The notes beneath the pieces are model-generated. The model did no database searches and was not told the origin of the DNA. It saw nothing but the letters and a program-made list of their open reading frames with translations. The position numbers and the translations under genes were made by a program. A stretch of 64,000 bases of DNA from NCBI GenBank assembly GCA_001442985.1, contig LDYB01000016.1, positions 62,001 to 126,000 of the forward strand, in the 5' to 3' direction. Source of the stretch: Armatimonadetes bacterium DC (GTDB lineage Bacteria > Armatimonadota > Fimbriimonadia > Fimbriimonadales > GBS-DC). Shown one piece after another: positions 1 to 64,000 of this stretch (positions are counted from its first letter, which is position 1; every line of letters begins with the position of its first letter).

Positions 1-803
1 CCCAGCGGGGTTAGCAGGCGTGTGTCGGGTTCCAGCCCAATCAGCGTCAGCACGAAGTCCACAGGCAGGCTGAGCTCGCCTTCCGCCCATGTGAGATGAA
101 CGCAGGTCGGCTCAATCTCTTGAATCACGGCGCCTGGCAGGGGCGTGATGCGCTTCTCGTCCACCCGAATCTGCACCTCACGCAGGATAAAGGGGCGAAA
201 TCGCGCCGCCTCCAGCGTGTCGGTTTCCATCGCCAGCCAGACATAGGCGTCGGCATCAGCGAGTCGGATTGCTGCCTCGCCCGCCGAGTTGCCCGTGCCC
301 ACAATCAACACGCGCTTGCGCCAGAAGCGAATTGGCTCGTCGTAGCGTGCCAGCACATGGGGCAGGTCGGCGCCCGGCACCTGCAGGCGTCGGGGCTGAC
401 CCCAGATGCCCGTCGCCAGCAATACCGTGCGCGTGGCGTACTGTTTTCGCGGCGACTCGTGGGGCAGGCAAACCGTATGGACTGCAAACCCACCTTCGGC
501 AGGCTCAATCCGCTCCACGCGCTCGTAGGTGTGAACCGTGAGATTCTCGGTGGACGCCACCTTGCGGTAGTAGTTCAGCGCCATCTCGCGCGTGGGTTTC
601 TCATCATGGGGCGTGGGGAACGGGTAGCCCCCAATCGCCAGCTCGTCCGCAGGCGAAAAGAAGCGCATGCCAATCGGGTACTCCACCAGCGACTGGCAGA
701 GCGTGCCCTGTTCCAGAATCAGATAGTTCAAGCCCGCCCGCCGCGCCTCGATTCCTGCGCAGATGCCGATCGGTCCTGCCCCGACGATAATGAGGTCGTA
801 CAT
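1..803 (-). CDS. ypdA: YpdA-family FAD/NAD(P)-dependent oxidoreductase (putative bacillithiol-disulfide reductase), 3' end cut by window
   Basis: The 267 visible residues start MYDLIIVGAGPIGICAG, an FAD-binding GxGxxG motif, followed by a LILEQGTLCQSLVEYP segment typical of the YpdA branch of thioredoxin-reductase-like flavoproteins. A second dinucleotide-binding motif, VGTGNSAGEAA, lies near residue 165. YpdA members (about 325 residues) are known or proposed to reduce bacillithiol disulfide with NAD(P)H. They lack the CxxC redox pair of thioredoxin reductase, and none is seen here. The C-terminus lies beyond position 1. The start ATG is 9 nt after the ftcD stop, so the two are probably co-transcribed. 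A GGTATCCT sequence inside the end of ftcD could be an extra promoter. The family call is firm; the exact substrate is inferred. Confidence 0.82.
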   Translation of the reverse strand, partial: MYDLIIVGAGPIGICAGIEARRAGLNYLILEQGTLCQSLVEYPIGMRFFSPADELAIGGYPFPTPHDEKPTREMALNYYRKVASTENLTVHTYERVERIEPAEGGFAVHTVCLPHESPRKQYATRTVLLATGIWGQPRRLQVPGADLPHVLARYDEPIRFWRKRVLIVGTGNSAGEAAIRLADADAYVWLAMETDTLEAARFRPFILREVQIRVDEKRITPLPGAVIQEIEPTCVHLTWAEGELSLPVDFVLTLIGLEPDTRLLTPL

Positions 804-812
804 CGTCTTCCT

Positions 813-1739
813 TTACAGGATACCTGAAGCCACCAGCTGCGCTACTTGCAGGTCGGCGTTTTGCAGGGCGTCCCGAAGCGCCTGTATTGCGTCTTCTGCC
901 AGAATCACGCCAATCAGCTCGGTGCTGTGAATTTGTGTTCCCAGCGATTCTGCCTGTGCCTGCACATAGCGTAGCACGCGCACGAGGCTTGTGCCCGTTT
1001 CGCCGGGAGCAAGTGTTCGGGCAGTGCGTGTGAGATTGAGCGAGACCTGCACCAGCTGGCGCGTGGGGAGCCACAGCCCCAGCGCCCGTACGCCGAACAG
1101 GTCGGGGTTGTGGTCGCGTTCCTCGCGGATTCGTCGGGCAATCGCTTTCGCGAGGTTCACATCTTGCGTTGCGAGGTTCACATTGAACGCAATCAGCGGG
1201 TCGCGCACGCCCATGACGGTCGCGCCAGCAGTGGGATGGAGTTGCGCGGGTCCGTAGTCGGGGCGGCGGACGCCTTCCAGCGGGCGCCCCACCCACCCCT
1301 CGAACTGCCCCCTGCGCAGAGTAGGCAAATCGCGGATACGCCCCTCGCCTGCGGAATATTCGTACATATACACAGGGACGCCCAATCGCCGCGCAAACGC
1401 CCGCGCTACCTGATGGGAAAACGCAACTGCCTGCTCCAGAGTCAGCCCCGAAAGGGGCACAAAGGGCACCACATCCACCGCGCCGATTCGCGGGTGGACC
1501 CCCTGATGCACGCGCAGGTCAATCCGCGCTATTGCTTCCGCGCCTGCCCGAAGCACTGCGCGTTTCACCTGCGCGGGCGTGCCTGAAAACGCCAGCACCA
1601 TCCGATGATGGTCGTAATCCCACGAGAGGTGATGGATGAGGACGCCTGCCTCGCGCACTGCGTCCGCAATCGCCTGAATCGTCTCTGGGTTACGTCCCTC
1701 CGAAAAGTTGGGCACACACAGCACTCGCGCTGAACGCAT
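813..1739 (-). CDS. ftcD: Glutamate formimidoyltransferase (formiminotransferase domain only)
   Basis: This 308-residue protein matches the formiminotransferase half of FtcD: N-terminal VLCVPNFSEGRNPE, then the DLRVHQGVHPRIGAVDVVPF block around residues 74-94 that carries the catalytic histidine region. The enzyme moves the formimino group from N-formimino-glutamate to tetrahydrofolate, the last step of one histidine-degradation route. Bacteria often have this domain without the cyclodeaminase half, as here. No other hut gene is in the window, so a wider C1/folate role is possible. The start ATG gives the canonical N-terminus. It lies just upstream of the ypdA-like gene on the same strand. 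Confidence 0.9.
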   Translation of the reverse strand: MRSARVLCVPNFSEGRNPETIQAIADAVREAGVLIHHLSWDYDHHRMVLAFSGTPAQVKRAVLRAGAEAIARIDLRVHQGVHPRIGAVDVVPFVPLSGLTLEQAVAFSHQVARAFARRLGVPVYMYEYSAGEGRIRDLPTLRRGQFEGWVGRPLEGVRRPDYGPAQLHPTAGATVMGVRDPLIAFNVNLATQDVNLAKAIARRIREERDHNPDLFGVRALGLWLPTRQLVQVSLNLTRTARTLAPGETGTSLVRVLRYVQAQAESLGTQIHSTELIGVILAEDAIQALRDALQNADLQVAQLVASGIL

Positions 1740-1911
1740 CAGGCGAGTTGTTTCGCGAGGGGAGCGGAATTCCTGTTGGCGGTGAAGCGGTTCTCCCCGC
1801 TTCGCAAGGGGAACATGGGTAGGCGCACAAAAGCCCCTGTCTCAGTCCTCTCGCATGCGGGGGAACCGAGACGCCCTCTCAAGCGTCTTTGCGACGGAGG
1901 GGTAGGCAGTA

Positions 1912-1933
1912 GGGGCGCACGGCTGTGCGCCCC
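1912..1933. repeat. Palindromic hairpin unit (GGGGCGCAC...GTGCGCCCC)
   Basis: A near-perfect 22-bp inverted repeat lies between ftcD and the toxin remnant. The same module recurs at 2454-2475 and, in variant form, inside the MITE-like element at 61094-61234, always next to a GTAGGGGC or CAGGGGC lead-in. The rest of 1740-1987 shows no credible gene. Confidence 0.6.
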
Positions 1934-1987
1934 AAAAACGCCACGCCTCCCAACCCCTTTGGAAAGAATATCAGCAAGTCTGCGCTG

Positions 1988-2156
1988 TCAACCCTGCCGT
2001 CCTGTCGGGCGTCGCACACGCAGCCCCCGCGCAGTGGCAACAGCAAGCGCCCCTGCCAAATCCTCAAGGCGAATACGCTCAATCACAGACCGGCAAAGCG
2101 CCACATAGGAGCTCAACAACGCTGCTCGGCAAATCCTTGTCCACCTTTACCCGCAT
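1988..2156 (-). pseudogene. Remnant of DUF5615-type PIN-like toxin (internally deleted)
   Basis: Directly after the DUF433 stop, an ATG opens MRVKVDKDLPSSVVELL, the usual N-terminus of DUF5615 PIN-like toxins, but it meets a stop after 25 codons. In another frame, sequence down to a stop at 1988 reads RSVIERIRLEDLAGALAVAT followed by an Arg-rich end, matching the C-terminus of the same family. The central catalytic part is gone and the two ends are out of frame. The gene order antitoxin-toxin with 4-nt spacing is normal for DUF433-DUF5615 pairs. I read this as a dead toxin beside an intact antitoxin. The family assignment is from pattern memory, not a search. Confidence 0.6.
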
Positions 2157-2160
2157 CGCC

Positions 2161-2403
2161 TTACGCCCCCAGCGGCACAAGTAGCTCGCCCGAGCGGATC
2201 ACCTCTGCCGCATACGCCAGACACGCCTGAATATCCTCAAGTGTGAGCGCGGGGTATTCCCGAAGAATCGCTTCGGGACTCAGCCCCTGCGCCAGACTGC
2301 CCAGCACCACAGCGACAGGCACGCGCGTGCCCCGCACGCAGGGTTCCTCATGATGAATGTCGGGGTCAACAACGATACGGTCTGCCCAATTCGGGATTTG
2401 CAT
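2161..2403 (-). CDS. DUF433 family antitoxin (VapB45-like)
   Basis: The 80-residue protein runs from MQIPNWADRIVVDPDIHHEE through PCVRGTRVPVAVVLGSLAQG to LTLEDIQACLAYAAE, the standard DUF433 pattern (GxPxIxGTRxPV, helix-turn-helix, LTxxDIxAALAYAA). DUF433 proteins are DNA-binding antitoxins usually paired with DUF5615 or PIN-like toxins. The frame stays open far upstream, but ATG 2403 gives the family N-terminus. The downstream toxin is a remnant (1988-2156), so this gene may be an orphan or act on another toxin. Confidence 0.82.
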   Translation of the reverse strand: MQIPNWADRIVVDPDIHHEEPCVRGTRVPVAVVLGSLAQGLSPEAILREYPALTLEDIQACLAYAAEVIRSGELLVPLGA

Positions 2404-2453
2404 GGTGCGCCACCTGTGAAAGATTATACCCAGCCCCCCTGCATCAGGCAGCA

Positions 2454-2475
2454 GGGGCGCACCGCCGTGCGCCCC
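2454..2475. repeat. Palindromic hairpin unit, second copy
   Basis: Inverted repeat GGGGCGCACC...GTGCGCCCC, the same module as 1912-1933. It sits just beyond the terminator of the secreted HAF-repeat gene and upstream of the DUF433 gene. Confidence 0.55.
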
Positions 2476-2484
2476 TACAAAAAC

Positions 2485-2516
2485 GCCCCCTCTCCCAAAC
2501 CCGGAAGAGAGGGGGC
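2485..2516 (-). terminator. Rho-independent terminator of the HAF-repeat gene
   Basis: On the minus strand a 10-bp perfect stem (GCCCCCTCTC / GAGAGGGGGC) with a 12-nt loop is followed by GTTTTTG. It begins 28 nt after the stop codon at 2544 and fits an intrinsic terminator for that gene. Confidence 0.75.
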
Positions 2517-2543
2517 AAAAGAGGGATGTGAGAGCCGCTACCC

Positions 2544-3644
2544 CTAACACCCACCGCCGAAGTTGAACAACACCGTCAACAAGTCCGCATCGTCCACAAC
2601 GCCGTCCTTGTTGATGTCCTCGGGGCGCGTATACCCTGTGCCCGGCGTGCCGAACGCAAACAGCACCGCCAGCAGGTCGGCGTCGTCCACACACCCGTCG
2701 CCGTTGGTGTCGCCCGTGCGCCAGGTATCCAGCAAAAACGCCTCGTAGCGCCCCGTCGCCGCGTTGTAGCCTCCACCCACGATGTAGCGCCCGTCGGGGC
2801 TGATGGCGCGGGCTCCATACAGCACCGAGCCGTTCGCGAGCAGGCTGGCGTAGGTGAGGTTCAGGTCTTCCATCCCGCCTGCCGCCGTCCAGCGAAAGGC
2901 GCGATACTGCCCGTTGGCGTTGAGTGCCTCGCCCACCACCACCGCGCCATCCGCCGAAACGCCAGAAGCCGCGCTATAATCGCCGCCGAGCGTGCCGAGG
3001 TCTTGCATCCCGGTCGCCGCCGTCCAGCGAAAGGCGCGAGCATAACCGCTGGCGTTTCTTGCCCAGCCCACCACCACCGCGCCGTCCGCCGAAACGCCAT
3101 TAGCCAAGCTCTGATTGCCGCCGAGCGTGCCGAGGTCTACCATCGTCCCGGTCGCCGCCGTCCAGCGAAAGGCGCGATCCTGACCGCTGGCGTTGCGTGC
3201 ATCGCCCACCACCACGCCGTCCGCCGAAACGCCAAAAGCCACGCTATGACTGCCGCCGAGCGTGCCGAGGTCTTGCATGCCGGTCGCCGCCGTCCAGCGA
3301 AAGGCGCGCCACTGACCGCTGGCGTTGTATGCATAGCCCACCACCACCGCGCCGTCCGCCGAAACGCCAGAAGCCGCGCTATAATCGCCGCCGAGCGCGC
3401 CGAGGTCTTGCATCCCGCCCGCTGGCGTCCAGCGAAAGGCGCGAAACTGCAGGCTGGCGTTGTGTGCCTCGCCCACCACCACCGCGCCATCCGCCGAAAC
3501 GCCAAAAGCCCGGCTCCCAACATAGCCAGGGAGCACGCCTAACCAGGTCAAACTCTGCGCCCAGCCTGCGGCGGTCGCCACAACCGACAACCCAACCGCG
3601 CTCATCAGCGCGTAGGTCCGCTTGAGTGTGTACCGCCTCCTCAT
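2544..3644 (-). CDS. Secreted HAF-repeat protein with C-terminal dockerin-like tail
   Basis: This 366-residue protein has a Sec signal peptide (about residues 1-29, ending AAGWAQ). It then has five to six repeats of about 48-50 residues of the type FGVSADGAVVVG...AFRWTAATGMQDLGTLGG, the 'extracellular repeat, HAF family' pattern expected to form a beta-propeller. Residues about 310-366 hold two EF-hand-like loops (GDTNGDGCVDDADLLAVLF and DINKDGVVDDADLLTVLF), dockerin-like, ending in FGGGC. One repeat (DGVVVGD) lacks a residue. The coding DNA is itself a tandem repeat of about 147 bp, so copy number may vary. RBS AAGGGGG lies before the ATG. The ligand is unknown. A close relative is at 34279. 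Confidence 0.8.
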   Translation of the reverse strand: MRRRYTLKRTYALMSAVGLSVVATAAGWAQSLTWLGVLPGYVGSRAFGVSADGAVVVGEAHNASLQFRAFRWTPAGGMQDLGALGGDYSAASGVSADGAVVVGYAYNASGQWRAFRWTAATGMQDLGTLGGSHSVAFGVSADGVVVGDARNASGQDRAFRWTAATGTMVDLGTLGGNQSLANGVSADGAVVVGWARNASGYARAFRWTAATGMQDLGTLGGDYSAASGVSADGAVVVGEALNANGQYRAFRWTAAGGMEDLNLTYASLLANGSVLYGARAISPDGRYIVGGGYNAATGRYEAFLLDTWRTGDTNGDGCVDDADLLAVLFAFGTPGTGYTRPEDINKDGVVDDADLLTVLFNFGGGC

Positions 3645-3754
3645 CGCTCTACCCCCTTCGCTTGCCCCGCGCAGGGGCTACCGTGATTATACTACATTTT
3701 TCGCCGAATGGCAAGTGGGCACGAAGGTGTTCGAAAAATCGCCACTGAACAGGA

Positions 3755-3906
3755 CGGGTGAACCCGTTCCCAAGAAACAAAGCCAGCCTGCGCTGGCTCC
3801 CGTAGCAGGGGCATCCTGCCCCTGTCCACGCGCAGGATGCGCGTGCTACTTCAGCCGACGCAGGTCGGCTTCGTTTCATAGGAACGGCTTCAGCCGTCGG
3901 TCACAT
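3755..3906. repeat. Multi-hairpin palindromic element (copy 1, inverted)
   Basis: A chain of small inverted repeats: GGACGGGTGAACCCGTTCC, AGCCAGCCTGCGCTGGCT, CAGGGGCATCCTGCCCCTG, CGCGCAGGATGCGCG, AGCCGACGCAGGTCGGCT and ACGGCTTCAGCCGT. Related elements lie at 43563-43658 and 54896-54997 in the opposite orientation. This copy carries two extra hairpins. Apart from this and the minisatellite at 3990, no gene is visible in 3645-4319. Confidence 0.75.
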
Positions 3907-3989
3907 AAGAGGATTCTTTCGAACACCCTCAGCAGTCAAAGGCATAATCGGGGCAATTTTCACCCTCATCAATTGCCACCGCCCCGTCA

Positions 3990-4073
3990 TGGATATTCCC
4001 GATGCCATCGGGGATGTACCCAATATTGCTGGGGATGTTTCCAGTGTCGCTGGGGATATTCCCTGCGTCGAAC
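3990..4073. repeat. Four-unit 21-bp minisatellite
   Basis: Four 21-bp units (GGGATrTyCCC followed by a variable 10 nt) read as heptapeptides on either strand: DVPNIAG-type on plus, GNIPSDT-type on minus. Short ORFs cover it on both strands, but neither has a convincing start or flanking protein domain, so it is annotated as a repeat. Confidence 0.6.
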
Positions 4074-4319
4074 GCTACACTGCCTGCAGGAACGGGGGCG
4101 TCCGGGACGAACCTGCAGGATGGAAGCAAACAGCGATGCGACGAGATATATGAAACATTCTGACCACCAGTTTGAAGCGCAGGTCGCCCAGTTTCTGGCG
4201 AACATCGGACCCGTCAAAACCGCGCTGGGACTGCCTAACGGCAAGCGCGCCGCACTGGTTTGAACCCCGCGCACGCGACGGTGGGGGTTAGCTGCCAACA
4301 AAGCGCCCCAGAGGCGGAT

Positions 4320-5318
4320 TCACCGCGCCTGCGCGCGCATCACCCACACAAAGAGGGGCGTGCCCACCAGCGCCGTGATGACCCCCACAGGCAGTTCCAC
4401 AGGTCGCGCCAGCGTGCGGGCGAGCGTGTCTGCCCACACCAGCATCAGGGCGCCCCCCAGCGCGGAGAGCGGCATCAGCACCCGATGGTCGCCCCCCACC
4501 CCCCGACGGAGCAGGTGGGGCGCCATCCAGCCCACAAAGCCGATAATCCCCGCCACCGCGACCGTCGCCGCCACCATCAGCGAGCCAGCGGTCAACACGC
4601 TCCACTTCAAGCGCTCTACCGATACGCCTAAATGCAGGGCAGTCTCTTCTCCAGCGGTGTAAAGATTGAGCGCCCGCGCCTGCGCCATCAACACCGCGCC
4701 CCCCACAACGGCAGGCACGGCGACCCATTCCAGTCGCTGCCAGTCGGCGTTCAGCAAGCCCCCAAACAGCCAGTAGAGCGCCCTGCTGAGGTCTTCCCCT
4801 GCCAGCACCAGCAGGAGCGTGACGACTCCCCACAAACTCGCGCTGACCGCCACGCCCATCAACAGGAAGGTGGGGATGCGGAGCGCGCCGTTCTGGCGGC
4901 TCAGCGCCATAATCGCCATCAGCACCACCAGCCCGCACGCAAACGCCAGCCCCGTGATGCCGAGGGTGAACCCCTGCGTGTGCCAGCCCAGCAGCACGCC
5001 CGCCGCCGCGCCCACCGCCGCGCCCGACGAAACCCCCACAATATAGGGGTCTGCCAGCGGATTGCGCAACAAGCCCTGAAACGCGCAGCCCACCATCCCC
5101 AGCATCCCCCCCACGCACGCCGCCAGCAGCACCCGCGGCAAGCGCAACTCCCAGAGAATCACATGCGCCGTAGAATCCGCGCTTGCGTTGGGATGAATCA
5201 GCGTCTTCCACACCTCTACAGGCGAAAGGGGCACCGCGCCAATCCCCAGCACCAGCCAGAGGCTCGCCCCCAGAGCCACCAGAAGTCCCAGCCCAACCCA
5301 CCGCGCTCGTCGGAACAC
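4320..5318 (-). CDS. FecCD/BtuC-family ABC transporter permease
   Basis: The 332-residue polytopic protein has the FecCD/BtuC pattern: RLPRVLLAACVGGMLGMVGCAFQGLLRNPLADPYIVGVSSGAAVGA in the first third, and GIIGFVGWMAPHLLR near residue 255. Such permeases form homodimers with an ATPase of the BtuD/FecE type to import cobalamin, siderophores or haem. No ATPase or binding protein is adjacent: upstream are ftsE and ftsX, downstream is repeat DNA. It starts with GTG immediately after the ftsX stop, so it looks co-transcribed and translationally coupled with ftsEX. The substrate cannot be read from the sequence. Confidence 0.85.
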   Translation of the reverse strand: MFRRARWVGLGLLVALGASLWLVLGIGAVPLSPVEVWKTLIHPNASADSTAHVILWELRLPRVLLAACVGGMLGMVGCAFQGLLRNPLADPYIVGVSSGAAVGAAAGVLLGWHTQGFTLGITGLAFACGLVVLMAIMALSRQNGALRIPTFLLMGVAVSASLWGVVTLLLVLAGEDLSRALYWLFGGLLNADWQRLEWVAVPAVVGGAVLMAQARALNLYTAGEETALHLGVSVERLKWSVLTAGSLMVAATVAVAGIIGFVGWMAPHLLRRGVGGDHRVLMPLSALGGALMLVWADTLARTLARPVELPVGVITALVGTPLFVWVMRAQAR

Positions 5319-6206
5319 TTAAACCTCGCCCCAGATACGCACGAAGCGCCGCGCCGCCCACCACGCACACAGCCCGCCCAGCAGGCTCCCCAGCAGCGGC
5401 AAACCCACCAGCACAAAAACAGGCGGTAAGCCAGGGGGCAGGTCCTTCAAAAACGGCCAGAGCCGAACCATCATATCGGAAAGTACGCCCGCGCCTGCCA
5501 GCACCAGCCCCGCCGCCACCAGCCCACCCAGACCGCCCTGAATCATCCCCTCCAGCACGAACGGCGCCCGAATCGTCGTCAGCGTCGCGCCCACCAGCGC
5601 CATTACCCCCACCTCGCGCTGGCGCGAATAAATTGTCAGGCGCACGGCGTTGTAAATCAACACCAGCGCCGAAAACAGCAGCAAGCCGCCTGCCCCAATC
5701 CCCACCCATCGCACCAGCCGCGCCACCGAAAGCACTTCCTCCAGCGTGTTGCGATGGTCCAGCACCTCGTCCACGCGGGGGTCCTTACGCACGCGCTCGG
5801 CAATCAGGGGCAACTGCTCCGGCTGATGCGCCGCCACAATCAACTTGTCGGGCAGCGGGTTCGGTAAATCGGCAAGGTTCACATCGTCTTTGAGATTCTT
5901 CTTGAGCTCCTCCCAGCCTTGCTCGCGAGGCACGAGTTTGACACGCGCCACCTCGGGCATCGCCTCCAGCATCTTCTTCATCTCAAGGCTCTGCGCGCGC
6001 GGCACAGAGACCTTGAGAAAGATTTCCACCTCGAACTGGCTGGGCAGGGTGTGCGCCGTCGCGTCCAGCTTATAGAGCGCCATGCCCACCGCGCCGAGCA
6101 ACACCAGCGCAATACACGCCGTGCTGACGGCGGCAATCTGGAGCATCGTGTTGCGCCGCAAACTCGCCCAGGTCTCGCTCAGCAAAAACGCGATACGGTC
6201 TCTCAT
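5319..6206 (-). CDS. ftsX: Cell-division protein FtsX
   Basis: At 295 residues, this has the usual FtsX size and layout: a cytoplasmic N-terminus, TM1 near residues 22-45, an extracytoplasmic loop (FEVEIFLKVSV...) of about 120 residues, then three TM segments including LIYNAVRLTIYSRQREVGVMALVGAT. FtsEX links cell division to activation of peptidoglycan hydrolases in the periplasm. The start ATG overlaps the ftsE stop (ATGA), the typical ftsE-ftsX coupling. The following permease gene begins on the next base. Confidence 0.9.
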   Translation of the reverse strand: MRDRIAFLLSETWASLRRNTMLQIAAVSTACIALVLLGAVGMALYKLDATAHTLPSQFEVEIFLKVSVPRAQSLEMKKMLEAMPEVARVKLVPREQGWEELKKNLKDDVNLADLPNPLPDKLIVAAHQPEQLPLIAERVRKDPRVDEVLDHRNTLEEVLSVARLVRWVGIGAGGLLLFSALVLIYNAVRLTIYSRQREVGVMALVGATLTTIRAPFVLEGMIQGGLGGLVAAGLVLAGAGVLSDMMVRLWPFLKDLPPGLPPVFVLVGLPLLGSLLGGLCAWWAARRFVRIWGEV

Positions 6207-6922
6207 AGTAGCGTGATAGGCGGATACAACCGATCCAGTTCGATAGGATACCCACCTTTGGGTACATCGCTGATGATGCGTCCCCGATCCAGCGCGACCA
6301 CCCGCTGATTCGCGCGATCCACAATCTCGCGGTTATGAGTCGAGACGATCACCGTCGTGCCTCGCAGGTTGATGTGCAACAGCAGCTCGATAATTTCCCA
6401 TGAGGTGTCGGGGTCTAAGTTTGCGGTTGGCTCATCTGCCAGCAAAAGCGGGGGGCGGTTCGCAATCGCGCGTGCAATCGCGACGCGCTGCGCCTCGCCG
6501 CCTGAAAGCTGGTGGGGAAACTGGCGCGCCTGGGTACTCATGCCGACCTGCGCCAGCACCTGCGCCACGCGCTCCCGCACCGCCCGATCGCTGAAGCCAA
6601 TCGCCCGCAGACCGTAGGCGACATTCTCCCACACCGTTTTGCGCGGGAGCAGAGGATAATCCTGCGGCACGATCCCCATCTGACGGCGCAGGAAGGGAAT
6701 CTCACGCTCGCGCAGCGCATGCACAGGCATCCCCAGCACCCATACCTGCCCTGCTGTCGGGCGAACCGCGCCGTACAGCAACTTGAGGAGCGTGGACTTG
6801 CCTGCCCCCGTCGTGCCCACAAGGAACACAAACTCACCCCGCTCCACCACCAGATTCACCCGATGCAGAGCGGGTATCTCGCCCGTCTCATACTCCACGC
6901 TGACCTCTTTGAGATGAATCAT
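6203..6922 (-). CDS. ftsE: Cell-division ATP-binding protein FtsE
   Basis: ABC ATPase of 239 residues with Walker A GTTGAGKST, Q-loop MGIVPQDYPLL, signature LSGGEAQRVAIARAI, Walker B LLLADEPTANLDPDT and switch His in VSTHNREIV. These match FtsE closely. The ATG at 6922 (MIHLKEVSVEY) gives the family N-terminus. A GTG 21 nt upstream is possible but adds non-conserved residues. It partners with the overlapping ftsX. The intergenic 6944-7105 separates it from a divergent gene. Confidence 0.9.
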   Translation of the reverse strand: MIHLKEVSVEYETGEIPALHRVNLVVERGEFVFLVGTTGAGKSTLLKLLYGAVRPTAGQVWVLGMPVHALREREIPFLRRQMGIVPQDYPLLPRKTVWENVAYGLRAIGFSDRAVRERVAQVLAQVGMSTQARQFPHQLSGGEAQRVAIARAIANRPPLLLADEPTANLDPDTSWEIIELLLHINLRGTTVIVSTHNREIVDRANQRVVALDRGRIISDVPKGGYPIELDRLYPPITLL

Positions 6923-7114
6923 CGCGCCTGTGCAATTCGGCACACCCAGAGGTTTTCCTGCTCTGGTGGGAGAGGAGGCGCATAAGGCTCGCCTCCACTG
7001 GCTATTTCAGCCGAAACAGGCTGGCTCTGTTGTCCGGGCACTCCGGGCAAAACATAACTTTCAAACGCCGCTGCAAGGACGCATTTTCAGGTATCCTATG
7101 GGCAGGTGGTTTCT

Positions 7115-7783
7115 GTGAACGAGCAGAGCATGGTGATACCGCTGTTCCCGCTGGAGACGGTGTTGTTTCCTTACACCGCCATCCCGCTCCATGTGTTCGA
7201 GCCGCGCTACCGGGAACTGGTGCTGTATTGCCTTGAGAACGACTCGCCGTTCGGCGTGGTGTTGATTCGGTCGGGGCGCGAGGTGGGCGATGCGGAGCCA
7301 GAAATCTATGAGGTAGGTACTCTCGCGCGGATTGGACGCCTCAAACGGCTCAGCGATGGGCGGTTCCAGCTGCTGGCGATGGGCGAAGAGCGGTTCCGAA
7401 TCCAGAACCTGATTCGGGGAGAGGCGCCTTATCTGAAGGCAGAGGTCACGGTGTGGCGCGACTACCCTGCCCAGAATCAGGAAAACTTGACGGCGCTCAC
7501 CGAATCGCTACGGAGTCTGTTTCTGGAGTTTTTGCGGGGGGTGCTGGAGCCGATGGGGGTGCAGGTTAATGACCTGCGCCTGCCCGACGACCCCGTTTCG
7601 CTCTCGTTTGTGCTGGCAGGCACGCTTCAGGGGAGCCTGGAGTTCCGCCAGTACCTGCTGGAACTGCAGGATACCGGGGAGCGCCTGCGTCTTATCTACG
7701 AGCTCATCCAGTCGGCGGCGATGGGGGGCGAGCTGCGCCAGTTTGACCCTTCGCACTGGCAGGAGTATGTGAGCCGCAACTGA
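7115..7783 (+). CDS. LON-substrate-binding-domain protein (no protease)
   Basis: About 222 residues matching the stand-alone LON N-terminal domain family: IPLFPLETVLFPYTAIPLHVFEPRYRELV, then PFGVVLIRSG and an EVGTLARI / GRFQLLAMGEERFRI core. There is no AAA or Ser-Lys protease domain, so this is not Lon itself. The role of the stand-alone proteins is poorly known. The start is uncertain: GTG 7115 is preceded by GGCAGG with good spacing, while GTG 7106 and ATG 7130 are alternatives. A GGTATCCT sequence at 7090 may be the -10 element. It is followed directly by an AAA ATPase gene. Confidence 0.78.
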   Translation: MNEQSMVIPLFPLETVLFPYTAIPLHVFEPRYRELVLYCLENDSPFGVVLIRSGREVGDAEPEIYEVGTLARIGRLKRLSDGRFQLLAMGEERFRIQNLIRGEAPYLKAEVTVWRDYPAQNQENLTALTESLRSLFLEFLRGVLEPMGVQVNDLRLPDDPVSLSFVLAGTLQGSLEFRQYLLELQDTGERLRLIYELIQSAAMGGELRQFDPSHWQEYVSRN

Positions 7784-9331
7784 TTGGGTATCCTACGGAG
7801 CGTGGAGCCGACCTTCGAGCATGAACTGGAGGTGCTGATTCGCGCACGCTACCCACTCCTTTATGTGGTGAGTTACGAGGAGCGTCGCGCAGAAGAGATT
7901 CTACGGGGGCTGGCGCATCGCCTTTCCAAGCGAATCTATGTCTGGAGCCTCACGCGCGGTTACGAACCCCCTCTGGCAGCAAGCAGTCAGGAAGAACCCT
8001 CCCGCACGAAGCTGGCGCCGGAGATCGAGGCGCTGGTGGGGCTGTTTCGCCATGAGCAGGACGCGCTCTATGTGCTGAAAGATTTTCACCCGTTTCTGGG
8101 AGATGTACGCACGGTACGTCTGTTGCGTGATTTAGCGCCGCGCCTGCACAGTTCGGGGCGCACGCTGATCCTCCTCTCGCCCCTTCTCAAACTGCCCCCG
8201 GAGCTGGAGAAGGAGATGACTGTGATAGAGATGCCGCTGCCCACGCGCGAGGAAATTGCCCAGCGCCTGCGCGAGATTCTGCTTCAGGTGCGCGACAAGC
8301 CAGGGGTTCAGGCAGAAGTATCGGCACAGGAGTTTGACGAGCTGGTGCAGGCGGCGCAGGGGCTGACGATGGACGAGATTGAGAATGTGTGCGCCCGCTC
8401 GTTTGTGGAGCATCGGAAGCTCACGGTGGCGGCGATTCTCAGCGAGAAGCAGCAGATTGTGCGCAAGTCGGGCGTGCTGGAATATTACACACCCAGCGAG
8501 ACGATGGCAGATGTGGGTGGGTTAGACCTGCTGAAAGAGTGGCTCCGGAAGCGCCGAAGCGCGTTTACTCAGCCGGCACGCGAGTTCGGCTTGCCCGCGC
8601 CCAAAGGGGTGTTGTTGCTGGGGGTTCAGGGCACGGGCAAGAGCCTCAGTGCCAAAGCGATTGCCAGCCTGTGGAACCTGCCGATGTTGCGGCTCGATGT
8701 GGGGCGCGTGTTTGGCAGCCTCGTCGGCGCATCCGAAGCGAACATGCGGCTTGCCATTCGTACCGCCGAAGCGATTGCTCCATGCATCCTGTGGATTGAC
8801 GAGCTGGAGAAGGGCTTTTCGGGCGTACAGAGTTCGGGCATGTCCGATTCGGGCACAACCGCGCGCGTGTTTGCGACCTTCCTCACATGGATGCAGGAAA
8901 AGCGCAAACCGGTGTTTGTGGTGGCGACGGCGAACGATGTGTCGCTATTGCCCCCTGAGCTGTTGCGCAAAGGGCGCTTCGATGAGATTTTCTTTATTGA
9001 CCTGCCCAACGCCACGGAGCGGGAACAGATTTTCGCGATTCATCTGCGCAAGCGCCAGCGCAATCCCGAACAGTTTGACCTGAAAGCGCTCGCACGCGCC
9101 ACCGAGGGCTTCTCGGGCGCCGAAATCGAGCAGGTAGTCATCGGCGCGCTCTTCACGGCGTTTGACGCCGGACGCGACCTGACTCAGGAAGACCTCATGC
9201 ACGAAATCAAGAGCGTCGTGCCGCTCTCCGTGATGATGCGCGAAGAAATCGACGAGCTGCGCACCTGGGCGCAGATGCGCACACGCCCTGCCAGCAGCCA
9301 CGCCCCCGTTCGCAAGCGGAATCGGATATAA
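7784..9331 (+). CDS. Ycf46-like AAA+ ATPase
   Basis: 515 residues. The C-terminal half is a classical AAA module: MADVGGLDLLKEWL, Walker A GVQGTGKS near residue 280, Walker B CILWIDELEKG near 330, sensor/arginine-finger region RKGRFDEIFFIDLPN, and a C-terminal helical lid. The N-terminal about 240 residues (ELEVLIRARYPLLYVVSYEE) match the Ycf46-type degenerate AAA domain. Members are found in cyanobacteria and many bacteria; their role is unclear. The TTG at 7784 directly follows the previous stop; GTG 7802 is an equally weak alternative. Co-transcription with the LON-domain gene is likely. Confidence 0.8.
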   Translation: MGILRSVEPTFEHELEVLIRARYPLLYVVSYEERRAEEILRGLAHRLSKRIYVWSLTRGYEPPLAASSQEEPSRTKLAPEIEALVGLFRHEQDALYVLKDFHPFLGDVRTVRLLRDLAPRLHSSGRTLILLSPLLKLPPELEKEMTVIEMPLPTREEIAQRLREILLQVRDKPGVQAEVSAQEFDELVQAAQGLTMDEIENVCARSFVEHRKLTVAAILSEKQQIVRKSGVLEYYTPSETMADVGGLDLLKEWLRKRRSAFTQPAREFGLPAPKGVLLLGVQGTGKSLSAKAIASLWNLPMLRLDVGRVFGSLVGASEANMRLAIRTAEAIAPCILWIDELEKGFSGVQSSGMSDSGTTARVFATFLTWMQEKRKPVFVVATANDVSLLPPELLRKGRFDEIFFIDLPNATEREQIFAIHLRKRQRNPEQFDLKALARATEGFSGAEIEQVVIGALFTAFDAGRDLTQEDLMHEIKSVVPLSVMMREEIDELRTWAQMRTRPASSHAPVRKRNRI

Positions 9332-9332
9332 T
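9324..9332 (+). promoter_or_regulatory. Probable promoter -10 (GGATATAAT) for phosphofructokinase
   Basis: A consensus TATAAT lies over the stop codon of the AAA ATPase gene, 65 nt before the pfk start, leaving a short conventional leader that contains GGAGG. Confidence 0.45.
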
Positions 9333-9397
9333 AGTATGCGTAGCCCCGATCGCAAGGGAACGGCTATACCGCGTAAATTCTTACTGGAGGTGTGAAC

Positions 9398-10468
9398 ATG
9401 CGTGTTGGAATTCTGACGGGTGGGGGCGATTGCCCCGGACTGAATCCCGCGATTCGGGGCGCGACGCTGCGCCTGATTCGAGACGGGCACACCCCAATCG
9501 GCATCCTGCAAGGCTGGAAGGGGCTGATTGAGGGCAACACCGTCCCGCTCACTGAAGAGCGTGTGGATGAGATTATTCGCGAAGGCGGCACGATTCTGGG
9601 CACTTCGCGCACGAATCCTTTTAAAAGCGAATCGGAACTGAAGCGGCTTCTGGAGAACTACGAAGCGCTGGCACTCGATGCGCTCATCGCCATCGGTGGA
9701 GAGGACACCCTCGGCGTGGCGTATCGGCTTTATGAGGGACATGGAATCCCCGTTGTCGGCGTGCCCAAAACGATGGATAACGATCTGGGCGGCACCGACT
9801 TCACCTTCGGCTTCGATAGCGCGGTAACCGTGGCGGTGGACGCGATGGACCGTTTGCGCGATACCGCCAAGTCGCACGCGCGCGTGATTGTGCTGGAGGT
9901 AATGGGGCGCCATGCAGGCTGGGTCGCCCTCTATGCCGGGATTGGCGGCGGCGCCGACTGGATTCTTATCCCCGAAGTGCCCCCCGATCTGGACACGATG
10001 TGCGATTACCTGCTGCGCCTCTATCGCCAGGGCAAACGCTACGCGCTGGTGGTCGTTTCGGAGGGCGTGATTTTGCCCTTTGAGGACCCTCAGAACCTCC
10101 CGCTGGATGAGTTCGGGCATCCGATTCTGCGGGAGCGGGGGGTCGGCGCGCGCGTGGCACGCTATATCGAGGAGAAAACGGGCTTGGAAACGCGCGACGC
10201 GGTGATCGGGCACATCCAGCGCGGCGGACCACCGACCCCGTTTGACCGCATGCTGGCGACCCGCATGGGGCTGAAAGCCGCGGAGCTGGTCAGCGAGCGC
10301 ACTTTCGGGGTGTTGACCGCCCTGCGGGGACAGGAGATTGTGCCCGTGCCGCTGGCGGAGGCGGTCAATCGCCTCAAGCTGGTGCCGCCGGAGCTGTATG
10401 AGGAGGCACGCCAGATTTTCCAGCGCCTGCACCTACAGCCAGAGCGCAGCGGAACGGTGCAGGGGTAG
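9398..10468 (+). CDS. pfkA: 6-phosphofructokinase, probably PPi-type
   Basis: The 356-residue protein has the PFK signatures GILTGGGDCPGLNPAIRG, IAIGGEDTLGVA, PKTMDNDLGGTD, MGRHAGWVALYAG and GHIQRGGPPTPFDR. It phosphorylates fructose-6-phosphate to the 1,6-bisphosphate. Two positions that set phosphate-donor preference read Asp in GGEDT (where ATP enzymes have Gly, GGDGS) and Lys in PKTMDND (ATP enzymes: PGTIDND). Both are the pyrophosphate-type residues, as in actinobacterial PPi-PFK. Hence PPi use is likely but unproven. ATG 9398 is chosen over GTG 9392 because GGAGG at 9386-9390 gives 7-nt spacing. Its 3' end overlaps a convergent gene by 36 bp. Confidence 0.88.
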   Translation: MRVGILTGGGDCPGLNPAIRGATLRLIRDGHTPIGILQGWKGLIEGNTVPLTEERVDEIIREGGTILGTSRTNPFKSESELKRLLENYEALALDALIAIGGEDTLGVAYRLYEGHGIPVVGVPKTMDNDLGGTDFTFGFDSAVTVAVDAMDRLRDTAKSHARVIVLEVMGRHAGWVALYAGIGGGADWILIPEVPPDLDTMCDYLLRLYRQGKRYALVVVSEGVILPFEDPQNLPLDEFGHPILRERGVGARVARYIEEKTGLETRDAVIGHIQRGGPPTPFDRMLATRMGLKAAELVSERTFGVLTALRGQEIVPVPLAEAVNRLKLVPPELYEEARQIFQRLHLQPERSGTVQG

Positions 10469-11080
10469 CGATTCAGCAAGCGGGCGCTCGCGACATACGG
10501 CACGAACCGTCGCGACGACCTGTGGGTGATAGCGCGCGCCCGCTTCGTCGCACCACTGCTCCGGCGTGTAGCCCCGCTGCACACAAACCAGCAGGTTATC
10601 CAGCGCCGACAGGATGTGCGCCGCGAGCGGCGCCTCAGGCTGCTCGGCATACACCACATGGTGCAAGCGCACCAGCGGCGCAACCTGCCACAAACCCGGA
10701 ATCTGCTCCGCTATCGAGGCGCTCAACTCGGCATGCCGATCCAGCGTGAGCTGCTCAATCGGGGTCAGGGGTGTTGGCTTATTGAGAACGGCATAAGGGA
10801 TACCCACCATGCCGATGTCGCGCAGGTAGACTGCCAGCTCCAGGCGGCGTCGTTCCTGCAGGGGCAATCCCATGCGGAGCGCCACCTCGTTGACCAGCGG
10901 TGCCAGCAGATCGGCGCTGCCGAACCGCCCCTGCGTGCGCAGCTCCACGGCACGCGCAAAAGCGCGCAGGCTCTGACAGCGCCAGCGATGGAGCTGATTC
11001 GGCAACACCACAAAGGCGTAGTAGCCCAGCGCCCCCATGCAGAGTGCCACAATCGTGAGGGTCAGCCATGCACTGCTCAT
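10433..11080 (-). CDS. Membrane-anchored degenerate HD-GYP-like protein
   Basis: 215 residues with one N-terminal TM segment (AWLTLTIVALCMGALGYYAF) and a domain resembling HD-GYP: YLRDIGMVGIPYAVLNKP aligns with the catalytic LLHDIGKVGIPxxIL of active enzymes. The HD pair is replaced by Arg-Asp, the Lys by Met, and there is no GYP motif (LHHVVYAEQPEAP). It should be catalytically dead and may be a regulatory partner of the active HD-GYP encoded just upstream. The start ATG 11080 overlaps that gene's stop (ATGA), which indicates translational coupling. Its end overlaps pfk convergently. Confidence 0.65.
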   Translation of the reverse strand: MSSAWLTLTIVALCMGALGYYAFVVLPNQLHRWRCQSLRAFARAVELRTQGRFGSADLLAPLVNEVALRMGLPLQERRRLELAVYLRDIGMVGIPYAVLNKPTPLTPIEQLTLDRHAELSASIAEQIPGLWQVAPLVRLHHVVYAEQPEAPLAAHILSALDNLLVCVQRGYTPEQWCDEAGARYHPQVVATVRAVCRERPLAESLPLHRSAALWL

Positions 11081-12393
11081 CGCGCTGCCCCCCCTCGCGC
11101 GATTTGTTGATACCGTTGCCACTCCCTGACAACTGACTCAAAGATGCCTACAACAGTGGGATCAAACTGGCTGCCTGCACCGCGCTTCAGCTCCTGCAAC
11201 GCCTCCTCAATTGAAAGAGCTTTGCGATAGGAGCGCTGCTGGCTGGGCGTCTCACCCCCTATCATCGCATCGAAAGCGTCCACCACTGCAATAATCCGCG
11301 CCTCCAGCGGAATCTGGTCGCCCTTCAGCCCATAGGGATACCCCTTGCCGTCGGGGCGCTCGTGATGATAGGCGATCCAGGGCACCACAGGCGCGAGGAA
11401 GGGCGTGCCACCGAGAATTTCGGCGCCCAGCTGGGGATGGCGCTTAATCTGCTTCCACTCGCTGGAGGTGAGTCTGCCCGGCTTGTTCAGAATGCGTTCG
11501 TCCAGCACCGTTTTGCCGAGGTCGTGCAGGAGCGCCGCCTCATATACCAGCTCGCATCGCTCCGGGGGTAAGCCCAGCTGTTGCGCTACCCTGCGTGCCC
11601 ACTGCGCCACACGCTGGAGATGTCCGCCCGTGTAGGGATGCGCCTTCTGAACCAGAAAACCCAGACTGCGAATCGTCTGATGATAGAGGTCATGCTGGCG
11701 TGTCCAGAGCATGAATGCCTGACGCAAGGTCAAGTAGGGCGCCAGCGCCATCACCAGCCCGCTCACCCCGAAAGTCTTGACCAGCAGCCCCACAATCAGC
11801 GAAAACAAAAGCATCACCGTCGCCTCTTGCGGAAACGCACTCAGATTCTGTCGAATCGCCCAGCCCCACTGCACCCCCTCAAACAGAGCAATATTTGTTG
11901 AGATGAGCAGGCTGTTAACCAGATGATAAGTCATTAGTGCGCCGCCAGTTGCCAGCACAAAATGCCATGCCGATTCCCGCGCTATCAGCCAATCTACCCC
12001 CGTCACCACCATCCCTGCACAGAAGGCGCTCAGCACGCTCTGTACCGTATTCAGAAACGCCCAGCGGGGATAGGTGGAACGAAACAGCGTGTTGGCAAGC
12101 CCCGCCACCAGCGTAATCACGGCATCCATCCAGACTCCCGCTTCCCAGCCATACAGGACGAGGGTCGCAATCACAATCGGGGTGCTGACGCTCATCCAGA
12201 TGCCGTGGTCGGTGTAGCCGTAGCGCATGGGATAGCGCACGAGGAACAGTTCGGCGACCAGCGCGACCAGCATCAACCAGAAGAGGGTTTCGATTTCGGG
12301 GACGCGCGACAACGAATCACTTGCCGCGAGCAGAATCACGCCCGCTGGCAGCGAGGTTAATCCGATCCAGTACCAGAATCTCCGCTTCCGCAT
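11077..12393 (-). CDS. HD-GYP domain protein with membrane sensor (probable c-di-GMP phosphodiesterase)
   Basis: The 438-residue protein has about eight TM segments in its first 225 residues, similar in layout to MASE-type membrane sensors. It is followed by an HD-GYP domain: HPYTGGHLQRVAQWA, catalytic ALLHDLGKTVLDERILNKPG, and IAYHHERPDGKGYPYGL. All metal ligands and the GYP motif are present, so hydrolysis of cyclic di-GMP is expected. The downstream overlapping gene encodes a degenerate relative. No cognate GGDEF protein is nearby. The signal sensed is unknown. Confidence 0.85.
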   Translation of the reverse strand: MRKRRFWYWIGLTSLPAGVILLAASDSLSRVPEIETLFWLMLVALVAELFLVRYPMRYGYTDHGIWMSVSTPIVIATLVLYGWEAGVWMDAVITLVAGLANTLFRSTYPRWAFLNTVQSVLSAFCAGMVVTGVDWLIARESAWHFVLATGGALMTYHLVNSLLISTNIALFEGVQWGWAIRQNLSAFPQEATVMLLFSLIVGLLVKTFGVSGLVMALAPYLTLRQAFMLWTRQHDLYHQTIRSLGFLVQKAHPYTGGHLQRVAQWARRVAQQLGLPPERCELVYEAALLHDLGKTVLDERILNKPGRLTSSEWKQIKRHPQLGAEILGGTPFLAPVVPWIAYHHERPDGKGYPYGLKGDQIPLEARIIAVVDAFDAMIGGETPSQQRSYRKALSIEEALQELKRGAGSQFDPTVVGIFESVVREWQRYQQIARGGAAR

Positions 12394-12442
12394 GTTCTTG
12401 GTAAGGGCAGGGTGAGCGCACCTCCCGCTACCCGAATGCCGA

Positions 12443-12574
12443 TTACGGCATCGGAGCCACTACATGATGCTCCTCGAGGGGATCATCCCATCGATGTGGA
12501 TAGTAGACGCGCTTCGCGTTGGCAACCGACATAATTGCCACCAGTGTTGCCATCAGAATGAGCCACCGTTTCAT
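12443..12574 (-). CDS. Small secreted peptide (43 aa) with signal sequence
   Basis: A short ORF with a strong RBS (AGGAGGGA, 6 nt before ATG) encodes MKRWLILMATLVAIMSVANA, a textbook Sec signal peptide ending in an AxA-type site. A 23-residue mature part, rich in His, Asp and Pro, begins KRVYYPHRWDD. The stop codon sits in the loop of a small hairpin (ATGCCG...CGGCAT). I recognise no family. It lies alone between the HD-GYP gene and an unknown cytosolic protein, all on the minus strand. Support is the RBS and signal peptide only. Confidence 0.6.
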   Translation of the reverse strand: MKRWLILMATLVAIMSVANAKRVYYPHRWDDPLEEHHVVAPMP

Positions 12575-12687
12575 CTGCTGTCCCTCCTAAGATTAGAGTG
12601 ATCAGCCGCTCGGTTGCTCGCTCCGCTCCGCGCTCACCATGCCCAGTCAGGAGCCCCCTGCGGGGAGTGGCTCCCGGACAAATCGTT

Positions 12688-13389
12688 TTACGCATTGTTT
12701 GGCGTCAGCCCCTCCACGAGGGCGACTGCCTCGTTGGAGGGTTCATAGTCGCTGGGGAACGCCTGCACGCGCCGATTGACCGCGTCGAGCGTCGCCAGCC
12801 CAACAGCCCGATACAGGTCGTTGCGCACCAGAGCGCTCCCCAGTAGCAAATCTTCGCCCTGGTCGCGCACCGCGCTCACCAGCACTGCCACCAGTGGATA
12901 GCCGCCCAGCGTCCAGTTGGTGGCAATCTCTTCCAGTCCGAAGCGCTCCTGCAGCCCGTGCGCGGCTTCCACCGCGCGCAGGGTCGCCAGCGCCACCAAT
13001 CGGGGGAGCTGCGTGCTGGCACGCACGCCCGATGCCGTACCCCGATAGATCTGTCCGTTGCGTTCCAGATAGGCAGAAACGACGGCGCGAGTCCCTTCGT
13101 GGGAAATCTGCACATCGACCCAGCGCAGACGGGGCGCTCCTGCCGCACGCGATGCCCCACTCTTCTGGGCAACGCTCACCTTGCGGTGGTCAATATGGAT
13201 GCCAAAGTGTGCCATCAGAGCCGATTCTACATCGCGCACCACCTGCTTGGGGTTCCGATCCCCTTCCACCAGCAGATGCACTTCCTGAATCAGCCCCGTT
13301 TCGTCCGCAACGACCCGCGCACCGCATACGCCGCGCAGCTCGCGCAGAACCTGCTCCACCTGACTTGTGCTCCAGCGTCGTTCCGCCAT
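12688..13389 (-). CDS. Conserved-looking protein of unknown function
   Basis: 233 residues, no signal peptide or TM segment. The N-terminal third (VEQVLRELRGVCGARVVADETGLIQEVHLLVEGDRNPKQ) resembles small alpha-beta domains seen in uncharacterised bacterial proteins. After a basic linker (SGASRAAGAPRLR) a second alpha-beta domain follows, with VSAYLERNGQIYRG and VALATLRAVEAAHGL. The second half looks like a repeat of a strand-strand-helix unit. ATG 13389 is chosen because GGGAGGG stands 4 nt upstream; the open frame extends further but without support. No function is proposed. Confidence 0.6.
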   Translation of the reverse strand: MAERRWSTSQVEQVLRELRGVCGARVVADETGLIQEVHLLVEGDRNPKQVVRDVESALMAHFGIHIDHRKVSVAQKSGASRAAGAPRLRWVDVQISHEGTRAVVSAYLERNGQIYRGTASGVRASTQLPRLVALATLRAVEAAHGLQERFGLEEIATNWTLGGYPLVAVLVSAVRDQGEDLLLGSALVRNDLYRAVGLATLDAVNRRVQAFPSDYEPSNEAVALVEGLTPNNA

Positions 13390-13614
13390 GTGCCCTCCCT
13401 GTCTGTGATGGCTCGTGAAGCTCCTTCGAGCGATTGGCGGCGTCGCGGCACTCTCCCCATTACCCAAAACAGGTCGCTCTGCGAAAAACTCCTGCTATGC
13501 GCTCGTTAATTCTACCTGTTTTGCAGCCTCCTGCAAAATTCCTGCCAGTTTGGTTGCCAAAAAGGGGGGATTTTGGGGCAAAATTGTCCAGATTTCGGGC
13601 ATTTCCCTTTCGCG

Positions 13615-13622
13615 GGTATAAT
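13615..13622 (+). promoter_or_regulatory. Extended -10 (GGTATAAT) of a leaderless folD transcript
   Basis: GGTATAAT ends 8 nt before the folD ATG, so transcription would begin at or within 1-2 nt of the start codon. No Shine-Dalgarno sequence is present. Confidence 0.6.
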
Positions 13623-13630
13623 CCTGCCCG

Positions 13631-14530
13631 ATGAGAGAGCCACTCCCGCGCGAGTATGCACCGAACACCGACGCGCTCTTGCTGAACGGGAAAGCGCTGG
13701 CACAGCAGATTCGCGAGTCGCTCAAAGAGCGCGTTGCGCAGCTGCAAACCCGGGGAATCACCCCATGCCTTGCGGTGATGCTGGTGGGCGACGACCCCGC
13801 TTCGCACACCTATGTGCGCACAAAAGCGCGCGCCTGCGAGTCGGTGGGAATCCGCTCCCTCGTGCGCCACTACCCGGCAACGGTTTCCCAGCAGGAGCTG
13901 GAAGCGCAGATTGATGCGTGGAACGCCGACCCGGAGGTGCATGGCGTGCTGATTCAGCACCCTGTGCCTGCCCCACTGGACGAGTCGGCGCTACTGCGGC
14001 GTCTGGACCCCCGAAAGGATGTGGACGGCATCACGCCCCGCTCGCTGGGCGCCCTGTTGACAGGCGAGGAAGCGTTCGGCGCATGCACCCCGCTGGGGAT
14101 TATCACCCTGCTGGACGCCTACGGGATCCCTATTGAGGGCAAACATGCGGTGGTGGTGGGGCGGAGCGTGATTCTGGGTAAGCCGATGGCACTGATGTTG
14201 CTGAACCGCAACGCGACCGTGACGATATGCCATTCCCGCACGCGCCCGCTGGAACATTACACCCGTCAGGCGGATATTCTGGTCGCCGCGCTGGGTAAGC
14301 CCGAATACATCACGGGCGAGATGATTAAGCCGGGCGCGGTCGTGATTGACGCGGGCTACAACCGTGTGGAGGGGCGCACGGGCGATGTGGGCGATGTGCA
14401 TTTCGAATCGGCGGCGAAGGTGGCTTCTGCGATTACCCCTGTGCCAGGCGGCGTGGGTCCGATGACGGTGGCGATGCTGTTGCAAAACACGGTGCTTTCT
14501 GCGGAGCGCTGGGCGAGTGATGCAAGCTGA
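13631..14530 (+). CDS. folD: Bifunctional methylenetetrahydrofolate dehydrogenase/cyclohydrolase FolD
   Basis: 299 residues. Conserved FolD blocks are present: LAVMLVGDDPASHTYVRTKARACESVGI with the catalytic Lys, VHGVLIQHPVP, DPRKDVDGITP, the nucleotide-binding VVGRSVILGKPMALML, and ITPVPGGVGPMT. The enzyme interconverts methylene-, methenyl- and 10-formyl-tetrahydrofolate in the cytosol. The usual QLPLP reads QHPVP here. The N-terminus is about 15 residues longer than usual (MREPLPREYAPNTD), but the promoter position supports this ATG on a leaderless message. It overlaps the following methyltransferase gene by 11 nt. Confidence 0.93.
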   Translation: MREPLPREYAPNTDALLLNGKALAQQIRESLKERVAQLQTRGITPCLAVMLVGDDPASHTYVRTKARACESVGIRSLVRHYPATVSQQELEAQIDAWNADPEVHGVLIQHPVPAPLDESALLRRLDPRKDVDGITPRSLGALLTGEEAFGACTPLGIITLLDAYGIPIEGKHAVVVGRSVILGKPMALMLLNRNATVTICHSRTRPLEHYTRQADILVAALGKPEYITGEMIKPGAVVIDAGYNRVEGRTGDVGDVHFESAAKVASAITPVPGGVGPMTVAMLLQNTVLSAERWASDAS

Positions 14531-15251
14531 AGAGTATGCCCGCATGTACGCCTGCGAGGGCGACTACTGGTGGTTCGTGGGGCGTCGCCTTCTGGTCAAA
14601 ACGCTCATCGAGGGGATGGTGGGTTCCGTTTCAGGCTGGGTGCTGGATGCGGGCTGCGGCACCGGGGCGATGTTAGCAGAGCTGGCGCCCGCCAACAGGG
14701 TCGTGGGGGTGGATGTGGAGATGCAGGCACTGCGTTATGCCCGTCAGCGTGGCGATTTTCCTCTCATTCAGGCGCGGCTGGAGGCGCTCCCCTTTCGTAG
14801 CGAGGCTTTTGAACTCATCACCGCGCTGGATGTGCTGGAACACCTGCCCGACGATTTGTGCGCTCTGCGAGAGATCTGGCGCGTTCTCCAGCCGGGCGGC
14901 TGGCTGATTGCCACGGTGCCTGCTTATGCGTGGCTCTGGAGCAAACACGATGTGGCGCTCCATCATTACCGGCGCTACACGGCGCGCGCCCTGAAGCAAC
15001 GACTGGAGCAGGCAGGGTTCGAGGTGTGTAAGCTCTCCTATTCGGTGATGTTTCTGTTCGCGCCGATAGCGCTCTTTCGGTGGCTGGATCGGTGGCGCCC
15101 TGCACCTCCTGCGGCGACGGTGATTCCCGTGCCACGCTGGCTCAATCGGTGGCTGATCGGCTTGCAGGCGTTCGAGGCGCGGCTGGTGCGGCGGTTTCGT
15201 TTGCCGCTGGGAGTGAGCCTGGTGGCAGTGGCGCGAAAAAATCAGGTATAA
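14520..15251 (+). CDS. SAM-dependent methyltransferase (type 11)
   Basis: 243 residues: motif I VLDAGCGTGAMLAELA, an acidic strand end VVGVDVE, motif IV ALDVLEHLPDD, and post-motif LQPGGWLIATVPAY. The C-terminal region has an amphipathic or membrane-touching stretch (VMFLFAPIALFRWL), common in lipid- or glycan-modifying class I methyltransferases. The N-terminal YWWFVGRRLL is typical of this subgroup. The substrate is not identifiable. It overlaps the folD stop and is probably translationally coupled (ATG 14520, or GTG 14517). Confidence 0.8.
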   Translation: MQAEEYARMYACEGDYWWFVGRRLLVKTLIEGMVGSVSGWVLDAGCGTGAMLAELAPANRVVGVDVEMQALRYARQRGDFPLIQARLEALPFRSEAFELITALDVLEHLPDDLCALREIWRVLQPGGWLIATVPAYAWLWSKHDVALHHYRRYTARALKQRLEQAGFEVCKLSYSVMFLFAPIALFRWLDRWRPAPPAATVIPVPRWLNRWLIGLQAFEARLVRRFRLPLGVSLVAVARKNQV

Positions 15252-15252
15252 T
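15245..15252 (+). promoter_or_regulatory. Extended -10 (GGTATAAT) for the fab operon
   Basis: GGTATAAT overlaps the end of the methyltransferase gene and ends 11 nt before the fabD ATG. The expected leader is about 4-5 nt, with no SD sequence. Confidence 0.6.
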
Positions 15253-15263
15253 CCCCCCCGTTT

Positions 15264-16214
15264 ATGGCAACCGCAATCGTGTTTCCGGGTCAAGGTGTGC
15301 AGCGCCCAGGGATGGGCAAAGAGCTTTACGAGCGCAGCCCTGCGGCGCGCCGCGTGTTCGAGATTGCGACCGAGCTGTCGGGACGCTCCTTTACGCAACT
15401 CTGTTTTGAAGCCGATGAAGAAACCCTGATGCGCACCGAGAACGCCCAGCCCGCTCTGCTGACCGTATGCTATGCGGCGTGGGAGGCGCTGCGCGAGGCG
15501 GTTCCGGAGTTCACCCCCGATTATGTGGCAGGGCATAGCGTGGGCGAGTATCCTGCGCTGGCGGCGTCGGGTATCTGGACGCTGGAAGAGGCTTATCACT
15601 GGGTGGAAGAGCGTGCCAAAGCGATGCACAAAATCGCGAACCGCATTCGCGGCACGATGGCAGCCGTAATCGGGCTGGAAGCCGAAAAGGTGGAAGAGGC
15701 GTGCGCCCGCGCTCAGGCAGAAACAGGTGAGGTGGTCGTGCCTGCGAACTATAACTCGCCCGGGCAGATTGTGATTTCGGGCACGGTGAACGCCGTCCAG
15801 AAAGCCAGTGAGTATGCGAGAGAGCTGGGAGCGCGCCGTATCATTCCGCTGGCAGTGGCAGGCGCGTTCCATTCGCCCATCATGCAGGAGGCGGCGGACC
15901 TGATGACCGAGGCTTACAAAGAGGCGAACTTCAATCCCCCCAAAATCCCCTTCTTCTCCACAATAGAGGTGCGCCCGCTGAGCGATCCCGAAGAGATTCG
16001 CGTCGTGATGGGCAGACAAATCGCCAGCCCCGTTAAATGGCATCAGAGCGTGGAGGCAATGCACGCGCTTGGCGTGGACACTTTTATTGAAGTGGGCGTT
16101 GGCGATGTGCTATCGGGTTTAATAAAGCGCATCGTGCCGGGGGTTCGCACCCTGCGTGTGGTAGACTCTAAGACGCTGGACGAAACCGTTCAGCAGCTGC
16201 GAGGCGAGGCATGA
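15264..16214 (+). CDS. fabD: Malonyl-CoA:ACP transacylase FabD
   Basis: 316 residues. [19 protein letters not shown] opens the protein; the active-site serine is in [24 protein letters not shown] and [16 protein letters not shown] (catalytic His) follow. It transfers malonyl groups from CoA to acyl carrier protein. It is the first gene of fabD-fabG-acpP-fabF, read from its own near-leaderless promoter. The stop overlaps the fabG start (ATGA). Confidence 0.95.
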
Positions 16215-16963
16215 CGATTTCGTTAGAGGGTCGCGTGGCGCTGGTTACGGGAGCAGGACGCGGGATTGGGCGTGCGGTCGCGCTGACGCTGGCGCAGGCG
16301 GGCGCGAAGGTGGCGGTGGTGAGCCGTACCGAAGCGAACGCACACGAAACCGCCCATGCGATTGAGCAGGCAGGCGGCGTCGCGCTGCCGATGGCGCTCG
16401 ACATCGCCGATCCGGTTAGCGCTGAAACCGCCACCGAAACCGTTCTCAAGCAGTGGGAGCGGCTGGACATTCTGGTCAACAACGCGGGCATCACACGCGA
16501 TACCCTGTTGCTACGCATGAAGGAGGAGGATTGGGACGCCGTGCTTCAGGTGAACCTGAAGGGGGCGTTCCTGTTCACCCGCGCCGCCCTGAAACCCATG
16601 ATGAAACAGCGCTGGGGGCGCATCATCAACATCACCTCCATCGTGGGACTCACGGGCAACGCCGGGCAAGCCAACTACGCCGCCTCCAAAGCGGGCTTGA
16701 TTGCCCTCACCAAATCGGTCGCGCTGGAGATGGGCAGCCGCAACATCACCTGTAATGCGATTGCGCCCGGCTTCATCGAGACCGATATGACCGAATCATT
16801 GCCCGAACAGGTGCGCCAGTATGCCCTGCAAAAAATCCCGCTGGGACGGCTCGGCGCACCCGAAGAAGTCGCGCATGGGGTACTCTTTTTATGTAGCGAA
16901 CTCGCCTCGTACATCACGGGGCAAGTGCTAATCATCGACGGTGGCTTGACTACCGGAATCTAA
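16211..16963 (+). CDS. fabG: 3-oxoacyl-ACP reductase FabG
   Basis: 250-residue short-chain dehydrogenase: [20 protein letters not shown] (NADP-binding), [13 protein letters not shown], catalytic Ser in [28 protein letters not shown] (YxxxK), and the FabG-type C-terminus [17 protein letters not shown]. It reduces 3-oxoacyl-ACP to 3-hydroxyacyl-ACP with NADPH. Length and ending are standard. It is coupled to fabD by a 4-nt overlap. Confidence 0.95.
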
Positions 16964-16991
16964 AACCCAACAAAGAGGAGGTACGATACCG

Positions 16992-17246
16992 ATGACACAG
17001 CAGGAGATCTTCGAGCGAGTCCAGAAGGTGATTATCGAGCAGCTGGATAAGCGCCCGGAAGAGATTACGATGGACGCGAGCTTCATCGACGACCTGAACG
17101 CCGACTCGCTGGACCTCGTGGAACTGGTGATGGCATTTGAGCAGGAGTTTGATGTCACCATTCCCGAGGAGGAGGCGGAGCAGGTGCGCACGGTGGGCGA
17201 CGCGGTGCGCCTCTTGAGCGAGAAACTGGCGGTAGAAGCGGAATAA
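16992..17246 (+). CDS. acpP: Acyl carrier protein
   Basis: 84 residues, strongly acidic, with the phosphopantetheine serine in [17 protein letters not shown] and the typical ending [14 protein letters not shown]. It carries the growing acyl chain. A good RBS (AGAGGAGG) precedes the ATG, unlike fabD, consistent with a need for high expression inside the operon. Confidence 0.96.
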
Positions 17247-17250
17247 GCCT

Positions 17251-18492
17251 ATGCGACGGCGCGTTGTGGTTACCGGGATGGGGCTTGTCACCCCGCTCGG
17301 TCTGGGGATTGAACCCTTCTGGGAGGGTCTCATCACCGGGCGGCGGGTGATCGGTCCCATCACCCAATTTGATGCGAGTGGGTTTACCACGCGCATCGCG
17401 GCGGAGGTCAAAGAGTTTGACCCCACCCAGTTCATGGAGAAAAAAGACGCCCGTCGCGCCTCGCGCTTTATCCAGTTCGCGATTGCGGCGACCCACATGG
17501 CGCTCGCCGACGCCCAGCTGCAAATCACCCCCGAGAACGCCGAACGTATCGGCGTGCTGATTGGCTCCGGAATCGGCGGCGTGGACTACATGGACACCCA
17601 GATGCGCGTGCTGGTGCAACAGGGTCCCGACCGCCTCAGCCCCTTTCTGGGCGCGATGATGATTGCCGATATGGCGTCAGGAATGGTCTCGATTCAGTTT
17701 GGCATTAAGGGACCGAACCTGTGCGTGGTAACGGCATGCTCCACCGGGGCGGACGCGCTGGGTCAGGCGATGCGGGCGATTATTTACGGCGACGCGGATG
17801 TGATGATTGCGGGCGGTTCGGAGGCGGCGATTGTGCCCGTGGGGATTGGCGCGTTCTGCGCCGCGCGGGCGATGTCCACCCGCAACGACGACCCTGAACA
17901 CGCCAGCCGCCCGTTTGACGCCGAGCGCGACGGCTTTGTGATGGGCGAAGGATGCGGCGTGCTGATTCTGGAATCGCTGGAGCATGCCAAAGCGCGCGGC
18001 GCCCGAATCTACGCCGAACTGCTGGGCTACGGCATGTCCGCCGACGCCTACCATATCACCCAACCCGACCCCGAAGGCGACGGCGCCCGACGCGCCATGC
18101 AAAACGCCCTCAAAGACGCCGGTCTCCAGCCCACCGATATTGACTATATTAATGCCCACGGCACTTCCACACGCTATAACGACGCCAAAGAGACCCTCGC
18201 TATCAAGCGCGTGTTCGGCGAACACGCCTACAAGTTGGCGGTCAGCTCCACCAAGTCGGTAACGGGACACCTGCTGGGCGCGGCAGGCGCAGTAGAGGCG
18301 TGCGCCTGTATCCTCGCCATCCAGCACCAGATGCTACCTCCCACTATCAACTACGAATATCCCGACCCCGAATGCGATTTAGACTATGTGCCCAACACGG
18401 CACGCCCCGCGAAGGTGCGCTACGCGATGTCCAACTCCTTCGGCTTTGGCGGGCACAACAGCGTGCTGGTGTTCGGGGCTTACTCCGAGTGA
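17251..18492 (+). CDS. fabF: 3-oxoacyl-ACP synthase II FabF
   Basis: 413 residues. Condensing-enzyme features: [15 protein letters not shown], active-site Cys in [15 protein letters not shown], first His in [15 protein letters not shown], Lys/second His in [16 protein letters not shown], and the C-terminal [14 protein letters not shown]. It extends acyl-ACP by two carbons from malonyl-ACP. It starts 4 nt after acpP and closes the operon. Its stop overlaps a possible GTG start of the next gene. Confidence 0.95.
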
Positions 18493-18503
18493 GTTCGCGG
18501 ACG

Positions 18504-19022
18504 ATGCAAAACGCGAATCCGAATCGTAAGCTCGTAATTGTTTTACTGATTGCGTCAGCTGTGGTGTTGGGGAGCTGTTTCGTCTGCGCCATTCTGGGGG
18601 CGGTACTGTCCCCCGTGTTCGCCCAGGCGCGAGAGAAGGCGCGTGCCACTGCCTGCATGTCCAATCTGCGTCAGATGGGCAGCGCGTTTGCGATGTATGC
18701 CCAGGACCACAGGAGTCAGCTCCCGCCTGCCAGTCGCTGGATGGATGCAATCACTCCTTATCTCCCTCAACCTGAACGCACGCTTCGTTGCCCCAGCGTG
18801 CCCGCGCAGAGCTTCGGCTACGCCTACAATTCCCAGCTCTCAGGGATGAACTACCAGAACGCACGGGTGCAGAAGCCAGATGTGCCGCTGGTCTACGACT
18901 CGGTGAACCTCGCCCGCAACGCTACCGACCCCGTTACCAGTCTGCCCAACCCGCCTCGCCACCTGGGCAACGCAAACCATGCCCTTCTGGTGGATGGAAC
19001 CGTTCAGTCCGTAGCGCCCTGA
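18504..19022 (+). CDS. Pseudopilin-like secreted protein (DUF1559-type)
   Basis: 172 residues with one N-terminal hydrophobic segment (KLVIVLLIASAVVLGSCFVCAILGAVL), then PVFAQAREKARATACMSNLRQMGSAFAMYAQDH, a signature of type II secretion/type IV pilin-like proteins found in large numbers in Armatimonadota and Planctomycetota. The C-terminal HLGNANHALLVDGTVQSV corresponds to the His-x-DG motif of that family. No clear prepilin-peptidase site is seen. GTG 18489 in the same frame overlaps the fabF stop and could be the real start. The role is unknown; it is probably envelope-exposed. Confidence 0.7.
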   Translation: MQNANPNRKLVIVLLIASAVVLGSCFVCAILGAVLSPVFAQAREKARATACMSNLRQMGSAFAMYAQDHRSQLPPASRWMDAITPYLPQPERTLRCPSVPAQSFGYAYNSQLSGMNYQNARVQKPDVPLVYDSVNLARNATDPVTSLPNPPRHLGNANHALLVDGTVQSVAP

Positions 19023-19026
19023 AAGG

Positions 19027-19605
19027 ATGGAGACGCTGCTTGAATGGGACCGCCAGCTGTTTTATGCTGTCAATCATGGTTTGAGCCACCCATGGCTGGA
19101 CGGGGCGATGTGGTTCGTCACCAGTCTGGGATTGGGCTGGGTGCAGGCGTTAATGCTACTGGCGTGGACTCTGGCGGCATCGCGCAGGGGGCGTGAGGCG
19201 GGCGGCGTTTCCCCCTGGAGGAGTATCTTTCTCTCAGGGGGGCTGGCGTTGTTGTTGAGCGGGTTGACGGTGCAGGTTCTGAAGCGCCTGTTTCCGCGCA
19301 TGCGCCCTTCGAATCTGCCCGATGCGCTCGTGGCGCCCGATGAGCGGATTTTTTTCAACTCGTTCCCGTCGGGGCACACGGCGACCTCGTTCGCGCTGGC
19401 GTGCTGGCTGTGGGGACGCCTGCGCGGCACGCGCTACCGCTGGGTGGGCTACCTCGCGTGGGCGCTCGCCGCGCTGGTCGGACTGTCCCGAATCTATCGC
19501 GGCGTCCACTACCCGCTGGATGTGCTGGTCGGCGCCCTGATAGGAATCATGTGGGGTTTTGCGATTAATCGGGTACAATCTCTCCATGAGGCGAATCGTC
19601 GATGA
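19027..19605 (+). CDS. PAP2-family membrane phosphatase (undecaprenyl-PP phosphatase-like)
   Basis: 192 residues with about five TM helices and the three PAP2 motifs: KRLFPRMRP (KxxxxxxRP), FPSGHTATSF (PSGH) and SRIYRGVHYPLDVL (SRxxxxxHxxxD). Such enzymes dephosphorylate lipid pyrophosphates, often recycling undecaprenyl-PP, at the outer face of the membrane. A phosphatidic-acid or PGP phosphatase role cannot be excluded. It overlaps the next gene by 4 nt. Confidence 0.85.
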   Translation: METLLEWDRQLFYAVNHGLSHPWLDGAMWFVTSLGLGWVQALMLLAWTLAASRRGREAGGVSPWRSIFLSGGLALLLSGLTVQVLKRLFPRMRPSNLPDALVAPDERIFFNSFPSGHTATSFALACWLWGRLRGTRYRWVGYLAWALAALVGLSRIYRGVHYPLDVLVGALIGIMWGFAINRVQSLHEANRR

Positions 19606-20018
19606 AGAAGATTCCGCGCATTGTGGTGGCTAAAGTGGGTCTGGATGGGCACGATCGCGGCGCGAAGGTGGTCGCACGCGCCCTGCGCGACGCAGGTTTC
19701 GAGGTCATCTACACAGGACTGCGGCGCACCCCTGAGGATGTGGTGCAGATTGCCCTTCAGGAAGACGCCGATATGATTGCCATCAGCATCCTCTCTGGGG
19801 CGCACATGACGCTCATCCCGCGCGTGCTGAACTTGCTCAAGGAGCAGAACGCCGAAGATATCTATGTGATTGCAGGCGGCACCATCCCCGACGACGACGC
19901 CGAAGCGCTCAAACAGATGGGCGTCAAGGCGGTCTACCCCCCAGGCACGCTGATTGAAACCTTCGTGGAAGACATTCGCCGCATGCTGTCAGAACGGGAA
20001 ACTTTAAGCACTGTCTAA
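19602..20018 (+). CDS. Cobalamin-binding domain protein (methylmalonyl-CoA mutase C-terminal type)
   Basis: 138 residues: VAKVGLDGHDRGAKVVARAL holds the DxHxxG cobalamin lower-ligand motif, with ISILSGAHMTLIPRVL and VIAGGTIPDDDAEAL completing the mutase B12-binding fold. It would work as the small subunit of a split acyl-CoA mutase, binding adenosylcobalamin. The large subunit gene is not in the window, so the partner is elsewhere. The start overlaps the PAP2 stop (ATGA). Confidence 0.88.
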   Translation: MKKIPRIVVAKVGLDGHDRGAKVVARALRDAGFEVIYTGLRRTPEDVVQIALQEDADMIAISILSGAHMTLIPRVLNLLKEQNAEDIYVIAGGTIPDDDAEALKQMGVKAVYPPGTLIETFVEDIRRMLSERETLSTV

Positions 20019-20046
20019 TCGTATCCCCTCGCTGGAGGGCACAGAA

Positions 20047-20628
20047 ATGGAAATGCTCATCGGTTTGATGGCGTGCGTGGGAGGCGGTCTGCTCCTGATG
20101 GTGATTGCCTACGCCGTGATGTATAACTCGCTGATAGGCAAGAAAAATCAGGTGGACTACGCCTACAGCGGGATTGATGTGCAGCTCAAAAAGCGCCACG
20201 ATTTGATTCCGAACCTTGTGGCGACGGTCAAGCAATATATGGAGCATGAGCGGGGTTTGCTGGAGCGCATCACCGAGTTGCGGGCGCGCGCCACAGCCAG
20301 CAATCTCCCCGAATCGGAGCGATTGCATGCGGAGGCGCAGCTGTCGGGCGCGCTCCGCTCGCTGATGATTGCGGTGGAGAACTACCCCCAGCTCAAGGCG
20401 AACGAGAACTTTCTGCACCTGCAGGCGTCGCTGAACGATATCGAAGAGCAAATCGCCGCCGCCCGGCGCGCCTACAACGCCGCCGTAACGGACTACAATA
20501 ATGCCATCGAGATGTTCCCCACCAACCTCGTGGCGGGGATGATGGGCTTGAAGCGCCGCGCGGTGTTTGAGGCGGAAGAGTCGGAGCGCGAGACGCCGCA
20601 GGTCGCCCAGCTGTTTAAGCAGTCGTGA
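20047..20628 (+). CDS. lemA: LemA family protein
   Basis: 193 residues: an N-terminal TM helix, then YNSLIGKKNQVDYAYSGIDVQLKKRHDLIPNLVATVKQYM, the diagnostic LemA segment, and a coiled-coil helical region with LSGALRSLMIAVENYPQLKANENF. LemA proteins are membrane-anchored helical proteins of unknown biochemical role, often encoded with a second membrane protein. Here that is the overlapping DUF3137 gene. Confidence 0.92.
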   Translation: MEMLIGLMACVGGGLLLMVIAYAVMYNSLIGKKNQVDYAYSGIDVQLKKRHDLIPNLVATVKQYMEHERGLLERITELRARATASNLPESERLHAEAQLSGALRSLMIAVENYPQLKANENFLHLQASLNDIEEQIAAARRAYNAAVTDYNNAIEMFPTNLVAGMMGLKRRAVFEAEESERETPQVAQLFKQS

Positions 20629-21614
20629 TGCGCTCAGTTGCCGAAATCCAGCAGGAGCTGGAACCTGTTCTGCGCGATATTGAGCTCTGGCGCACCGAAA
20701 GCGTTCACCAGTTCAGCCAGATTGCGCTCTGGAGCGCGGTGATTGGCGGGCTGCTGACGCTGGGACTGGCGTTAGCCTTTCAGAGCGGATGGAGCCTCGT
20801 GCCGCTCGTCATTGCGCTGATTGTGATTGGGGTCGCCTATGCTCAGCGCGCGAATGAGTGGCGTCAAGCCTTCAAAACCCGCGTGATGGCGCGGCTTGTA
20901 GAAGCAGTCAGCCCCGAACTGCGCTATCACCCCAACGCCTGCATCACCCGCGCCGAGTACGACATGAGCCTCCTGTTCCATAATTCGCCCGACCCCGACC
21001 GCTATCGGGGAGAAGACCTGATTGAAGGGCGACTGGACAAGACCGACATCCGCCTCTCGGAACTGCATACCGAGTATAGAACCGTGACCTACGACAGCAA
21101 AGGGCGTCGGCAGGAACACTGGTACACCATCTTTCGCGGGCTGTTTATTATTGCCGACTTTCACAAAGATTTTCAGGGCGTTACGCTGGTGTTCCCCGAC
21201 ACCGAGGAGCAACTGCTGGGCAAGTTCGGGCAGTGGTTGCAGGGGCTGAGCGCCAAAATCGGCATGCAACCGGGCGAGCTGGTCAAGCTGGAAGACCCCG
21301 AATTTGAGCGCATGTTCAAAGTCTACTCCACCGACCAGATTGAGGCGCGCTACATTTTGACGCCCAGCCTGATGGCGCGGATTGTGGACTTCGCTAAGAA
21401 GACCCGCGCCTCCATTCGGCTTTCGTTTGTGAACTCGCGCCTGTATTTGGCGATACCGACTTGGCACAACTACTTTGAGCCGCCCTCGCTGTTCGCGCCT
21501 GCCTATACGCTTGCCAAAAGCGAAACGCTCCAGCGCTACCTTGCCGAACTCGCCTTCGCGCTCAGCGTCGTGGACGAATTGAACCTCAACACCCGCATTT
21601 GGGGGAAGCGGTAA
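20628..21614 (+). CDS. DUF3137 family membrane protein
   Basis: 328 residues with two TM helices near residues 30-72 and a cytoplasmic domain including LLFHNSPDPDRYRGEDLIEG, TIFRGLFIIADFHKDFQG and SFVNSRLYLAIPTWHNYFEP, the DUF3137 pattern. These genes commonly follow lemA and are thought to act with it; no activity is established. The start overlaps the lemA stop (TGATG). A small hairpin (CAGAGT...ACTCTG) follows at 21617 without a T-run. Confidence 0.82.
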   Translation: MRSVAEIQQELEPVLRDIELWRTESVHQFSQIALWSAVIGGLLTLGLALAFQSGWSLVPLVIALIVIGVAYAQRANEWRQAFKTRVMARLVEAVSPELRYHPNACITRAEYDMSLLFHNSPDPDRYRGEDLIEGRLDKTDIRLSELHTEYRTVTYDSKGRRQEHWYTIFRGLFIIADFHKDFQGVTLVFPDTEEQLLGKFGQWLQGLSAKIGMQPGELVKLEDPEFERMFKVYSTDQIEARYILTPSLMARIVDFAKKTRASIRLSFVNSRLYLAIPTWHNYFEPPSLFAPAYTLAKSETLQRYLAELAFALSVVDELNLNTRIWGKR

Positions 21615-21750
21615 GTCAGAGTGAATTAACTCTGGGCAGCTCGCAGCCAGCACCCCTGTCCCCGCTAAATTTCCTGCCCCCTCATGCCATAATCTTAACT
21701 ATGCGACGGATCGACTGACTCATTTCCAAGAATTGGGAGGTACCTGAAGC

Positions 21751-24700
21751 ATGCGAAGTAAGCAGTGGAGCTGGAAATGGAGCGTTATTGTCGCAGCTGT
21801 CCTCGCAGGTGTGTGGAATAGCGGTTTTGGTCAAGTTCTGTCGCGTCTGGGGCAGGTTTACGACAACCCCCCAGGCGTTCAAAGCGTGTTCGAGGGCAAC
21901 TGGATTTACTCGCTGAGCAGCACTCAGTTGCTGATTACCCTAGAAGCTAATTCTGCGCTGGTCAAGCGCGGTGTGCTGTCGCGCCCCGGAATGCGGAGCG
22001 GCTACACCACAGCGATTGCCAAGGGCGGCAATCTGGTCTACATCGCCAACGACAGCGTCTTTCCCAGCGCGTCGTATCTGACCATCGTGAATGTATCGAA
22101 CCCCGCTTCGCCCAGCATCGTTGTCGATTTTCAGATGCCCAGCAGCGTGCCATCCACGCTCAGCATCGTCAAAAACGGCAACTACCTCTACATGTTCCCC
22201 GAATCGGGCGACATGCAGGTGGTGGATATCTCTAACCCTGCCTCGCCTGCGATTGTGCGTTCCGTCAGTATGACGGGATCAGGTGGCGTGGTGGTGGGCA
22301 ATCGGCTCTACACGGCGGAGCGCAGCAACGGTGTGGGCGTGTGGGATGTGAGCCAGCCCGATAACCCCAACCGCATCGGCAGGGCGAACCTCACGGGCAA
22401 CATCCAGGAAGTGCTCGTTTCGGGTTCGCGGCTCTATGCGCTCAGCGGCTTCTCGCCGACGGCGTTGCACATCCTGGATCTCAGCAACCCCGACTCGCCC
22501 ACTTTGCTGGCGACTTTCAACACAACTTATATCGCCGATATGGCGTCCTACGGCAACTACCTCTACCTCTCGAGCGGCTTGGGCAAAACCCAGATTGTGG
22601 ATGTCAGCAACCCCAGTGCGCCCGCGGAAGTGGCGGTGCTTGACCTTGGGCGCGTGCAGGCGATAGAGCCTGCCAGCGCGCGCCTGCTGACCGCAGGCTC
22701 CTCGTGGCTGCGCGTGTACAGCCTGAGCAACCCGACCAACCCAACACGCACCGCCGAGTACACCGTGCCTGCGCCCGACGCAGCGGTTAAAAGCGGCGAC
22801 CGGGTCTACACCGCCGAGGAGCTGGGAGTCGGCGTATACAACCTCGCTACCCCCTCTTCCCCAACATTCGAACAGGTTGTTCCTGTGAGCCTGAACTGCC
22901 GCGAAATCGCCCAAATCAGCGCGGACACCTTCGCAGTGGCGCACGAGGGCAACCTCAGCTTCGTGCGGTTTACAGGAGGCAGCGGAAATGTGGTCTGGAC
23001 GCACACAGCAACGCCCCCCAGCCAGTCGATGTGGTACGACCGCTTGCGAGTCAGCGGGAATGTGCTGGCGTTCGCCTGCTCCCCGACCTTCAATAGCGTG
23101 CGGTTGATCGATATTTCCAATCCCGAATCGCCTCAAGTCGGGGCGGACATCAGGTTCATCGTGAACTTTGATGTCGGCGGCGGCTACCTCTACTCTGCGT
23201 TCAGCACAAGTCCTTCCAATTTCAGGATCTACTCCATCGCTGATATTAACAGCCCCACCCAGGTCGCTTCGCTGGACATTCCGTTTTCCGCCAGCGATAT
23301 TGCGGTTGGCGGCAGCTACGCGCTGGTGACGGGTTCCAGCGGCGAGCTGGCGCTCGTGGATGTGTCTAACCCTGCAGCGCCCCAGCTAATTGCCCAGCGC
23401 ACGATGGCAGGCGCCTCGATGCCGAAGGTGAGATATGATAACGGCTACTTTTTTGTGTACGACGGAAGTAATCGCAAACTGGAGGTCTATCGCGTTGCCG
23501 ACTTTCCCAACTTCAACCCGTATCGCACTCAGACGCTGGACACCTATGGAATAAGGCATCTCTACTTTGACCAAAATATCGTGATAGGCTCTGCAAGCAC
23601 GGAGGGACTGATTGTGTACCAGAACCTGCTCGGCACGAGTGGGATGACAATTACCCTCGTGACGCCGAACCGCGCAGGCAACGCGGGCGCGCTGACGATT
23701 ATGATAGAAGGCAGCGGGTTCCCCCAGAACGCCACTGTGCGCTTGGAGCGTGGCAGCGTAGTCATTGAACCCACCAGCGTCGTGGTGCGCAGTGCCAACC
23801 GTATCGACGCCACCTTTGATTTCACGGGTCAGCCCGTGAATACGCAGTGGGATGTGGTGGTGCGTAGCCCCGACAACGCCGAAGCCCGTTTACCAAGCGC
23901 CCTGACCATCGTGGAACCTGTGCCTACGATTAGCTCTATTTCGCCCAATCGAACGCTTCCGAGTCGTTCCGTCACGCTCACGATTAGTGGAGAACTGTTC
24001 ACCCCGAACGCACGGGTGGAGATTCGTCCTTCAGAGAGCGACACTTTCACGCCGATAAGCGCCCGCAGTGTCCAATTCGTCAGCCAGCGCCAGCTAAGCG
24101 CGACCTTCGACCTCAGCCCGCTACATGTCCTAAACCTAAGTTATGACCGTACGGTGAGCGTGGTGGTCACCAACACCAACAACCGGAGTGCTTCAGGCAC
24201 GCTGATTGTGCGCGGACCCAATCTCGACCTCCAAGTCGCCGAAACCGTGTTTGCGTTGCGTGAAAATCAGGACCTTGCAGTGGAGGTTGTGGTCAGTGGC
24301 GCGGTGGAAGGCGAACCCATCGAATTCGAGATGTACGGCTGGGTAGGAAGCGACAGCCGTACCATTCGCCCTGCCCGAACCGAGGCGTTGGGCAGTGGGC
24401 GCTGGCGACTCACTTTCAACCGTGCAGAAGCCTTACCAAACGGCTTCCTCCAAAGCTGGACGCCTGGCGTGCGCCAGCTGGGCGCACGCGACACCAGCGA
24501 CACCATATCCGTACACCAGTATCGCGGCGTACGCATGGAGACGGGTATCCCACAGTTCAGCAACCTGATTCGCCCCCTGACGATTTCCGTGCTGGCGTTT
24601 GACGCCGACGAGAACACGACCTTTGTGCTGCGCAAAGGCGATGTCGTGCGCGAGCCGACCCAAATTACGCGCAACACCCAGACATATGCAGGCGGTACCG

Positions 24701-27700
24701 TTTTTGAGGGAACTTTCCCCATCCAACTCACCGACCTCGGACAGTGGAGCATCGAGGTGCGCTACGGCGACGAGACCAAGACCATCGCGAACGCCCTTGA
24801 AATCATCAAGGGGACTCCATACATTTCCCGGGCTGACTGGCGGCTTTCGCCGTGGCAACGCGACTCGCAGATTGTGCTGCGCGGGAGTGGCTTCCACGAG
24901 GGGATGCGAGGGGTGCTTGTCATAGAGAACCCCAACGCCGTGATTGATGCCTCTGAAATCACGGCGACCGCAGTCACCGTCAATTCCGATGGCACGGAGG
25001 CGACCCTCGTGTTCGAAAACCTCTTCGATGCCATCCGAGCGCCTTCACAGTTCCGTTTGGAACTGCGCTCGCCGTATGCAAACTCGGTCAGCTGGTACAA
25101 CTGGCAATCGTTTGCTCCACCGTCCGTGAGGATGCCCGCTCGGTGGGGTCCCAGCTTCTTCCGTGCAGGGCGGTGGGAGACCTTCACGGTGGCTGTTTCG
25201 ACAGGTGGGCAGATCGACGCGCCTATACTCTCATTTGTCGTACCGTTTACCGAGAGCGACCTGAATTCAGGCGCATATGACTTCGAGTACCGCATCGTAG
25301 ACACATACACGGGACGCGTCCTGCAAAGTGGGCGACGCCGCGCAACGCCTGAGAATGTCCTTTTGGTCGCTCAGCTGCCTCCGATGCCCGCCGACACGAC
25401 GCGCTACATCAATATCGAGATACGCGCCTTCAGCAGCGGGCGCGCAGCAGCGCCACACCCACAGCTCACTCGCGGGCGCGTGGTAGTGGTCGCGTATGTC
25501 GCTGTATCAGGGCTGTTCATCGCAGGCTCTATGGTGCTGAAGGCAAGCTGCGAAGTGTTCCAGAGATACGGCTTGCAAACCGCCATCGCGACCGCCCTTG
25601 CAGAGCAAGACTTTTACGATCTGACTGGCTCGCAACGTAGCGCACTATTGGATTGGTTGCTTGAAGAGCGCAATATGCGCGCACTCCTTAATACCTTCTC
25701 TTACACCAACAAGAGTGTGTTCGATTATTTCGGTTCGGAAATTACGAGCGAGATTGTCGGACGCGGCGCCGATGCTATCAAACAAGCCATCTCGACTAAG
25801 GTGAATTACTACCTGCTTGGCAAGTTCTCGCGCCTAGATAGCGACAAGCGAAGAGAATATGCCGAGCTCCTAACAAACGCCTACTTTGATCTCTGGCAAG
25901 CGCAGAACGCACTACGCAGTGGCGACGCCACTGACATCGTGAAGAGCAAATCGGAACAGATTCTCGGGGAGATATGGAAACTGGCGACTTCCGAAGCCAG
26001 TGAAACTCCTCTGGAACCCCCTGCTGGCTTGGATCTAAGCCAGATCCCCGCAGAAGCGCTTGGTGCTCTCCTTAATGCCACGGCGAATACTTTCCTTTCG
26101 GTGGCGACGGGGTGTATTGAGCGCTCCCGCAAGTTAGAACAACTATTTACTCAGGTGCAGAATGTTCAACCGCTCCCTGTGCGCACCTCCTGGGACCCCA
26201 ACGAGAAGCGCGGCACGCAGGGAGTGGCAGGCTACATCGCGCCTGACCAGAGCATCGTGTACGAGATTCTGTTCGAGAACCTGCCCACGGCTACTGCAGG
26301 CGCGGAAGAGGTACTGGTGGAAGATACCCTGCCAGAGGCGTTAGACCCCAGCACGCTGGAGTTCTTCGAGGTCCAGGTGGGCGACAAGCGAGTGAGCCTG
26401 CCCGAAGGCACGAACACGCTCAACACGCAGATCGACCTGCGTCCGAACCGCCCTGTGGTGGTGCGTGTGGTCAGCGACTACGACCCCAGCACGCGCAAGC
26501 TGAGCGTGCGCTTCAGCGGTATCGACCCGAACACGAACGATTACTATCAGGAGGGCTTCCTGCCGCCGAACACGAACCCGCCGCAGGGCGAGGGCGCGGT
26601 GCGGTTCCGAATTCGCCCGCGCGAAGATGTCGCCTCGGGCACGCGCATCGACAACCACGCTGTTATTACCTTCGACCCACACCTACAGGCGAACCCGCCG
26701 ATTGTGACGAACACGCATTCGCTCACGCTGGACAAGCAGCCGCCCGCCATTACAGTCGAGTCGCCTGACAGCACGACTTTGCCCACCACAAAAGCGACCC
26801 TGCGCTGGAGCGCGACCGACGATGCGTCGGGCGTGGCAGAGGTGGAAATCTGGGCGCAGGAGGGCGATGGCGCGCGCCGACTGGGGTACACCAGCGCGAC
26901 AGGTGAGCGCAACGAGTCGGGCACCGTGCTGGTGCGGGCGCGCCGATTCGGCGACGAGACGCGCATCATCACGCGCGGGCGCGACCGCGTGGGCAACCTC
27001 GTGCCCTTCGGCGACACACCTCAACTCACTCTGCGCTTCGGGCAACCTCCTCAGTTCAGCGCAGGCTTGCACCTCGTCGGCATCCCCGTGCAGCTGGACA
27101 ACCCCGATGTGCAAGCCGCCTTCGGCTTCCAGAACGACCAGTGGGCGACCTACAATCCCGCAACAGGTCAGTATGTGCAGCATCCCGACAGCGGCGCGTC
27201 GCCCCAAATCGGGCGCGGCTACTGGGTGGTGCTGCCCAACCCCGTGCAGCCGAATATCGTAGGGAATCTCCCGGATCCAGAGCAGAGCTACACGATTGCG
27301 CTTCAGCAGGGTTGGAACCTGATTGCGAACCCGTGGACCGAGCCGCTGGTGTGGAACCGCGCAGCGATTGGCGTGCGTGTGAATGGCGTCTCGTACACGC
27401 TGGATCAGGCGGTTGCCCAACAGTTCGTAGAGCCGTATCTGTGGGGTTGGGAGCCGAACCCCTCTAACTCCCAGCAAGGACGCTACCGCCTTATATACGA
27501 CGCCCAGCTGCTGAACGGGATTGACCACCAACTGCAACCGTGGCGCGGGTACTGGATCTACGCGCACCAGCCGTGTGAGCTGGTGCTGCCCACGCCCGAA
27601 GTCGCTGCCAGCACGCCGTCGCGTAGTCGCAACCCCGCGACCCAAGGTGGCTGGAGCCTGCGGATTGGAGCGCACTGGGGCGACCAATACGACGAGGTGA

Positions 27701-28374
27701 TGGTGGGCGTTTCGGGCACGGAGCAGGGGCTCCAGGTAGCGATGCCACCCGCACCTCCTGGTCGCGCTGCAGCAACGGGCGTGCAGCTGCGCTTGGTGCG
27801 CGAGGGAAGAGCGATGGAAGCAGACATTCTCCCCCGCTCGCGCTCGCAGCAACGCTGGACGCTGGAGCTAAGCGTGCCTCCCAGCGACGCGCCGCGCACG
27901 CTCCTGCTGACCACACCCGACATTGCGTATCTGCCGCGAGGGGTCAACCCGATGCTGCGGGATTTAGAGACGGGTGCGCAGCGGCTCCTGCGTAGCAGTG
28001 CTGGCTGGCAAATCCCTGTCCCGCCAGAAGGGCTTTCCAAACGCTTCGAGCTGAGCCTTGTCAGCACCAGTCGACTGTTGCGAATCACCAACCTGCAGGT
28101 ACAGGGTGGACGCAGTGCAGGCGGAGCCTACACAGTGCGGTTCACCCTCAGCGACTCGGCAAAGGTTACGGTCGCCATCCAAGCAGGGGGGCGCACAGTG
28201 CGCACTTTGGAGCAGGGGCGCAGCCGCAGTCTGGGTTCACACCAGTTGGTTTGGGAGGGGCGCGACCAACAAGGACGCGCCTTGCCGCCTGGCTCGTACA
28301 CCCTTGTCATTCGAGCAGAAACGGACGACGGGCAAGTCGCCCGTGCCACGCTCCCTCTTGTGCTCACACGCTAA
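21751..28374 (+). CDS. Giant secreted multidomain protein (LVIVD propeller, IPT/TIG, Ig-like, FlgD-like end)
   Basis: 2207 residues with a signal peptide (about 1-28, ending NSGFGQ). Residues about 30-625 repeat VDVSNPASPxxV-type units (LVIVD beta-propeller). About 630-820 are two IPT/TIG-like folds (VTPNRAGNAGALTIMIEGSG; SISPNRTLPSRSVTLTISG), with a third near 1023. About 1257-1470 is a helical region with a hydrophobic stretch (VVVVAYVAVSGLFIAGSMVL just before it). A SWDPNEKRG domain starts near 1476, an Ig-like DKQPPAITVESPDS near 1660, and a FlgD-like beta domain with GSHQLVWEGRDQQGRALPPG covers the last 90 residues. It is probably surface-exposed and adhesive or sensory. RBS GGGAGG. A lipoprotein gene follows 12 nt on. 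Confidence 0.8.
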   Translation: MRSKQWSWKWSVIVAAVLAGVWNSGFGQVLSRLGQVYDNPPGVQSVFEGNWIYSLSSTQLLITLEANSALVKRGVLSRPGMRSGYTTAIAKGGNLVYIANDSVFPSASYLTIVNVSNPASPSIVVDFQMPSSVPSTLSIVKNGNYLYMFPESGDMQVVDISNPASPAIVRSVSMTGSGGVVVGNRLYTAERSNGVGVWDVSQPDNPNRIGRANLTGNIQEVLVSGSRLYALSGFSPTALHILDLSNPDSPTLLATFNTTYIADMASYGNYLYLSSGLGKTQIVDVSNPSAPAEVAVLDLGRVQAIEPASARLLTAGSSWLRVYSLSNPTNPTRTAEYTVPAPDAAVKSGDRVYTAEELGVGVYNLATPSSPTFEQVVPVSLNCREIAQISADTFAVAHEGNLSFVRFTGGSGNVVWTHTATPPSQSMWYDRLRVSGNVLAFACSPTFNSVRLIDISNPESPQVGADIRFIVNFDVGGGYLYSAFSTSPSNFRIYSIADINSPTQVASLDIPFSASDIAVGGSYALVTGSSGELALVDVSNPAAPQLIAQRTMAGASMPKVRYDNGYFFVYDGSNRKLEVYRVADFPNFNPYRTQTLDTYGIRHLYFDQNIVIGSASTEGLIVYQNLLGTSGMTITLVTPNRAGNAGALTIMIEGSGFPQNATVRLERGSVVIEPTSVVVRSANRIDATFDFTGQPVNTQWDVVVRSPDNAEARLPSALTIVEPVPTISSISPNRTLPSRSVTLTISGELFTPNARVEIRPSESDTFTPISARSVQFVSQRQLSATFDLSPLHVLNLSYDRTVSVVVTNTNNRSASGTLIVRGPNLDLQVAETVFALRENQDLAVEVVVSGAVEGEPIEFEMYGWVGSDSRTIRPARTEALGSGRWRLTFNRAEALPNGFLQSWTPGVRQLGARDTSDTISVHQYRGVRMETGIPQFSNLIRPLTISVLAFDADENTTFVLRKGDVVREPTQITRNTQTYAGGTVFEGTFPIQLTDLGQWSIEVRYGDETKTIANALEIIKGTPYISRADWRLSPWQRDSQIVLRGSGFHEGMRGVLVIENPNAVIDASEITATAVTVNSDGTEATLVFENLFDAIRAPSQFRLELRSPYANSVSWYNWQSFAPPSVRMPARWGPSFFRAGRWETFTVAVSTGGQIDAPILSFVVPFTESDLNSGAYDFEYRIVDTYTGRVLQSGRRRATPENVLLVAQLPPMPADTTRYINIEIRAFSSGRAAAPHPQLTRGRVVVVAYVAVSGLFIAGSMVLKASCEVFQRYGLQTAIATALAEQDFYDLTGSQRSALLDWLLEERNMRALLNTFSYTNKSVFDYFGSEITSEIVGRGADAIKQAISTKVNYYLLGKFSRLDSDKRREYAELLTNAYFDLWQAQNALRSGDATDIVKSKSEQILGEIWKLATSEASETPLEPPAGLDLSQIPAEALGALLNATANTFLSVATGCIERSRKLEQLFTQVQNVQPLPVRTSWDPNEKRGTQGVAGYIAPDQSIVYEILFENLPTATAGAEEVLVEDTLPEALDPSTLEFFEVQVGDKRVSLPEGTNTLNTQIDLRPNRPVVVRVVSDYDPSTRKLSVRFSGIDPNTNDYYQEGFLPPNTNPPQGEGAVRFRIRPREDVASGTRIDNHAVITFDPHLQANPPIVTNTHSLTLDKQPPAITVESPDSTTLPTTKATLRWSATDDASGVAEVEIWAQEGDGARRLGYTSATGERNESGTVLVRARRFGDETRIITRGRDRVGNLVPFGDTPQLTLRFGQPPQFSAGLHLVGIPVQLDNPDVQAAFGFQNDQWATYNPATGQYVQHPDSGASPQIGRGYWVVLPNPVQPNIVGNLPDPEQSYTIALQQGWNLIANPWTEPLVWNRAAIGVRVNGVSYTLDQAVAQQFVEPYLWGWEPNPSNSQQGRYRLIYDAQLLNGIDHQLQPWRGYWIYAHQPCELVLPTPEVAASTPSRSRNPATQGGWSLRIGAHWGDQYDEVMVGVSGTEQGLQVAMPPAPPGRAAATGVQLRLVREGRAMEADILPRSRSQQRWTLELSVPPSDAPRTLLLTTPDIAYLPRGVNPMLRDLETGAQRLLRSSAGWQIPVPPEGLSKRFELSLVSTSRLLRITNLQVQGGRSAGGAYTVRFTLSDSAKVTVAIQAGGRTVRTLEQGRSRSLGSHQLVWEGRDQQGRALPPGSYTLVIRAETDDGQVARATLPLVLTR

Positions 28375-28386
28375 GGAGGTCAAACG

Positions 28387-28755
28387 ATGTCTCTACGATA
28401 CATATGGTCGGTGCTGGCGTTAGGGCTGTTCTTATCTGGCTGTGGTGGAGGCGGTGGCGGTCTCAGCGACACGAACCCGCCCCAGATTAGCCGAGTGGAA
28501 TTGGAGCGTTCTTCCCAAACGCTGTATATATGGGCTATCGTCGCGGATGCCGAGAGTGGAGTTGCCAGTGTGGTGGCGCAAGTGGTGGCAAATAACCAAA
28601 CCCAACAAGTAGTTCTTCAAGCACAGGGCAATAACCACTACCGCGCCGCGCTGCCGAGCAACACTGCCCGCGTTGCTGTCAGGGCTCGCGACTACGCTGG
28701 CAATGAGCGCACCAGCGATGAACTGATTGCTCCGCCGCCTGCCCCGCCTTTCTAA
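28387..28755 (+). CDS. Small Ig-like lipoprotein
   Basis: 122 residues beginning MSLRYIWSVLALGLFLSGCG, a lipoprotein signal with lipobox LSGC, followed by a Gly linker. The remainder (NPPQISRVELERSSQTLYIWAIVADAESGVASVV... and VAVRARDYAGNERTSDEL) reads as one Ig-like beta-sandwich of the kind that describes relative motion or domain spacing in surface proteins. RBS AAGGAGG; 12 nt after the giant gene, so the same operon. It may anchor or cap the giant protein at the membrane; that is inferred from position only. Confidence 0.75.
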   Translation: MSLRYIWSVLALGLFLSGCGGGGGGLSDTNPPQISRVELERSSQTLYIWAIVADAESGVASVVAQVVANNQTQQVVLQAQGNNHYRAALPSNTARVAVRARDYAGNERTSDELIAPPPAPPF

Positions 28756-28763
28756 CGCAGATA

Positions 28764-28797
28764 GAGACGCCCCCAGCCTTGGGGGCGTCTCTTTTGG
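28764..28797 (+). terminator. Rho-independent terminator after the giant protein/lipoprotein operon
   Basis: A stem of 12 bp (AGAGACGCCCCC / GGGGGCGTCTCT) with a short loop is followed by TTTT. It lies 9 nt after the lipoprotein stop. Confidence 0.85.
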
Positions 28798-28842
28798 TGA
28801 GGCTCTACGATTGGGGCGCCCTTTCCATTTGCCCTCAGATTC

Positions 28843-29646
28843 CTACTTCCCCCGTGGCGATTCGTAGACCGCAAAAGCGTTGTGGTTGTGGATGGACTCT
28901 ATCGACTCGCACTCCACACGGAACCAGCAGAGCTCTTCGCGGCTCTGGAGCCGAAGGGTAAGCTCGCGCGCGACATCTTCCACAAAACGGGGCGTCTCAT
29001 AGGAACGCTCGGTAATATATTTTTCGTCAGGGCGCTTCAATACAGGATAGACCAACGCGCTCGCCGATTCTTGCACCAACGGCAAGTAGGCTTCGGGCAG
29101 GCGTGGCAGGCGGTCTTTCGTGCGGAGCCACAGGCGTACAATCGCCCGCTGGTTGTGCGCACCGTAATCGGAAATCTCTTTACTGCAGGGGCAGAGCGTC
29201 ATCGCAGGGAAGGCAAAAAAGCTCACCGCCGACGAAGCGCCGTTATTGAGGGCGCACTCCCACTCCACCTCCACATCCAGCAAGCCCGGTGTGCCCGATA
29301 CGGGCGCCGCGAGGGGAATGAAATAAGGAAACTGGAGCCTGAGCTGGGCGCGTCGGCTCTGGAGGCGTTCCTGCGTGAGCTGGAGCAGTGTGTATACCGA
29401 TTCGGGCGACTGGGGCGCGCTCGCCCACTCGTAGAGCGTGCTGACCAGTCGGCTCATGTGCGTGCCGCGCTGTTCGGCGTCAATATCCACGCTCAGGTCG
29501 GCGACGGCAATCACGGTCTGTTCGTTCCCTGTCCCCCCAATCAGGCGAATGGGCAAGCGCAGTCCGCGAATCCCCACCGCATGGAGCGCCACGCCACGCG
29601 TATCTCTCTCGCTCGCCACATCGGGCAAATCAACATGCTTTTTCAT
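28843..29646 (-). CDS. folE2: GTP cyclohydrolase FolE2
   Basis: 267 residues: MKKHVDLPDV opens the protein; DAEQRGTHMSRLV, MTLCPCSKEISDYGAHNQRA (metal-site Cys) and IESIHNHNAFAVYES are FolE2 (COG1469) hallmarks. It makes 7,8-dihydroneopterin triphosphate from GTP for folate and queuosine-type pathways and tolerates Zn-poor conditions in other bacteria. The frame continues upstream, but ATG 29646 is the family start and a leaderless promoter fits it exactly. It is divergent from the membrane cluster at 29699. Confidence 0.92.
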   Translation of the reverse strand: MKKHVDLPDVASERDTRGVALHAVGIRGLRLPIRLIGGTGNEQTVIAVADLSVDIDAEQRGTHMSRLVSTLYEWASAPQSPESVYTLLQLTQERLQSRRAQLRLQFPYFIPLAAPVSGTPGLLDVEVEWECALNNGASSAVSFFAFPAMTLCPCSKEISDYGAHNQRAIVRLWLRTKDRLPRLPEAYLPLVQESASALVYPVLKRPDEKYITERSYETPRFVEDVARELTLRLQSREELCWFRVECESIESIHNHNAFAVYESPRGK

Positions 29647-29652
29647 ACCCCG

Positions 29653-29658
29653 ATTATA
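29653..29658 (-). promoter_or_regulatory. -10 element (TATAAT) of a leaderless folE2 transcript
   Basis: On the minus strand TATAAT ends 6 nt before the folE2 ATG with no SD sequence between. The opposite strand carries GGTATCCT at 29682-29689, 9 nt before the plus-strand gene at 29699, making a compact divergent promoter region. Confidence 0.6.
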
Positions 29659-29698
29659 ATACCCCAATCCGTCTGGAATCGGGTATCCTATCCTGCCG

Positions 29699-31327
29699 AT
29701 GTGGGCGAAGTGGGCGGCGCTGGGGAGTATGCTGATGGCGCTGGGGGGCGCCAGCGCCCAGACCCACATTCGGATAGAGTCGCTGCTGGGCGATTCGGCG
29801 CAAGCCAATCCAGCACCTGTGCAGGTTGAGTTTCAGCAAGGCAGTGGCGTTTCCGAGGGCACGCTCATCTTGCGCCACCGCATGCAGATTGAGGAGCATT
29901 ATCCCCTGCAGCTGCCGCCGAACGCCCGCAAGACCCTCACGCTCGCTGTCGGAAAGGACGCCGTAGACCTGTGGTGGCACGCTCAGGACGGCACGCGCGC
30001 TGCCGTTGAACTGCCCTACCCCACGGAGGAGCATGTGCCAGTTGCTATCGTGGGGGATGTGAAGGGCGGGTTTCAGGTGGTTTCCCAGATTGAGGCAGAG
30101 TGGCGCAGGAACGACACGCTCTACTGGCATCCCGTCTACTGGTCGCCCGAACAGATGCCTGCTGACTGGCGGGCGCTTTCGGGCATTCGGGCAGTTGTGC
30201 TGGTAGAGGGCGCGGAACGGCTCTCCGAATCGCAATGGAACGCGCTCGTCGCGTGGATGCTGACGGGGGGACACCTGATTGTCTCGCTGGGCGGGGCGCT
30301 GCGAATCACATTAAACGCGACGCCCCTCAAGCCGTACCTGCCCCCAACAGGCGCGCCTGTGCGAAGAACCCTGATCTATCAGGAACGCACGAGTGAGTAT
30401 GCCCTTCTCCCAACCTCGCCACCTGAAGGCTGGGCAGTGGAACGAGATGGAAACGATATTCTCTCGCTCTCGCGTCGGATACTTTCGGGGAAGCTCACCT
30501 TCGTGCTGAGCGACCTGACCAGCCCCGCATGGCGCAACGCATGGTTTGTCTCAAGGTACTGGCACACATGGCTTTCAGACAACGATACAAGAGCGCCCTT
30601 CCAGCGAATGCAAGCAAGTCTGGATATGGAAGCGCCCGCTCCTGTGGCGCTCACGCTCCAGCAGCTTGCGGGCGCGCTTGTACTGATGGCTCTCACGCCG
30701 ATAGGGGTGGCGGTCATCTGGTACGCGCTTCGTTCACGGGGGCAGCTGGCGCGTGCGACGCCGTGGCTGGTGGGGCTGGGGCTGGTCTCTGCAGGGGCGA
30801 CTCTGGCGGCGTTGCCCCGCGATTCAGGTCAACCGAAGAGTTTACGCTCGCAAATGTTTTTCATAGATCCTGCCTTGCCTGTGGCGGCACGCACGGTTGC
30901 GGTCTACATTCCCGTGCGTCCGGGCGAGCAAACAGTTGTGGCTCCTGCCGACACGCACTGGGAGGTGCGCCCTGAACATGGCGTCGCAGTGCAGGTGCGC
31001 TACGAAGACCGTCCGAAAATCACGCTCCGCGCACGGGGGCGTTCGAGAGCATGGCTGCTGAGCGTGGAGCCAGCGGCTCCGCCTGTGCGCGCCTTCTGGC
31101 AGGGCGAGAATCTGGTGCTGGAAGCCGCACAGGGCGTCTTTGTGAGCGAGGCGAAGACTGACTACTTCACCCCTTCTGAGCCTATAGCACCGAAACGGCG
31201 CCTGCTGGTTCCCCGCAACGCACTGAAAGAATCACGCGCCGTGTTTGTGGCGATGAGCGGTCTGCCTTATCCCATCGAGCCGTCCCCAGAGCAGGAGGTC
31301 GTGATCGCATGCATCGCAGTTCCCTGA
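29699..31327 (+). CDS. Secreted/membrane protein of unknown function (DUF4350-like layout)
   Basis: 542 residues: a signal peptide (ALGSMLMALGGASAQ), an extracytoplasmic region with a Rossmann-like stretch (IRAVVLVEGAERLSESQWNALVAWMLTGGHLIVSLGG) as in proteins that precede ABC-2 or DUF4350 membrane modules, and two TM helices near residues 325-375 (ALVLMALTPIGVAVIWYAL; TPWLVGLGLVSAGATLAAL). A C-terminal beta-rich extracytoplasmic part follows. It forms an operon by overlap with two membrane genes downstream and may be the accessory subunit of that exporter. No enzyme motif is seen. Confidence 0.6.
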   Translation: MWAKWAALGSMLMALGGASAQTHIRIESLLGDSAQANPAPVQVEFQQGSGVSEGTLILRHRMQIEEHYPLQLPPNARKTLTLAVGKDAVDLWWHAQDGTRAAVELPYPTEEHVPVAIVGDVKGGFQVVSQIEAEWRRNDTLYWHPVYWSPEQMPADWRALSGIRAVVLVEGAERLSESQWNALVAWMLTGGHLIVSLGGALRITLNATPLKPYLPPTGAPVRRTLIYQERTSEYALLPTSPPEGWAVERDGNDILSLSRRILSGKLTFVLSDLTSPAWRNAWFVSRYWHTWLSDNDTRAPFQRMQASLDMEAPAPVALTLQQLAGALVLMALTPIGVAVIWYALRSRGQLARATPWLVGLGLVSAGATLAALPRDSGQPKSLRSQMFFIDPALPVAARTVAVYIPVRPGEQTVVAPADTHWEVRPEHGVAVQVRYEDRPKITLRARGRSRAWLLSVEPAAPPVRAFWQGENLVLEAAQGVFVSEAKTDYFTPSEPIAPKRRLLVPRNALKESRAVFVAMSGLPYPIEPSPEQEVVIACIAVP

Positions 31328-32373
31328 AAGCAGGTAGCCTGTGGGCGCGCGTTCAGGCGTGGTGGGAGGAGTATTTCACCGACAACCCCGCCGTATGGCT
31401 GCTGTTGCGCCAGTTCCACTACGATCTGATGCGCGGCACGGGCAGCGTGCGCACAGTAGAGCAGGCGCTGGCAAAGGCGCAAGCCGCAGGCGACATGGAA
31501 GCCCTTCGAGAAGCCCTGCAGAGCGCAGGAATCTACCTGCGAGTTCCGTATGCGTGGGAGTTCTGGCGGCGCGGCGATTGGCTAAAGGGCGGCTTCTGGT
31601 GGGTGCTGGGGCTGAGCCTCTTTGTTATGAACGCGCAGTTCGGCTGGTCGCAGGCGATGGCGCAAGCCAGCACCCTGTTCTTTGAAATGATTGTGGGCGC
31701 GATGGGGATACTGCTGGCAGTGCTACAGGGCGGATTTTACACACTGCTGTATCGGGAACACCAGCTCGGCACGCTGATGTTTTTACGCCTGACACGGCTG
31801 AGCAGTCGGCACTTCGTGTACGGCGCCGCGATTGTGAACGCCTGCGTGCGGTTCTTCAAAATCTACCTGCTAATGGCGATGCCGTTCGTCTGGTTCCTGG
31901 CGATGCTGGAAACCGACTCGCTATGGCTTTCGTTCTACTACGCGGTTGTGGTGGGCTGGGTGTTCTGGGCGTTCGCGGTGCTGTGGGCAGTGTGGAGCAG
32001 CTACCTGTTGCCGAAACGCCCAACCGCTCTGGAGACAACGCTTATCTACCTATCGCACACAATTCTTCTGGTCTTATTCTGGATGGGAGGCGCCGCGCTG
32101 ATTGGGGTCTGGACTGTCTGGGCGAAGCACTCGGGCTTTCTGAGCCTTCCGCCGTGGCTGTGGGTGTTGCACCGCGAGTGGTGGATTAGTCTGCATCCTT
32201 CGGTAGCGGTGGGGGCGCTGCCGCATGTTCCGTCGCTCCTGTGGGGCTGGGTGCATGGGGCGCTCTATCTGGCTCTGGCGCGATTGATGTTACCTTCCGT
32301 ATTGCGCGTTGTGCAGCGGGCGTTGAACCAGCCAGAACATGTTGAGGGGTCGAATCGGGGGGAGTGGGGCTAA
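31309..32373 (+). CDS. Polytopic membrane protein, ABC-2 permease-like
   Basis: 354 residues; about 100 cytoplasmic residues with WLLLRQFHYDLMRG, then roughly six TM helices (from DWLKGGFWWVLGLSLFVMNA to HGALYLALARLML). The segment YREHQLGTLMFLRLTRLSSRHFVYG resembles the coupling helix region of ABC-2 permeases. It overlaps the preceding gene by 19 nt and the next by 3 (TAATG). No ATPase is adjacent, so its motor must be encoded elsewhere if it is a transporter. Confidence 0.6.
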   Translation: MHRSSLKAGSLWARVQAWWEEYFTDNPAVWLLLRQFHYDLMRGTGSVRTVEQALAKAQAAGDMEALREALQSAGIYLRVPYAWEFWRRGDWLKGGFWWVLGLSLFVMNAQFGWSQAMAQASTLFFEMIVGAMGILLAVLQGGFYTLLYREHQLGTLMFLRLTRLSSRHFVYGAAIVNACVRFFKIYLLMAMPFVWFLAMLETDSLWLSFYYAVVVGWVFWAFAVLWAVWSSYLLPKRPTALETTLIYLSHTILLVLFWMGGAALIGVWTVWAKHSGFLSLPPWLWVLHREWWISLHPSVAVGALPHVPSLLWGWVHGALYLALARLMLPSVLRVVQRALNQPEHVEGSNRGEWG

Positions 32374-33929
32374 TGCTGTACGAGATTCGCCTGCTGTTTG
32401 GGATGGAGTTTCGGCGCTATCTGCGCTCGCGCCGATTCTGGCGCGTGGTGATGACCAGCACAGGCTTTGTGGCGTTTTTGAGTCTGATGCTGGCGATGCT
32501 TCTGTTTGGAGTGCCCGCACAGGCGCAGCAGGTGCTCCGCAGCTTTGTGTATCTGTTTGACCTGATGTGGGTTGTGTGGAGTATTGTTTACCTTATCGCG
32601 GAGGCGGTTCTGGTGCGCGAGGTGTTCAGCGACGCCTATCGCACGCGCCCGCTGACCGATATTTATCTGGTGCCGTTCCACCCGCTGGCGGTAGTGTGGG
32701 GGCGGTTGCTGGTCGTGTGGGTTCAGGTGGGCATCCTGCTGTTGCTGGGGTTGCCGAGCATGCTGTTTGTCGCGTGGCTGGTGGGGCTTGCATGGGGAGA
32801 TCTGGCGCTGACGGTGCTATGGGGCTGGCTGGCGGCACTGGGAGCTGGCGCAATTCTGGTGTTTGAGCTGGGCAAGTGGTTCCCCGAATCGCATATCAGC
32901 GGGTTGATTCCCGTGCGCACGCCGGGCACGGGCTACACTTTGCTTCTGGTAATGGTGGGCGGGCTTGTGGTTCTGCCCATCATGGTGAGCGACCAATGGC
33001 TGGCGTTGCCTGCGGCGTACCTGTTGATGCCAGTGGCGTCTTATACGGCGTTCAGCGGCTCGGTGGCGACGGGGATTGTCGGGCTTCTCTTTCTGGCGAC
33101 GGTGCTGGCGTTCACAACGATAGGCGCGGCGCAGAAGCTGGGCTGGTGGTCAGGGCGCGTGTTCTTCTGGACGCGCGTGCTGGGCACTTGCGCCGTATGG
33201 TGCTGGTTCACGCTCCATATTTACTGGCTCAGTGGCGCGCTGGTGAGCAATATACTGGACGCCGAGAGTCTGCTTCACTTCAGCTTGGGGATAGGCACGC
33301 TGCTGATTCTGGCGTTCGCGATGCCGTTGCTGGGCTATTACGCCGTGGGGCGGCTGAAAGCCCAGGAGCGCGGGCGTTTTTCTCCAGTGGTGCGAGGGCT
33401 TCTGGGCGAGTGGGTGCTGATGACGGTCTTTGCGGGACTGGCGTGGCTGGCTGTGGGCTGGGGTTCGGGGTTCTGGGTTCCGCTGGAGGGCTGGCTCTCG
33501 CGCACAGCATACCTGCTGGCGTTGCTAACGCTGGCGCAGTCGTTCAACAGCGCAACTCTTCTGTGGAGTCGGCATGTCTACCGCGAGGCGGTTCGCTTCC
33601 CCTCAGCGATTTTCGGGGTTCTGTATCGGCTCTCGCTGAATGCCTATTCAGGGCGCGCAGCGGGGGGAATGCGGCTACTGTTGTGGTCATGGTTTATCGT
33701 CAGTGTGGTGCTACATTCCTTCCTTTCGTGTATGGGAGCGGTTCAAGCGGCGCGGGTTCTGACACGGCTGCACCCGCTGAACGGGGGGGTCAATCCGTTG
33801 CAGGCGCCTGTGTGGTACGGGCAGTATGCGCTCTACGCGCTGGGGCTGGCGGCGCTGGCGTGGGGGGTAGGCGCGTGGCAAGTGCGCCGCTGGCTGGCAC
33901 AGGCTGAGAACCGTTCGACGGAAGCGTAG
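32373..33929 (+). CDS. Polytopic membrane protein, ABC-2 permease-like
   Basis: 518 residues with about twelve TM helices. The N-terminus MLYEIRLLFGMEFRRYLRSRRFWRVVM and the segment VREVFSDAYRTRPLTDIYLVPFHPLAVVWGRLLV are typical of ABC-2 type exporter permeases (lever-like loop before TM3). ATG 32373 overlaps the previous stop and follows GGGGGGAG. Together with the 31309 protein it could form a heterodimeric membrane unit; the cargo is unknown. Confidence 0.62.
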   Translation: MLYEIRLLFGMEFRRYLRSRRFWRVVMTSTGFVAFLSLMLAMLLFGVPAQAQQVLRSFVYLFDLMWVVWSIVYLIAEAVLVREVFSDAYRTRPLTDIYLVPFHPLAVVWGRLLVVWVQVGILLLLGLPSMLFVAWLVGLAWGDLALTVLWGWLAALGAGAILVFELGKWFPESHISGLIPVRTPGTGYTLLLVMVGGLVVLPIMVSDQWLALPAAYLLMPVASYTAFSGSVATGIVGLLFLATVLAFTTIGAAQKLGWWSGRVFFWTRVLGTCAVWCWFTLHIYWLSGALVSNILDAESLLHFSLGIGTLLILAFAMPLLGYYAVGRLKAQERGRFSPVVRGLLGEWVLMTVFAGLAWLAVGWGSGFWVPLEGWLSRTAYLLALLTLAQSFNSATLLWSRHVYREAVRFPSAIFGVLYRLSLNAYSGRAAGGMRLLLWSWFIVSVVLHSFLSCMGAVQAARVLTRLHPLNGGVNPLQAPVWYGQYALYALGLAALAWGVGAWQVRRWLAQAENRSTEA

Positions 33930-34043
33930 CAGGGTGTTCTGCGCAAGCGATTTCATTTTACACTCAGGGCGGGCGATGAACCCGAACGCATGGAAAAAGG
34001 GCTTAAAGACTTCATCTCTCGCATGAACTCCGTGCCAGGGCGA

Positions 34044-34100
34044 TTCCGAACCTCCCCCAGAATCGTCAAAATTTGACTCATGAGTCAGGGGGGTTCGGAA
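34044..34100. promoter_or_regulatory. Large inverted repeat with central 14-bp palindrome upstream of mini CRISPR 1
   Basis: Arms TTCCGAACCTCCCCC (34044-34058) and GGGGGGTTCGGAA (34088-34100) flank a perfect palindrome TGACTCATGAGTCA (34074-34087). It could be an operator or recombination site. The rest of 33930-34148 shows no gene, and no similar sequence precedes the other three mini-arrays. Confidence 0.45.
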
Positions 34101-34148
34101 TTGGCACTTGCAATTTGGGTTCAAAATGGGGTAAAATTGGCGCGTAGG

Positions 34149-34258
34149 GTCCCGAAGGACCGCCCTTGCGCAAGGGATTGAGACTCACCTCACGCACAGG
34201 CAGGCGATACCGCTTGATTAACGTCCCGAAGGACCGCCCTTGCGCAAGGGATTGAGAC
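34149..34258 (+). CRISPR. Mini CRISPR array 1 (2 repeats, 1 spacer of 38 nt)
   Basis: Two identical 36-bp repeats at 34149-34184 and 34223-34258. Each starts GTCCCGAAGGAC, contains the palindrome CCCTTGCGCAAGGG, and ends ATTGAGAC, the usual 3' end of repeats that yields an 8-nt crRNA tag. No cas gene lies in the window. The second repeat ends 20 nt before the ATG of the next gene. Confidence 0.8.
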
Positions 34259-34278
34259 TTTGAGAAGGAGGAAACTTT

Positions 34279-35529
34279 ATGCGTACGAGGTGGAAGCATC
34301 TGGCTGGGCTTCTATGCGTGTGTGGCACTTTATGGATGGGTGCCTACGGACAGACGCTGATTTGGCTGGGGACGCTCACCCCGACAGGGGGAAGTAGTGC
34401 TGCCTCTGCCGTCTCCAACGATGGGATGATGATCGTGGGCGAAGCCAACGGCTACGCCACGGTCTGGAACCGAGCGACCAATACGGTGATTCAGGTATAC
34501 AACGGCTCGTCAGTACTTGTGGGAGTCTCTGCGGACGGAACCCGCGCCGTGGGTTTAAAGAACCCCGTCGACTACGTCTACCAACGCGCTTTTATGTGGC
34601 AGTCGCCCAACAACTTCGAGTGGTTGCCGCCAGCACCCGATAGATTCTGTTGGCCGGCGGACATCACCCCCTCAGGCTCCCACGCGGTAGGGAAGGCTCG
34701 TGCGTCTTCTGGCAACAATCTTCCCGCGCTCTGGGATTTGAACGCGCGACAGGTTCGTACCTACGCTGTGCCTGGAGATATGTATCATGGGGAAGCGTAC
34801 GGGATTTCGGATGACGCCCGTACAGTGGTCGCCTTCGGACACGGCAGTGGCTGGGGCTACAAAGGGGTTGTGTTCCGCTTGAACAGCGATGGCACCGTGG
34901 CTGCTTGGGCGTTCCTGAACCCCGTATTGGGGCACTACGGTTGCGTACCCCGCAAGGTCTCTGGCAACGGCGCAATCGCTGTCGGGAACACGGGCAACTT
35001 CTGGGGCGGTGGCTACTATCCTGTGATGTGGCGCGAGGCGAACAACTGGCAGCCAGAACAACTCGCACATTTGGGCGGTAATGCAGGAGAGGCTTTCGAT
35101 ATCCGCGGCGATATGATTGTGGGCTTTTCCGCCTTGCCGAACGGTCAGCGACGCGCCGTGCGTTGGCGGGTCTCCAGCGCCACTACTGAAGTAGAAGACC
35201 TGAACCAGACCTACGCGGCGTTGCTGAGTGATGGCTCGCGCCTTTCGCGAGCGAATGGCATCTCGGCAAACGGGCGTTATATTGTGGGTCAGGGCTACAA
35301 CGCCGCCACGGGGCGCGACGAAGCCTTTTTGCTGGATACCCAAGGTTGCGCCTCGCATAACGGCGATGTGGACGAGAACGGCTGCGTGGATGATGCCGAC
35401 CTGCTTGCCGTGCTGTTTGCCTTTGGGCAGTCGGGCGCGGATCTGGGTCGGGTGGATGTGAACTGCGACCAGGTAGTGGACGACGCGGACTTGCTGCAGG
35501 TGCTGTTTAGCTTCGGTAGTGGGTGTTAG
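34279..35529 (+). CDS. Secreted HAF-like protein with dockerin-like tail (paralogue of 2544-3644)
   Basis: 416 residues: a signal peptide (about 1-24, ending GAYGQ), propeller-like repeats with VGVSADGTRAVG and YGISDDARTVVA motifs, then GRYIVGQGYNAATGRDEAFLLDT, nearly the same as in the 2544 gene. The tail has two EF-hand-like loops (DVDENGCVDDADLLAVLF; DVNCDQVVDDADLLQVLF) and ends FGSGC. RBS GAAGGAGG. The gene is bracketed closely by mini CRISPR arrays 1 and 2 (20 nt before the ATG, 19 nt after the stop), as if it were a module carried between them. Ligand unknown. Confidence 0.78.
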   Translation: MRTRWKHLAGLLCVCGTLWMGAYGQTLIWLGTLTPTGGSSAASAVSNDGMMIVGEANGYATVWNRATNTVIQVYNGSSVLVGVSADGTRAVGLKNPVDYVYQRAFMWQSPNNFEWLPPAPDRFCWPADITPSGSHAVGKARASSGNNLPALWDLNARQVRTYAVPGDMYHGEAYGISDDARTVVAFGHGSGWGYKGVVFRLNSDGTVAAWAFLNPVLGHYGCVPRKVSGNGAIAVGNTGNFWGGGYYPVMWREANNWQPEQLAHLGGNAGEAFDIRGDMIVGFSALPNGQRRAVRWRVSSATTEVEDLNQTYAALLSDGSRLSRANGISANGRYIVGQGYNAATGRDEAFLLDTQGCASHNGDVDENGCVDDADLLAVLFAFGQSGADLGRVDVNCDQVVDDADLLQVLFSFGSGC

Positions 35530-35548
35530 GTGCGGGGTGTTTAGTTTT

Positions 35549-35656
35549 GTCCCGAAGGACCGCCCTTGCGCAAGGGATTGAGACTCAAACTCCAGATGCT
35601 CTATCGTGAACCTCATCATTGTCCCGAAGGACCGCCCTTGCGCAAGGGATTGAGAC
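35549..35656 (+). CRISPR. Mini CRISPR array 2 (2 repeats, 1 spacer of 36 nt)
   Basis: Perfect 36-bp repeats at 35549-35584 and 35621-35656, same orientation as array 1. The spacer at 35585-35620 has no visible match in the window. The right flank is the start of a methyltransferase-like gene that is cut at the repeat. Confidence 0.8.
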
Positions 35657-35742
35657 AGAAAGGTCAACGCGAACTGGTAGCCCTGCGTTTCCAGTTTCGC
35701 CATACGCTGCAGGCAATCGCCTTCCAGAACCTGCGTCTGCAA
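35657..35742 (-). pseudogene. 5' stub of a DNA methyltransferase-like gene, cut at CRISPR repeat
   Basis: On the minus strand a TTG opens MQTQVLEGDCLQRMAKLE followed by TQGYQFALTF, the pattern that precedes the DPPF/DPPY catalytic motif in N6-adenine or N4-cytosine methyltransferases (xLxGDCLxxMxxL...). The coding sequence runs straight into the repeat at 35656 before the catalytic motif. The rest of the gene is not found beyond the array. The assignment rests on about 28 residues, so it is tentative. Confidence 0.45.
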
Positions 35743-35966
35743 TATCGCGATGGAGATTTTTCATGGGAAGATGCCCTCCCAATCGTCGAAACAGCAGCGT
35801 TATTGGGTGGTTGCACCTATCCATTAAGCAGGAATCTCTCCACCCCGTGCGAATCTGAGTGTTAGCAAGGAGGGCGACGATGCCTCAGTGCGTGTGCATT
35901 AGTCATAGGCGCCTGTGCGGAGGCTTGGGAAGGCGCTCCGTTGTGCGTCTGCAGGCGATTTTGCAC

Positions 35967-35977
35967 GGGGGGGGGGG
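35967..35977 (+). repeat. Homopolymer tract G11 before regulator gene
   Basis: Eleven consecutive G bases lie 5 nt before the GTG start of the sigma-like gene. An upstream ATG at 35880 with a good RBS (AAGGAGG) opens a frame that would join the regulator frame if the tract had 10 or 13 G instead of 11. This is either a slippage-prone switch or a sequencing length error. Confidence 0.6.
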
Positions 35978-35982
35978 ACGCT

Positions 35983-36615
35983 GTGAACGACACCCTGCAC
36001 TTCCCCGACGAGCCGCCTCACGATCTACCGCCCGACCTGCAACAGGCAGTACGCCGCGCGCTCGCCGCCACCCACTGCTTGCGCCCACCACCCTGCTACG
36101 CCCCTACCTACTGGCGCGAGGAACGAGAAGCCATCGCAAACTACGCGGTGTGGCGGGCAGCCCAAGCCTACCACACCGAGATAGGGATCTCGCGGGAGGC
36201 GTTTGCCCAGATTTGTGCTTTCCGAGCGATTTATGGCGAGTGGCAGCGTTTATGGGAGCGGGACAAGGCGGTCGTGGCGATGCCTGTAGATGAGGAGACA
36301 GGGGAGGCGGTGGAGTTTGAGGATGAGGAGGCGCTGGAGGCGATCGGGGAACATCTGTTGTGTGGGCAGGTGCGCGAGGCGCTGGAGCGGTTGACGGCAG
36401 AGGAACGGCAGCTTTTGGAGTGGTACTTTGGCGAGGGGTTGAGTGAACGAGAGATAGCGAAGCGGGTGGGATGTTCACAGAAGACGGTACACAAGCGTTT
36501 GCAGTCGGCGTTGCGCCGCTTATGCGAGCGGTTGGGAGTAGCCGTGCCGCCCTATTGGGGAAAAAAGCGTCCAAAGGGTCAGCAAAAGGGTGGAAAAAGG
36601 GGCAAAAAAGGGTGA
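35983..36615 (+). CDS. Sigma-region-4-like transcription regulator (cassette A)
   Basis: About 210 residues. The C-terminal part REALERLTAEERQLLEWYF...LSEREIAKRVGCSQKTVHKRLQSALRRL is a sigma-70 region 4 helix-turn-helix. The middle (AAQAYHTEIGISREAFAQICAFRAIYGEWQRLWERDK) is a helical domain I do not recognise. The Lys/Gly-rich tail ends the protein. GTG 35983 is preceded by the G11 tract, which can act as SD; ATG 35880 is a frameshifted alternative. It is followed by a structured leader and two envelope genes. A frameshifted partial relative stands at 38281, before cassette B. It probably controls the genes beside it. Confidence 0.62.
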   Translation: MNDTLHFPDEPPHDLPPDLQQAVRRALAATHCLRPPPCYAPTYWREEREAIANYAVWRAAQAYHTEIGISREAFAQICAFRAIYGEWQRLWERDKAVVAMPVDEETGEAVEFEDEEALEAIGEHLLCGQVREALERLTAEERQLLEWYFGEGLSEREIAKRVGCSQKTVHKRLQSALRRLCERLGVAVPPYWGKKRPKGQQKGGKRGKKG

Positions 36616-36647
36616 AAAGGGGGTATCAAAACGGCACGGTTCGACTA

Positions 36648-36725
36648 CATGTATTAATAGCAGGCGGAGAGGGCAACCAGCAGCTGCCCCACCTGCAACA
36701 GACCAAACGATGGAGGAGGATGGAA
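36648..36725 (+). promoter_or_regulatory. Conserved leader A (CATGTATTAA box, hairpin, GGAGGA)
   Basis: The leader starts with CATGTATTAA (36648-36657). An imperfect hairpin follows (GCAGG...CCTGC enclosing GGGCA...TGCCC), then ACCAAACGATGG, GGAGGA and ATG. Leader B at 38588 has the same box, a hairpin at the same place, the same ACC/AACGATGG segment and a box-to-ATG distance that differs by one base (72 vs 73). The box could be a promoter -10 for the adjacent sigma-like factor. Confidence 0.6.
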
Positions 36726-37619
36726 ATGGGCAAAACATCTCGTGCGATCTGGATTCTTTGCGTGCTGCTTGGCTGCTTTCAGTGGGTAGCCAGTCAAGAG
36801 GAGATCTTGGATGAACAGGCTAAGCCCATCGAGATTGAGCTATCTGCTTCGCTCCCAGATCAGTGGCTGATTTTGCAACCAAGCGAAATCGTCACCTTTG
36901 TTCCGAATCCTGTCCTGAGTGGAATGTCGGAGTCCTCCACTTGGTATGCGCTAAACGGCGAGGTGCTGAGTGTATCCAGGGAAGGTGTTGTGTATCAAGC
37001 ACCTGATGGACAGGACGAAACCTTTGATGTGTTAATATGGCATAACCCTTCTTCAGGACAATGGGCTACAATAGGAATCACTCTTATATGCGAAGCCGAG
37101 ACGGTGAAGTTGGTCGCCGAGTCACTGGACGGGCAGGCTGTCTACCGGATACCCACGTCTAGCAATGCAGGCGTTCAGCTCTTTGCTCTGCCTGGTCAAG
37201 GTACTGGCTTCGAGATATGCTTGCGTGGGAGACCAGTAAATCCGCCGCCTGGGAGCACCTGTTCCGGACCATTCCGAACAACTCGCAGCAAATTCTTTAC
37301 TCGCTGTGGACCTTGGATGTTCAGGGGCACAATCATCGTTAATGCTGCTATCCAAGCAAAGGTACGCCGTGTATTCGGCATACACTTGGCAATAGGCGCG
37401 GTATTCCATGTATTTCAACGTGAATGCGTAGAAACCAAGTTAACCCTGCAGGATTGCTACGAGTGCCGTAATGGCGTACCAGTGTATGTGGGTACACGCG
37501 TATTTTACCGAACCAAAATGTGGATCGATACAACCCCTCACTGGGCTGTTCTTTTTTTTCCACCCCCAGCACCTATAATCCGCCATGGCTGTGTAAGTAG
37601 TGGCAATTGTCCTTGTTAG
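36726..37619 (+). CDS. Secreted Cys-containing protein with Ig-like segment (cassette A)
   Basis: 297 residues: a signal peptide (TSRAIWILCVLLGCFQWVAS), then an Ig-like beta region (LQPSEIVTFVPNPVLSG through GEVLSVSREGVVYQAPDGQDETFDVLIW). The C-terminal half is Cys-rich, with about ten cysteines including QDCYECRNGVPVY and a final GNCPC, suggesting disulfides outside the cell. ATG 36726 follows GGAGGAGGA at good distance; ATG 36720 is in frame. No family is recognised. Base use is more AT-rich than the housekeeping genes. It lies between the leader and a membrane-anchored protein. Confidence 0.6.
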   Translation: MGKTSRAIWILCVLLGCFQWVASQEEILDEQAKPIEIELSASLPDQWLILQPSEIVTFVPNPVLSGMSESSTWYALNGEVLSVSREGVVYQAPDGQDETFDVLIWHNPSSGQWATIGITLICEAETVKLVAESLDGQAVYRIPTSSNAGVQLFALPGQGTGFEICLRGRPVNPPPGSTCSGPFRTTRSKFFTRCGPWMFRGTIIVNAAIQAKVRRVFGIHLAIGAVFHVFQRECVETKLTLQDCYECRNGVPVYVGTRVFYRTKMWIDTTPHWAVLFFPPPAPIIRHGCVSSGNCPC

Positions 37620-37643
37620 GGTATCATAACCGGGGGTGTACAG

Positions 37644-38264
37644 ATGAGACACAAACGATTACGCATCTCTATCTTGCTTATCGGGCTTCTCGTCGTTGTG
37701 TTGAGCGGGTGGCTCCTCATCCGTACACCCGCTCCCACCGCTACAATCGGTTATTTCGGGGAAAACAGGTTCTTATGTGTCCGTCCCGGACAATTGATAT
37801 GTCTACGCTTCTCAAAACCTCTACCTTCAGGAATTGAGGAGTGGCGTAGATATTTGAAACAAATGGGTGCAGATGATGCAGTCGTTGATTATAATCCTGA
37901 AGCTATAGCGGCAGGTCAGTACTGGGCAGGGCTTGGCACCTCTGACTGGTGGTATGTTTCGGAGAAGGAGATCGTTTATCAGGTCCCAACATGGGCATAC
38001 GGGATATATCCTATTGAATTCCCAAGCCCTAAAAAATTAAAGTCTGGAGAAGGATTTGAATTTATGTTATTTATTATTGGTGATAAGGATTTGGATCGCA
38101 TCGTACAGCGACAGGAACGGTTGCCGCCCAGCGGCAAAATCCCATCTAAAGGGGCTATAGAGGTATACTATAGTGAGCCTTCACTCTGGACACGGTTTCG
38201 ATTCTGGCTTCACCAACACTATCGCCAACACCTGGCCCAAGCAACCGTAGGGGAAACCCAGTGA
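37644..38264 (+). CDS. Membrane-anchored protein of unknown function (cassette A)
   Basis: 206 residues with one N-terminal TM anchor (ISILLIGLLVVVLSGWLLI) and an outside domain: VRPGQLICLRFSKPLPSG, DWWYVSEKEIVYQVPTWAYGIYPIEFPSP and FMLFIIGDKDLDRIV. The C-terminal tail is basic/aromatic. RBS GGGGGTG. It lies 24 nt after the secreted protein and is likely co-expressed; the equivalent position in cassette B holds a truncated lipoprotein. AT-rich codons suggest recent transfer. No function is assigned. Confidence 0.55.
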   Translation: MRHKRLRISILLIGLLVVVLSGWLLIRTPAPTATIGYFGENRFLCVRPGQLICLRFSKPLPSGIEEWRRYLKQMGADDAVVDYNPEAIAAGQYWAGLGTSDWWYVSEKEIVYQVPTWAYGIYPIEFPSPKKLKSGEGFEFMLFIIGDKDLDRIVQRQERLPPSGKIPSKGAIEVYYSEPSLWTRFRFWLHQHYRQHLAQATVGETQ

Positions 38265-38280
38265 ACGCAGTGCCTGCTCA

Positions 38281-38570
38281 GTGGAAGGGGAGACAGGCGA
38301 AGAAGTGGAAATTGAGTTGGGGATGCGGCGGCGCAGCCAGCAGTGTTGGAGGTATGGGAGCGGGTGTTTTGTGCGCAGGTGTGGGAGCGTTTATCGCCTG
38401 ATTTGGACGAGAAGGACTGGGCGATTTTGGCAGGTTTGGCGGAGGGGAGAACCCAGTCGGAGATAGCGCAGGAATTAGGCATCAGTCAGCCAGCGGTGAG
38501 CCAGCGTTTGCAGAAGATAAGGCGTTTGGCGCAGGAGATTTTGGGAGAATTGAGGGACGAATGCTTATAA
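38281..38570 (+). pseudogene. Frameshifted remnant of a sigma-like regulator (cassette B)
   Basis: In one frame VEGETGEEVEIEL corresponds to VDEETGEAVEFED of regulator A. After a frame change near 38320 the product continues VLEVWERVFCAQVWERLSPDLDEKDWAILAGL...SEIAQELGISQPAVSQRLQKIRRLAQEI, a region-4 helix-turn-helix. The N-terminal half is missing. A GTG at 38343 could still allow a 75-residue DNA-binding protein. Given the matching place before leader B, this is read as a decayed relative of the gene at 35983. Confidence 0.55.
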
Positions 38571-38587
38571 TTTTTGCGGCTGGATGG

Positions 38588-38666
38588 CATGTATTAAGTA
38601 GGAGGCGGAAAGGGTGGAAAACCTTCCGCCTGCCAAGAAACCAAAACGATGGGGGGGAGGATGGAG
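38588..38666 (+). promoter_or_regulatory. Conserved leader B (CATGTATTAA box, hairpin, GGGGAGG)
   Basis: CATGTATTAA at 38588-38597, then a hairpin with a perfect 8-bp stem (AGGCGGAA / TTCCGCCT), then ACCAAAACGATGG, GGGGAGG and ATG. It is equivalent to leader A, while the hairpin sequence differs and its pairing is kept. Confidence 0.6.
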
Positions 38667-39362
38667 ATGAGGCGACGGTACAGTGGCTGGCTGAGTGGGC
38701 TGGTTGTGATGGCTTGGGCTTTAGCGTGTTGGAGCGTGTGCTGGGCAGAAGCGGACCCGATGGCGCTCTATCGGCACATTGCCACGCTCAGTGCGAACGG
38801 GATGAGAGTAGGCGTTAGAATGGTAAATTCTAAAAACAGTTCCAATTCTACGGAAAAATACGCGACTCTCACAGGTTGTACCAGTGGAGGTGAATGTACC
38901 AACTACTCAGATTGTACACCTGGTAGATACTGTACATCTGATGGATGTACCAGTGATAAGTGTACAGGTTTTGACAAGTGTACCAGTGACAAGCAGTGTA
39001 CAAAAAACGATCCATGCACTCGTGGATATGCGTGTACCTACGGTCAATGGTGTACAAGTGATGCCTGGTGTACTCGCGGGGACAATTGTACGGCGAGTGA
39101 TAACTGCACTCGAGGAGATGGATGCACAGGTGGCTGGGCTTGCACTGCAGGTGACGGCTGCACCAGAAGTGATATGTGTGCCTCCGGGCGCGGATGCACC
39201 GCAAGCAATGCTTGCACAAAAGGTCGTAATCCTGGAGACCCATCGCGATATTGCACATCTGGCGCTTCATGCACCGCCAGAAGAGGGGGGATTAACTGTC
39301 CGGATATTCCATCATCAACTTTCTGGGTTTATCTAAGAGAGCCAGACAAGGGTGATTCATGA
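38667..39362 (+). CDS. Secreted Cys-Thr hexapeptide-repeat protein (predicted beta-solenoid)
   Basis: 231 residues: a signal peptide (YSGWLSGLVVMAWALACWSVCWA), a short linker, then residues 71-207 made of about 22 units C-T-x-x-x-x (examples CTSDKQ, CTKNDP, CTRGYA, CTYGQW, CTASDN), with a few 5-residue units and one 13-residue insert. The Cys i/i+6 and Thr i+1 spacing equals half of the 12-residue coil of the Tenebrio antifreeze protein, a disulfide-braced beta-solenoid; the fold is inferred. Cys and Thr codons vary (TGT/TGC; ACA/ACC/ACT), so the amino acids are what is kept. ATG 38667 suits the SD spacing. The stop overlaps the next ATG (ATGA). Confidence 0.72.
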   Translation: MRRRYSGWLSGLVVMAWALACWSVCWAEADPMALYRHIATLSANGMRVGVRMVNSKNSSNSTEKYATLTGCTSGGECTNYSDCTPGRYCTSDGCTSDKCTGFDKCTSDKQCTKNDPCTRGYACTYGQWCTSDAWCTRGDNCTASDNCTRGDGCTGGWACTAGDGCTRSDMCASGRGCTASNACTKGRNPGDPSRYCTSGASCTARRGGINCPDIPSSTFWVYLREPDKGDS

Positions 39363-39571
39363 AAATGCGATGGATGACACTGGTGAGGCGCTTCCTCCTA
39401 ATACTGTCATGTTTCACTTTGATACTGTCGTGCTTCCCTCAAGTGGAGACGCGAACAGTTCGCTTCGAGCCGAACTTTTACTCATTTGACGAGATTGCTC
39501 AGCGTCTCTCGACAGAAACTTTTCAGGTGCGCTGTTCCGTCCCGAAGGACCGCCCTTGCGCAAGGGATTGA
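39359..39571 (+). pseudogene. Lipoprotein gene cut by CRISPR repeat (cassette B)
   Basis: The frame starts at an ATG overlapping the stop of the Cys-Thr protein and encodes a lipoprotein-type signal (LVRRFLLILSCFTLILSC) followed by VRFEPNFYSFDEIAQRL. At 39539 it enters the 36-bp CRISPR repeat and ends there at an in-frame TGA, adding [10 protein letters not shown]. The native C-terminus is absent. Its place matches the anchored protein of cassette A. The original length is unknown. Confidence 0.6.
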
Positions 39572-39642
39572 GACGCGTTGGAGATATTTGACATGCGCCT
39601 GTAGCAGTCCCGAAGGACCGCCCTTGCGCAAGGGATTGAGAC
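39539..39642 (+). CRISPR. Mini CRISPR array 3 (2 repeats, 1 spacer of 32 nt)
   Basis: Perfect repeats at 39539-39574 and 39607-39642, same strand as the others. The left flank is the truncated lipoprotein frame. The right flank is non-coding. Confidence 0.8.
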
Positions 39643-39991
39643 TAACTTCGTCCTTACGGGGCATAGCGTCGGCGTCTTACCAAAAAGTATTGATAACACA
39701 GAAAGTGGCTTCAGCCATTTCAAACGCCTTCATTTACGCAGGAACTATTCATCACGCGCAGATGCTGTGTGGGGTACAATCGTGCAGCAATGAAAACGCT
39801 GACACCCCGCAACTGAACAGAGATTAATCTGGGTTAGCGCTGACCGCCTCAGTGGCGAGCCGTGTTTCGGGGGACGTGTGTATGCGCCTGATTGCGCTGG
39901 ATGACGCCAAGCCAGCGCCATGCCTGCCTGCAGGCATTCCCGCAGCTCACTCTTAGGTGAACCCTCTGCTCGTGGTAAAATACCGATTACC
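39643..39991. other. Intergenic stretch without recognisable gene
   Basis: The 349 bp between mini CRISPR 3 and the endonuclease gene show only short, unsupported frames. A GGTAAAAT at 39974-39981 lies 10 nt before the endonuclease ATG and may be its -10 element. Confidence 0.5.
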
Positions 39992-41311
39992 ATGCACGGC
40001 AGAGCGGAACAGGGAGCAAGAAACACTTCTCGCTCACAGAGAAACCCACTGCCCGAATGTCTGCTCGGACAATGCGACTGCGCAGTGGCTTCCGAGTTAC
40101 ACTCGATTTTCGAAGCATCTAAAGCGGTGGATGAAGTAAGACCTGATCTTACGAAGCTGGTTTTGCGATTGTTTGACTGCTTACAATACCTAATGCAAAA
40201 GGGACTGATATTAGATGCTGACGAGCTGGGGATAGCGCTGGGCGCGGTTTTCGACTTCTGTCTTAGCCTCCTCTACGCAGAGCGGTGCACTGCTACTCAG
40301 TGGTTGTATTGTCCCCGTGAACCTGCAGCAAGCTTCTACACTTATGTCAAGAGTTGTCCGCGATGTGGTCGAGTCGAGAACATACCCCCTGTGGCTCACA
40401 AACCTCCCTCAGATACCATAGGCAGATACACAACTCTCTGCCTAACTGCAATTCTCGCAGAGATTTTTCGGAGAACACGGAATGGCTGGAACGCTCGCAT
40501 CATAACTACGGCTCGCGGTGAAGTCGATGTAATTCTATTCAGCCCTCAGAAGGTCGTCCTCTGTGAAGTCAAAGCATCTCCTCTTGTTGCTTTCCCACTA
40601 TACGCTGTCAATGAAGAACCGCTCGATACTGAGGTCGAGGGCGAGGTTCGAATTGTTGATACGCATAGAGCAACGGATATAACGAACTGGAAAAGACGCC
40701 CAATTTCCATCTTCCTGTTTGGCATCGACCGCTCGATTCCACTTCGTGCGAATCGCAAAGGCGACAAGGTCACTTTCATCCCCGCGTTGCTTCGTAGGAA
40801 ACGAGGCGATCTTGCAGAAGATATGCAAGAGGTGATTAATTTGTGGAAGCAGATGCTAAGCGGCTACAGCGACCGTTGGGTGCGCGAGGGGCAGCAACAC
40901 CTGCGATGGTTCACTTTCGGCTGTGGCAGCGGCGTGGATGATTCGAAAAACGCTCCTGGACTCGATCGAACCGATGATATCAAAAAAGGGCTGTACCAGT
41001 CTCTCAAACTTACTGCCAGATACCGTACCGCATGCTCTCGACAGCGCGTCAAGATAGGGCTACTGTCCAACATTCATCCCGCAATCCACTACTCCGAGTA
41101 TCTTCAAGACTTCGAAGACGCTGTATGGACGCACGCAAACTTACTCGAAAATATAGAATCGCTCCCTGAATGGAAGCGAGTTAGGCTATCTGATTTGTCG
41201 CCTTTCTACGATATGCTGTTCACTCTCACCAAATCTTGGTTTCGTGATGAAGAGTTAGAGGCTGCTCTCAGCTTACAGACACTTCATAAGGCTTTGGGAG
41301 GAAAGCGATGA
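39992..41311 (+). CDS. PD-(D/E)xK restriction endonuclease (type II, partner of the next gene)
   Basis: 439 residues. The nuclease core is visible as ARGEVDVILFSPQKVVLCEVKAS: Asp, a hydrophobic strand, then ExK. A CPREP...CPRCG segment upstream may bind zinc. The gene overlaps a DNA methyltransferase gene by 4 nt, the standard layout of a restriction-modification pair, so it is called an endonuclease mainly on motif plus context. The site recognised is unknown. ATG 39992 is chosen for the upstream GGTAAAAT and loss of similarity-poor N-terminal residues; an earlier ATG at 39920 is open. The gene is AT-richer than the flanking core genes. Confidence 0.65.
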   Translation: MHGRAEQGARNTSRSQRNPLPECLLGQCDCAVASELHSIFEASKAVDEVRPDLTKLVLRLFDCLQYLMQKGLILDADELGIALGAVFDFCLSLLYAERCTATQWLYCPREPAASFYTYVKSCPRCGRVENIPPVAHKPPSDTIGRYTTLCLTAILAEIFRRTRNGWNARIITTARGEVDVILFSPQKVVLCEVKASPLVAFPLYAVNEEPLDTEVEGEVRIVDTHRATDITNWKRRPISIFLFGIDRSIPLRANRKGDKVTFIPALLRRKRGDLAEDMQEVINLWKQMLSGYSDRWVREGQQHLRWFTFGCGSGVDDSKNAPGLDRTDDIKKGLYQSLKLTARYRTACSRQRVKIGLLSNIHPAIHYSEYLQDFEDAVWTHANLLENIESLPEWKRVRLSDLSPFYDMLFTLTKSWFRDEELEAALSLQTLHKALGGKR

Positions 41312-43086
41312 CAAACGCACCTGACTACTGGAAACTCCTGTTCAAACTGCGCTCTAACATCACATTAGACGGAGACCTTGAACTTGCGGAGCGCGAGTTG
41401 CGTGCGTTAGTGCAGTGCCCTATTGAGCCAATCGGAGAGGATTTCTTATCTTCATGGCAGCAAGCAGGGTGGGTGCTGCCTAAAGACGTCGCGACTCATC
41501 GTTGTGGAGTAGTGGGCTATCTCTGTCATACCAGACCAATCGAACTGAATCTGCTATTTAGGCGTCTCTCGTTTTGCGAGCAGGTCTTCGGAATTGCTCC
41601 CGACAACGAGTCAACACGCGAGCAACTTGCGCAGCTGCCCGACTCGCTCGTTCGTGTTCGACAAGTGAATGGACAGATCGCTTTTATGTTCGTACCCTTC
41701 AACGCAATCGCGGAGTGGTCAGATGTCGTGGCGCGACGAGCAAGCTCGCCCAAAGAAACGGGCGTAATGTTGGATTACCTTTGCAACGCCCTTGTCGATG
41801 AGGTGCCTGTGGAGCTGCCGCAAGCGGCGCGCTCGATAATTAGCACGAAACAGACAACAGGGCATCTGTTCCACGGCTTGCATGTCTACAAGGCAAAGTT
41901 CTTTCCCCGTATGGCGCGAGCGTTCTTGAACCTGTGCGAAGGTGCAACGGTACTTGACCCTTTTGCAGGAAGCGGCACTGCACTGGTAGAAGCAGCGGTG
42001 ATGGGCATTCCCGCGATTGGCGTGGATATCGATCCCCTGTCGGTTGCAATCGCACGCGCCAAGGCGCAGCTCCTCTTCGACGACGGAGCTATTGCTGAAG
42101 CTATCCCTAATGCGCTCGCGCGATTAGACAACTCAGCAAAGGGGCAAGGAAGCCTGTTCGAGATTGCCGAAACACACGCGCTCTACAGTGTAACACCTAC
42201 CTTCTTGCGGCGTCGCGTGCCTGAACCCATCCTACGCGAGGTCGAGACCGACGTCGCTGATATTCTGAGCGCCCTCCGCGATTTACCGCCGTGCAGCCCG
42301 TTGCACATCGCTTTGAGCGACGCTCTTTCGCGCAAATTCAAATTCCGTTTTCTGGGGCTGGGGTACGGACGATTTTCGCTTACAATCCAGCCACGCCGCC
42401 TACGCCAGATGTTCGTGGAAAACTTGCTTTACTTAGCGCGCGCGTTGGCAGTCTGGCAGTGGCTTCGGCAGCGTACTGGCGTTGTACCTGCTCCTATCAC
42501 TGTATTGCACGGAGACGCCCGCCAGCTGCCGCTGGAAGACGAGAGCGTCGATTGCGTCGTCACCAGTCCACCATACATGCCCGCTTCGTCAGGACGCGAA
42601 AGTTACCTCAAGAGCAAAGCGTTTGGAATGACCGCGCTCGGGCTAATCGCGCCAGACGCTGTAGATGCTGTAGAAGCAGAGCAAATCGGCTCCATCCAGC
42701 GCGCGGAGACGATACACAATCTGCCTCAGTCTGCTCAGGAAGTCGTCCTTTGGATGCAAAGCGATCCCACCCGCTGCGTCAAAGCCGCCGCAACCGCCAG
42801 CTATTTCGCCGATCTGCGCGAATCGCTACGCGAGATACGGCGCGTGCTGAAACCGCAAGGCAAGTGTGCTTTTGTCGTTGCTCGCCAACATGTGTTCTAC
42901 CGCTACCGCTCGCGCGAGATTGTGCGCCTCGTGGAAAGCGCAGACATCACGGCGGACTTGGCAGTCCAGGCAGGGCTCCGCATGCTGGAGCAGATTCATG
43001 TGGAACTGCAGAAACAGAACTCAGTCGCCCGCCCGCGCTCACTCGACTCGTATTACGAAACGATTGTGCTGCTCCAGAAGGCATGA
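41308..43086 (+). CDS. DNA methyltransferase (N4-cytosine/N6-adenine type) of an R-M pair
   Basis: 592 residues. The SAM-binding motif [20 protein letters not shown] lies near residue 217 and the catalytic [18 protein letters not shown] near 419; motif I thus precedes motif IV. The SPPY form is common in N4-cytosine enzymes. A pre-motif [19 protein letters not shown] and a large insert between motifs (probable target recognition) complete it. It modifies the host sites against the endonuclease encoded upstream, which it overlaps by 4 nt (ATGA). Confidence 0.82.
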
Positions 43087-43098
43087 AGCCCTTCATGG

Positions 43099-43104
43099 TA
43101 CAAT
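43099..43104 (+). promoter_or_regulatory. -10 element (TACAAT) of the leuS stub
   Basis: GGTACAAT ends 11 nt before the leuS ATG and 18 nt after the methyltransferase stop. No SD sequence is present, so the transcript would be almost leaderless. Confidence 0.5.
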
Positions 43105-43115
43105 ATCCCCCGACT

Positions 43116-43460
43116 ATGCAGGAACACTACGACCCGAAAACCATCGAACCCAAGTGGCAACAACGCTGGCAGGAGGCGCGGCTGTTTAGAACCGAAGAAG
43201 ACCCCAGCAAGCCCAAGTGCTACGTGCTGGAGTTCTTCCCCTACCCGTCGGGCGACGGGCTGAGCGTCGGGCACTGCCGCAACTACATCCCCGCCGATAC
43301 CCTCGCCCGCTATATGCGCATGCGCGGCTACAACGTGCTGCACCCGATGGGCTGGGACGCCTTCGGATTGCCCGCCGAAAACGAAGCCATCAACAAAGGC
43401 TCCCACCCCAAACACACCGTGCCCCGCGTCCCGAAGGACCGCCCTTGCGCAAGGGATTGA
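43116..43460 (+). pseudogene. leuS: 5' stub of leucyl-tRNA synthetase, cut at CRISPR repeat
   Basis: The first about 104 residues are a clear LeuRS N-terminus: [19 protein letters not shown], the HIGH-type motif [16 protein letters not shown], and [16 protein letters not shown] full enzyme is about 800-850 residues. At 43428 the frame enters the CRISPR repeat and stops at its in-frame TGA, adding the same [10 protein letters not shown] tail as at 39571. No other LeuRS segment occurs in the window. Since LeuRS is essential, either another full copy exists or this junction is an assembly chimera. Confidence 0.85.
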
Positions 43461-43542
43461 GACAGTGCCATATACTCGCGCGATACATCAAGAGCCGTTG
43501 CTGTGTGTCCCGAAAGACCGCCCTTGCGCAAGGGATTGGGCT
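43428..43542 (+). CRISPR. Mini CRISPR array 4 (1 perfect + 1 degenerate repeat, spacer of 43 nt)
   Basis: A perfect repeat at 43428-43463. The second copy at 43507-43542 has a G-to-A change in its first stem and a degraded 3' end (ATTGGGCT instead of ATTGAGAC), as expected for the last repeat at the trailer end. This supports the plus orientation of all arrays. Confidence 0.78.
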
Positions 43543-43562
43543 TTGGGGTTTTAGGTGTTGTG

Positions 43563-43658
43563 CCTGACGGCTGAAGCCTCGTTCCTATGATACGAAGCCG
43601 ACCTGTGTCGGCTGTTTGACCAGCGAAGGCTGGCTTTGTCTATTAGGAACGGGTTCAC
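43563..43658. repeat. Multi-hairpin palindromic element (copy 2)
   Basis: It begins CCTGACGGCTGAAGCC and continues with AGCCGACCTGTGTCGGCT and CCAGCGAAGGCTGG hairpins, ending GGAACGGGTTCACC. It is close to copy 3 (54896-54997) but with a different right end, which matches a hairpin of copy 1. It abuts the MITE-like element that follows. Confidence 0.7.
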
Positions 43659-43661
43659 CTA

Positions 43662-44174
43662 CTCTGTCGCAAAGACCGCAGATTCAGGAAACAGGGCGCG
43701 GGAACCGCGTCCGTACGGGAATCGGTAGGGGCATGGTCCCCGTGCCCGCGAACCAAACAGGATGCAGAAACCGCATCCATACGCGCATGGGTAGGGGCAC
43801 GGTTCCCGTGCCTGTGATCCGAGCAGGACGCGGGAACCGCGTCCGTACGGGCACGGTCCCCGTGCCCGCGAGCCAAACAGGGCGCAGAAACCGCGTCCGT
43901 ACGGGCACGGTCCCCGTGCCCGCGAGCCAAACAGGACGCAGAAACCGCATCTGTACGGGCATCAGGAGGGGCACAGTCCCCGTGCCCGCGAGCCAAACAG
44001 GACGCGGGAACCGCGTCCGTACGGGAATCGGTAGGGGCATGGTCCCCGTGCCCGCGAACCAAAACAGGATGCAGAAACCGCATCCATACGCGCATGGGTA
44101 GGGGCACGGTTCCCGTGTCCTACGCCTCGAAAAGAACCGCGCCGCGAGGTGGAATTCGAATCCTTGCGACAGAG
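43662..44174. mobile_element. MITE-like element A with internal hairpin array
   Basis: Terminal inverted repeats CTCTGTCGCAAAGAC (43662-43676) and ATCCTTGCGACAGAG (44160-44174). Between them lie about seven alternating hairpins of two kinds, ACGCGGGAACCGCGT and GGGCACGGTCCCCGTGCCC, with sequence variants that keep base pairing. No transposase is inside. A shorter relative at 61094-61234 has the same ends. Long open frames cross it on both strands but encode only the repeat. The bases from 44175 to 44298 show no gene. Confidence 0.7.
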
Positions 44175-44298
44175 AGGCTTCACCCGTCCGAAACAACCGC
44201 CAGGCGCATTTTTTGTTTCCAGCCGCTTCTCAAACTTCGCATGCAGGCAAGGGGGAGCCTGACGCCAAGAGTCGCGAAACAGCCCCCCGCGCCTGCGC

Positions 44299-45456
44299 CT
44301 ATTCCGCCTCGAGATGCCCTATCCCTTGCGCCAGGTCGCGAATCAGGTCTTCGGGGTCTTCCAGCCCGATGTAGACACGGAACAGCCAGCGCGCCCTGCC
44401 CGATTCGTCGGGTTGGTCTATGTTCCAGCCCAGCAGCAGGCTCTCGTAGCCACCCCAGCTGGGACCGAAGCGGAACAGTTTCAGCGTGTCGGTAAATGCG
44501 AACGCCTGCTCTTTGTGGATGGGGTAGGTCTCAAAGCTGAACAGGCTCCCGTAGCCGCGCATCTGATTTCGGGCTAAGGCATGCTGGGGGTGCTGGGGCA
44601 AGCCGGGGTGGTGGACTTTCGCAATCATGGGTTGCTCGGCGAGCCACTGTGCCACGCGCAGTCCGCTCGCCTGATGGCGCGGCATCCGCACGCTCAGCGT
44701 GCGAAGCCCCCGAATTAGCAGCCATGCGCCGAACGGCTCCAGCGTCGTGCCCAGCAGCTCGCGCGTCTTTTGCAAGGGTGTCAGAAGCTCGCGCCTGCCC
44801 GCCGCCACACCCGCCACGAGGTCGCTGTGCCCTGCGAGATACTTGCTGGCGCTATGCACCACGAGGTCTATCCCCAGCGCGTGGGGGTTCTGAAACAGCG
44901 GCGTCGCCCAGCTGTTGTCGCATACGGTGAGGATTCCCTTCGGGCGCGCCCATTCGGCGACTGCCTGCAGGTCTTGCAGCCGAAACACAAGGCTGGAAGG
45001 GCTTTCCAGATAAATCAGTCGCGTGTTGGGGCGGAGCGCCTCCTGAAACGATTCCAGCGTCTCGCCCGACACGAAGGTGGTTTCCACCCCATAGCGAGGG
45101 AGCCAGTTCGCGAGCAGCTCGCGTGTGGGAGGGTAGGCGGTGTCCACACAAATCACATGGTCGCCCGCCTGTGTGAAGGTGAGCAGCACGCTGGCAATCG
45201 CGCCCATGCCTGCCGAGAAGCAGAGGGCGCCTTCGGTGTGTTCGAGCATCGCAATCTTGCGCTCTGCCAGCTCCAGCGTCGGGTTGGACACGCGCGAGTA
45301 GTGATAGGGCATCGATTCAGGGGTTTCGTAGCGTTCGCGCAGGCTGCGGGTATGAAAGAGCGAGGTCTGCACAATCGGCGGCGCGACTGCGCCATAGGGG
45401 AACGGCTCCTCTTCGCCCAGATGCTGGAGCAGGGTCTCGGTGCTGTACGGCTCCAT
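44299..45456 (-). CDS. Cys/Met-metabolism PLP enzyme (cystathionine gamma-synthase/lyase family)
   Basis: 385 residues of the cystathionine-enzyme fold: YSRVSNPTLELAERKIAMLEHTEGALCFSAGMGAI, PLP-contact VCDNSWATPLFQNP, and the Schiff-base lysine in VVHSASKYLAGHSDLVAG. C-terminal GYGSLFSFET and RFGPSWGGYESL (substrate-binding Arg region). Members cleave or form cystathionine in sulfur amino-acid metabolism. Synthase, beta-lyase and gamma-lyase cannot be told apart by eye; SWGGYESL fits beta-lyase or gamma-synthase types. It is divergent from the glutamate-cysteine-ligase-like gene, a plausible thiol-metabolism pairing. Confidence 0.85.
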   Translation of the reverse strand: MEPYSTETLLQHLGEEEPFPYGAVAPPIVQTSLFHTRSLRERYETPESMPYHYSRVSNPTLELAERKIAMLEHTEGALCFSAGMGAIASVLLTFTQAGDHVICVDTAYPPTRELLANWLPRYGVETTFVSGETLESFQEALRPNTRLIYLESPSSLVFRLQDLQAVAEWARPKGILTVCDNSWATPLFQNPHALGIDLVVHSASKYLAGHSDLVAGVAAGRRELLTPLQKTRELLGTTLEPFGAWLLIRGLRTLSVRMPRHQASGLRVAQWLAEQPMIAKVHHPGLPQHPQHALARNQMRGYGSLFSFETYPIHKEQAFAFTDTLKLFRFGPSWGGYESLLLGWNIDQPDESGRARWLFRVYIGLEDPEDLIRDLAQGIGHLEAE

Positions 45457-45490
45457 GCTCCAGAGGATACCCCATAAGGAGAGCGGGTAT

Positions 45491-45496
45491 CATAAT
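45491..45496 (+). promoter_or_regulatory. -10 element (CATAAT) before the GCS2-like gene
   Basis: CATAAT ends 8 nt before the ATG at 45505 with no SD sequence, another leaderless-type start. Confidence 0.45.
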
Positions 45497-45504
45497 AGCG
45501 CCCG

Positions 45505-46497
45505 ATGATACGGATGGGGTTAGAAGAGGAGTTGTTCCTCACGGAGCCGATGCGTCCGCGGCTCGGCTCGCTTTACTACATGGCTCGCCTGCTGTTGCGC
45601 AATCCCCGCCATTACTATCAATACTCTGCCACCAACTTCGCGCGGGGCAAAGATGTACGCCACGGGCTGATGAGTACGGTGGAGATTGCCACCACGCCCC
45701 ACTGCCAGATAGAGAGCCTGCTGGAGGAGTTCGCCCTGCGCCGCCGTGAACTGTGTAGCGTGGTGGACAACGCCTATATCGTGCCCGTCGGACACCTGTT
45801 TGATACCGAAACCCCCACCAACACAGGCGGGTTGCACCTGCATGTGGGCGTCGCGCCCGAACAGCGCATGCACGCCTATGCGAATATCGCCTACTTCCTG
45901 CCACTTCTAATGCTACTGACCGCGAGCAGCCCCTACGCAGGCGGACGCTACTTCGGGCAGTCGTATCGGATAGCGCACTCCTTCGCGATTGGCGCCCTGC
46001 GGGAAGACCCCACCTATCGGTTTCAGGATTTGATTATCTCGCGGCGGCTGGGCACGGTGGAGATTCGGGTTTTTGACCCCGTGTGGGATGTGGAGCGCGT
46101 GCGCTGGGTGTTGCGTGCCGTGCAGACGATTGTGCAACTGCCTCACACCTATCCGCTGGATCGGGAGCGCTACGCCGAGTTGCGTGAGCAGGCGTGCCGA
46201 ACGGGCTACACGCCCCCCTTGCAGGCGCTCTATCGCGAGCTGCGGGCGTATCTCGCCATCCCCGAACATCTGTTCCATCAGACAGTTTCCGACCAGCTGG
46301 CGGAGTGGACGGCGCGCTATGGCATTCTGACGACCTATGCCAGTCTGGACCATGCCTATCGAACGGGCGAGTGGGCGTACCGTGCGCCGCGGGAGGTCTC
46401 GCCCTCGCTGTGGCGTGCGGCGGCGGGGCTGGTGGGCTATTACTTGCTCAAGCTCCCCTACGCCGCGTATAAAGCGTGGGCGGAGTGGCACGGGTAG
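45505..46497 (+). CDS. Glutamate-cysteine ligase-like carboxylate-amine ligase (GCS2 family)
   Basis: 330 residues starting IRMGLEEELFL, the acidic ATP/metal motif of the GCS2 (YbdK/EgtA-like) family; HLHVGVAPEQRMHAYANIAYFLPLLMLLTASSP and RRLGTVEIRVFDP are further family blocks. These enzymes join the glutamate gamma-carboxyl to an amine such as cysteine, and the many uncharacterised members use other substrates. The adjacency of a cystathionine enzyme supports a thiol link but does not prove it. Confidence 0.8.
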   Translation: MIRMGLEEELFLTEPMRPRLGSLYYMARLLLRNPRHYYQYSATNFARGKDVRHGLMSTVEIATTPHCQIESLLEEFALRRRELCSVVDNAYIVPVGHLFDTETPTNTGGLHLHVGVAPEQRMHAYANIAYFLPLLMLLTASSPYAGGRYFGQSYRIAHSFAIGALREDPTYRFQDLIISRRLGTVEIRVFDPVWDVERVRWVLRAVQTIVQLPHTYPLDRERYAELREQACRTGYTPPLQALYRELRAYLAIPEHLFHQTVSDQLAEWTARYGILTTYASLDHAYRTGEWAYRAPREVSPSLWRAAAGLVGYYLLKLPYAAYKAWAEWHG

Positions 46498-46504
46498 CGT
46501 GGGG

Positions 46505-46510
46505 TACAAT
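46505..46510 (+). promoter_or_regulatory. -10 element (TACAAT) of the plsY fusion gene
   Basis: GGTACAAT ends 8 nt before ATG 46519, with no SD sequence: a leaderless-type start. Confidence 0.55.
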
Positions 46511-46518
46511 TCGGGGCG

Positions 46519-47640
46519 ATGGAGTGGCAGGTGCTGCTGTTGGCGATGGTGGTCGCGTTCTGGGTGGGCGCGCTCCCGTTTGGCTACTGGATTGGGCGCC
46601 TGCGCGGCGTGGATGTGCGCAAAGTGGGCAGCGGCAACATCGGCGCGACGAATGTGTTCCGCACTTTAGGCGCGAAAGCGGGGCTGACCGTGCTGTTTCT
46701 GGACGCGCTCAAGGGCTGGCTCCCGACCTTTGTGGTGATGCGTGCCTCGCAGGGCGATAGTTTCGCGGGGGTGCTGGTGGGCGTCTCGGCAATTGCAGGA
46801 CATCTTTTCTCGCCGTTTCTGGGTTTCAAGGGGGGCAAAGGGATTGCGACGGGGTTGGGGGCGTTGCTGGCGCTCTCGCCGACGCTGATTGCGATTGTGC
46901 TGCCTGTGTGGGCGGTGGTCTTTCTGCTGACGCGCTGGGTGTCGCTGGCGTCTATTGTGGCGGCGGCGCTGGTGCCGTTCGTGAGCGCGTATCTGGGGCT
47001 TTCGCCGTATGCGACGGCGATTCTGGCAGTCGCCGCCGCGACTGTGGTGTGGAAACACCGCGCCAACATTCGGCGCATCCTGCGGGGCGAGGAGCCGAAA
47101 CTTATGTTGCGCAAGCGCCCCCCGTCGCTGGAGCAGGCGTGCGTGGATCTCGCGCGGCAGGCAGTGGAACGCATCGTGCTGGAAGGCACGCGGATCGAGC
47201 CGAATCTCGCCCAGCTCCCGCGCGAGTTGCGAATGCCCGGAAGCGTCTTCGTGGCGATTTATCAGGATAACGAGGTGCGTGCGCTGATGGGGAGCCTGAC
47301 CCCCGAAAAGCCCACCCGTGCGCACGAGATTGTGTATCAGGCGGTTCGCGCCGCGATTCTGGACACGCGCTATCCCCCGATTGAGGCGCACGAGCTGCCC
47401 ACCCTGCGCTATGTGGTCTACCTGGTGGAGTCCTATGAGCCGCTGGGTGAAGTGTTGCAGGTAGACCCCCAGCGGGATGGGGTGCTGGTGGAGTGGCAGG
47501 GCGAGCATGTGGCGCTGGTGCCGCCTCTGCCCGATGTGCGCACGCCTGAAGAGCAGATTGCGCTGGCGTATGCGCGCGGGGGCATCCCGCGCGAGGCGTC
47601 GGCGCGGGTCTATCGCGTGCGCCTCCAGCGGCTGGGATAG
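46519..47640 (+). CDS. plsY: Fusion of PlsY glycerol-3-phosphate acyltransferase with an AMMECR1-like domain
   Basis: 373 residues. Residues 1-195 are PlsY: GALPFGYWIGRLRGVDVRKVGSGNIGATNVFRTLG, GHLFSPFLGFKGGKGIATGLG and WKHRANIRRILRGEE, with about five to seven TM helices; PlsY acylates glycerol-3-phosphate from acyl-phosphate. Residues about 200-373 look like AMMECR1: GSVFVAIYQDNEVRALMGSLTPEKP, then AVRAAILDTRYPPIEAHELPTLRYVVYLV and GVLVEWQGEHVALVPPLP. The usual RGCIG of AMMECR1 reads RALMG, so its conserved Cys is lost. No stop or frameshift separates the parts. The AMMECR1 function is unknown. The next gene, trpF, starts 4 nt on. Confidence 0.82.
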   Translation: MEWQVLLLAMVVAFWVGALPFGYWIGRLRGVDVRKVGSGNIGATNVFRTLGAKAGLTVLFLDALKGWLPTFVVMRASQGDSFAGVLVGVSAIAGHLFSPFLGFKGGKGIATGLGALLALSPTLIAIVLPVWAVVFLLTRWVSLASIVAAALVPFVSAYLGLSPYATAILAVAAATVVWKHRANIRRILRGEEPKLMLRKRPPSLEQACVDLARQAVERIVLEGTRIEPNLAQLPRELRMPGSVFVAIYQDNEVRALMGSLTPEKPTRAHEIVYQAVRAAILDTRYPPIEAHELPTLRYVVYLVESYEPLGEVLQVDPQRDGVLVEWQGEHVALVPPLPDVRTPEEQIALAYARGGIPREASARVYRVRLQRLG

Positions 47641-47643
47641 GCG

Positions 47644-48291
47644 ATGTGGGTCAAAATCTGCGGCATCACGCGCCCTGAAGACGCGCAGGTCGCCCTCGAA
47701 GCGGGCGCCGACGCGCTGGGGTTCGTGTTTGAACCTCACAGCCCTCGCCACCTGCCCCACCATCCCGACTGGCGGCAGTGGCTCTCGCAACTTTCGGGCG
47801 CGCTAAGGGTCGCCGTGTTCGTGAGTCGCGAGAACCTGCCCGCTGATTTGACGCTCTTTGACGCCCTGCAGTGGACGCCGCCCTCGCCAGAGGCGCTGGA
47901 AACAGAGCTGCCTGCGCTTTTAGCCTACCAGAAGTCCCTGTGGGTTGCCCTGCGCCTGCCGCCAGAGCGCTCTGCAGAGGAGGCGCTGCAACACATCGCG
48001 CGTGTGGCGTCTTGTGTGGAGCGAATCGTGCTGGATTCGTATCACCCCACCCAGTTTGGGGGCACAGGCGAGACGCATGACTGGGCGCGCGCCCGCCAGA
48101 TTTGCGCTCGCAGCCCACTTCCTGTGATTCTGGCAGGCGGCTTGAACCCTGAGAATGTGGCGGACGCCATCCACCAGGTGCGCCCCTTCGGCGTGGATGT
48201 CAGCTCCGGGGTGGAAACGACGCCAGGACTCAAAGACGCCGAGAAAGTGCGCGCGTTTCTCCGCAGGGCGAAGGAGGCGGACGCCTTATGA
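47644..48291 (+). CDS. trpF: Phosphoribosylanthranilate isomerase
   Basis: 215-residue TIM barrel: VKICGITRPEDAQVALEAGADALGFVF (catalytic Cys), LDSYHPTQFGGTGETHDWARA, PVILAGGLNPENVADAI (catalytic Asp region upstream) and VDVSSGVETTPGLKD. It performs the Amadori rearrangement in tryptophan synthesis. No other trp gene is in the window. It sits in an operon-like run plsY-trpF-eamA with 3-nt gap and 4-nt overlap. Confidence 0.93.
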   Translation: MWVKICGITRPEDAQVALEAGADALGFVFEPHSPRHLPHHPDWRQWLSQLSGALRVAVFVSRENLPADLTLFDALQWTPPSPEALETELPALLAYQKSLWVALRLPPERSAEEALQHIARVASCVERIVLDSYHPTQFGGTGETHDWARARQICARSPLPVILAGGLNPENVADAIHQVRPFGVDVSSGVETTPGLKDAEKVRAFLRRAKEADAL

Positions 48292-49283
48292 AAACGCGCG
48301 TGCCCCCCGTTCGCGAGCAGTACGGCAGTGCGGGCACAGGCATGTTCCTGACGCTGATTTTTCTGAACATCCTGTGGGCAGGCGCGAACCCCGCCGCGAA
48401 GGTGATGATGGAACACCACCGCCCCGAATGGGTGGCAGGTTTTCGCTTTATCGGCACCGCGCTGATTCTGGGGCTATTGCTGAGTCTGCCCGCGTTTCGC
48501 AGGGTGTTCGCCCCGCGCATCCCGACCTACCTGCCCCATGTGCTGACGATGGCGGCAGTGGGGTTCTTTGGGGTCTCCAGCGCCTATATCTGCTACTTCT
48601 GGGGCACGCAGCTCAGCACGGCGACCGAGGCGACCCTGCTGGTGTCCAGCTCGCCGATTTTTTACGCGCTGCTGGCGCGGCTGGCGCTCCGCGAGCCATT
48701 TCCTCCGCAGAAGACGCTGGGCATCCTGCTGGGACTGGCGGGCGTGTGGGTGATTGTAAATAAGGGTTTGCTGCTGCGTGAGTTCACGGGCGCGACGCTG
48801 GGCAACCTGCTGGTACTGGCGGGGGTTCTCATAGAGAGCGTGAATGTGGTGGTGGGCAAGTCGCTGGCGATGCGCTATTCAGGGGTCAGCCTGCTGTGGA
48901 TCGAATCGACGACGGCGGCGATTTCGCTGACCCTAATTGGCTTTCTGGTGGCAGGCGCTCCGAACCTGAGCTGGACAGCCTCCGACTTCTGGGCATGGGG
49001 CTACCTTACCCTGATTTGCACCGTGTTCGCCTTCTCGGTGTGGTTTTATCTGATGGAGCGTGCCCCCGTGGGCGGGATGGGCGTCTCGGTGTTCGCGCAG
49101 ACGCCTGCCGCAGGCTTCATCGGCTACTTCCTGCTGAAGGAGAGCCTGCACTGGACCATCTGGACTGGAGCGGCGCTGATTCTGCTGGGGATGTTGCTAA
49201 CTTTACGGGCGAAGGCGCCTGCCGTTGCTGGAGGTGGTCTATCATCTCCGGAATCGTTACGAAGCGAAACCCCTTCGCCTTGA
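48288..49283 (+). CDS. EamA/DMT-family transporter
   Basis: 331 residues with about ten TM helices in two EamA repeats: LIFLNILWAGANPAAKVMMEH opens the first and LLVLAGVLIESVNVVVGKSLAMRYSG the second; VFAQTPAAGFIGYFLLKESL is the conserved loop of the second repeat. Such permeases export amino acids or metabolites. The start overlaps the trpF stop. The last about 30 residues (AKAPAVAGGGLSSPESLRSE) are non-conserved and lie antisense to the conserved end of the deacetylase gene, giving a 167-bp convergent overlap. Confidence 0.85.
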   Translation: MKTRVPPVREQYGSAGTGMFLTLIFLNILWAGANPAAKVMMEHHRPEWVAGFRFIGTALILGLLLSLPAFRRVFAPRIPTYLPHVLTMAAVGFFGVSSAYICYFWGTQLSTATEATLLVSSSPIFYALLARLALREPFPPQKTLGILLGLAGVWVIVNKGLLLREFTGATLGNLLVLAGVLIESVNVVVGKSLAMRYSGVSLLWIESTTAAISLTLIGFLVAGAPNLSWTASDFWAWGYLTLICTVFAFSVWFYLMERAPVGGMGVSVFAQTPAAGFIGYFLLKESLHWTIWTGAALILLGMLLTLRAKAPAVAGGGLSSPESLRSETPSP

Positions 49284-50013
49284 GCACCCTGAGCAGCTCA
49301 GGGAGCGCGTGAACAGTCGGCGGATAGGTGTCGTGCATCAGCAGAATCGTTCCGTTATGCGTGCGACGGGCGACCCAGTGTACCCAGTGTTCTACGGGTG
49401 TGTAAGGCTTTGGGTCGCTGGCGACGGAATACATCACCAGTGGAAGCCGCCAGCGTTGCACCGCCCGCAACACCTGCTCGTTGTAGCCGCACCACGGCGG
49501 GCGGTAGGCGACAAATTTGCCCCCTACCCAGCTCAGCACAACGGCGCTGTCGTAAATCTGGCGTGCGACCTGTGTCTCGGTCAGGAGTGTCTGGCGCTCG
49601 TGGTCATAACTATGGCAGCCCACGGCGTGCCCCTCTGCCAGAATGCGCCGCACAATCTCTGGATGCTGCTTGATTTTCTTGCCCACCAGAAAGAAGGTGG
49701 CTTTCACCTTCGCTTTGCGGAGCGCATCCAGCACGATGGGGGTCGTGAGGGGGTCAGGACCGTCGTCAAAGGTGAGCGCAATCTCATGAAGCATCGGGTT
49801 TCCGCGCCACAGCACGCCTTCAGAGGTCATCAGATGCTCGCCGCGCAGGCGAAGATACCAGTAATCAAGGGAATAGACCCTGTGCGGAGGCTCGCCTAAC
49901 CAGAAGGGCAAATTCCACAGCCCCCACAAACTCAACACCAGGGCATCCACCATCCAGATCAGGAGCAGGTCTCTCGCAAGACGCGGCTTCCCCCGGCGGC
50001 ACCACAGTGGCAC
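49117..50013 (-). CDS. Membrane-anchored polysaccharide deacetylase (NodB domain)
   Basis: About 298 residues: an N-terminal TM anchor (LLLIWMVDALVLSLWGLWNL), then a CE4 domain: IALTFDDGPDPLTTP (TFDD with catalytic/metal Asp), HSYDHERQTLL (HxxxH metal ligands), RPPWCGYNE and ILLMHDTYPP (catalytic His). It removes acetyl groups from cell-wall or exopolysaccharide sugars outside the cell. GTG 50013 lies 6 nt after a TATAAT on the minus strand, so the message is probably leaderless; earlier starts in the open frame would lie upstream of this promoter. The last about 40 residues overlap the EamA gene. Confidence 0.83.
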   Translation of the reverse strand: MPLWCRRGKPRLARDLLLIWMVDALVLSLWGLWNLPFWLGEPPHRVYSLDYWYLRLRGEHLMTSEGVLWRGNPMLHEIALTFDDGPDPLTTPIVLDALRKAKVKATFFLVGKKIKQHPEIVRRILAEGHAVGCHSYDHERQTLLTETQVARQIYDSAVVLSWVGGKFVAYRPPWCGYNEQVLRAVQRWRLPLVMYSVASDPKPYTPVEHWVHWVARRTHNGTILLMHDTYPPTVHALPELLRVLKAKGFRFVTIPEMIDHLQQRQAPSPVKLATSPAESAPLQSRWSSAGSPSAGSSR

Positions 50014-50017
50014 AGAT

Positions 50018-50027
50018 GAATTATACC
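50018..50027 (-). promoter_or_regulatory. Extended -10 (GGTATAATTC) of the deacetylase gene
   Basis: On the minus strand the element ends 4-6 nt before GTG 50013. It is the main reason for choosing that start. Confidence 0.55.
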
Positions 50028-50100
50028 TTGCTTCTCTCCACCTCGCGGCGCCCACACAGAGACCAGAGAGAGGGAATCGGGTAATTTTGGGGGAAGAAGC

Positions 50101-50307
50101 ATGCAGAGTCGGCATAAGGCTCCAGACCGCAAACCCAGGCGGGCGCTTCTTGGCTTAGCGAACGCGCTGGTCGAAGGGCTCCTTACGGAGCTCTGGGCGA
50201 TTGTCGTGCTACTGGGGGTGGTGTTCATCACCGTGATGGGGGCAATCGGGCTGTGGGGCGGCGCCCCAAACGAGGGGAACTCCCAAACCTCGCAGGAACA
50301 CGAATAG
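50101..50307 (+). CDS. Small single-TM protein
   Basis: 68 residues: a basic N-terminus (MQSRHKAPDRKPRRALLG), one TM helix (ELWAIVVLLGVVFITVMGAIGLW) and a polar C-terminus. RBS GGGGGAAG stands 5 nt before the ATG. It lies just before the Tat-secreted oxidoreductase gene. I recognise no family. Confidence 0.55.
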   Translation: MQSRHKAPDRKPRRALLGLANALVEGLLTELWAIVVLLGVVFITVMGAIGLWGGAPNEGNSQTSQEHE

Positions 50308-50329
50308 CGATACGGTATCTTAATAAAGC

Positions 50330-51631
50330 ATGAGCCAACCAAAATCAACTGAGGGTCTGACACGCCGTGAGTTTCTCAGAGGTGCTGTCGGTGTGGCGGC
50401 AACCGCAGCTGTCGGAAGTCTTCCCGTCGCGCTGTTTGCCCATGCACAGGGTTCGGACCGCATCAAGGTGGGACTGGTGGGCTGTGGCGGGCGCGGCACG
50501 GGCGCCGCGATGGACTGCCTCCGCGCCGACGAAGGCGTGGTGATTCACGCACTGGGCGACATCTTTCAGGATCGCCTGGAAGCCAGCCGCAACGGCTTAC
50601 GCGAGGAGTTCAAAGACCGCGCCGATGTGCCCCCCGAACGCTGTTTTATTGGGTTTGACGCCTACAAGCGTGTGATTGACAGCGGGGTAGACCTTGTGTT
50701 GCTCTGCACCCCGCCTGCCTTTCGTCCCCTGCACTTCCTGTATGCAGTGGAGGCGGGCAAACATGTGTTCATGGAGAAGCCTGTGGCGGTGTGCCCCGAA
50801 GGCGTGCGGATGATGCTCCGCGGCGACGAAATTGTGCGTCAGAAGCGGCTCGGCGTCGTGGCGGGCACGCAGTATCGCCATCACCCCGGCTATATCGAGA
50901 CCGTTCGGCGCATTCACGACGGGCAAATCGGCGAAATCCGCGCCATGTACGCCTACTATAACGCCGCCAGTCCCGGCGTGAAGCCGCGCCAGCCCGATTG
51001 GAGCGAGATGGTCTATCAGCTTCGCAACTGGCTGTTTTACACATGGCTGGCAGGCGACCAGCCCGTCGAGCAGTTTGTGCATAACATCGATGTGATGATG
51101 TGGGTGATGGGCGGTCCGCCGAAGAGCGCAATTGCGGTCGGCGGGCGTCAGGTGCGCACCGCGCCCGAATATGGCGATGTGTACGACCATTTCGCGATTG
51201 AGTACGAGTATCCCAACGGCGCGCGTGTGCTGGCAATGTGCCGCCAGTGGGATAACACGGCGTTTCGCGTCTCCAACACGGTGGTCGGCTCAGAAGGCGA
51301 GGCGGTGCTGGAGCAGTTCACCCGTTTCTATGTGCGTGGCAAAGAGCGGTGGGAGCCCGGTTCGCAGTGGCCCAACCCCTATGTGCTGGAGCATCGCAAC
51401 CTGATTCAGAGCATTCGCAAGGGCGAGCCGCTCAACGAAACCCGCCAGATTGCCGAAAGCACCCTCGCCGCGATTATGGGGCGCATGGCTGCTTACACGG
51501 GCAAGGTCGTTACATGGGAACAGGCGCTCAACTCCAGGCTCAACCTCGTGGAGCGCACCTTCAACCTGACCTACGACACACCTGCCTACCATGACCCTGT
51601 GCCCGTGCCCGGCAAAACGCCCCTGATATAA
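50330..51631 (+). CDS. Gfo/Idh/MocA-family oxidoreductase with Tat signal
   Basis: 433 residues. The Tat motif TRREFLRGAVGVAATAAVGS at the N-terminus indicates export in folded form. The NAD(P)-binding KVGLVGCGGRGTGAAMDCL follows, then LCTPPAFRPLHFLYAVEAGKHVFMEKPVA with the Gfo/Idh/MocA EKP signature. Relatives oxidise or rearrange sugars and inositols, and exported ones usually hold their cofactor tightly. The substrate is unknown. The stop is 4 nt before recF. Confidence 0.88.
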   Translation: MSQPKSTEGLTRREFLRGAVGVAATAAVGSLPVALFAHAQGSDRIKVGLVGCGGRGTGAAMDCLRADEGVVIHALGDIFQDRLEASRNGLREEFKDRADVPPERCFIGFDAYKRVIDSGVDLVLLCTPPAFRPLHFLYAVEAGKHVFMEKPVAVCPEGVRMMLRGDEIVRQKRLGVVAGTQYRHHPGYIETVRRIHDGQIGEIRAMYAYYNAASPGVKPRQPDWSEMVYQLRNWLFYTWLAGDQPVEQFVHNIDVMMWVMGGPPKSAIAVGGRQVRTAPEYGDVYDHFAIEYEYPNGARVLAMCRQWDNTAFRVSNTVVGSEGEAVLEQFTRFYVRGKERWEPGSQWPNPYVLEHRNLIQSIRKGEPLNETRQIAESTLAAIMGRMAAYTGKVVTWEQALNSRLNLVERTFNLTYDTPAYHDPVPVPGKTPLI

Positions 51632-51635
51632 AGCG

Positions 51636-52766
51636 ATGCGTTTGAATGCTCTGCGCCTGTGGAACTTTCGCAACTTTGCGGAAGCCGAGCTGTACCCCGA
51701 CCCGCACATGAATGTGCTGGTCGGGGCGAACGCGCAGGGCAAAACGAACCTGCTGGAAGCCCTCTATTACCTCAGCACGCTGAAGCCGTTGCGCCCTGTG
51801 AAGGAGAGCGACCTGATTCGCTGGGGCGCCTCCGAAGCGCGCCTGTTTGCACGATTCACACGCGACGAATTTGAAGACACGGTTCACATCCGCCTGATTG
51901 CGGGCGGGAAGCGCACGATTTTGCTGAACGAGCAACCGCTCACACGCCAGAGCGCGTTCGTGGGCACGCTGATGGTGGTCTGCTTCTCCAGTCAGGATTT
52001 GCAAATTGTACGGGGCGAACCTGCCGACCGCCGCCGCTTTCTGGACACCGAGCTGAGCCTGTTGAGCCATCGGTATCTTTATTCGCTGGCGCAGTATCGG
52101 CGCGTGCTGGAACAGCGCAACAACCTGCTCCGCGCCCACGCCGAAGGCACAGCGACGCTGGAGAGCCTGCCGGAATGGAACACGCAACTGGTCAAGTACG
52201 GCGCGCGCCTGTGCCAGATGCGCCGGCAGTTCCTTGAGCGCCTGAACTTCGCCGCGCAGAATGTGCATCAGGCGCTCACGGGGGGCAACGAGAGCATTGA
52301 GTTGACCTATCTGCCTGGCATCCCGCTCCCCACACAGGGCTACATGCCCGAAAAAGAGGAAGACTGGGCATCGGCGTTCGCGAGCGCCCTGCGTGAACGC
52401 GAGGCGGAAGAGATTCAGCGCGGCACAACCCTTGTGGGACCCCATCGGGACGATTTTCTGATTCGGGTGGGCGGCGTGGAGGCGCGCCAGTTCGCCTCGC
52501 AGGGACAACAGCGCACCTGTGCGCTGAGCCTGCGGCTCTCCGAAGTGCCCCTGCTGGAGAGCCTGCGCGAGGAGCCGCCAATTGTGCTGTTAGACGATGT
52601 GTTCTCTGACTTAGACCCCTACCGTCGGGCGCGGCTGGTGGCGTTTCTGCATCCCCGCGTGCAGACTTTCATCACCTGTACCGATTTGAGCATGTTCGAA
52701 CCCCATGTGCTGGAGGCGAGCGCGCTGTTCGTGGTGGAGCAGGGTAGGGTGAGACGCGATGGCTGA
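51636..52766 (+). CDS. recF: DNA replication and repair protein RecF
   Basis: 376-residue SMC-like ATPase: MRLNALRLWNFRNFAEAEL, Walker A VLVGANAQGKTNLLEALYYLS, RRFLDTELSLLSHRYLYSLAQYRRVLEQRN, the signature QFASQGQQRTCALSLRL and Walker B PIVLLDDVFSDLDPYRR. RecF loads RecA at gapped DNA with RecO and RecR. It overlaps the dciA-like gene by 8 nt, as in many recF-dciA-gyrB clusters. Confidence 0.94.
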   Translation: MRLNALRLWNFRNFAEAELYPDPHMNVLVGANAQGKTNLLEALYYLSTLKPLRPVKESDLIRWGASEARLFARFTRDEFEDTVHIRLIAGGKRTILLNEQPLTRQSAFVGTLMVVCFSSQDLQIVRGEPADRRRFLDTELSLLSHRYLYSLAQYRRVLEQRNNLLRAHAEGTATLESLPEWNTQLVKYGARLCQMRRQFLERLNFAAQNVHQALTGGNESIELTYLPGIPLPTQGYMPEKEEDWASAFASALREREAEEIQRGTTLVGPHRDDFLIRVGGVEARQFASQGQQRTCALSLRLSEVPLLESLREEPPIVLLDDVFSDLDPYRRARLVAFLHPRVQTFITCTDLSMFEPHVLEASALFVVEQGRVRRDG

Positions 52767-53328
52767 CTTACGCCCGATTGGCTCCGGGCTGTCGCGCCTG
52801 CTGGAGGACTGGGGGCTTGCCGAATCGTTTCGGGTCGCCGCCGCGCTGCGCGACTGGCGTGCGATTGTCGGCGCGGCGATTGCGCAGGTCGCGCGCCCCC
52901 TGCGAATCGAGGGCGACACGCTCTGGGTCGCCGTGAAATCGCAGGCGTGGGCGCAGGAGCTGAACTTCCAGAAGGCGGTGATTCTGCAGCGCCTCAACGA
53001 GCGGATCGGGCGCGAGCGGTTTCACAATTTGCGTTTCATCGTGCGCATGCAGCTGCCCGCCGAGCCTGCCCCGCCAAGCGCGGAGCCAGAGACCCCCTCG
53101 CGCAAACCTGCTGATGTGGAACTCACCCGTGAAGAGCAGGAAGCCATCGAGGCGCAGTTTGCGAATGTGGAAGACGCGCGCCTGCGGAACGCGCTGATTC
53201 GCGCCCGGCTCGCGGCGAAACGCTACGAGAAGTGGTGCGCCGAGCAGGGCTGGCGCCTGTGTCGGGGGTGCGGATGCTACCATCAGGACCCCGAACTGCT
53301 CTGTTTCCTGTGTCGTGGCGAGCCGTAG
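52759..53328 (+). CDS. dciA: DciA/DUF721 family protein with C-terminal zinc-ribbon-like Cys cluster
   Basis: 189 residues. Residues 1-100 fit DUF721/DciA (LLEDWGLAESFRVAAALRDWRAIVGAAIAQVARPLRI, TLWVAVKSQAWAQELNFQK), the helicase-loading factor of bacteria lacking DnaC. A charged linker and a helical part follow, ending in CRGCGCYHQDPELLCFLC, a likely zinc-binding cluster not present in short DciA proteins. It is placed directly after recF, supporting a replication role. The C-terminus overlaps the start region of the comEC-like gene. Confidence 0.82.
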   Translation: MADLRPIGSGLSRLLEDWGLAESFRVAAALRDWRAIVGAAIAQVARPLRIEGDTLWVAVKSQAWAQELNFQKAVILQRLNERIGRERFHNLRFIVRMQLPAEPAPPSAEPETPSRKPADVELTREEQEAIEAQFANVEDARLRNALIRARLAAKRYEKWCAEQGWRLCRGCGCYHQDPELLCFLCRGEP

Positions 53329-54791
53329 GCGCGATTGTGCGCCCGCGCCCCGCGCTTCAGGCATGCCTGGGGCTGATGGCGGGCATCGCCTGCGCCGAGT
53401 TTACCCTGCCTGCTGTTCCGCTGATGGCAGCGGCACTATTCGTCATGCTCTGGGGAGTGTGGCGTTTCCCGCAAGTCTGGGTATTGGCGCTGGCGTTTTG
53501 CGTGGGCTGGGCGCGCTACACAGCGTGGCAGGCTGTTTCAGACGCCGAGCCGCCGAACCGCGCGGTGCTGCGGGCGGTGAGCCTGCTGGAGCCAACCCGC
53601 ACAGGACACCGCCTGCTCTGCACTTTTGAGGAGCCAGCAATTGAGGGCTTCGCGCTGGTCTACTTCCGCGAGAGCGTCGCCGCAGAGGCGTTGCCCGACT
53701 ACGGCGACCGCTTTGTGCTGGAGGCATCGTGGACAAAGCCTCGAAACTGGCAGGGCGCGCCGTTTGACTGGGCGCGCTATCTGGGGCGACGCAGAGTGCG
53801 CCATCTGGCGTTTGTGTATCATGCGGGGCAGGTGCAGATTCTTGATTCGGGCGCGAGCCTGTGGCAGCGGCGGCTGGGGCTGGCACGCCATAACCTTCGG
53901 GATACCCTGCGCTCGCGGCTGACACCCGAAACCGCCGCGATTACCGAGGGCATGATGATGGGCGCTACAGGCGATTTTCCCGCCGACCTGCGCGAAGCGT
54001 TCATGCGCTCTGGAATCGGACACCTGCTGGCGACTTCAGGACTGCAAGTGGCGATGGTGTTGCATATGATTGGGGGTGCCTTGCTCTGGTGGGGTGTGCC
54101 GTTGCGGGGGCGGATACTCACGGTAATGGTGAGCGCATGGCTGTATGCGCTGCTGGCGGGGATGCACCCCAGCATCGTGCGTGCCAGCATCATGGCGACG
54201 CTTGCGCTCTCCGCGCCGCTGGTGCGCCGTGAGGCGGACAGCCTGAGCGCGCTGGGGATGGCAGGGTTTCTGTGGCTGCTCTATGCGCCCTACTCGCTGT
54301 TTGAGGTGGGGTTCCAGTATTCGTTCAGCGCGGTGCTGTGCATTTTGCTTTTCTATGGGCGTGTGGTGCGCTGGCTGAATGGGATGTGGCAGAAGCTCGC
54401 GCCGTTGCCTCTGCTAAAAGGATTCGGCACGCGCTTCCTGTGCCCGATGTTGAGCGTGACGCTCTGCGCCCAGCTGGGGGTTGCGCCGATTCAGCTCTAT
54501 CATTTCGGCTACTTCGGCTGGCTCTCGACGGTGGCGAATCTGCTGGCGGTTCCTGTGGCGTATCCGCTGCTGGCGCTGGGGTTTCTGTTCTGGTTTTCGC
54601 AGGGGTGGCTGGGTGGCGTGGCGCTGGAGTGGCTGTGTAGCTGGCTGCGCTGGGTGGCGCTCACCTTCGGCTCGTCGGGCGCGCCGATGCTAACCATTGC
54701 GCACCTGCCCGTGTGGGGCGTGCTGGGGTTTTATGCGCTGCTGATTGCGCTGGCGCCAGAGCCGACGGAGTGGGAGGAGAGGGAAGGTTAG
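53310..54791 (+). CDS. comEC: ComEC/Rec2-like DNA-uptake membrane protein without metallo-beta-lactamase domain
   Basis: About 493 residues. An N-terminal TM/OB-like domain (DUF4131-type, GDRFVLEASWTKPRNWQGAPFDWARYLGRRRV) is followed by the competence domain with SGIGHLLATSGLQVAMVLHMIGG and PSIVRASIMATLALSAPLVRREADSLSAL, plus about eight to ten TM helices. Full ComEC proteins carry a C-terminal metallo-beta-lactamase domain; this one ends before it. The DNA-channel role is therefore likely and the nuclease domain absent or separate. The start is uncertain: GTG 53310 lies inside the dciA end, GTG 53337 is the next option. Confidence 0.8.
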   Translation: MSWRAVGAIVRPRPALQACLGLMAGIACAEFTLPAVPLMAAALFVMLWGVWRFPQVWVLALAFCVGWARYTAWQAVSDAEPPNRAVLRAVSLLEPTRTGHRLLCTFEEPAIEGFALVYFRESVAAEALPDYGDRFVLEASWTKPRNWQGAPFDWARYLGRRRVRHLAFVYHAGQVQILDSGASLWQRRLGLARHNLRDTLRSRLTPETAAITEGMMMGATGDFPADLREAFMRSGIGHLLATSGLQVAMVLHMIGGALLWWGVPLRGRILTVMVSAWLYALLAGMHPSIVRASIMATLALSAPLVRREADSLSALGMAGFLWLLYAPYSLFEVGFQYSFSAVLCILLFYGRVVRWLNGMWQKLAPLPLLKGFGTRFLCPMLSVTLCAQLGVAPIQLYHFGYFGWLSTVANLLAVPVAYPLLALGFLFWFSQGWLGGVALEWLCSWLRWVALTFGSSGAPMLTIAHLPVWGVLGFYALLIALAPEPTEWEEREG

Positions 54792-54895
54792 TTGATTTAC
54801 ACCAATCCGCGCGCCAAACTTCGTCAATCCGATAGGTTTTTGAGAAGGGCGCCGTCTTTGAGCGACACTGAAGCATCTCGAAAAACGCCCGTGCC

Positions 54896-54997
54896 CTGAC
54901 GGCTGAAGCCGTTCCTATGAGACGAAGCCGACCTGCGTCGGCTGTTTTAGCCAGCGAAGGCTGGCTTTGTCTACTGGGAACGGCTTTAGCCGTCAGG
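54896..54997. repeat. Multi-hairpin palindromic element (copy 3)
   Basis: About 102 bp. The ends CCTGACGGCTGAAGCCGTTCC and GGGAACGGCTTTAGCCGTCAGG are inverted repeats of each other with one mismatch, and each end is itself palindromic. Inside are AGCCGACCTGCGTCGGCT and AGCCAGCGAAGGCTGGCT hairpins. No gene is visible from 54792 to 55204 apart from this element. Confidence 0.8.
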
Positions 54998-55204
54998 CTT
55001 TCAAGCAGGGTATAGAAAACCTACCCCTCTAAGTGCTGCGCAAGGGGAACCTTGTGGAGGGGTGTAATTGACGAACACTGACCATCCAGTTGATATCAGA
55101 TCAGGCGAATCCGCACGGACTCGTGCAGATACACCGTCAATATTAGCTTGAAGAGCGTGCAGTACGAGAGTGCAAATGCTGGTGTGATAACTTGATGAAG
55201 TCAG

Positions 55205-55669
55205 TTATTTGATTGCCACCAGCACGCACAACCGCAATTTGGATGTTGACTTAAGTATATTCCAGAACAAACCCAGCGAGCGGTGTCTCAATGCCCCGCA
55301 AATTACGCCCATAACCCATCCTGCGGCGCTTGTCATTCCAAGAGAAATGTAGTTCCACCAGCTCAACGGGGCACTCGAAATCGAGATTGCCACAAGTGGA
55401 ATCAGCCACGCGAACAGGATAAACGCAGGCACAGGAATACGAACTTCAACTACGACCAGACTGCCCGCTGGTAGCCCGTTCTGTGAAGGGGATGGATCAG
55501 TAATCGCATATCCTGTCCAAAAAAGCGTAATCAAACTGAGACACCACACAACATCCTGCCAGTGTAGAGTCTCATGAGTAGCCCAAATAGAGCGCACCAG
55601 CAGTGTTGCCAACAGTGCAAACAGCACACTGAAGGTTCCGACTATCAGGCGTTCTATGTAGCCTCGCAT
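55205..55669 (-). CDS. Small polytopic membrane protein of unknown function
   Basis: 154 residues with about four TM helices (LIVGTFSVLFALLATLLV; VVWCLSLITLFWTGYAI; AFILFAWLIPLVAISIS; LGMTSAAGWVMGVICGAL). RBS GGAAGGAAG before the ATG. AT-rich relative to the window. It lies 19 nt after the VOC gene on the same strand. No family is recognised. Confidence 0.55.
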   Translation of the reverse strand: MRGYIERLIVGTFSVLFALLATLLVRSIWATHETLHWQDVVWCLSLITLFWTGYAITDPSPSQNGLPAGSLVVVEVRIPVPAFILFAWLIPLVAISISSAPLSWWNYISLGMTSAAGWVMGVICGALRHRSLGLFWNILKSTSKLRLCVLVAIK

Positions 55670-55688
55670 GGCTCACTTCCTTCCCTAA

Positions 55689-56672
55689 TTATAGCATTTC
55701 GGGGAGTTCAGGATTCGCAGGCGGGTAGACAATCGGGGGCAGAGCCGCCTCAATCTCAGCACGGCGCGGCTCCAGCCACGGGGGTAGCACCAGCCGCTCG
55801 CTCAGGTGCGCCCGGTCTTCGTCAATCCCGAAGCCTGGACCGTCGGTCGCCAGCTCAAACAGCACGCCCCCCGGCTCCCGAAAATAGACGGAGCGGAACC
55901 AGAAGCGGTCAATCACAGGGGTCGGCTGGAGTCCCAGCGATTCTATTCTCTCGCGCAGCTGGTTGAGGTGGGCTTCATCGCGAACCCGCCATGCCAGATG
56001 GTGCATTCCGCCGCGCCCCCAGCGCCCGCGCGGCGAATCGGGGCGCACGCAAACCTCCAGATAGCCGAACCCCATCGCGCCCGGACTGCCGACCTGAAAG
56101 CGGTACACGGAGTCTGCCTGACCCACGGGCATGAAACCCAGAATTTCGGTCAGCACGCGCTCGGTGGCGCCCAGCCCAGCGACACCGATTTGCGCCGTGA
56201 ACAGCCCCCGAATCTGGTGTTCAGGCGGCACGGGGCTGCCATCCCACGGGGTGAACGGACGCGGCGTGTCGCTGGCGATAAGCGCCAAGCGCATCCCGTC
56301 AGGGTCGCGAAACCGAAGCAGGGGTACACCCCATTCCACACCCGTCTCGACAGCAACCCCATACGACTCCAGTCGCTGCCTCCAGTAATCAAGACTCGCT
56401 GGAGGCACACAAAAGCCCTGCTCCCAGATAACGCCTGTGCCCTGCTGAAAGGGCGCCACGATGCCCCACGGAAAAAAGGTGATGTCCGTGCCCGGGGTGC
56501 CTTCCGCGTCGGCGTAAAACAGGTGGTACACATTCGGCGCGTCCTGATTCACCGAGCGCTTGACAAGCCGCAGCCCCAGCACGCCCGCATAAAAGTTCAC
56601 ATTCGTCTGGGCGTCGCCTGCGATTGCCGTCGCGTGATGGAATCCCAGCACACTAATAGGTTCGGTACTCAT
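55689..56672 (-). CDS. VOC-superfamily ring-cleavage dioxygenase-like protein (MhqO/LinE type)
   Basis: About 327 residues with two glyoxalase-fold modules: GFHHATAIAGDAQTNVNFYAGVLGLRLVKRSVN...YADAEGTPGTDITFFPW and GMHHLAWRVRDEAHLNQLRERIESLGL...SVYFREPGGVLFELATD. This is the pattern of the family annotated as ring-cleaving (hydroquinone-type) dioxygenases, with Fe(II) ligands His, His and Glu. The true substrate is unproven. ATG 56672 (MSTEPISVLG) is preferred; it overlaps the phosphoesterase end by 20 nt. Confidence 0.85.
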   Translation of the reverse strand: MSTEPISVLGFHHATAIAGDAQTNVNFYAGVLGLRLVKRSVNQDAPNVYHLFYADAEGTPGTDITFFPWGIVAPFQQGTGVIWEQGFCVPPASLDYWRQRLESYGVAVETGVEWGVPLLRFRDPDGMRLALIASDTPRPFTPWDGSPVPPEHQIRGLFTAQIGVAGLGATERVLTEILGFMPVGQADSVYRFQVGSPGAMGFGYLEVCVRPDSPRGRWGRGGMHHLAWRVRDEAHLNQLRERIESLGLQPTPVIDRFWFRSVYFREPGGVLFELATDGPGFGIDEDRAHLSERLVLPPWLEPRRAEIEAALPPIVYPPANPELPEML

Positions 56673-57582
56673 GTTCAAACGAGCCGTCGTCATAAAGGTC
56701 TATGATGGCAAAGCCGGGCGGGGTCTGGTGATAGTTCCCGCCCCACCAGCGCCCACAGACCGCGCCGTTGCAGAAGTAGGTGACCCCATTATAGTCCACG
56801 CGGTCGTACAGGTGGATATGCCCGCTGAGGCAGAGCTTCACATTCTTGTGCTGGTAGAAGAGTTCGATAATCCGCCGCGCATCGATGCACATCCACTGTC
56901 CCGGCACCACCCAGTTGCCCGTTTTCTCGTTTTCGCCGTCCAGATAGGCGCTGGCGGAGAGAATCGGCTGGTGCGAAAGCACCAGTATTGGTCGGTTGGG
57001 GGGCGTGCGCTTGAGGTCTTCCTTGAGCCACTCGAACTGCTCGTCGTCTAATCGGGCGATGTAGCTGTTGGGCGCAGGGAAGGTGGCGTCCAGCACGATA
57101 AAGTGCCATCCCGCGCGGTCAAACGAGCGGTAGGGCGTGCTGAGCTCAAAGAGTTCCATCGCCCACTTTTTGCCGTAGTTGGGTTCATCGCCCGTGCAGC
57201 CGCTACGGTTTTTGTCCCAGCCCCAGATGTCGTGGTTGCCGATGCAGTGTTCCACGGGGATTTCGCAATGTTCGCGCAGGGTTTTGCGCCAGAGGTCGCC
57301 CAGCACGCGGGCGCGGTCGGCGTTTTGCGCGAACACATCCATCACGCTGTCGCCGCCGTTTAAAATCAGGTCAGGGCGCGGCTTGAGCTCATGCACTGCC
57401 TTCAAACAGCGCACGAACCCCGCAACAGCGGAACCTTCAGGCTGCAGGTGAATATCGGTCAGGTGGGCGATACGCAACACGCGCTTGCGGTTCGGATTAG
57501 AAGGCTTGGCGCTCGCCATCGCAGACAACCCCAGCACCGCGCCGCCGATTCCTTTCAGCACCTCTCTGCGTGTGTATCTCAT
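56653..57582 (-). CDS. Metallophosphoesterase with Tat-like signal
   Basis: 309 residues. The N-terminal RREVLKGIGGAVLGLSAMASA is a Tat-type signal. The calcineurin-like core follows: IAHLTDIHLQ (DxH), DLILNGGDSVMD (GD), IPVEHCIGNHDIWG (GNHD), VLSHQPIL (H) and CLSGHIHLYD (GHxH). It hydrolyses phosphate esters outside the cytoplasm; the substrate is unknown. A GGATACC stretch 20 nt upstream may be the promoter. 57583-57798 shows no gene. Confidence 0.87.
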   Translation of the reverse strand: MRYTRREVLKGIGGAVLGLSAMASAKPSNPNRKRVLRIAHLTDIHLQPEGSAVAGFVRCLKAVHELKPRPDLILNGGDSVMDVFAQNADRARVLGDLWRKTLREHCEIPVEHCIGNHDIWGWDKNRSGCTGDEPNYGKKWAMELFELSTPYRSFDRAGWHFIVLDATFPAPNSYIARLDDEQFEWLKEDLKRTPPNRPILVLSHQPILSASAYLDGENEKTGNWVVPGQWMCIDARRIIELFYQHKNVKLCLSGHIHLYDRVDYNGVTYFCNGAVCGRWWGGNYHQTPPGFAIIDLYDDGSFEHEYRTY

Positions 57583-57798
57583 GGCTGGCTCCCTGTGGGG
57601 ATAAGGATACCTGAAGGGCGGTTTAAAGGGGGATTAAGGAGTGCTTTGGGGAAATCCATAAACAGTCCGTCCTTTGACCCAGCCTGGAGCCTCCCGCTAT
57701 CCATCTAACCTGAAAGTCAGGCATACCCCACTAAATCTGTGCGCTACGCTGGATTGCCAGGCAGGACTGGGGTAGAGTTTTCAGGAATGTACCGAACG

Positions 57799-58314
57799 CT
57801 ACGATGTTTTCTGAGATTCGAATAAAAGAAAATAGATTGTTAAGCCACCGTGTAGCAGAAGCATCAGAGATACAATAAAATATGCATAGAATAAATCTAA
57901 ACCGGCATTTGCGTTTCTTATTACATAAAAAACAATCAACATTAGCGTGATTATTTGAGCAAGATATATCGCAAATAACAAAGATACTCTCTTAAGTATT
58001 ACACGAAATGAGCTTTCAAGATGAGTGTTCAGTTTTTCGGATAGACTTGTCAGCAGATTTTTGTATTTTTCCGATTCGCTCAAAAGCATCTGTTTGACAT
58101 CTTCCACAAGCTTTTCCAAGTCTGGTTCGCTATCTCTCGCCTTTCCGACTCGTGAAATAGAGATGATTTCGTCGCCCACAAAGATTCGTATTTTGATTTT
58201 GAAACCATAGATTGTATTGAAGATGAAGTAAAGTGTGATTGTGGCGGTGGCAACCACAATCACACTTGCAATCATCAGAAATCCATTATCAATCACCATA
58301 CGACTCAGTACCAT
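57799..58314 (-). CDS. AT-rich membrane protein, candidate immunity protein for the RHS tip
   Basis: 171 residues: TM1 near residues 12-34 ([21 protein letters not shown]), a soluble part with a coiled-coil-like helix ([33 protein letters not shown]), then two TM helices ([41 protein letters not shown]). Its base composition is far more AT-rich than the rest of the window, a sign of transfer. It overlaps the RHS tip gene by 10 nt and lies just downstream, the normal position of an immunity gene. A membrane location would fit a membrane-acting toxin. Function is inferred from position only. Confidence 0.55.
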
Positions 58315-58973
58315 CCAAGATGATAAAGAAGCTCGCCCAGCCTATCTGTTACCCAGTTACCAGGCTGCGTTTCTCTGAAGAACCAGTCTGATGCTTCGTA
58401 GACGGCATAGCATGTCGCAGCCAGAGCAATCGCATAAACCACCAAACCAACTGCTACGGATCCTGCTGCGGCTCCACCTGCGACTGTTGTCTCGCTCGCC
58501 ACCAAGATAGTGGCATTTGCTTTCGTAATGATGAACAGCCCCCAGAGGAATGAGGAGGTTGTTACTTCCCCTGATATTACAATCACCGTTGTCGTGGTGG
58601 TCGTCGCACCACCAGCCCCGCCAACAAAGGCAATCGAGGTTATCAAATCATCTACACCAGCAATGAGCAGACCCAGCCCGTCAACGAAGGTCAACTCTCG
58701 CCCTGCAGGGTCTGCCGCGGAAACTGGGTTGTTCACACAGTACCCATACGCATTCAGTGTTAACGGCAGAGCCACCGTCCCCAACCACGGGTCTTTCTGC
58801 AGGAAGCGTCCAATCGCAGGGTCGTACCAGCGCACGCCGACTTTCACCAAGCCGCCCGTGTGCGCCTCGTACCGATAACCCCACACACCGTTCCACGCAT
58901 AGGTGTAAGGGCTACCATTCACAGGAACATCAAACACGCCAGCTCCCCTGACATCCAGCAAAACGCAGGTCAT
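58305..58973 (-). CDS. RHS core fragment with hydrophobic C-terminal toxin-like tip
   Basis: 222 residues. Residues about 20-92 are the end of an RHS core: [51 protein letters not shown], with the DPxG cleavage-type motif near 90. After it comes a variable 130-residue tip with [14 protein letters not shown] and two strongly hydrophobic segments ([25 protein letters not shown]). In polymorphic toxins the part after DPxG is the effector; this one looks membrane-active. The N-terminal about 1000 residues of a normal RHS protein are missing. In frame, RHS-like sequence continues about 11 codons upstream of the ATG to a stop. Confidence 0.7.
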
Positions 58974-59189
58974 CCCGCCCTGATTGTACCTCGCAACTGT
59001 AATCCCTTGTCTTCTGTCTTATCAACGTGCTTCCGCCCCAGCAGGTATCGACTGCGCTGGAGCTATAGCACTGAAGATTCCGCTTCCTCTCGCGTGTTAG
59101 GTACTCCCCTTGACCTCCAAGACGGAGAGAGCGCCAACGCAGCTGTTCCCGCCTCACCGTGTTGTTCATACTCGATCGCTCACAACACT

Positions 59190-60710
59190 TCAGTTACTAC
59201 CACAAACGAAATACTCAGCACTGCGAAGACTTACTCGAGGTTCCACTGACCGACTTGTGTGTCGGTCGGGCTGGCTTCGCAAGCGCGCTCCTGCCTCTGA
59301 AGCGGGTTGCTTTAGCGTGATGGACAAACGAAGAGGCACCTGCACTGTTGTACCTTCACGAACATTCACAATCTGCGGAGTTGGAAAACAGTAGCCACAA
59401 TAGGTATGATAATCGAAGGGGGGCGCTGTCCACTCACCACCAAAACTGATTACGGTGTGCCGTAATCGCAGCGAACCTCTTTGCGTGTCTGCCAGATACT
59501 CCCTTACACTCACCTCTTCAGGTACATATGCCCTGCAAACAACCTCCTGACGCGTTCCTGATGGGAGCTCCACTTCCAAATGCACCCGCGAACCCACACT
59601 TGCGCACAGTAGACGCTTCAACACCCAATCCTGCCATCCGTCCACAGAGACTCCGTCCACTGCTCGCAAGCGCACGGTTGTCTCTGGCGTACTAGGCGTT
59701 TGAGGGAGCAAGAAATGTACATAAACTGTCTCATCACCCTGACGGTTAGACAACAACAGCCCGTAAGTGCCTCGCTTTGAAGGAACCTTCGTCGGCACAA
59801 ACCATACCCGCTGAGCCTTAGTATCCAGCACCATTTCGTACCGGTGCAACAGCCCGTTGCCGAGGATGCCTTGACGGCGTGTAATGTGAGGCTTTTGAAA
59901 AGGCGGTCTTCCAGCAGGCACGATGATAGCAGGCACACTGAGCGTTTTCCCACACGCCCCACGCAACTTGACTATCCCCACAGGAGAGGTTGATTTCTGC
60001 CTTCGCCAGTAGGTCGATAGCTGTATAGTCAGGCGTTCAATAATCTCGGCGCTCACATAATGAGCTTTGCTCCCCGTGTCAATAAGCCACATCGGGGCGT
60101 GGGTTCCTTGCATGTGTTCGCGTATGGCAGGAATACCCCCAACTTCGACCATGTGAAACACAACAGCCGATGGAGGTATCGCAGCACGGTACCGGCTCAG
60201 TACGAGCGCTTCGCGCGTGAAATGCACAACGCGCCACTGCCTGAGCAAATCATGCCCCAGGATCCCGAAAACGGGCAAACCCTCCAGACGAGTGGGTAGA
60301 GGTAACTCTTCTTCTAAGATCATCGTATTCAAGCGGGGGATACTCCAGTTTCCGACACTCATCGCTTGCACGGTTATCTTACGCGCAGAAATCACCCTGT
60401 CAAAAGAAGGGAATCGAATGTGGCGGACAACTTGATGCTCTGTGTAGTCGATTGATTGGCACGCATGTTTATAAAGCACTGTCCGGGAGGCTCCTGTATC
60501 TACCACCATCCAGCCTTCCTTTCCGTCAATCCGCACTCTGACATAATAGTGTCCATCCCAGTATTTCAGGGGAATTTGAACCTTATCAGGGTACTGACAG
60601 AGGCGTGCACAGAAGTAAGCGAGCAGGCACAGGCTGGCAAAGTAGGGGAGCATCGCCAGCCCAAACAAGAGTATGTCAAAGCTTAGTATGTATCGTCTCG
60701 GCATCGACAT
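59190..60710 (-). CDS. Membrane-anchored retropepsin-like aspartyl protease with PDZ-like part
   Basis: 506 residues. An N-terminal TM anchor (FDILLFGLAMLPYFASLCLLAYF) is followed by two pepsin/retropepsin-like lobes: WMVVDTGASRTVLYKHA with GLPVFGILGHDLL, and MWLIDTGSKAHYVSAEI with RQGILGNGLL. Each lobe has DTG/S and the later hydrophobic-Gly motif. Residues about 370-420 (RLRAVDGVSVDGWQDWVLKRLL) resemble a PDZ domain. The last 30 residues lie over a hairpin repeat (GACCGACTTGTGTGTCGGTC) and may be a frame extension. It sits between two RHS fragments. Its substrate could be exported proteins; that is not shown. Confidence 0.72.
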   Translation of the reverse strand: MSMPRRYILSFDILLFGLAMLPYFASLCLLAYFCARLCQYPDKVQIPLKYWDGHYYVRVRIDGKEGWMVVDTGASRTVLYKHACQSIDYTEHQVVRHIRFPSFDRVISARKITVQAMSVGNWSIPRLNTMILEEELPLPTRLEGLPVFGILGHDLLRQWRVVHFTREALVLSRYRAAIPPSAVVFHMVEVGGIPAIREHMQGTHAPMWLIDTGSKAHYVSAEIIERLTIQLSTYWRRQKSTSPVGIVKLRGACGKTLSVPAIIVPAGRPPFQKPHITRRQGILGNGLLHRYEMVLDTKAQRVWFVPTKVPSKRGTYGLLLSNRQGDETVYVHFLLPQTPSTPETTVRLRAVDGVSVDGWQDWVLKRLLCASVGSRVHLEVELPSGTRQEVVCRAYVPEEVSVREYLADTQRGSLRLRHTVISFGGEWTAPPFDYHTYCGYCFPTPQIVNVREGTTVQVPLRLSITLKQPASEAGARLRSQPDRHTSRSVEPRVSLRSAEYFVCGSN

Positions 60711-60940
60711 CGCCGTACAAGGTCGTTACGCCACGAGCAGTGGTGGCTTACATCGCCACGCTGCAGCAAGTCCAGCCCATACACCATCGGTACCCACTCG
60801 TTGCCAAGGCGTTCTGCTATCAGCGTGTCTCCAGAGTACGCATACTCCACCGCCACGCCCGCAACGCCGTCCTGCGTGCGCACGCGTTGCCACGCTTGAT
60901 CGTATCGCTTCGGCGTCCGACCTCGTAAACCCGCCGCCAT
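60683..60940 (-). pseudogene. RHS protein fragment behind a strong promoter
   Basis: 85 residues including VEYAYSGDTLIAERLGNEW and VPMVYGLDLLQRGD, the end-of-repeat pattern of RHS/YD proteins (EYxYDGDxLIxEx...YxxGLxxR). It starts at ATG 60940 with GGAAGG upstream and ends inside the protease gene start. The adjoining RHS core segment is at 58973, 1.7 kb downstream, so an RHS gene has been split or reduced. It may still be expressed as a short product. Confidence 0.55.
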
Positions 60941-60978
60941 CGTTGAGCCTTCCGTTCTCACAAAAGAAATGTAAGGGT

Positions 60979-61008
60979 ATTATAGCACGGGAGTCGGCAT
61001 TCTGTCAA
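60979..61008 (-). promoter_or_regulatory. Near-consensus sigma-70 promoter of the RHS/protease locus
   Basis: On the minus strand TTGACA (61003-61008) and TATAAT (60979-60984) are separated by 18 nt. It drives towards the RHS fragment, protease, RHS tip and AT-rich gene. It is the best promoter match seen in the window. Confidence 0.75.
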
Positions 61009-61093
61009 GGGGGGTGAAGAGATTTTACGGGAAATTCCAACACGCGCGAGGTTGAAGGAGTTTCCAATCCCAGCAGCAGGCAAGTTTCATCTG

Positions 61094-61234
61094 CTCTGTT
61101 GCAAAGATCAGGAGATTCAAGGAACAGGACGCGGGAACCGCGTCCCTACTCGTATGCGTAGGGGCGCGGTCGCCGCGCCCCACGCGGCACAACTCGCTGG
61201 GTCAGCAAGCGGAACAAGCATCCTTGCAACAGAG
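61094..61234. mobile_element. MITE-like element B
   Basis: Terminal inverted repeats CTCTGTTGCAAAGAT (61094-61108) and ATCCTTGCAACAGAG (61220-61234), 14 of 15 matching. Inside is one ACGCGGGAACCGCGT hairpin and one GGGGCGCGG...CCGCGCCCC hairpin. Element A (43662-44174) has the same ends, but with C/G instead of T/A at one paired position in both arms. No transposase. It fills most of the gap before the M20 gene. Confidence 0.72.
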
Positions 61235-61336
61235 CAGGTTCACCCGTCTGGTTTCAAACACGAAATTCCGAGACAGTCTCTGACACAAACCGCCAAAAAG
61301 CAGGAAAACGCGCCTCTCTGCCGTACCCTCCAGCCT

Positions 61337-62707
61337 ATGAACCGCGAAGCGTTGCTGAACTGGATTGAAACGCATACGGAAGAGATGATTGCCGATTTCC
61401 AGCGCCTGTTGCGAGCCGAGAGCGTGCGCGACGACGCTACCGCCCAGCCGAACGCGCCGTTTGGCAGGGGCGTCCGCGAGGCGCTGGATGTCGTGCTGGA
61501 ACTGGGCGAGCGGTTCGGATTGCGCCCCCGCGATTTTGCAGGCTACGCTTGCGACTTAGAATATGGCGACGGTAAAGAGATGGTGGCGTCGCTGAGCCAT
61601 ATTGATGTCGTGCCTGCAGGCAACAACTGGACGAAGCCCCCCTTCGGCGCGGTGATAGAGGACGGCTACATCTACGCCCGCGGCGCGACCGACAACAAGG
61701 GCGCCACGCTCACCACGATTTACGCCCTGCGCGCCCTCAAAGAGCTGGGCGTGCCCCTCAAACGGCGCGTGCGACTCATTATCGGCTGCGACGAGGAGAG
61801 CCGATGGGAGTGTATGCAATACTATCTGGCGCACGAACCCGAACGCCCCGTGTGGGGCGTCAGCCCCGACGCAGGCTGGCCGTTTATTTACGGCGAAAAA
61901 GGGATTGCGAATCTGTTTCTTGAGAAGGAGGTTCCCCCTACCGACGGGGTGCGGGTGGTGTGGGCGCGCGGGGGCGAACGCCACAACATGGTTCCCGACC
62001 GCGCCGAGGCGCTGATCAACATGGCACTCAAGCCACCTCACGAGAGCGAAGGGGTACACTGGGAAGCCGACCCTGCAGGCTGGCGCGCGGTTGCAGTCGG
62101 CAAGTCGGCGCACGGGAGCCATCCCGAGGGAGGCATTAATGCCGTCGCCCGACTGCTCAAAGCGATTCAGCCACTGAACCTGCCCGACAACGAACACTGG
62201 CTGGACACCGTGCTGGAGTGGGCAGAGTCGCTGGACGGGAGCGCGCTGGGAATCGCCCACAGCGATGAGGTGTCGGGCGCGCTCACTTCCAACCTCGGCG
62301 TGTTTGAGTACGATGGCAACCGCGTGCGGTGCGTGTTCAACATCCGTTATCCCGTTACATGGAATCTGGACGCGCTCAAGGAACGCCTGCAGCCTGTGCT
62401 GGAGCGCACGGGGTTCACGCTGGCGGATGTGCGCCACACGCCGCCGCTCTATGTGCCCCCCGACACGCCGTTCCTGCAGACCATCCTGCGGGTCTACCGC
62501 GAGGAGACGGGCGACACCGAGAGCCAGCCCCAGACGATGGGCGGCGGCACCTACGCTCGCACGATGCCGAACCTTGTGGCAATCGGCGCCGCGATGGAAG
62601 GCGACGGCACGGCACACGAGGCTGACGAGCGAATCGCCATCCAGAGCCTCAAGACCCTCGTGCGGCTCTATGCGCGAATCTTTGAAGAACTGGCGAACTT
62701 AGATTGA
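61337..62707 (+). CDS. M20-family metallodipeptidase (PepV-like)
   Basis: 456 residues: metal-binding SLSHIDVVPAGNNWTKPPF (HxD), YARGATDNKGATLTTIYAL (bridging Asp), IIGCDEESRWECMQYYL (catalytic and metal Glu pair), a lid domain with VGKSAHGSHPEGGINAVARLL, and MGGGTYARTMPNLVAIG near the end. It hydrolyses dipeptides or related N-acyl compounds with two metal ions. ATG 61337 fits the family; the open frame upstream runs through the MITE-like element and is not coding. xylB starts 13 nt downstream. Confidence 0.88.
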   Translation: MNREALLNWIETHTEEMIADFQRLLRAESVRDDATAQPNAPFGRGVREALDVVLELGERFGLRPRDFAGYACDLEYGDGKEMVASLSHIDVVPAGNNWTKPPFGAVIEDGYIYARGATDNKGATLTTIYALRALKELGVPLKRRVRLIIGCDEESRWECMQYYLAHEPERPVWGVSPDAGWPFIYGEKGIANLFLEKEVPPTDGVRVVWARGGERHNMVPDRAEALINMALKPPHESEGVHWEADPAGWRAVAVGKSAHGSHPEGGINAVARLLKAIQPLNLPDNEHWLDTVLEWAESLDGSALGIAHSDEVSGALTSNLGVFEYDGNRVRCVFNIRYPVTWNLDALKERLQPVLERTGFTLADVRHTPPLYVPPDTPFLQTILRVYREETGDTESQPQTMGGGTYARTMPNLVAIGAAMEGDGTAHEADERIAIQSLKTLVRLYARIFEELANLD

Positions 62708-62720
62708 GGAGGTTAACACG

Positions 62721-64000
62721 ATGCTCCTGGGCATCGACATCGGCACATCGGGCGTGAAGGCGGTGCTGATAGACACCGAAGGGCGCGTGATTGCCAGCGC
62801 CTCCGAATCGTACCCCCTACTCACGCCCAAACCCCTGTGGGCGGAACAGAACCCCGAGGACTGGTGGCACGCGACCTGCAAAGCGATTCGGCAGATTTTG
62901 CAGGATTCGGGCGTCGCACCGGGCGCGATACGGGGCATCGGCTTGAGCGGGCAAATGCACGGCTCGGTGTTTCTGGACGCAGACGGGCGCGTTATCCGTC
63001 CCGCTCTGCTGTGGTGCGACCAGCGCACCGCCGACGAGTGCGCATGGATCACCGAGCGCGTCGGCGAGCAGACCGTGTTGCAAACGACGCTCAACCCCGT
63101 GCTGACAGGCTTTCAGGCGGGCAAGATTATCTGGCTCCGCAGGCACGAACCCGAAAACTACGCCCGCGTGCGCCATGTGCTGCTGCCCAAGGACTACATT
63201 CGCTTCATGCTCACGGGCGAGTTCGCGACGGAGGTCTCCGACGCCTCGGGCACCGCGCTGTTCGAAGTGCCGAAGCGCGACTGGGCGTATGCGATGCTGG
63301 ACACGCTGGAGCTGCCGCGTGAGTGGTTCCCGCGCGTGTACGAGTCGCCCGAAATCACGGGGCGTGTGAACGCCGCAGCAGCGCAGGCGACGGGACTGGC
63401 AGAGGGTACGCCTGTAGTCGGGGGCGCGGGCGATCAGGCAGGGGGCGCTGTGGGCTGCGGCGTGGTGGAAGAAGGTATCGCCTCCGTCGCCGTGGGCACC
63501 AGCGGCGTGGTGTTCGCCCATCTGAATCAGCCTCGTGTGGACGCGCACTACCGCACGCACACCTTCTGCCATGCCGTGCCCGGCGCGTGGCATGTGATGG
63601 GCGTGATGCTGATGGCGGGCGGCGCGCTGCAGTGGTATCGCGATACTTTTATGCCTCAAGAATCGTTTGACACCGCGCTTGCGGAAGCGGAAGCGGTGTC
63701 GCCCAGCTCGGAGGGGTTGCTGTTTCTGCCCTATCTTTCGGGCGAGCGCACACCACACGCGGACCCGAAGGCGCGCGGGGCATTCGTCGGCGCGACGCTG
63801 GCGCACGGACGCGGGCACTTCACACGCGCCGTGCTGGAAGGCGTCGCCTACGGACTGCGCGACTCGCTGGAGATTCTGCGCGAGATGGGGCTTTCGCTCC
63901 ACCAGCTGCGGCTGACAGGCGGCGGCGCGAAAAGCCCGCTCTGGCGCCAGATTCTGGCGGATGTGTTCGGGCAACCCGTTCACACCCTGCAGGCGGAAGA
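62721..64000 (+). CDS. xylB: Xylulokinase (FGGY family), 3' end cut by window
   Basis: 426 visible residues. MLLGIDIGTSGVKAVLIDTEG (ATP-binding phosphate loop), IGLSGQMHGSVFLD (typical of xylulokinases), PALLWCDQRT, GGAGDQAGGAVGCGV and PYLSGERTPHADPKARGAFVG are all present. It phosphorylates D-xylulose to xylulose-5-phosphate. RBS GAGGAGG 7 nt before the ATG. The protein would be about 500 residues, so about 75 are beyond the window. It is downstream of the M20 gene and may share its transcript. Confidence 0.92.
   Translation, partial: MLLGIDIGTSGVKAVLIDTEGRVIASASESYPLLTPKPLWAEQNPEDWWHATCKAIRQILQDSGVAPGAIRGIGLSGQMHGSVFLDADGRVIRPALLWCDQRTADECAWITERVGEQTVLQTTLNPVLTGFQAGKIIWLRRHEPENYARVRHVLLPKDYIRFMLTGEFATEVSDASGTALFEVPKRDWAYAMLDTLELPREWFPRVYESPEITGRVNAAAAQATGLAEGTPVVGGAGDQAGGAVGCGVVEEGIASVAVGTSGVVFAHLNQPRVDAHYRTHTFCHAVPGAWHVMGVMLMAGGALQWYRDTFMPQESFDTALAEAEAVSPSSEGLLFLPYLSGERTPHADPKARGAFVGATLAHGRGHFTRAVLEGVAYGLRDSLEILREMGLSLHQLRLTGGGAKSPLWRQILADVFGQPVHTLQAE

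Follow-up and report, generated by a model that had tools for sequence, protein, structure and literature searches.

Gene A of the window (the whole 64,000-nucleotide stretch analysed here, part of contig C16 of the 2.85 Mb, 26-contig genome G000) encodes an exported protein whose central part is a run of Cys-Thr-led six-residue units. Because its relatives in two other genomes head a four-gene cassette, A-B-C-D, we hold with high confidence, for family and operon alike, that these CT proteins form a genuine, little-known family. Judged from sequence, A-B-C-D is an undescribed cell-envelope cassette found in some Fimbriimonadales-like Armatimonadota. The host lineage is probably heat-loving, and from its gene content we place G000 among these Fimbriimonadales-like Armatimonadota. 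Features of the window that bear on the cassette are collected in Table 1.

Table 1. Window features in and around the gene A region.
Feature	Position	Strand	Basis or remark
3882-bp segment between two CRISPR-like repeats	35657..39538		holds gene A, the upstream genes and most of the B stub ORF
ECF-like sigma factor	35941..36615	+	PF08281, 7.5e-13
Exported Cys-containing protein	36720..37619	+	homologue in G002:C52, same order
Exported/membrane-anchored protein	37644..38264	+	homologue at end of G002:C52
ORF with sigma-70 region-4 HTH, left over from a dispersed sigma/leader cassette	38343..38570	+	PF04545, 6.6e-07
Leader common to other sigma-linked exported-protein genes	38571..38666	+	sequence comparison
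Gene A, exported CT-hexapeptide protein, 231 aa	38667..39362	+	ORF translation, homologues
Signal peptide, residues 1-27 (putative cleavage ...CWA/EADPM)	38667..38747	+	hydrophobic segment 9-27
N-terminal non-repeat segment, conserved HIAxLSxxGMxxG	38748..38876	+	invariant residues, shuffle z
22 Cys-led units, residues 71-207	38877..39287	+	repeat count, spacing
C-terminal tail	39288..39359	+	lacks the TM helix found in both G002 copies
Gene B stub, first ~57 residues homologous to ~600-aa B	39359..39571	+	reads into CRISPR-like repeat

An exported Cys-Thr repeat protein and its relatives

The start of gene A is best sited at the ATG at 38667, behind a GGAGG; the other in-frame ATGs lie at 38661 and 38649. 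An earlier note, made from the window sequence by itself, had described a secreted protein with about 22 Cys-Thr-x4 units at residues 71-207 written in varied codons, and this description holds: an N-terminal export signal is present, and unit-starting Cys at residues 71-202 lead 22 units, 21 of them CT and one CA. Cys-to-Cys spacing is 6, except for two 5s in succession, one 13 and a final 9, and there are 17 instances of CTxxxxC, where 20,000 permutations of the protein's own residues average 0.49 and never exceed 5. The composition is hydrophilic and Gly-rich, and the 25 Cys include 2 in the signal peptide and 22 that lead units, with 23 in the mature form. Codons within the repeat are varied (TGT 12 and TGC 9 for Cys, four codons for Thr) and Tandem Repeats Finder reported no DNA array at this position, which together argue for maintenance of the pattern in the protein and against a recent expansion of an 18-bp unit. 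Adjacent Cys and Thr in about 20 short units could also suit a multi-core RiPP precursor, in which the units would become (methyl)lanthionine or thioether cores; we considered this and rejected it as having almost no likelihood, since the signal peptide is Sec-type and no maturase-like family was found among the operon proteins scanned.

Matches to gene A at E <= 0.001 among the 113 genomes of the order that were searched lie only in G000, G002 and G039, that is, homologues occur in 2 of the 112 other genomes, one from the same family as G000 (G002) and one from a different family of the same order (G039). Two tandem CT genes are present in G002 (27 and 39 CT), and G039 has one (27 CT) together with a fragment. 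All CT-type homologues share an IAxLSxxGM segment as well as Cys-Thr pairs; H, I, A, L, S, G, M and G of the N-terminal segment are invariant in the family alignment, and N-terminal similarity across the CT-type proteins stands at z 4.6-27 versus shuffles (7-27 for the window protein versus G002a, G002b and G039a). The first 51 residues of the window protein are 86% identical to the G002 homologue. Homologues in G002 and G039 keep the hexapeptide spacing of Cys and Thr, the point on which the earlier note had staked its reading in advance. Nearly every repeat Cys is followed by Thr or Ser and the remaining positions are variable, with a unit closer to C-T-x-G-x-x: position 4 is small (Gly, Ser or Ala) in 68%, 73%, 76% and 89% of units, one value for each of four family members. 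The strict six-residue register is sustained for runs of up to 15 units.

Searches of phages and plasmids by tblastn returned only low-identity matches (20-28%). Five-unit TGYAC scans of genome and viral contigs gave, among the matches listed, mainly simple-repeat DNA out of frame; a phage hexapeptide protein (L260) and a Bacteroidetes His/Cys repeat protein (L076), both also among the matches listed, bear a superficial likeness to CT proteins and were set aside.

Operon partners and the sigma/leader module

Both G002 and G039 have gene A at the head of an operon with B, C and D directly downstream, encoding proteins of about 600, 800 and 830 aa. With D as query, B-C-D also came to light in G061 and G096, where the first gene encodes a different exported Cys-rich protein (38 and 25 mature Cys) with irregular Cys spacing and few CT pairs. 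The N-termini of these two first-gene proteins are alike (z 6.6), and a shuffle comparison gave no significant similarity between them and the CT type. Because the CTx4 pattern is missing and N-terminal similarity falls short of significance, the correspondence of A across the four operons is positional only. Exported Cys-rich heads of B-C-D operons without CTx4 regularity were recorded at L284 (11984-12940) and L285 (4584-5978).

Alignments of D span the whole protein at 31-34% identity and show an invariant SxDKxGG, C is 30-35% identical between operons, and B just 19-23%. Pfam assigns DUF4350/ABC_transp_aux domains (GATase-like, GldG-related) to C and D, with DUF4350 scores of 51.3 and 50.7 bits for C and 32.5 and 38.8 bits for D versus a curated cut-off of 30.4. 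In their GATase-like domains, which follow N-terminal halves with several TM segments, C and D are homologous to each other (hhalign 99.7%). GldG/ABC_transp_aux/DUF4350 proteins likewise carry GATase-like domains beside TM helices; several of the C and D proteins differ from them in having two Pfam matches, no GldF-like ABC partner was seen in the operon, and the NCBIfam GldG model reaches C and D at E 0.003-0.2 at best. B starts with a short motif, YTFEEIARRLS..., which we take to be reminiscent of secretin/TonB STN domains; a Pfam scan of B did not confirm an STN domain. Outside the class, adjacent C and D homologues occur in G259 with no Cys-rich gene visible, an incomplete D in G175 and one isolated domain in G247.

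Two features recall the exosortase/PEP-CTERM system: the G096 A protein ends in PEEP-TM-RGK, and D has an N-terminal multi-TM region. The identification of D as an exosortase was nevertheless not supported, given an hhalign probability of 1.8% versus 19 exosortases, the presence of SxDKxGG and the absence of a CSG motif. Exosortases do occur in the phylum, and the true exosortase is a separate gene.

Besides its position upstream of gene A, the sigma/leader module is found at two or more places on contig C7 of G000, in G009 and on a number of G002 contigs; in several of these cases an exported Cys-rich protein other than A, with 10-13 Cys, is encoded nearby. The CT gene is thus not alone: the lineage has several exported Cys-rich genes linked to a sigma module. 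The shared module (G000:C7, G002:C38, G009:C211) also speaks for a different role, in which the CT protein would be secreted as an antagonist or signal and would count among the lineage's diverse sigma-linked exported Cys-rich proteins. We judge this very unlikely, given the length, high repetitiveness and frequent TM anchor of the CT proteins, the lack of any immunity-like gene among those identified, and the two large membrane proteins in B-C-D. The genes for sigma factor, Cys protein, 206-aa homologue and CT protein follow in the same order across the break between G002 contigs C52 and C31, from which we infer that these contigs adjoin. Dispersed sigma plus leader cassettes were recorded at L326 (on G000:C7), L327, L328, L330 and window positions 38281-38720, and several G002 contigs end in such cassettes.

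In the window the cassette consists of A and the B stub only, and a genome search did not find D in the rest of G000. Together with the lack of a C-terminal TM helix, this indicates that the window copy of A is probably an orphan or remnant; G002 and G039 are therefore the basis for arguments about function. The earlier note had mentioned neither the operon nor the truncated, CRISPR-flanked segment that holds the gene.

Fold and possible role of the CT proteins

Beetle antifreeze proteins are the obvious comparison. The Tenebrio consensus is TCTxSxNCxxAx, with disulfides C2-C8 (PMC8038014), and the likeness to this type pointed out by the earlier note is borne out in so far as CT proteins also have Cys every six residues and Thr after Cys. 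Tenebrio/Dendroides-type proteins (1EZG/1L1I) further share with them a small residue at position 4, export and tandem units; they differ in that the CT unit is 6, the genes lie in a bacterial operon and there are up to 46 CT/CS units per protein. The proposal that two units make one coil finds no signal in the sequence: CT proteins have no 12-residue period, with unit similarity at z -0.2 for lag 2, whereas Tenebrio antifreeze protein in the same test gives +1.9 at lag 2 and +3.3 at lag 4. The TCT ice face is absent from the window protein (0/21), occurs 0-1 times in homologues and 4 times in TmAFP, so the earlier doubt about ice binding was right. Pfam antifreeze models gave no match to the window protein up to E 10, and its sequence match to 1EZG (E 1.6) is not significant. 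Having neither TCT, nor the period, nor a significant profile or sequence match, the CT proteins were rejected as members of the antifreeze families and as antifreezes. Left-handed beta-helix hexapeptide proteins share a six-residue unit with Gly, but their aliphatic i position is polar in CT proteins, where Cys and Thr are the fixed residues; with hydrophobics at 27% or less at every position of the CT unit and no Pfam family match, [LIV]GxxxX units were likewise rejected.

Each of the five genomes tested has a gene for the disulfide-forming VKOR, as compared with 3 of 14 control genomes, which makes disulfide formation in exported proteins plausible. The export signal, VKOR and the conserved Cys-Thr spacing are consistent with the disulfide bracing suggested in the earlier note; a sequence signal for its two-unit coil is the part that did not appear.

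Our preferred reading, which we hold tentatively and at slightly less than an even chance, is that A forms a regular disulfide-braced envelope rod or spacer handled by B-C-D, a version with 12-residue coils included. After export, the Cys of A would pair, most simply between neighbouring units, and the paired protein would be a narrow, very stable rod or spacer. Either the rod's own C-terminal helix or B-C-D may hold it to the membrane, with C and D as membrane assembly or anchoring partners, and the Thr column beside the Cys may serve adhesion or packing instead of ice binding. A C-terminal TM helix is present in four of the six full-length A proteins (G002a, G002b and those of G096 and G061); its absence from the proteins of the window and G039 counts against this reading, as do the odd Cys number of the mature window protein, the missing 12-residue period, the lack of a confident AlphaFold2 fold and the purely positional correspondence of A across the four operons.

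One special case of the rod, whose probability accordingly overlaps with that of the rod as a whole, is a Tenebrio-like right-handed beta-helix that would have arisen convergently, with two CTxxxx units per 12-residue coil, an intra-coil disulfide and Thr on both sides. The six-residue Cys spacing, the Thr after Cys and the small position 4 fit the beetle consensus (PMC8038014), and the adjacent 5-5 spacings (in the window protein, twice in G002a, and in G039a) could each be one shortened coil of 10 residues. We nevertheless consider such a helix doubtful. The lag-2 period is absent, no protein taken singly shows a significant 5-5 pairing (P 0.09-1.0), AlphaFold2 gives no confident fold from shallow alignments, and a turn of 18 residues remains an alternative.

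Low AlphaFold2 confidence (pLDDT 31.2 with a four-homologue alignment and 38.3 with eight rows in repeat register, both alignments being shallow) is a verdict neither for nor against a solenoid, and it is also what might be expected if the CT region, instead of forming a regular solenoid, were an extended and flexible Cys-rich linker or a mesh, whose intermolecular disulfides would build an envelope or extracellular layer. The hydrophilic, Gly-rich composition, the irregular Cys spacing of the operon counterparts in G061 and G096 and the odd Cys number of the window protein point the same way. However, the strict register and the small position 4 suggest packing constraints, and we find a linker or mesh rather unlikely.

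If the rod reading is true, bacteria possess an extremely regular Cys-braced repeat protein that would offer an ultra-stable natural scaffold and allow convergence with the beetle antifreeze folds to be tested. That CT proteins constitute a new bacterial class of disulfide-laddered hexapeptide rods, which arose independently of the beetle antifreeze proteins and are exported and mounted on the cell by a B-C-D membrane machine dedicated to them and equipped with GATase-like domains, is a bolder proposition that we regard as improbable. The conserved A-B-C-D cassette is a membrane system still to be characterised, for which A is a defined candidate substrate, and the role of its DUF4350/GATase-like proteins becomes testable.

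A CRISPR-like setting for the window copy

The window copy of gene A lies within a CRISPR-like array that spans positions 34149-43541. Its 36-bp repeat has seven exact copies genome-wide, all at 34149-43463, with a degenerate copy near 43506, and spacers of normal length (38, 36, 32 and 42 nt) alternate with segments of 1290, 3882 and 3785 bp. GC content is 53.0% in the 3882-bp segment and 54.5% in the 3785-bp segment, versus 61-64% outside. Three genes are truncated precisely where a segment meets a repeat. At its left end the 3882-bp segment breaks off within a methyltransferase gene, an intact copy of which is on G002:C38, and at its right end within B, where the stub enters the repeat at 39539; the 3785-bp segment ends in leuS after about 110 codons (43105-43427), with an intact leuS on C14. 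This leuS fragment is 83% identical to the genome's own C14 copy and 90-91% identical to genomes of genus g5, and is largely collinear with G011. The inserts reflect either giant-spacer capture of long fragments derived from relatives or an assembly chimera.

Within the third insert (39920-43086), a protein of unknown family precedes an N6/N4 DNA methyltransferase in a restriction-modification-like arrangement, which adjoins leuS in G011. A GC-rich tandem repeat with a 66/54-bp unit follows directly after the array (43689-44142), and at 2863-3510 the window carries a 135-bp tandem repeat within a dockerin-tailed protein.
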